Shown here: piece after piece, positions 1 to 20,137 of the stretch
Position numbering within the stretch: position 1 is the stretch's first letter
Layout: every line of letters starts with the position of its first letter
Assembly: GCA_025201365.1 (NCBI GenBank)
Contig: JAIXMF010000256.1
Coordinates: 1 to 20,137, forward strand
Length of the DNA stretch: 20,137 bases
Direction: 5' to 3'
Origin: Syncephalis plumigaleata
Taxonomy: Eukaryota; Zoopagomycota; Zoopagomycetes; Zoopagales; Piptocephalidaceae
Notes under the pieces: model-generated
What the model was told of the DNA's origin: nothing
What the model saw: only the letters and a program-made list of their open reading frames with translations
Database searches by the model: none
Made by a program: the position numbers and the translations under genes

Positions 1-55
1 AATAACAATGATAATGCGGCTAGCTAACTTGTATACTGTCTTCACAATTGATTAG
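1..55 (+). other. 3' part of an intron of the SAM synthetase gene
   Basis: The stretch ends in ATTAG directly before the first codons of the GHPDK motif. It contains a CTAAC branch-point-like sequence at 24-28, about 27 bases before the acceptor. It splits the Asp codon after its first base (phase 1). The donor lies outside the window. Confidence 0.85.
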
Positions 56-1155
56 ACAAAATCTGCGATCAAGTCTCAGATGCCGTTCTGGATGCTTGTC
101 TGGCCGAGGATCCCTACTCCAAGGTAGCCTGCGAGACAGCCGCTAAGACGGGTATGATCATGGTATTCGGTGAGATTACCACGTCGGCCAAATTAGACTT
201 CCAAAAGATCATCCGTGATGCCGTGAAGGCCATCGGTTACGACGACTCCGAGAAGGGTTTCGACTACAAGACGTGCAATGTCCTAGTGGCCATCGAGCAG
301 CAATCACCCGAGATTGCCCAAGGTCTCGTACAACGCAGTAACGCCATCGAGGACACTGGTGCCGGTGATCAGGGTATCATGTTCGGCTACGCTACCGATG
401 AGACGCCCGAGTGCATGCCATTCACCATTACCATGGCTCACAAGCTTAACATGAAGATGTCGGAACTACGACGTGATGGCACACTAGGCTGGTTGCGTCC
501 CGACTCGAAGACACAAGTTACCGTCGAGTACCGCAACGAGGATGGTGCCATGGTGCCAATACGTGTGCACACCATTGTCATCTCAGCGCAGCATGCACCT
601 GAAGTCACCAACGAGGAGATTCGTACGTCGTTGCTCGAGAAGGTCATTCGTGCCGTGATCCCGGCCGAGTTCCTCGACGATAAGACGATCTTCCACTTGC
701 AACCATCGGGCAAGTTCATTATCGGTGGTCCTCAGGGTGATGCCGGTCTCACGGGTCGTAAGATTATCGTTGACACTTATGGCGGTTGGGGCGCTCATGG
801 TGGTGGTGCTTTCTCCGGCAAAGACTGGTCCAAGGTGGATCGTAGTGCGGCCTACGCAGCTCGCTGGATCGCCAAGTCTCTCGTGCACGCCAAACTAGCT
901 CGTCGCTGTCTCGTCCAGTTGAGTTACGCCATCGGTGTGGCCGAACCCCTCAGTATCTTTGTGGACACTTATGGCACCGGTCGTCGTAGCAATGAAGAGT
1001 TGCTAAAGATCATTAACGATAACTTTGACCTACGTCCTGGTGTCATTGTCCGTGACTTGAACCTGACCAAGCCGATCTATCGTCGTACCGCTTGCTACGG
1101 TCATTTTGGTCGCGAGGAATTTACATGGGAGCAACCTCGTGAACTCAAGTTCTAA
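56..1155 (+). CDS. SAM1: S-adenosylmethionine synthetase (methionine adenosyltransferase), last exon
   Basis: The enzyme makes S-adenosylmethionine from ATP and methionine in the cytosol. The visible 366 residues begin inside the conserved N-terminal GHPDKICDQ motif: the exon opens at 56 after an AG acceptor with two bases completing the Asp codon, and reads [20 protein letters not shown] before the ATG at 154. That ATG is therefore internal and not the start. Family motifs seen are [15 protein letters not shown], the glycine-rich loop [30 protein letters not shown], and the C-terminal [15 protein letters not shown]. Eukaryotic enzymes have about 385-395 residues, so only about 20-25 N-terminal residues lie upstream of the window. 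The frame is intact to the TAA at 1153. Identity is certain. The paralogue name is nominal because fungi may carry one or two SAM genes. Confidence 0.97.
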
Positions 1156-1343
1156 CTTTCTTCTAATACACGCTCTCTCGCTCTTTCGTTGTTTGTTGTG
1201 TGTTCTACATAAAAATAGCTAATACCTAGATAGATATCTGCATCAATATTATCATTGTAGCTATTGTCGTCGTTGTCATCCTCTTATCATCTTCATCTTC
1301 ATCATACTTATTCTTCCTTCACATTGTCACGATTATGTCTTTA

Positions 1344-1349
1344 AATAAA
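1344..1349 (+). terminator. Poly(A) signal of SAM synthetase
   Basis: AATAAA lies about 190 bases after the stop codon, in an AT-rich 3' UTR. It is a match to the canonical hexamer only; the cleavage site is not visible. Confidence 0.55.
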
Positions 1350-1390
1350 CACTGATATAACATTAATGATTATATGATCGAACCATGTTT

Positions 1391-1396
1391 TTTATT
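1391..1396 (-). terminator. Poly(A) signal of the oligopeptidase B-like gene
   Basis: TTTATT on the plus strand reads AATAAA on the minus strand, about 60 bases after the peptidase stop codon at 1456-1458. Confidence 0.5.
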
Positions 1397-1455
1397 GATA
1401 TGATAATAAAATAATCGCTATAATTCATATCTTTCAAGTACTAAACAACATTGTA

Positions 1456-3925
1456 CTATCTTTGTTGAACGCTCATTGCTAAGTAACGAGCCGACTTTTG
1501 TAGTTTATCCATCGCATAGGCTATCTGAGTAGAAATCTCTAGTGTATGTTTGTTGTTGTTTCCATTTCCAACTAGATATGATTTGCTAGAATATTAGTAA
1601 ATGTTGTAATAAGAAAGAAATAAAGTAGCACTACTTACAGTGGCCTGCATCTTCATCGATCATCATAACAACTGTAGACGGATCAGTATCCTGCCTAGAG
1701 TTTTTAGCATTGATAGCACGCATCTTGGCTACCCATTTAGATGGATCTATAGCAATAGCAATAGTAATAATAGTCATGTCAGTTCACCTATTACATTATA
1801 TCAATCGACCATTACTTACCCCAGTAGGGTACGCGTGGATCGTGGATTCCTGCAATAACAAGGATATTCGGATACTTCACGTCCACCTTTAGATTGTCAT
1901 AAGGCGAGTATGACTTGATGGCATCATATGCGCTACGGTCATTTAGCGGCGTTCCCCACTCGTAATTGTCATCGTCGGCATTTATATTCTTCGGATCCAT
2001 CATAGTGTCTAAAACATTCAAAAATGGCACTATACTCATTCATATACAACGCTCGTTAGGAATATAATACCAGGTAACTTCATGTACGATTAATACTTAC
2101 CATCTAGAATGGCCACTTTCGCGATATCTGGTCGCTCGTTAATGACAGCGCCGACCATCATGCCACCGGCACTACTACCACTAATGGCCAATAACTCGTG
2201 GCGAGTGTACTTGAGGGAGACGAGCGCGTCGGCAGCTTGGATAAAGTCATTGAACGTATTCTTCTTATTTAAACGCATACCCTCGGATCGCCATGTCGGT
2301 CCTTGTTCATTACCGCCACGTACGTGAGCAATCGCATACACGAATCCTTGATCAAGTAGTGGAATAGTACTCGAAGAGAATCCAACCGGATACGCTTGAC
2401 CATAGGCGCCATAACCAGTGAGCCATGCGAAATTAGTACCATCTCCCTTCATTAAGCTCTTTTTATAGGCAATGGTGACAGGAACCGGTGTCACCGTTCT
2501 ATATCGTCTTGCTATACCGCCCGCCATGATAACCTTCGTAGCATAGTCCTCCTCTTTGTACTGAGGAAGTGGACTTAGGTACGAAGTTACTGGGATCTTT
2601 GTCTTCATAGGGTAAGTATAAAGTGTTGGTGGTTTAACCACGGTGGAGTACGTGAATTGTAGAACGTCACTTTCATATGTCCATTGGAACGGAAGAGTGA
2701 CGGCGTAGGAATCACCCGAAAGATTAATGACATGTGGTGCGGTATTAGGTAGTAGTCTTCCATTATTGAGATCGTACACATTGATCTTTGGAGTCAGGGT
2801 CGCTGACTCAATTGTTACAAAATGATTTTGGAATACAATAAATTTCATATAATAAAAACCCACACCGTTTAACACTTGTCCGCATGCTTGAAATTGCCTA
2901 GTCCGCTTGTCGAAATCGCAAGCATAATACACGTTATACTCTCGTCCCCTCGCTTCAAGCGACATAGCGAATAGAAACTGACGACCTAAATGATGCACCG
3001 CTGATATTTGTCCTTGCATCGGTGGAGTTATCGCGGCTAGAGTATTCGCACTATCCGTAGTGATATCCAAGTAGCGCGTATTGCTAGCGGTGGCTGTATA
3101 CTCGGTTATAAACAAATATTGCCTGCTACTCGCTACACTCATTTCATATGTGTATACATCTCCGCTCTTGGTGTAGATTTGTTGAAACTTTGTTACCGGA
3201 TCACCAACGGTATATCGTGCCCTACCATTGTCAACGGCATCCTTATCTATAGTGGTGTAAAAAATGCTTCTTCCGGTGCCGCTCCATTCGATTGACATGC
3301 CAACATTACGGATCTCGTATGGTAGCAAATTGCTGGATTTCGGATCCTTAAAGTACAAAGTGTGTCGCTCATCGCCCTTGGCATCTATAGTAAAGGCAAT
3401 TAACGTTCCCTGTATATTTGCTTTAATTTCTCTTATTGCTCCGGCTTTAGTACCGAGCGCATTAACGTCAAGTATCATTTCTTCCGCGGCATTGGGTACA
3501 CTAGTGGATCGTCTATAATAGATGGAATATGGCTTGTCAGCCACCTTTCGAGTATAGTATGTATAGCTGCCATATTGCCATTTATCCGTTATTAGATCAC
3601 GCGATAATGCAGATTTTCGCTTGAATATATTGTCTCGAAGTGATCGACTGCTCTCGAGCACTTGTTGCGAGTAGGACGCTTCATTTCTTAAAAATTGTTG
3701 AACGTCATTGCTTTTGAGGCCATCATCCTTTATCCATTGATATGGATCATTGATTATATCGTTATAATATTTATGCTGGAATGGTTTCGTCCTTGCCACC
3801 GGAACCTGCGGTATTCCCTGTGTAGTGGATTTAAGTGATGCCTCTAACGATGAGTCCCCACCAGAAATAAATGAGGGCAGGAATGCTAACCCTAGTAGAA
3901 TGGTAGCGGATCGACAACCAAGCAT
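1456..3925 (-). CDS. Oligopeptidase B-like serine peptidase (S9A family), signal-peptide bearing
   Basis: Four exons join to 2259 bp (752 residues): 3925-2101, 2029-1820, 1746-1639, 1571-1456. Introns of 71, 73 and 67 bp have GTAAGT donors and phase-1 junctions, and branch sites include CCTAAC and TACTAAT. The N-terminus (MLGCRSATILLGLAFLPSF) looks like a signal peptide. A beta-propeller of roughly residues 80-470 precedes an alpha/beta-hydrolase domain. The catalytic triad is visible: Ser585 in GSSAGG, Asp672 in IHDPRVPYW, and His714 in AGHFGNG, the last formed only after exon 3 joins exon 4. AHVRGGNEQG, NKKNTFNDF and KSYSPYDN are typical of oligopeptidase B, which cleaves after Arg or Lys in peptides; prolyl oligopeptidase usually has GGSNGG at the nucleophile. 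Known oligopeptidase B enzymes are usually cytosolic and about 690-720 residues long, so secretion would be atypical. Upstream, TATTTAAA near 4022-4029 on the minus strand could serve as a TATA element. Confidence 0.92.
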
Positions 3926-4225
3926 ATTCGTTAAATGAGAAGAACGAGAACTCTATGGCGTATTGCGAAGAAAATGAGGAAAATTGATAACTAAATTGCG
4001 AAGCATATAAAATACTGGTGTTTTAAATAGGTGCTATCGAGGAGTCGCTCTGCTTGAAGTCCATGTTCCGCCGACCAAATGAGGATAAAACGTTGTTATA
4101 ATGGGACCGAGTTTCAACACGATTCTGAATAGCAATGCCAAAAGCGGTATCAATCAGCAAGAATGGAAATACCATATTGGTATAGTAGCATCAATAGGCC
4201 ACTGCTTAGACCTCTAATAATATGG
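3926..4225. other. 5' flank of the peptidase gene
   Basis: AT-rich promoter-like DNA upstream of the minus-strand peptidase. A TATA-like TATTTAAA on the minus strand at about 4022-4029 lies about 100 bases before the ATG. No open frame or RNA gene is evident. Confidence 0.4.
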
Positions 4226-4760
4226 CATTATATGACTGCGTATACAGTATCTTAGTGTTATACATTGAACATCGTATGCTTATAAATATGATACTTTATT
4301 AGCATTCTATATAAAACATTATATCTATTGACTATATCCTATATTATAGCGTATTTGTTGAAGTGCGCAACGTAGCCAATCGTAGTAACATTTCACTGAT
4401 TGTAGATGTTGCTTTGCAAATGCTTAAACATCATACAATGATTCAAGTAGCCAGAATACAGAATACACTAGACACATATGCATTAGAATAAGCTAGGTGT
4501 ACCACTATTATTATTATTTGACAGATACATTCTCAGTGCAAAGTAAATTCTAGTTATGCAAAGCATTGTTTGATGCGGCCTTAATGGCATTCACATTGTG
4601 GTAAATAACATGAGACGAATGCTATGCAACGAATAAAGCATTTGCTAATGGGGGATTCCATACTGACATACTGACAACGACAATGGTGCTGACTACTATG
4701 TAAACTATTTATTGACAAAAGTAAAGGCTTACAATGCTAATCGGTTGGAAAAGTCATGTA
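4226..4760 (+). mobile_element. Non-autonomous inverted-repeat element, copy 1 (left end missing)
   Basis: This stretch matches 6679-7212 in the same orientation over its whole length, by eye roughly 90% identical over the first 400 bases with small indels, diverging more toward the right end. Its right end, read inward on the minus strand, begins TACATGACTTTTCCAACC and agrees with the left terminus of copy 2 at 30 of the first 38 positions. I found no matching left terminus upstream, so the copy is truncated or its left part was replaced. It has no open frame and no visible transposase. It sits in the 5' flank of the peptidase gene. Confidence 0.75.
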
Positions 4761-6494
4761 CGCGGCAGTAGTTAACTATCATATGCAATAGAATGACAAT
4801 TTGATACTATGCATCAGAGAATGGCGTGTTTACCTTCCTTGTCGCATAACAGTACCAAGAATAGTAATTGAATACATGTTCGCTACTTATAAGCTGAGCG
4901 TATTGGGATTCTTTCTTTTCTATTTGTATATATCGTCGTCTAAAGCACGTGCACAACGTACAAAGGTCCGCTACGTTTGATCAATGTCGTTCACGCGGTA
5001 ATCCTCGGTAAAAAGAAAAGAACTATCTATTGATGCGATTATACTGCACTACCTCTGTAATATGACCGAGATGGGGTTTTATCAACGTACAAACACAGTT
5101 ACAGACACCACTGCTGGGATGTATTCCATTTTTTTATAACTTCAATTATTACTCCATAGAAATTTCATCAGCTTTATTTATATTATAATAGGGCTTGTTT
5201 TCCTCTATCTAATGATATACAAATGATATTATAGTAATTAATAGAATATTTGATCTCTATGCTTTAAAATACGACTGCATTCCGACAGTTGTGTGAGCAA
5301 ATCCAATTTCTAATCCTTTCTAATAAGCTACTTAACACTTTATTAATATCCATTGTATCATCCCATTAATCGTTATTCAATCATATCCTCTCTCTCTTCA
5401 CTATCTCATTTCCCCTTCGTTCAATAATCACGTATCTATTACCGTAACACTCATATACGATAGCAATGCTCGTTAACACACACACACTCGTCTATTGCTT
5501 TTTATTTTTTTATTCCTCCTCTGATCACACATACACCACCACCACTCATGCTTTTCCTCTTACTCCACCTTCGTTTACAGTCATCAACAGGCTACGCTTA
5601 GCTGCAAGCGTATACTACTTGTCTTTGTGTTGTTCTCGGTCGGTCGTCTTATTCCCGTCTAGTCTGCTGCTTTGCCACTGACTACTTGTCGATTATGTTG
5701 ATTGTATGCCGCATACTCGTATTTTGTATCGCTATTCGTCGGCAGCCTCACTTCAATCTGTATACTCTGTCATAAGCACACTTTGCTCTTCACGCTGTGT
5801 AGTAATTGGTTCTTTATTCGTTGTCGATCAACGTGGCATATACCCCACTGGGTCTTTCATACTGGTTTATCCTCTATTCAGTTCACTCTTTCTCTCTCCC
5901 TTGTCTACTTGCTTGCGACACTCCCTTGCCCTCACTCGTGTATTTCTATTATTTCATGTCGTGTCCTTTATTCACGACGTTCGCTTACCGCGTTGTACCA
6001 CTTTATTCGCGTTGACTTGCTGTTCATTACTCGTAGTATGTGAGGATACGTACGCATATGTAACACTCGCGCTATGCATTAGGCACCACACTTGCTTGCC
6101 AGCATACAACGTCTCCACTCGCTGCTTTGCATTACTTACTCGTGATTTATACATATATGCAAGTACGCGGTACTCGTGTTAACTACTAGTTAGTGCTGTT
6201 TGTTCATCTGATTGCGACATGTATACGTAACAAACACTACGCCTTCTACTCGTGCGTTGTGAAAGTACGCGTATATACATAATATCCGCGCTAACTACTA
6301 CCCATTACGTCGCTTAGCACTTTGTATTTGTAGTGGTACTGTCTGACATTGTATTGCATATTGTACATGTGTCGAGGCAATCCTATATGATGGCTACATC
6401 TTTATTTGCATAGTATACATCAATAGCTAACATGGCACTAATAGAGAGTAATAACGGCACTAGTACATCCATTCATTGATCATTAGCATGGTAT
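4761..6494. other. Gene-poor region with a pyrimidine-rich core
   Basis: No convincing gene is seen. The first about 600 bases are AT-rich. From about 5380 to 6050 the plus strand is strongly enriched in C and T, which leaves several overlapping stop-free frames (5466-5681, 5702-6043, 5706-6182). Their translations are rich in Ser, Leu, Cys, Tyr and Phe, show no domain, and are open in two or more frames at once, as expected from composition. A non-coding transcript or a promoter/UTR is possible but not shown. Confidence 0.4.
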
Positions 6495-6563
6495 TATATG
6501 ACTTCTCCAATCGATTAACACAGTAAGTCATTAACATTTGTTCTTATTACTAAATAATCTTGC
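6495..6563 (+). repeat. Left terminal inverted repeat of copy 2
   Basis: 69 bp, aligned without gaps to the reverse complement of 7144-7212 with 17 mismatches. The best conserved blocks are GATT/GTTAACA, TTAAC..TTTGTTCTT and TAAATAAT. Confidence 0.75.
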
Positions 6564-7143
6564 GCATTCATTAGCACCATTATTATTATTATTGAAGTCA
6601 ATATATGACATCTGTGTCCGTGTATGCAATTAATGCTCTCTATAGTACATTCGCCTTATAGTCGCTATTAATCGTGTTCATTATATGACTGCGTATACAG
6701 TATCTTAGTGTTATACATTGAACATCGTATGCTTATAAATATGATACTTTATTAGCATTCTATATAAAACATTATATCTATTGACTATATCCTACATTGT
6801 AGCGTATTCATTGAGGTGCGCAACGTAGCCAATCGTAGTAACATTTCGCTGGTTGTATATGTTGCTTTGCAAATGCTTAAACATCATATGTTAATTCAAG
6901 TAGCCAGAATACAGAATACAATAGACACATATGCATTAAAATAAGATAGGTGTACCATTATTATTATTTGACAGATACATTCCTAGTGCAAGGTAAATTC
7001 TAGTTATGCAGAGCATTGTTTGATGCGGCCTTAATGGCATTCGCATTGTGGTAAATAACATAAGACGAATGCTTAACACAGAACAAAGCATCTGCTAATG
7101 CGGGATTCCATACACACATAATGACAAAGACAAAGACAAAGAT

Positions 7144-7212
7144 GCAACATTATTTACTAACAAGAACAAAAGTTAAAGGCTAACAATGTTAACTGGTTGA
7201 AAAAATCCTGTA
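7144..7212 (-). repeat. Right terminal inverted repeat of copy 2
   Basis: Partner of 6495-6563. Its inner part contains GTTAGCCTTT when read on the minus strand. The same ten bases minus one occur in the left end of the Fanzor-bearing copy at 9335-9344, linking the three elements. Confidence 0.75.
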
Positions 7213-7510
7213 TTCAAAGGTATGAACATTGCGTAAGAAGACAATATCAATATGGTTTACATTGCACTGATGATTGTTGTTGTTGTTGCTACAAATAACA
7301 AAGATATATTTAGTAGAATACACATATACTCGTCATATATATGTTTGTTGTGATTGACGACATACACCATCAGATGTCATGAAAGTGATGATTTCATACG
7401 TTGTCACTACATAATGCATACATACACACACAGATGCATAATAAAGAATTAATAACGAGTAAGCACTGATGAACACATATTATATTGGAATGATCTATCT
7501 GTCCACTATC
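7213..7510. other. Intergenic spacer downstream of the hypothetical gene
   Basis: AT-rich sequence with a GTT repeat at about 7272-7288 and CA-rich stretches. It probably contains the 3' UTR of the minus-strand gene ending at 7511. No clear AATAAA is found on the minus strand. Confidence 0.35.
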
Positions 7511-8200
7511 TTAGAGTTTACTAATAAGACGTGTGGCAGATGACGATGCTTGCCTGGATGAATGAGATACGTTGAGATGATGTCGTTGCTGGTACTCCTC
7601 GGCACCAGGTACCGTGGATCGGTCAACCTCTTCGTCACGATGCCAATCGGGCGGGCAATGATTCTGGCTGATACGCTGCACATCGGTGGTAATGCGACCG
7701 AATTCATCGGGTGCCAAGCGAACATCGCGTACCACGGCATTGCTGGACACGGTCGATGTTGGAATGCGTACCTGTTCATCGTCATTAGTGTGTTCCGGGT
7801 CCTTTTCTAATGGAGGCAAGACATATCCCGTGGCACCAGTTGTGGCACCAGTTGTAGCAGTTGTAGCTTTAGGTGAACCTGCCAACTGACCGGGTGATGT
7901 GGCGGATGGCGACGATTGATGTGTTGCACCGGTTGTGTCCGTGCCAGTCTCAACGTAGGCATCTGGCCGTACTGACTCGCTTGGTAGATTGGCCGAATGG
8001 ACAGCTAGTGCTGCATTATCGTGAAGCACCAGCGAATGATCGAGTTGTGCCATGCTCGGTACAAATGCCGGTGCAGATGGTGTTGCCGTGTTCGTTTCCG
8101 TGGTAATTGAGGCACGACGATCTCGACGTCTTGATGGACTACGGGCAGACCTGCCGTTCATGTTGTTGGCTGATGAGCGCGTCGTATAATAGTTAGGCAT
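7511..8200 (-). CDS. Hypothetical disordered Ser/Thr/Ala-rich protein
   Basis: A 229-residue single-exon reading frame that I do not recognise. An in-frame TAA lies about 20 bases before the ATG, so the start at 8200 is well placed. The sequence is low in hydrophobic residues and probably disordered. It has a basic N-terminal stretch (SARSPSRRRDRRAS) that includes an RRAS site suited to basophilic kinases, then a Thr/Ala/Gly-rich repeat-like segment (TTATTGATTGATG, residues about 112-124), an acidic patch (EKDPEHTNDDEQ) and a His/Gln/Ser-rich tail. There are no transmembrane segments or catalytic motifs. Local GC content is higher than in the flanks, and a probable 5' UTR intron lies at 8251-8323, both supporting a real gene. 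It could be a regulatory or RNA-binding protein, but nothing proves that. Confidence 0.6.
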   Translation of the reverse strand: MPNYYTTRSSANNMNGRSARSPSRRRDRRASITTETNTATPSAPAFVPSMAQLDHSLVLHDNAALAVHSANLPSESVRPDAYVETGTDTTGATHQSSPSATSPGQLAGSPKATTATTGATTGATGYVLPPLEKDPEHTNDDEQVRIPTSTVSSNAVVRDVRLAPDEFGRITTDVQRISQNHCPPDWHRDEEVDRSTVPGAEEYQQRHHLNVSHSSRQASSSATRLISKL

Positions 8201-8250
8201 GATGATATCGATGATAGATTATATTGATGATGATGATGATGGGGATGATG

Positions 8251-8323
8251 CTATTGAGAATGATGATATCAGAATATTAGTTTGTTTCTGAATTCATAGT
8301 AGTAGTAGTAGTAATAAACTTAC
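8251..8323 (-). other. Probable 5' UTR intron of the hypothetical gene
   Basis: On the minus strand GTAAGT at 8323 is followed by a CTAAT branch-like site within AAACTAATATTCTG and a CAATAG acceptor ending at 8251. This gives 73 bp, the same size as introns proven by protein frame elsewhere in this window. It lies 50 bases before the ATG. Confidence 0.55.
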
Positions 8324-9307
8324 TATTGGCAATACTAGCGAGGAATATGATAGTAAGAATGTGGTTGAAGAGCGTTGTAGAACAACGTGTATAATGGTGC
8401 TAGTATTCCCTTTTGCATTCGAGTGCTGTTGCTGTTGTAATGAGTGTAGTCTTGCTTGCCTGCTCGTTGCTCGGTTGCAGAGAACAGTTGTGAGAAAGAA
8501 TGCCTGAATCAAGTATACGCCAGTGAATGAGCAGACTGGTCGATATGGAAAAAGAAGAAGAATAGGAAAAGGATAGCTGACTAGTACGAGCAAACAAGGA
8601 GCGACTATAACCTACTTATCAACTATCAACAAGAAGACTCGATCTATTTAAGACACGATTCAAGACATGTGCCTTCCTTTGTACTAGACATTCTGTATTC
8701 CCACATCAAGCATGGAAGAACAGGAAAAAAAGGAGGAGAATACGACACTTTCGTTCAGTGTAGACATGCACCGCACCACGCACACACATGCGTAAATGAT
8801 ACATCCAACTGCCGTCGTCCATTCTAGAAAGACGACTTGTACCATCAGCAGGGGTACTTTTTGTCTGCTTGTCCTTCTACCTACCTACTCCGCTTGCATC
8901 CTTGCCTTACTTGTTTCTTTCCTCTCTTCCTCTATTCTTAGTAACACACTATTATGATTCGTGAATGATATTGTGAATGGGGCCACACGCCATTCCCCAA
9001 CCCATTTGCATCATCATTATATCAAATGATATAATGGTAACGACGTGCTCTAGCTGGTAGTACTTGTACGCATTGACCACCATAATGGGATAGCCATTTC
9101 TATCATCATTATCCGTAATAAAAGGAATAACCCACAGCTTTATTGATCAACTAGTAGACAGGAATGGTTGTTTTGCAGTTAAAGTTTACTAGGCAACAAG
9201 ACACGTCCGTGTGGCGATGCCATAATCAGCTAGTTAACAAAAAGTCAAGTGCTACACGGCTGCTCATTATATCGTGTATAGACTAGTGGACAGATGATCG
9301 CCTAACA
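8324..9307. other. Upstream region of the hypothetical gene; no further gene
   Basis: The minus-strand part from 8324 to about 8600 is probably 5' UTR, with pyrimidine-rich tracts, after a TTAAATA TATA-like site at about 8642-8648. Minus-strand frames at 8294-8593 and 8400-8597 are rich in Leu, Ser and Phe because of this bias and are not called as genes. From 8650 to 9307 nothing is seen apart from a perfect palindrome at 9015-9036. Confidence 0.4.
9015..9036. repeat. Short perfect inverted repeat
   Basis: CATTATATCA and TGATATAATG are exact 10-base arms separated by AA. It could be a dimeric binding site or a chance feature of AT-rich DNA; it is too weak for a terminator in a fungus. Confidence 0.5.
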
Positions 9308-9344
9308 TACAAGCTTTTTCCATCCAATTTGCGCAGTTAGCCTT
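9308..9344 (+). repeat. Left terminal inverted repeat of copy 3
   Basis: Begins TACAAGC and ends near GTTAGCCTTT. Its core is exactly complementary to the right end of the same element, and the last ten bases recur in copy 2. Confidence 0.75.
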
Positions 9345-9420
9345 TTGTTTTTACGAATAAATAATAGTTATGATAGCACTTACAAGTATCTTTTGGGGTG
9401 TGGTCGCGATAACGCCACGG

Positions 9421-9618
9421 TTAATTTGTTTTTTGTTGTTTGGACCCCCGTTGTCCTTGTCCTTCTTTCTTTGAACGCTTAGAAGGAACGGCACCTCGTT
9501 GGAATTGGGTTGGAATACGACCATCAGCGCGATGACTGCGAATAATCTGAATGAAGTTCAGACATGCTGCCATATCCCGATTCCATAAATGATAATCAAT
9601 AGTTACTTGTAAGTACAT
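9421..9618 (-). pseudogene. Fanzor (eukaryotic TnpB-like) C-terminal remnant
   Basis: The 65-codon frame contains HLWNRDMAACLNF, then IIRSHRADGRIPTQFQRG and a basic tail (PSKRSKKEGQGQRG). The NRDxxAxxN pattern is the RuvC-III motif at the end of TnpB and Fanzor proteins, whose Asp (residue 15 here) is the third catalytic acid; fungal members commonly continue with a G-x-x-P-x-x-F-x-R segment and a basic tail, recalled from family knowledge. RuvC-I and RuvC-II and the zinc-finger cysteines are absent: the frame opens only about 14 residues before the Asp, and the minus-strand DNA up to 9850 shows no other Fanzor motif. It therefore cannot encode a nuclease on its own. The fragment sits inside inverted repeats at 9308 and 9856. 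Family membership rests on about 30 residues. Confidence 0.65.
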
Positions 9619-9817
9619 GACATGGCAATATCCAACTATACTAGTACACTTGTATCATCTATCTTATAGAATTGATGATGATAGTTATCGCTATCAATAA
9701 ATGATCCATTACTGAATACTGAATTGTTATTATTATCATGCTGTGTCAATAGGCATTTCTATGGTGATAATAGTGTTAACTATTGTCCAAATCTTTTTAT
9801 TATTAAACTGCAAACGT

Positions 9818-9856
9818 TAAAGGATAAATGCGCAAATTGGATGGAAAAGCACTGTA
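9818..9856 (-). repeat. Right terminal inverted repeat of copy 3
   Basis: Read on the minus strand it begins TACAGTGCTTTTCC and continues into TTTATCCTTTAAC, pairing with 9308-9344 with a few mismatches in the inner part. Confidence 0.75.
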
Positions 9857-10668
9857 ATAGAGAATGCGTTGAATTTTAATCAACAGGATAAATTATGATT
9901 ATAAACTTGTATTTGTTGTTGTTGTCGATGCTAATGATGAATAAATAAAAGCATAGATGATTGTTCGCTGGCTACGTGCAATAATAATAATAATAAATAG
10001 CGTCAGAAATTAGACATTCGACACGGTTATCACTGAGCCAAGAAATTTTGTACACTCTTGACCTTCGCCAGTGATGACACCTCCGTCCGCCCGTCTAATG
10101 TTATCATCACGCGCTACTGTTATAGAATTACGTATGACTAAATGCAGTATGCTGCCTCGCATAGTCAACACATGGGACCTAGATTCTCTCTCGGTACCCC
10201 ACCTTGGATATTGAGTGACTGTGCTCGATCTAATTGAGGAAATAGAGGAATATCTATAGCTTCCGCATAAAGCATCTACGTAATTAACGATTCTAGTATA
10301 TTGCTCTATTCGAATCTCATCGATTTACATCTATTTAGTAACGATGCAGCTCTACGCTGTAATTATAATAATAATAAAAAAGTAGTATTACGCTAATAAC
10401 ATTGTGGTTTATTTGTTTTGTTTTGATAAAGACGGCATATGCCAACGGTTTGACAAGAAAAATAACATCAACACCATCAATCCATCGCGACGAAAACCAT
10501 AACAATCCTTGACGCTCACGTCCTACGTTCACGCCATTAACGCTTTTCTATTTATTCTACTTTACAATTTATCTACCCCCCTCTCTTCTCTTACTTTGCT
10601 AGTGCAAAGAAATTTATCTTCACTAAGAAGTCAGTTCTCGATTTGCTTATTCAACAGTTATCATTAGG
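9857..10668. other. Intergenic region and promoter of the fungalysin gene
   Basis: Nothing coding is seen. The region has short AAT/ATT runs (9980-9997 and 10363-10378) and a C/T-rich tract at about 10573-10600 that ends 70-90 bases before the ATG, as is common at fungal transcription starts. A less AT-rich island at about 10020-10210 shows no frame or tRNA fold that I can defend. Confidence 0.4.
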
Positions 10669-12597
10669 ATGATGATGATGAACACTCGTCTTGTCGTCGC
10701 GGCGCTAGTCATGATTAGTGCTGCATCCGTAGTGTTGGCGGAACGTGTCAAGGTTGATTTGATTAATCCGGATCCAGTTCCTAAATTCGAGGTTGTTTCC
10801 CGTTCGTCGGCACTCCGTCAACAAAGTCGTAACTTCGCTGCAAATGGCAAGCCAGAGGATGTCGCCATAGCATTCGCTCGACAACATCTAAAGGTCAATA
10901 ATGGCGACTACGTTGTTAAAGACGCTTACTCAAGCAAGTCAACTGGTGTCATCCACGTATACCTTAAACAGGTATTCCAAGGTGTCGAGATAGCCAACGG
11001 TGACATTTCCGTCAATGTCGATGCTAAAGGCACGATCATTGCCTATGGCGATAACTTCTACCGTAATGCCGACGCATCCAAGCGCAAACTATGGGCCGGT
11101 CAATCCTCGTCACGTTTCGTCGAACCGAACAAAGCATTCGTGTCGCTAGCCAATCATATCGGCAGGCCAATTGAAGCCTCCAAGATTACCGTGTCATCGC
11201 GTACTAGTCTAGTTGGTAACAAGCCAGAATACGTGCTATCCGGTATTCCTTACGCAAAGGACGAGGTTATTGCCAAGCAGTCCTATATCCAAACAAGTGA
11301 AGGTGCTCTGGAGGCCACCTGGGAATTCTTCATCGATCTCGGTGAAAACTATTTCAATGCACATGTGCCAGCCGATGGTGGAAAACTTATCTCCATCAAC
11401 GATTGGATTTCCGATGCCAGCTATAATGTGGTCAATTTCGAAGAATCCGACATTGGAACAGGTGGTCGTGTCGTATTAACCGATCCTGCCAACACTAAGG
11501 CATCTCCCAGGGGATGGCACGACTTTAATGGTGCCAATACGCGTACCACTCTTGGTAACAATGTCGAAGCGATTGCTCCAGCCAATGCCCGACAAAGGAC
11601 TACAGCCACACAGCCGATCTCTGCCAATCTGAAATTCGACTATCCTGTTGACCTTACCAAGGACCCAAGCACCTATCGTGAGGCTGCTGTTACCAACTTG
11701 TTCTACATGAACAACATCATGCACGATGTATTCTATCAGTATGGTTTCGACGAAGCATCCGGCAACTTCCAGAACGACAACTACGGAAAAGGCGGTGTCG
11801 GTGGTGATCATGTCCTAGCTAATGCGCAAGATCCATCCGGCTACAATAACGCCAACTTCTACACACCACCCGATGGTCAGCGTCCACGCATGCGCATGTA
11901 CACATGGACAGTTACAAATCCACAACGCGATGGTGATTTCGAGAACGATATCATCGCTCACGAATACACACACGGTATCTCTACCCGTTTGACCGGTGGG
12001 CCGGCCAACTCCAATTGTTTGGGTTCCGGTGAGGCAGGCGGTATGGGTGAAGGCTGGGGCGACTTTGTCGGTATGTGGCTACGTCTCAAGAAGGGTGATA
12101 ATCACGACAAGGCCATAACACTGGGCGATTACGTGAACACCAAGGGTATTCGCCGCTATCCATATAGCACTGATATGAAGGTGAATCCAACCACTTACGG
12201 CTTAGTGTACACCAACGGATGGACTGAAGTTCATTCCATTGGTGAAATCTGGGCCAATATGCTATATCAAATGTACTGGAACTTGGTCGACAAACTAGGA
12301 TATAACGAGGACAAATACTCGGTTGATCTTACCAAGGGTAATACGCTAGCTGCTAAATTGGTCATTGACGGTATGAAATTGCAACCATGTCGCCCGACAT
12401 TCATTTCTGCTCGTGACGCCATTCTTCAAGCCGAACAACAGAATACGGGTGGCAAGCACAAGTGCGAGATCTGGGCTGCTTTCGCTAAGCGCGGTCTCGG
12501 TGCGAAGGCTGAAACTAACGGCAGTTCAAAGGTCACTGAAGACTTTTCACTTCCTGCCGAATGCGGCGGAACAGCCACACCAAGTCCAGGAGAGTAG
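10669..12597 (+). CDS. Fungalysin, secreted zinc metallopeptidase (family M36)
   Basis: A 642-residue intact, intronless preproenzyme. Residues 1-24 form a signal peptide (LVVAALVMISAASVVLA). Residues about 65-130 fit the fungalysin/thermolysin propeptide (FTP) domain, and the catalytic M36 domain runs from about 265 to 625. The zinc site is complete: His431, Glu432 and His435 in HEYTHG, and Glu461 in GMGEGWGDF, 30 residues after the first His as in characterised fungalysins. The length fits the family (about 600-640). The enzyme is made as an inactive precursor, and after removal of the propeptide it degrades extracellular proteins such as elastin, keratin or collagen in animal-associated fungi. 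Four ATG codons in a row at 10669-10680 leave the exact start uncertain by three residues. The gene is flanked by intergenic DNA and is not clustered with another M36 gene here. Confidence 0.97.
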   Translation: MMMMNTRLVVAALVMISAASVVLAERVKVDLINPDPVPKFEVVSRSSALRQQSRNFAANGKPEDVAIAFARQHLKVNNGDYVVKDAYSSKSTGVIHVYLKQVFQGVEIANGDISVNVDAKGTIIAYGDNFYRNADASKRKLWAGQSSSRFVEPNKAFVSLANHIGRPIEASKITVSSRTSLVGNKPEYVLSGIPYAKDEVIAKQSYIQTSEGALEATWEFFIDLGENYFNAHVPADGGKLISINDWISDASYNVVNFEESDIGTGGRVVLTDPANTKASPRGWHDFNGANTRTTLGNNVEAIAPANARQRTTATQPISANLKFDYPVDLTKDPSTYREAAVTNLFYMNNIMHDVFYQYGFDEASGNFQNDNYGKGGVGGDHVLANAQDPSGYNNANFYTPPDGQRPRMRMYTWTVTNPQRDGDFENDIIAHEYTHGISTRLTGGPANSNCLGSGEAGGMGEGWGDFVGMWLRLKKGDNHDKAITLGDYVNTKGIRRYPYSTDMKVNPTTYGLVYTNGWTEVHSIGEIWANMLYQMYWNLVDKLGYNEDKYSVDLTKGNTLAAKLVIDGMKLQPCRPTFISARDAILQAEQQNTGGKHKCEIWAAFAKRGLGAKAETNGSSKVTEDFSLPAECGGTATPSPGE

Positions 12598-12702
12598 AAT
12601 CCAGAGGAGCAAAAACCATAAGCCGTAATGTCGATAGTTAAGCTTGTACGCTGCACTAATCACAAATATTTTGCATTCCTTTTATCCTAATGAATTCATT
12701 TT

Positions 12703-12708
12703 AATAAA
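12703..12708 (+). terminator. Poly(A) signal of fungalysin
   Basis: AATAAA lies 106 bases after the stop codon in an AT-rich stretch. Confidence 0.55.
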
Positions 12709-13754
12709 TCAGAATAATTTATTTTAGAAAAATGCGGCTCTACGCTAATAGAGTTATAATGAAATAATAATAGTAACGCAATGATACACCAACAACTCTT
12801 GATAGATGGCAGTTTCATTAAGCCTATACCAAAGCTACCTATTGATATGCCCAAGTGCATGCATGGTGATTGGCGGACATAAGGGACAAAAAGCCGGTCT
12901 CATACATATGATACGTGATTTCATTGCTTTGATAAAGGTCAATAGTTCGGTTCGATCGTCATTACAAAGATATGGTACGCATACATGACGATATACATTG
13001 TTGACGAGAAAAGAGATCAGATGTAAAACAGTTTCGGATCATTATACGATGCCATTGAGTGAGTACCATCTTGCCGGTCAGTGTATTCAGTCTTCCTCCT
13101 CCTAGTTATCCTGCTACAATGAAGTATTTTGCACTATTGCCAAGAGTCAATGCACCTGATACGTACTTGGCAGGTTCGGATAAATTTCTCCGCTAAACAA
13201 GCAGCCACAGTTGCATCACCTATTGCGAGTGTACGAGGTAATGACATAATGTGTGAACACAAGAACACGACACACGATATGCTTGTGCAAGCAAACAATA
13301 CACCACTATATTGGATAACATTTATACGATGATATACAATTTATTAAACTGATCGAATAGCTGACTAGCTGACTCGTTGTCGATGAATATCCTGAATAAA
13401 TCATGTGCTGACAAGTAGGATATAACGATAATTATCCTGTCACATGGTTACAAGTGTATCGCATGTAGTGAGGCGAAGTCCGCGTGTTACGTCTGGCATG
13501 TTGCACTATACTGATGATGATGATGATAATGATGATAATGATGCATCTGCAATGGACTCGGTATTTCGGTATTAAAAAAACGGAATTACTATAATGTTGT
13601 ATTCTAAATGCTGTTTCACTATAAATACTCGCGAGATTAGCGGCGTGGTAAGTCTGTAGGTATTCCTTACACTATTCGTATTCTTTCTGTTCACATCCAA
13701 GATATTTGTCTAGTTAACAAACGCAACCACGTCAGTCAAAAGAAGAGAAACATC
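12709..13754. other. Intergenic region and P450 promoter
   Basis: No gene is recognised; the short frames at 12806-12988 and 13129-13332 lack any motif or composition of coding DNA. A GAT/AAT microsatellite lies at about 13513-13542. A good TATA box (13620-13627) precedes the P450 start. Confidence 0.45.
13620..13627 (+). promoter_or_regulatory. TATA box of the P450 gene
   Basis: TATAAATA lies about 128 bases before the ATG at 13755. It is the best TATA match in this intergenic region and is suitably placed for a start site at about 13650-13670. Confidence 0.5.
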
Positions 13755-14619
13755 ATGTCGTCGACAATTCAACTTGCCCTAAGTGTTATTCCATGGCTCG
13801 AGGTCATTGGCGTGACAAGTGTCATTTACCTAGCCTATAAGGTATGCCGTTGACACGAATAATGATGATTATCCATATATCGATTGCTAACATTGTTATG
13901 TCACTACCAGCTTATCGAACAGGAATACTTGAGCCCGCTGGCCAAGATCCCTGGTCCACGTCCAGCAATGCTTGGTGCCTTTATTTCCGACATGAAGCGT
14001 GCCATTTCCCTCCAGCGTGCCGATGTCGCTGAGATGCATGAACGCTACGGTCCAATTGTGCGCATCGGCAAGTATTCCTATTCACGCTGTAATTGATCAA
14101 CTTTTGTATATCTAACTGCATATATCTATATCTTTCTACCGTCATTGGCTGTATTAGGCCCCAATACACTCTGGGTATCGAGTTCTTCCTCCATTCGAAA
14201 GGTCAACGGTACACATCAATATATCAAAGGCAGCGATTACGAGAGGGCACGTACCGGTGAAGCCAACGTGTTCAACACAAGGTATGTCGTCATTTTTTTG
14301 CTTCTGGCTAATTATGTATGCATTTGACTCACTCGGTGATCATTTAGAGATGCAGATTACCATCGTATTCGAGTAAGTGGTCGATGTACATCCGTCGTAT
14401 TAGCATTAGCTAATTTCAGTTGTAGAAACGTTTAATGATGCCAGCATTCACACCGAATGCCCTTAACGACTTGGAGCCACTCATCTACGATGTTGGCCTT
14501 GCCCGATTGATCACGAGAATCGACGAGTATGCCGATGCAGGCACTAGCTTCGATCTGATGGATCTACTAAAGAACATGACCTTTGTAAGTAATAATTCCG
14601 TTATTGATTGTAAAGCAGC

Positions 14620-14650
<31 letters not shown>

Positions 14651-16061
14651 TCATTATAGGACACTATCGGTGAAGTTGGTTTTGGCAAGAGTTTCGGATT
14701 ACTCGACGAGAAACGTGAGCAACATCCAATTATTCAATGGATGAATAGTCGGCTTTTATATGGTAGTTTCGTAAGTAACAATCGCATCAATCTTCTAGGG
14801 ATATATCCGCTAATCGACACGATAATAGAAAATTATATTTGGCAAACTTTTCTCTATGAATATGCTTCCGAAATTGGCAAAGAATATCAAGGATCTCGAT
14901 GATGTAAGTGTAATATAAATAATGGACTCAATGACCAAGAAGGAGGAGGAAAGCTAATTCCTTATTGTAAAGTACGCCCTTCAAGCCATTGCGAAACGTC
15001 GTAAACAAGGAGACCTAGGAAGAAAGGACACGCTACAACAGCTTATCGAATCGGTCGATGAAGCAACAGGTGAACGATTGACCGATCAAAGTATTATGTC
15101 TGAAGTACTTTTACTAATGTAAGTATAATACTATATATATATACTGCTGCTGCTGCTCTCACTAAACAAAATATGATCAATTAAACAATAATGATAATGA
15201 TAATAGGATTGCCGGCACTGATACCACCGCACTTACAATGACTTGGTAAGTAATGATACTCGTATATACATGCGTATATGTATGATTGTTAACATTATTA
15301 ATTAGGACCATGAATTTCCTATTGCAATATCCCGAGACATTTAAACGCTTAGCCGAAGAGGTCAGGAGTTTCTATCCCGATCCAGACACGCGTATCGCTT
15401 ATAAAGATGTACTATCAATGAAATACCTTGATGCCGTTCTTCACGAATCGATGCGCATCCGTCCTATTGCTCCGCACGGTATGCCACGCATTATCGCTGA
15501 AGGTGGTACCATGCTAGATGGTTACTTTGTTCCTGGAGGGGTAAGTGTCATCTACACATCATATATGAATATGGATAGATGGATAGATATATGGATTAGG
15601 CGTGAGAGAGTACGCGCAATCCAATTGAATAATGATGATTAACATGCTTGCGTTGTTGCTTCCTCCTACAGACTACAGTCATGGTGTCCATTGGTGTTAT
15701 GCACATGAACGAGGAAGTATTCCCTGAACCACATGTATTCCGACCTGAACGATGGATCGATTCGTCTGCCGATGAATTGGCCAAAATGAAATTGAACTTT
15801 GCTCCATTCTCGGTGGGGCCACGCGCCTGCCTTGGCCGCAAGTAAGTTTTTACTATGGTTAGGATTAATAAGCGATAATACTGATCACATATCTATCTTA
15901 TTACTATTAGTTTGGCTTGGATGGAATTACGCATGACAATTGCTGAACTTGCTCGTCGCTTTACATTCGAGGCCTCGTCCAAGAATGATATGACACCCCT
16001 CTTCCGCGGTCCAACCAATCCTAAAGGCGGGAAATTTATTGTACAAGCACATCGTGCCTAA
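13755..16061 (+). CDS. Cytochrome P450 monooxygenase, microsomal type
   Basis: Twelve exons join to 1479 bp (492 residues): 13755-13841, 13911-14067, 14158-14281, 14348-14372, 14426-14584, 14660-14770, 14829-14903, 14973-15118, 15207-15245, 15306-15540, 15672-15841, 15911-16061. All junctions keep the frame. Features in order: a hydrophobic N-terminal anchor (residues about 7-28), a proline-rich hinge (IPGPRP), GPIVRIGPNTLWV, the I-helix AGTDTT at 297-302 for oxygen activation, ExxR at Glu355-Arg358, PERW at 411-414, and the haem loop FSVGPRACLG at 432-441 with Cys439 as iron ligand. The length is typical. The enzyme is expected on the ER membrane and would need an NADPH-P450 reductase, which is not in the window. 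The CYP family and substrate cannot be told from sequence alone. Oddities are a GC-AG intron after exon 2, a 25-base exon 4, and an AAT microsatellite in intron 5. Confidence 0.95.
14068..14157 (+). other. GC-AG intron of the P450 gene
   Basis: The donor is G|GCAAGT, not GT, and the acceptor is TATTAG. Only this choice joins VRIG to PNTLWV, as P450 proteins require. Using the nearby GT at 14072 shifts the frame and reaches a TGA within exon 3. Confidence 0.85.
14619..14649. repeat. AAT microsatellite in P450 intron 5
   Basis: About ten AAT/ATA units lie within the 75-bp intron 14585-14659, just before its acceptor. Length variation here would change the intron but not the protein. Confidence 0.85.
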
Positions 16062-16158
16062 ATCGATCATTGTCAATTACTTCTTTCTTTCTGTTCTTTC
16101 TTTTTCTACTTCACTAGGTTAATATACTCATTTATGTCTATTACATATGCACATACTA

Positions 16159-16164
16159 AATAAA
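16159..16164 (+). terminator. Poly(A) signal of the P450 gene
   Basis: AATAAA (overlapping a second copy at 16163-16168) about 100 bases after the stop codon. A further copy is at 16213-16218. Confidence 0.55.
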
Positions 16165-16220
16165 TAAACAAACGTACGATTTATTCATTAATATTGCTAT
16201 TTCGAAAGAAGAAATAAATG

Positions 16221-16226
16221 TTTATT
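16221..16226 (-). terminator. Poly(A) signal of the 7TM gene
   Basis: TTTATT on the plus strand reads AATAAA on the minus strand, 78 bases after the stop at 16304. It lies beyond the P450 signal, so the two 3' ends probably overlap in the 242-base convergent gap. Confidence 0.5.
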
Positions 16227-16303
16227 GATGCGTCATAATGTGGTATACAAGTAGATGAAATAAAACAGCGCGTGGTATAGTTTATAGGAAATGCGCTCGC
16301 TCC

Positions 16304-18195
16304 TTAATGTGACAATTGATCCTTCGAGCCAGTCGGTGTTGTCCGATAACATTCGGCAATCTCATCCAATATGCCGCTAGTTAGATGTGATGCATTCGAC
16401 GTCTGATGACTACCTATCGAGTTCAACGTACTACTGCTATTGTTATTACCACTCGATGAATGTCCGGCACTAACTACCGTAGTACCGCTACCACTAGCAG
16501 GATGATCATGGAAGCTGAACGTCTGCTCAGTAGTCATTGTAAAATTAACTGCGTCATCAATGTCAACCGCGTCACAAATGATTAATGACGATGTGGGCGA
16601 TGCTCGTTTTCTAGCCGTGTTAGTTTCAGTTGATTCACGGGAATCGACTGCTATTCGTTTACTAGTGCTATTTCGTAATTCAGTATTGATTTCCATAGAA
16701 CTACCATCACGCTCACTTAGCAACGAATGCGAGTAACGTTGCATTAAGCTACGCTGATTGTCATCACCGGCGAACGAGACACTTCGCTGTTTCCGAGCCG
16801 CTTCCGTCATGAATAATGGTGAACGGAGCGACGGTTTAACCGGTGATTTAGCATGATGTTGCGGTGTAGCCGTTCCATGCGCACCATACGGTAAATAGGT
16901 GCCAATGGGACTTTGACAGGTGGATGAATATCTTGCATCGACAGTGGAACTGACGTGTTGTGGATTCACCTTGCTACTCGTGCTGTGATGCATTGAATCA
17001 TAGCGAACATTCGTAGCTGGTGCCAGTACACCGGGATACTCCCGATTGGCAGCATCATGCGAGTAGCGAGTCATTTCACCGTATTTGCTATTGTTGTGCG
17101 GCGATGTGGCCGACGTATAACGAGAAGAGGATGAGGAGGAAGGACGATATGTTCCCGTTGCCGGATGGATTGACGTGGTAGCCGTACGATTTCGTCGAGC
17201 CGATTCCAATTGTTGTATCGTAAGCCACGATTGCAAAGCCCCTAATACCAATAGGGTTGTTAATACCATTACATCGACTATTGTGCAAATGATCACTTAC
17301 AACTAATATGATATGCAATACTTAGGATGTTGTTACTTATCGATTTAGTGAGAAAGAGTGTTGCTATGAGAATGTTGCTAATGGTGCACACCATAGTAAA
17401 TAGAATGCCATCACGTAGTAGTACCGAGTATAACGACGACGCGGCTTTACGCTTGTGCCGATAGACCACGACAAGGAAACACACGTTAACGAATAGATTC
17501 AAGACTAACTCGAGGATGATAGCCACGCCCATGCCTAGGTAGGCGGCCATCTCGACCGCGTAGTATCCCCAACGCATGCTAGGCGGCGGAATCGTACTAC
17601 ACTTTACACTTGTCATGGCAAGACTGGCCAGCAGTAGGAATGTGCCGATCACTAGGATAAGCTTACTACGATTATTGACATGGTATGCCTTGAGCAGTTG
17701 CATAACACTAATGAGTTGCATTGAGGTACGCTGTCCGATTACAATGACTAATCCATCGGTTTGACGATCACGAGTGAGTCGGAAGAATCCTATCAGAATC
17801 CAAAGCATGACGCCGAAACCCAAGGCAGCCTGCACCATGGAGAGTGTAGCCATGGCACGTCGCTGCCAGATACGTGCACCCCATGCATCGCCAGCTGCTC
17901 CTACTGCATGCCAGATGTTATAGGAGAATACGTAGAACAGTACGGAATAAATGGCCAGTGCCATCATACAAATGATAACCCAATCGCCGCTAATGTTGAC
18001 CACGGCAGCACCGGGTAGAAACTCGGGCAAATCATCTTGATCCGAGGATTTCGGATTGAGAATACTGCTGAATCCATTGCCCGCCACCACTGATTGTCTA
18101 CTTCTGGTGGAGGTGAATGATGGAGATATGGTTGCACCAGGATTGGCTAGTTGTATGATGGTGACTATGACCATCACAATTGATAAGAAATACAT
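16304..18195 (-). CDS. Seven-transmembrane receptor-like protein with long cytosolic tail
   Basis: Two exons, 18195-17301 and 17241-16304, give 610 residues. The 59-bp intron has a GTAAGT donor, an ATTAAC branch-like site and a TTAG acceptor; the junction creates Trp299 and completes helix 7. Residues 1-17 resemble a signal peptide, followed by a Ser-rich outer segment with an N-glycosylation site (NIS at 67-69). Predicted helices are about 72-95, 115-138, 149-170, 178-197, 213-244, 262-282 and 288-309. Helix 5 ends in YRHKRK. The last about 300 residues are hydrophilic, rich in Ser, Thr, His and Asn, and hold basic kinase-type sites such as RKQRSVSF. The layout of extracellular N-terminus, seven helices and phosphorylatable tail is that of a G-protein-coupled receptor, but no motif places it in a named fungal GPCR class; a non-receptor 7TM protein is possible. 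It is convergent with the P450 gene. Confidence 0.75.
17242..17300 (-). other. Intron of the 7TM gene
   Basis: A 59-bp intron that removes an in-frame TGA at 17292-17294. Joining the exons continues a hydrophobic helix (IAYHISWALQSWL), which supports the choice over unspliced reading. Confidence 0.75.
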
Positions 18196-19464
18196 GATGA
18201 TAGACAGAAGAAGCAGAAGAAGAATACTTTGACCGGCAAAGTATTATGAATAATCGGACTGGAACAGATAGTATTGCAAAATGGAGAGATAAAGAAAGGA
18301 AGTGCTTGAATGAAGACAATGGGAGCTTAAATCAAAATGACATACACATGTATGAAATACCGCGTGGATTTAAGCGTGTTGCAATTCAATAGTAGATACG
18401 ATGAGTGAACGAGTAAATAACCAGTTGCTGCGGCTGTTGTAGGCAGTACTAGTGATACTGTTGCAGAGAATAGAAATGCTAAATGTCCGATAATGCTATA
18501 AACAAATAATGTACAAACAACGGTAACAAAGTGATAATGGCGGCGATGTTTGCTTTTTGTTATCCGAGTTGAGTAACTATAATTGTTGAATAAACAATTG
18601 CCAATAATGGTATGTAGTTGTAGTTTTTCCAGTTCAGTAATAAATATGCTAATGATTAATAAACAAATAAAAAATGGTACACACGCATGTATACGTATAG
18701 GTGTATATACACTGAAGCGGCGTAATGCTATGCACAAATAACGAGGAAGAAGAAGAAAAGAGAGAGAGAGAAGAGGAAAGAGGACGAACAAAGTGTCTGT
18801 GTATCAATAAGTATAGCAGGCAGACCTGTTCTTGTTTGGCGGATTGTCTAGTCAGCATGTCAGCATGTCACCATGCTGTTAGTGTAGCATCGATGCATTC
18901 ATAGGACAGATGCCACCTTTGTACTCGAGCATGCATTAACAGTCCTATGATGAATCCGCCTGTTCTATTCCAATGTCCATGTCCATGCTAACGTATCGTT
19001 ACTGTATACCACAACCTTTGCTTATTCCATTTAGGATTCATATTCGTAAACAGCGTTTATTCCGCATTTCATTGTATAGTCTTTTCCTTTTACCCATAAG
19101 CATAAACATTTATATTTTTATATATTTATATTTATATTAGTATCGATAGCTACATTCAATTCTGCATTACGGCATAAGTACATTACTTGTCTACGGTAGC
19201 ATTCCTCAATATCCATTGTATTCTTATTGCATTTCTGTGCTATTTACTCATTCTGCACGTTTGTTTTACCTTTACGTTTGTTTTGGCTGTGCAGTGAATA
19301 ACCCGCGTCAGGGCACTTGCGGCAGGTATATCATAGTAGCACGCGGTAATCTATCTTGAAACAGCGGTGTTGTCTCCTCTTTCTTCTCTCTCTCCTCTTT
19401 CTCCTCTTTCTCCTCCTCTTCCTTTCTACTATTATTCCTATCATTACCTTTTAACGGTTCTTGT
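18196..19464. other. Divergent intergenic region between the 7TM and SOD-like genes
   Basis: This 1.27-kb region should hold both promoters. On the 7TM side, purine runs on the plus strand (18206-18223 and 18746-18785) are pyrimidine tracts of the minus-strand leader. On the other side, AT-rich DNA with TATATTTATA-like motifs (19107-19140) is followed by the C/T tract at 19374-19430. A short CAGCATGT tandem lies at about 18853-18868. Minus-strand frames at 18327-18858 look compositional. Confidence 0.45.
19374..19430 (+). promoter_or_regulatory. Long C/T tract before the SOD-like gene
   Basis: Nearly unbroken run of C and T (TCTCCTCTTTCTTCTCTC and similar) for about 57 bases, ending 35 bases before the first ATG. 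Such tracts mark core promoters and transcription starts in many fungi. It could instead belong to the 5' UTR. Confidence 0.5.
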
Positions 19465-20137
19465 ATGCTAGTCAACATGCCCGTTAGTCTTCTTATCCGT
19501 ACCTGTGCTGGACACAGTAGCCAACAATCGATCACTACACGTAAAATCCATCGCATCCAATACAAGCGGTTCAACTCTTTGTATTTGTATATAATACTAG
19601 CTATACTTGGATCGATACTATCATTATCATGTAATTATGCGGATGCACAATCATCATCACCAACGTCACAATTGCTATTTCAACCGAATGAATTGACATC
19701 CACCAGCATTGCCACTGCCGCCACCACCACCACTACTAGTGCATCGTCAGCTCCTTCCCCTTCCTCTTCTCCTTCTTCCACAACTGCGACAGTATTAAAT
19801 TCACCACCAGCACAATCTACTACGCCTACCGCGCCATAGCGCATATCAAACGTGATGGTATCGATGCCATCATTACTTTCAACTGGATGAATCTAACTAA
19901 TCTCGTTCCACCCAGTAGTGAACAAGTAGTAAGGGATGAATACGCATTGCAATTAAATGAGACAGCAGCGAGAATTGCCAGCTACTCCAACATCACTAGT
20001 TCGCCGAAACAATCGGTTTTCGGTGTAATGATACGCGTCACTATTATGTCGGGTCTACTTGAACGTGGACCGCAGGATGGCTATGCACTTCATATCCATA
20101 AGAATCCCATTGCGATGACGGCGATTGTGGAAGCACA
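19465..20137 (+). CDS. Secreted/anchored protein with Cu-only superoxide-dismutase-like domain, 5' part
   Basis: The first frame (from ATG 19465) has a basic N-terminal stretch, a hydrophobic helix at residues about 38-56 (YLYIILAILGSILSLS) that could be a signal anchor or late signal peptide, then a Ser/Thr/Pro/Ala-rich linker, and stops at 19837. A different frame is open from 19740 to the window end. It reads AIAHIKRDGIDAIITFNW and later VTIMSGLL and GYALHIHKNPI, with three N-glycosylation sites. The HxH within YxxHIHxxPI resembles the copper-binding strand of fungal cell-surface Cu-only SODs (SOD5 type), which convert superoxide to peroxide outside the cell. An intron should join the two frames. 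The best frame-compatible option I see is 19746-19810 (65 bp, weak donor GTCAGC, acceptor CCACCAG); 19739-19839 is another. The domain call is tentative because the remaining ligands and cysteines lie beyond the window. Confidence 0.5.

Follow-up and report, generated by a model that had tools for sequence, protein, structure and literature searches.

A ghost element family derived from a Fanzor1 transposon in Syncephalis plumigaleata retains the last Fanzor codons and a putative guide RNA hairpin

The 65-codon open reading frame found at 9421..9618 of the window (the whole 20,137-bp stretch analysed, which is contig C175 of the 32.6-Mb, 383-contig Syncephalis plumigaleata assembly, the genome searched throughout) lies within a 545-bp ghost element, one member of a large family whose homology to Fanzor genes, structure and copy number we describe here. 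In our assessment, this element is probably a non-autonomous derivative of a Fanzor1-bearing, TA-inserting (Tc1/mariner-like) transposon with terminal inverted repeats (TIRs), the guide of which is used in trans: this would entail the production of an omegaRNA by the ghosts and its use in trans by Fanzor.

The element occupies 9310..9854 with its Fanzor sense on the minus strand, belongs to the 540-bp class of the family and is delimited by TIRs and by TA target-site duplications at 9308..9309 (Fanzor-downstream side) and 9855..9856 (Fanzor-upstream side), which confirms the small inverted-repeat element proposed in the initial annotation. The 3' TIR spans 9310..9366 (outer sequence CAAGCT) and the 5' TIR 9798..9854 (outer sequence CAGTGC), with the inverted-repeat arms of the element at 9316-9366/9798-9848. 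Along the minus strand, the 5' TIR with approximately 252 bp comes first, then a short junction and 54 codons closed by a stop, and lastly a hairpin and the 3' TIR. The segment 9603..9854 (minus), whose position in the window is projected from the 540-bp class consensus, matches the first 252 bp of a 4.0-kb full-length Fanzor element (95.6% for the consensus). The ORF (minus strand, stop at 9421-9423) contains the Fanzor-derived end of the last exon, from W-N-R-D to the stop, at 9421..9585 (minus), including the RuvC-III Asp codon of W-N-R-D at 9574-9576 (minus); similarity to a second type of full-length Fanzor gene (L071) starts approximately 8 nt upstream of this Fanzor-derived end. Immediately past the stop codon lies an SL1-like hairpin, GTGGCG-TTATCG-CG-a-CCAC (9400..9418, minus). 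From its position, its hairpin and the published Fz1 architecture, the stretch from the hairpin to the element end (9310..9418, minus) is a putative omegaRNA scaffold, and by analogy with published Fz1 omegaRNAs the 20 nt past the TA (9288..9307, minus) represent the predicted guide. Just 5' of the ORF start, at 9615-9644 (minus), is the 30-nt block with the highest conservation in the 540-bp class (diversity 0.015), possibly a promoter or processing signal.

The ORF reads MYLQVTIDYHLWNRDMAACLNFIQIIRSHRADGRIPTQFQRGAVPSKRSKKEGQGQRGSKQQKTN, of which the ATG and first few codons are contributed by the junction and the 5'-derived part rather than by Fanzor coding sequence, and the 54 Fanzor-derived codons run WNRDMAACLNFIQII...QQKTN and then end at the stop. 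This frame is not a chance occurrence, since all 19 candidates recovered from 5.8 billion proteins match it at E <= 3.1e-8; 16 of the 19 are S. plumigaleata hypothetical proteins. A search of Pfam and NCBIfam with the 65 residues gave no match at E <= 10, and the fragment alone weakly matched Parasitella Fanzor1 (E=0.038) and a Spizellomyces Fanzor (E=1.5) among the solved Fanzors, in both cases near the protein C-terminus. The Fanzor identity of the fragment follows from the full-length parent L066, which carries the same WNRDMAACLNFIQII segment in exon 2 of its gene, the window ORF being the end of an L066-type last exon. Exon 1 of L066 matches Parasitella Fanzor1 at E=9.4e-113, the best match among solved structures, and so the assignment of the frame to a Fanzor C-terminus was borne out.

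The L066 element (L066 91-4120) is complete at 4030 bp, with both family TIRs and TA flanks, and is the sole full-length copy of which both ends were seen; the genome search for full-length copies with the same termini thus succeeded, and this genome does contain full Fanzor elements, as had been predicted. Its Fanzor1 gene consists of two exons and an intron: exon 1 ends at CHGLLR, just before the segment of Parasitella Fanzor1 that exon 2 matches, and exon 2 searched alone gave E=0.0044. By alignment of VDPGRR (RuvC-I DPG), IDEHKTSK (alternative Glu) and WNRD (terminal RD) to the corresponding signatures of solved Fanzors, together with CPAC...CHGLLR/CTHRTC as a C4 zinc finger, L066 carries the full set of Fanzor1 signatures. 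The window element retains the RuvC-III end alone, with no RuvC-I, no RuvC-II or alternative Glu and no C4 zinc finger, the losses that the initial annotation had recorded. The 1.65 kb 5' of the L066 gene contains no ORF of more than 78 codons, and no transposase ORF was seen in the element. Relatives of exon 1 in the protein database (21 matches) come from S. plumigaleata, Mucor, Rhizopus and Bifiguratus. The second Fanzor type, L071, has a tail that differs from the L066 type, was seen with a TIR at its 3' end and is interrupted by a Tc1-like insertion whose perfect TIRs measure 213 nt. A genome search with PF07282 gave 25 places, at some of which the flanks are almost the same, suggesting duplication; 13 fall within open frames of 600 aa or more, and none scores above the Pfam cut-off. 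Outside the main family, L051-L054 match PF07282 weakly (E 0.03) in frames of 96-125 aa and are possibly another TnpB-like family.

Copies of the ghost are numerous. The 26-mer spanning the ghost junction occurs at 223 genome places with at most three mismatches (reversed control 0) and the TIR core at 1038 (reversed control 1), both counts including duplicated regions, and a search with the window element found at least 39 other copies at 89-96% identity when 40 of 994 candidates were scored. Thus, the description of the element as a relic holds in that the nuclease parts are gone, but understates what is in fact a ghost family. Among the loci examined, 72 distinct 3' ends remained after removal of duplicates: 27 belong to the 533-595 bp class, 11 to the 1022-1222 bp class and 14 to the 210-239 bp class, 17 are Fanzor-tailed with a 5' end beyond the loci read and 3 fall outside these four groups. 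One deletion gave the 540-bp form, composed of approximately the first 252 bp and the last 280 bp of the full-length element, and its consensus is 95% identical to the 3' end of L071 over 280 nt. The 1.1-kb class must have arisen through a second deletion event, since its consensus spans the exon-1 end, the intron and the last exon of the parent; its members keep the last exon and hairpin with the frame broken in 4/4 copies read in frame. Both the 540-bp and the 1.1-kb forms retain the hairpin 3' of the Fanzor stop, and the short class (approximately 226 bp) retains just approximately 60 bp of the 3' end. As expected of a ghost, the window element has the inverted repeats of a Fanzor locus from which the gene has been deleted, together with a 3' region shared with the full-length gene and putatively specifying an omegaRNA.

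Ghosts of this kind are already described elsewhere, and it is the retained Fanzor codons that are the new twist. In Spizellomyces punctatus, 134 ghost loci were reported against 42 Fz loci; these ghosts lack an Fz ORF and have inverted repeats (IRs), a conserved region of approximately 550 nt and a 3' end like that of an omegaRNA (Saito et al. 2023, PMC10432273). The Syncephalis ghosts resemble those of Spu-1 in being IR-bounded, in outnumbering the Fanzor loci of their genome, in a 3' end similar to the part of the Fz locus that specifies the omegaRNA and, less certainly, in base preferences just outside the 5' IR. They differ in keeping the last 54 Fanzor codons, mostly in frame, in comprising three size classes and several hairpin variants within one genome, and in the preferred upstream base, which is A (ATA) in Syncephalis and CA in Spu-1, the Syncephalis guide RNA being putative. 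Going by the cited portion of Bao and Jurka (2013, PMC3627910), the family also resembles the SPu-1/Fanzor1 Mariner-type elements, with TIRs, TA duplications, Fanzor as sole protein and no transposase, and departs from the SPu-1 type in the 4.0-kb length, the intron and the long 5' non-coding part of its parent. Our literature search returned no paper on Fanzor in Syncephalis or on S. plumigaleata transposons, and ghost Fanzor elements were found in Saito et al. (PMC10432273) alone. With this family, the formation of numerous ghosts from a Fanzor extends to a further fungal lineage, the Zoopagomycota.

The mechanism that we propose begins with an internal deletion that fused approximately the first 252 bp of a full-length element to approximately its last 280 bp, giving a product that multiplied to more than 200 places beside few full-length Fanzor elements and that kept 54 terminal Fanzor codons with their stop, the hairpin and the 3' TIR. 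The kept 3' stretch would constitute the omegaRNA scaffold: each ghost copy would be transcribed through its 3' end into approximately 20 nt of flanking DNA, so that its RNA is a guide to that copy's own empty site. Fanzor from intact full-length copies may then take up the ghost RNA in trans and cut empty sites bearing an ATA-like TAM, with repair copying the ghost back into the cut site; movement of the ghosts themselves would need a transposase supplied from elsewhere. It is also conceivable, if rather unlikely in our estimate, that the element is a plain MITE or relic, that is, a deletion derivative moved by a transposase, in which the Fanzor tail and the hairpin are passengers without a role in copying or retention. 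Such a reading draws on the fact that forms without the Fanzor tail and hairpin are common too (14/72 distinct 3' ends) and that even the full-length L066 shows no transposase ORF, but fits less well with the retention of the same 3' stretch by two separate deletions (540 bp and 1.1 kb) and with a design equal to that of the Spizellomyces ghosts. For the guide-in-trans reading, the standing question of whether Fanzor preserves its own non-autonomous derivatives in trans becomes directly testable, and a single genome offers many natural hairpin variants of a putative guide scaffold together with one asymmetric flank motif.

This flank motif was analysed using 163 deduplicated ends from 138 loci. 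TA is present at 70/76 upstream and 82/87 downstream ends, as expected for Tc1/mariner target sites, and is preceded by A at 46/70 upstream versus 20/82 downstream ends (p=3e-7), with A also in excess one base farther out (40/70 upstream versus 28/82 downstream, p=0.005). Comparison of the upstream base with its mirror-image downstream position by size class gave A in 14/25 versus 8/25 for the 533-595 bp forms, 9/11 versus 1/11 for the 1.1-kb forms and 8/11 versus 3/11 for the short forms (one of the 14 short forms yielded no flank). The closest characterised relative, Parasitella parasitica Fanzor1 (PDB 9cf0; Xu et al. 2024, PMC11423790), is a complete nuclease, which the window element cannot encode, and according to the cited part of that study its TAM is ATN; the fit of the ATA flank to this motif is an attractive analogy. 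For SpuFz1, the TAM is CATA, and CA is conserved upstream of SpuFz1 elements (PMC10432273, sections cited). However, the ATA preference may be that of the transposase, since the 226-bp forms without hairpin show the same bias (8/11), and as proof of Fanzor action the ATA flank was rejected for this reason. That these tail-less 210-239-bp forms share both the TA and the ATA flanks speaks for a plain MITE. The guide-in-trans reading is further weakened by the window copy itself, in which T precedes the upstream TA in the minus sense, giving TTA instead of the family-typical ATA, and in which the 3' tip is altered (CAAGCT versus CAGGCT or CAGACT in most tabulated ends). Across the family, the two TIR tips differ consistently: most tabulated 5' tips are CAGTGT, and the 3' tips are CAGGCT/CAGACT. 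In modelled folds of L033 and L086 the 3' tip pairs with an upstream AGGCT, and such pairing could lie beside the guide junction.

Turning to the hairpin, its loop is TTATCG or TATCGT directly past the Fanzor stop codon. With the 210-239-bp class set aside, every 3' end carries this motif (58/58), and 55/58 form five or more consecutive pairs if one bulge is tolerated; L003, L085 and the 540-bp element of L026 do not. In the 210-239-bp class the loop motif is present in 2/14 ends and is unpaired both times. Hairpin pairing persists as the sequence changes, which argues against mere passengers in a plain MITE: among 25 distinct arm pairs (2 from short forms), own arms form 4.8 pairs versus 2.5 for swapped arms (0/20000 permutations), and the covariation score of 19 distinct variants is 0.296 versus 0.141 for shuffled ones (0/500). 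The support from covariation is moderate only, because 2/5 covariation measures are not above shuffles and because sliding the structure by +3 is nearly as good in pairing (59.4% paired) and scores higher in covariation (0.393); it appears to rest on few subfamily changes. In folding of 71 of the 72 records, local hairpin z-scores against shuffles were -1.57 for the 540-bp (n=25), -1.46 for the 587-595-bp (n=2), -2.47 for the full-length (n=17) and -2.40 for the 1.1-kb copies (n=11), -3.22 for ends outside the size classes (n=2) and +0.13 for the short forms (n=14). Over the whole putative scaffold, mean z was -0.91 for full-length and -1.16 for 1.1-kb copies, and in the 540-bp class folding was no better than that of shuffles (mean z +0.62). 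This last result weakens the guide-in-trans reading and is a point in favour of a plain MITE. Published Fz1 omegaRNAs start with a 7-bp SL1 (PMC11423790, part cited), and the SpuFz1 omegaRNA covers the 3' IR and continues into the guide (PMC10432273, sections cited); in position, the hairpin corresponds to the SL1 of these RNAs, and by analogy it may have the corresponding role. Conservation of the 3' non-coding part was rejected as proof of a guide RNA, this part being among the most variable regions of the 540-bp class. In L032, L038, L055, L070 and L086 (A-type and 1.1-kb elements), the SL1-like hairpin is succeeded by further hairpins of two types, which may be modular scaffold cassettes within one genome.

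Few private changes in the retained tail are unexpected for a guide-only element, and yet this is what was obtained with 25 ghosts, chosen as best DNA matches to the window copy and not as a random draw (L002, L006, L016 and L019 of L001-L030 were dropped as carrying flanks of another copy, and L021 as missed by the 3'-end rule). There are 17 private substitutions over 162 columns of the CDS versus 54 over 210 columns of the 5' part (p=1.8e-4) and 27 over 73 columns of the 3' part (CDS versus 5' and 3' parts together, p=5e-6), and indels occur in 2/25 CDS, 13/25 5' and 12/25 3' parts (windows of 165, 170 and 96 columns). The private CDS changes comprise 8 synonymous, 9 non-synonymous and 0 stop changes, where 25% synonymous would be expected (p=0.04). 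B-type tails with both ends exact number 65, a few of them full-length genes; the standard length was seen in 57, a length 3 shorter in one and an out-of-frame length in 7, so that 58/65 are in frame as judged by length alone. In the 1.1-kb class (11 copies), the dead CDS shows no deficit of private changes relative to the adjacent remnants (25/160 versus 7/165 and 7/94), with indels in 5/11 dead CDS and in 5/11 of the neighbouring window.

These observations would suit a ghost that makes a selected peptide of approximately 65 aa, consisting of the RuvC-III strand and the basic tail of the Fanzor C-terminus, which might for example bind the hairpin or modulate Fanzor. We regard this as improbable: a stop at codon 2 precedes an intact tail in 3/25 ghosts (L012, L022 and L029), and the frame is broken in four 1.1-kb copies and in both 587-595-bp forms. 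Regional rates also differ without coding, the TIR region of the 1.1-kb class being more variable (15/57 private changes) than its dead CDS, and the CDS of 16 full-length A-type genes is hardly less variable than their own 3' UTR (27/183 versus 12/71, no clear difference). The codon pattern of the ghosts, though strong, is thus not a clean test of selection, and the 25 copies, as best matches to the window copy, are no random sample.

Two identical 27-nt coding blocks are common to A-type Fanzor genes and B-type ghosts, and four-gamete violations were found at 239/406 CDS site pairs and at 187/435 site pairs in the 5' part; together, these sequence patterns indicate recombination. Since coding blocks are common to ghosts and real genes, Fanzor donors under selection could supply the constraint pattern. 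As judged from such comparisons, we favour exchange or gene conversion with intact Fanzor 3' ends as the main source of the codon constraint over a working peptide, because 3/25 copies stop at codon 2. Extended to the whole family, ghosts and intact Fanzors may form one recombining pool of 3' ends, with either a selected mini-protein acting alongside the guide RNA or ghost-guided Fanzor breaks driving gene conversion; this we offer tentatively, as a doubtful proposal. Were the gene conversion version true, ghost and gene 3' ends would co-evolve, including reshuffled coding blocks and swapped omegaRNA hairpins. At Fanzor tail codons 16-24 (counted from W), ghosts and full-length genes alike show a 27-nt stretch built from few recurring blocks in many combinations.

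In the window, the element lies between a 235-aa ORF (7511-8218, minus), which has no Pfam match, and a fungalysin M36 metallopeptidase gene (10627-12597); other Pfam matches are an S-adenosylmethionine synthetase (52-1155), a prolyl oligopeptidase (S9; 2090-3952) and part of a cytochrome P450 (15286-15642). An Rfam scan of 9000-10200 gave a single match, at 22.7 bits versus a gathering score of 60. The region 8500-10700, element included, has a 97% copy at C46:376646-378828, which appears to be a haplotig or a segmental duplication. When an empty site of the window copy was sought among the best 40 of 986 candidates, the other full copy of the region was also found to be filled. The flank 8500-9222 is repeated at 98-99% in C29:25773-26494 and C46:101184-101908; both copies end at window position 9222, not at the element, which marks a separate repeat or a duplication edge.

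A source of transposase was sought among DDE_3 matches, of which the genome has 31 rows at 26 places: no DDE transposase with the family TIRs was found at the three places read of these 26, which have other termini or none visible. The DDE_3 place beside L071 was rejected as the family transposase, being a nested insertion outside the element proper. At L071/L139 (G000:C1:569700-574400), the Tc1-like insert within the Fanzor gene has an open transposase frame of 380 aa.
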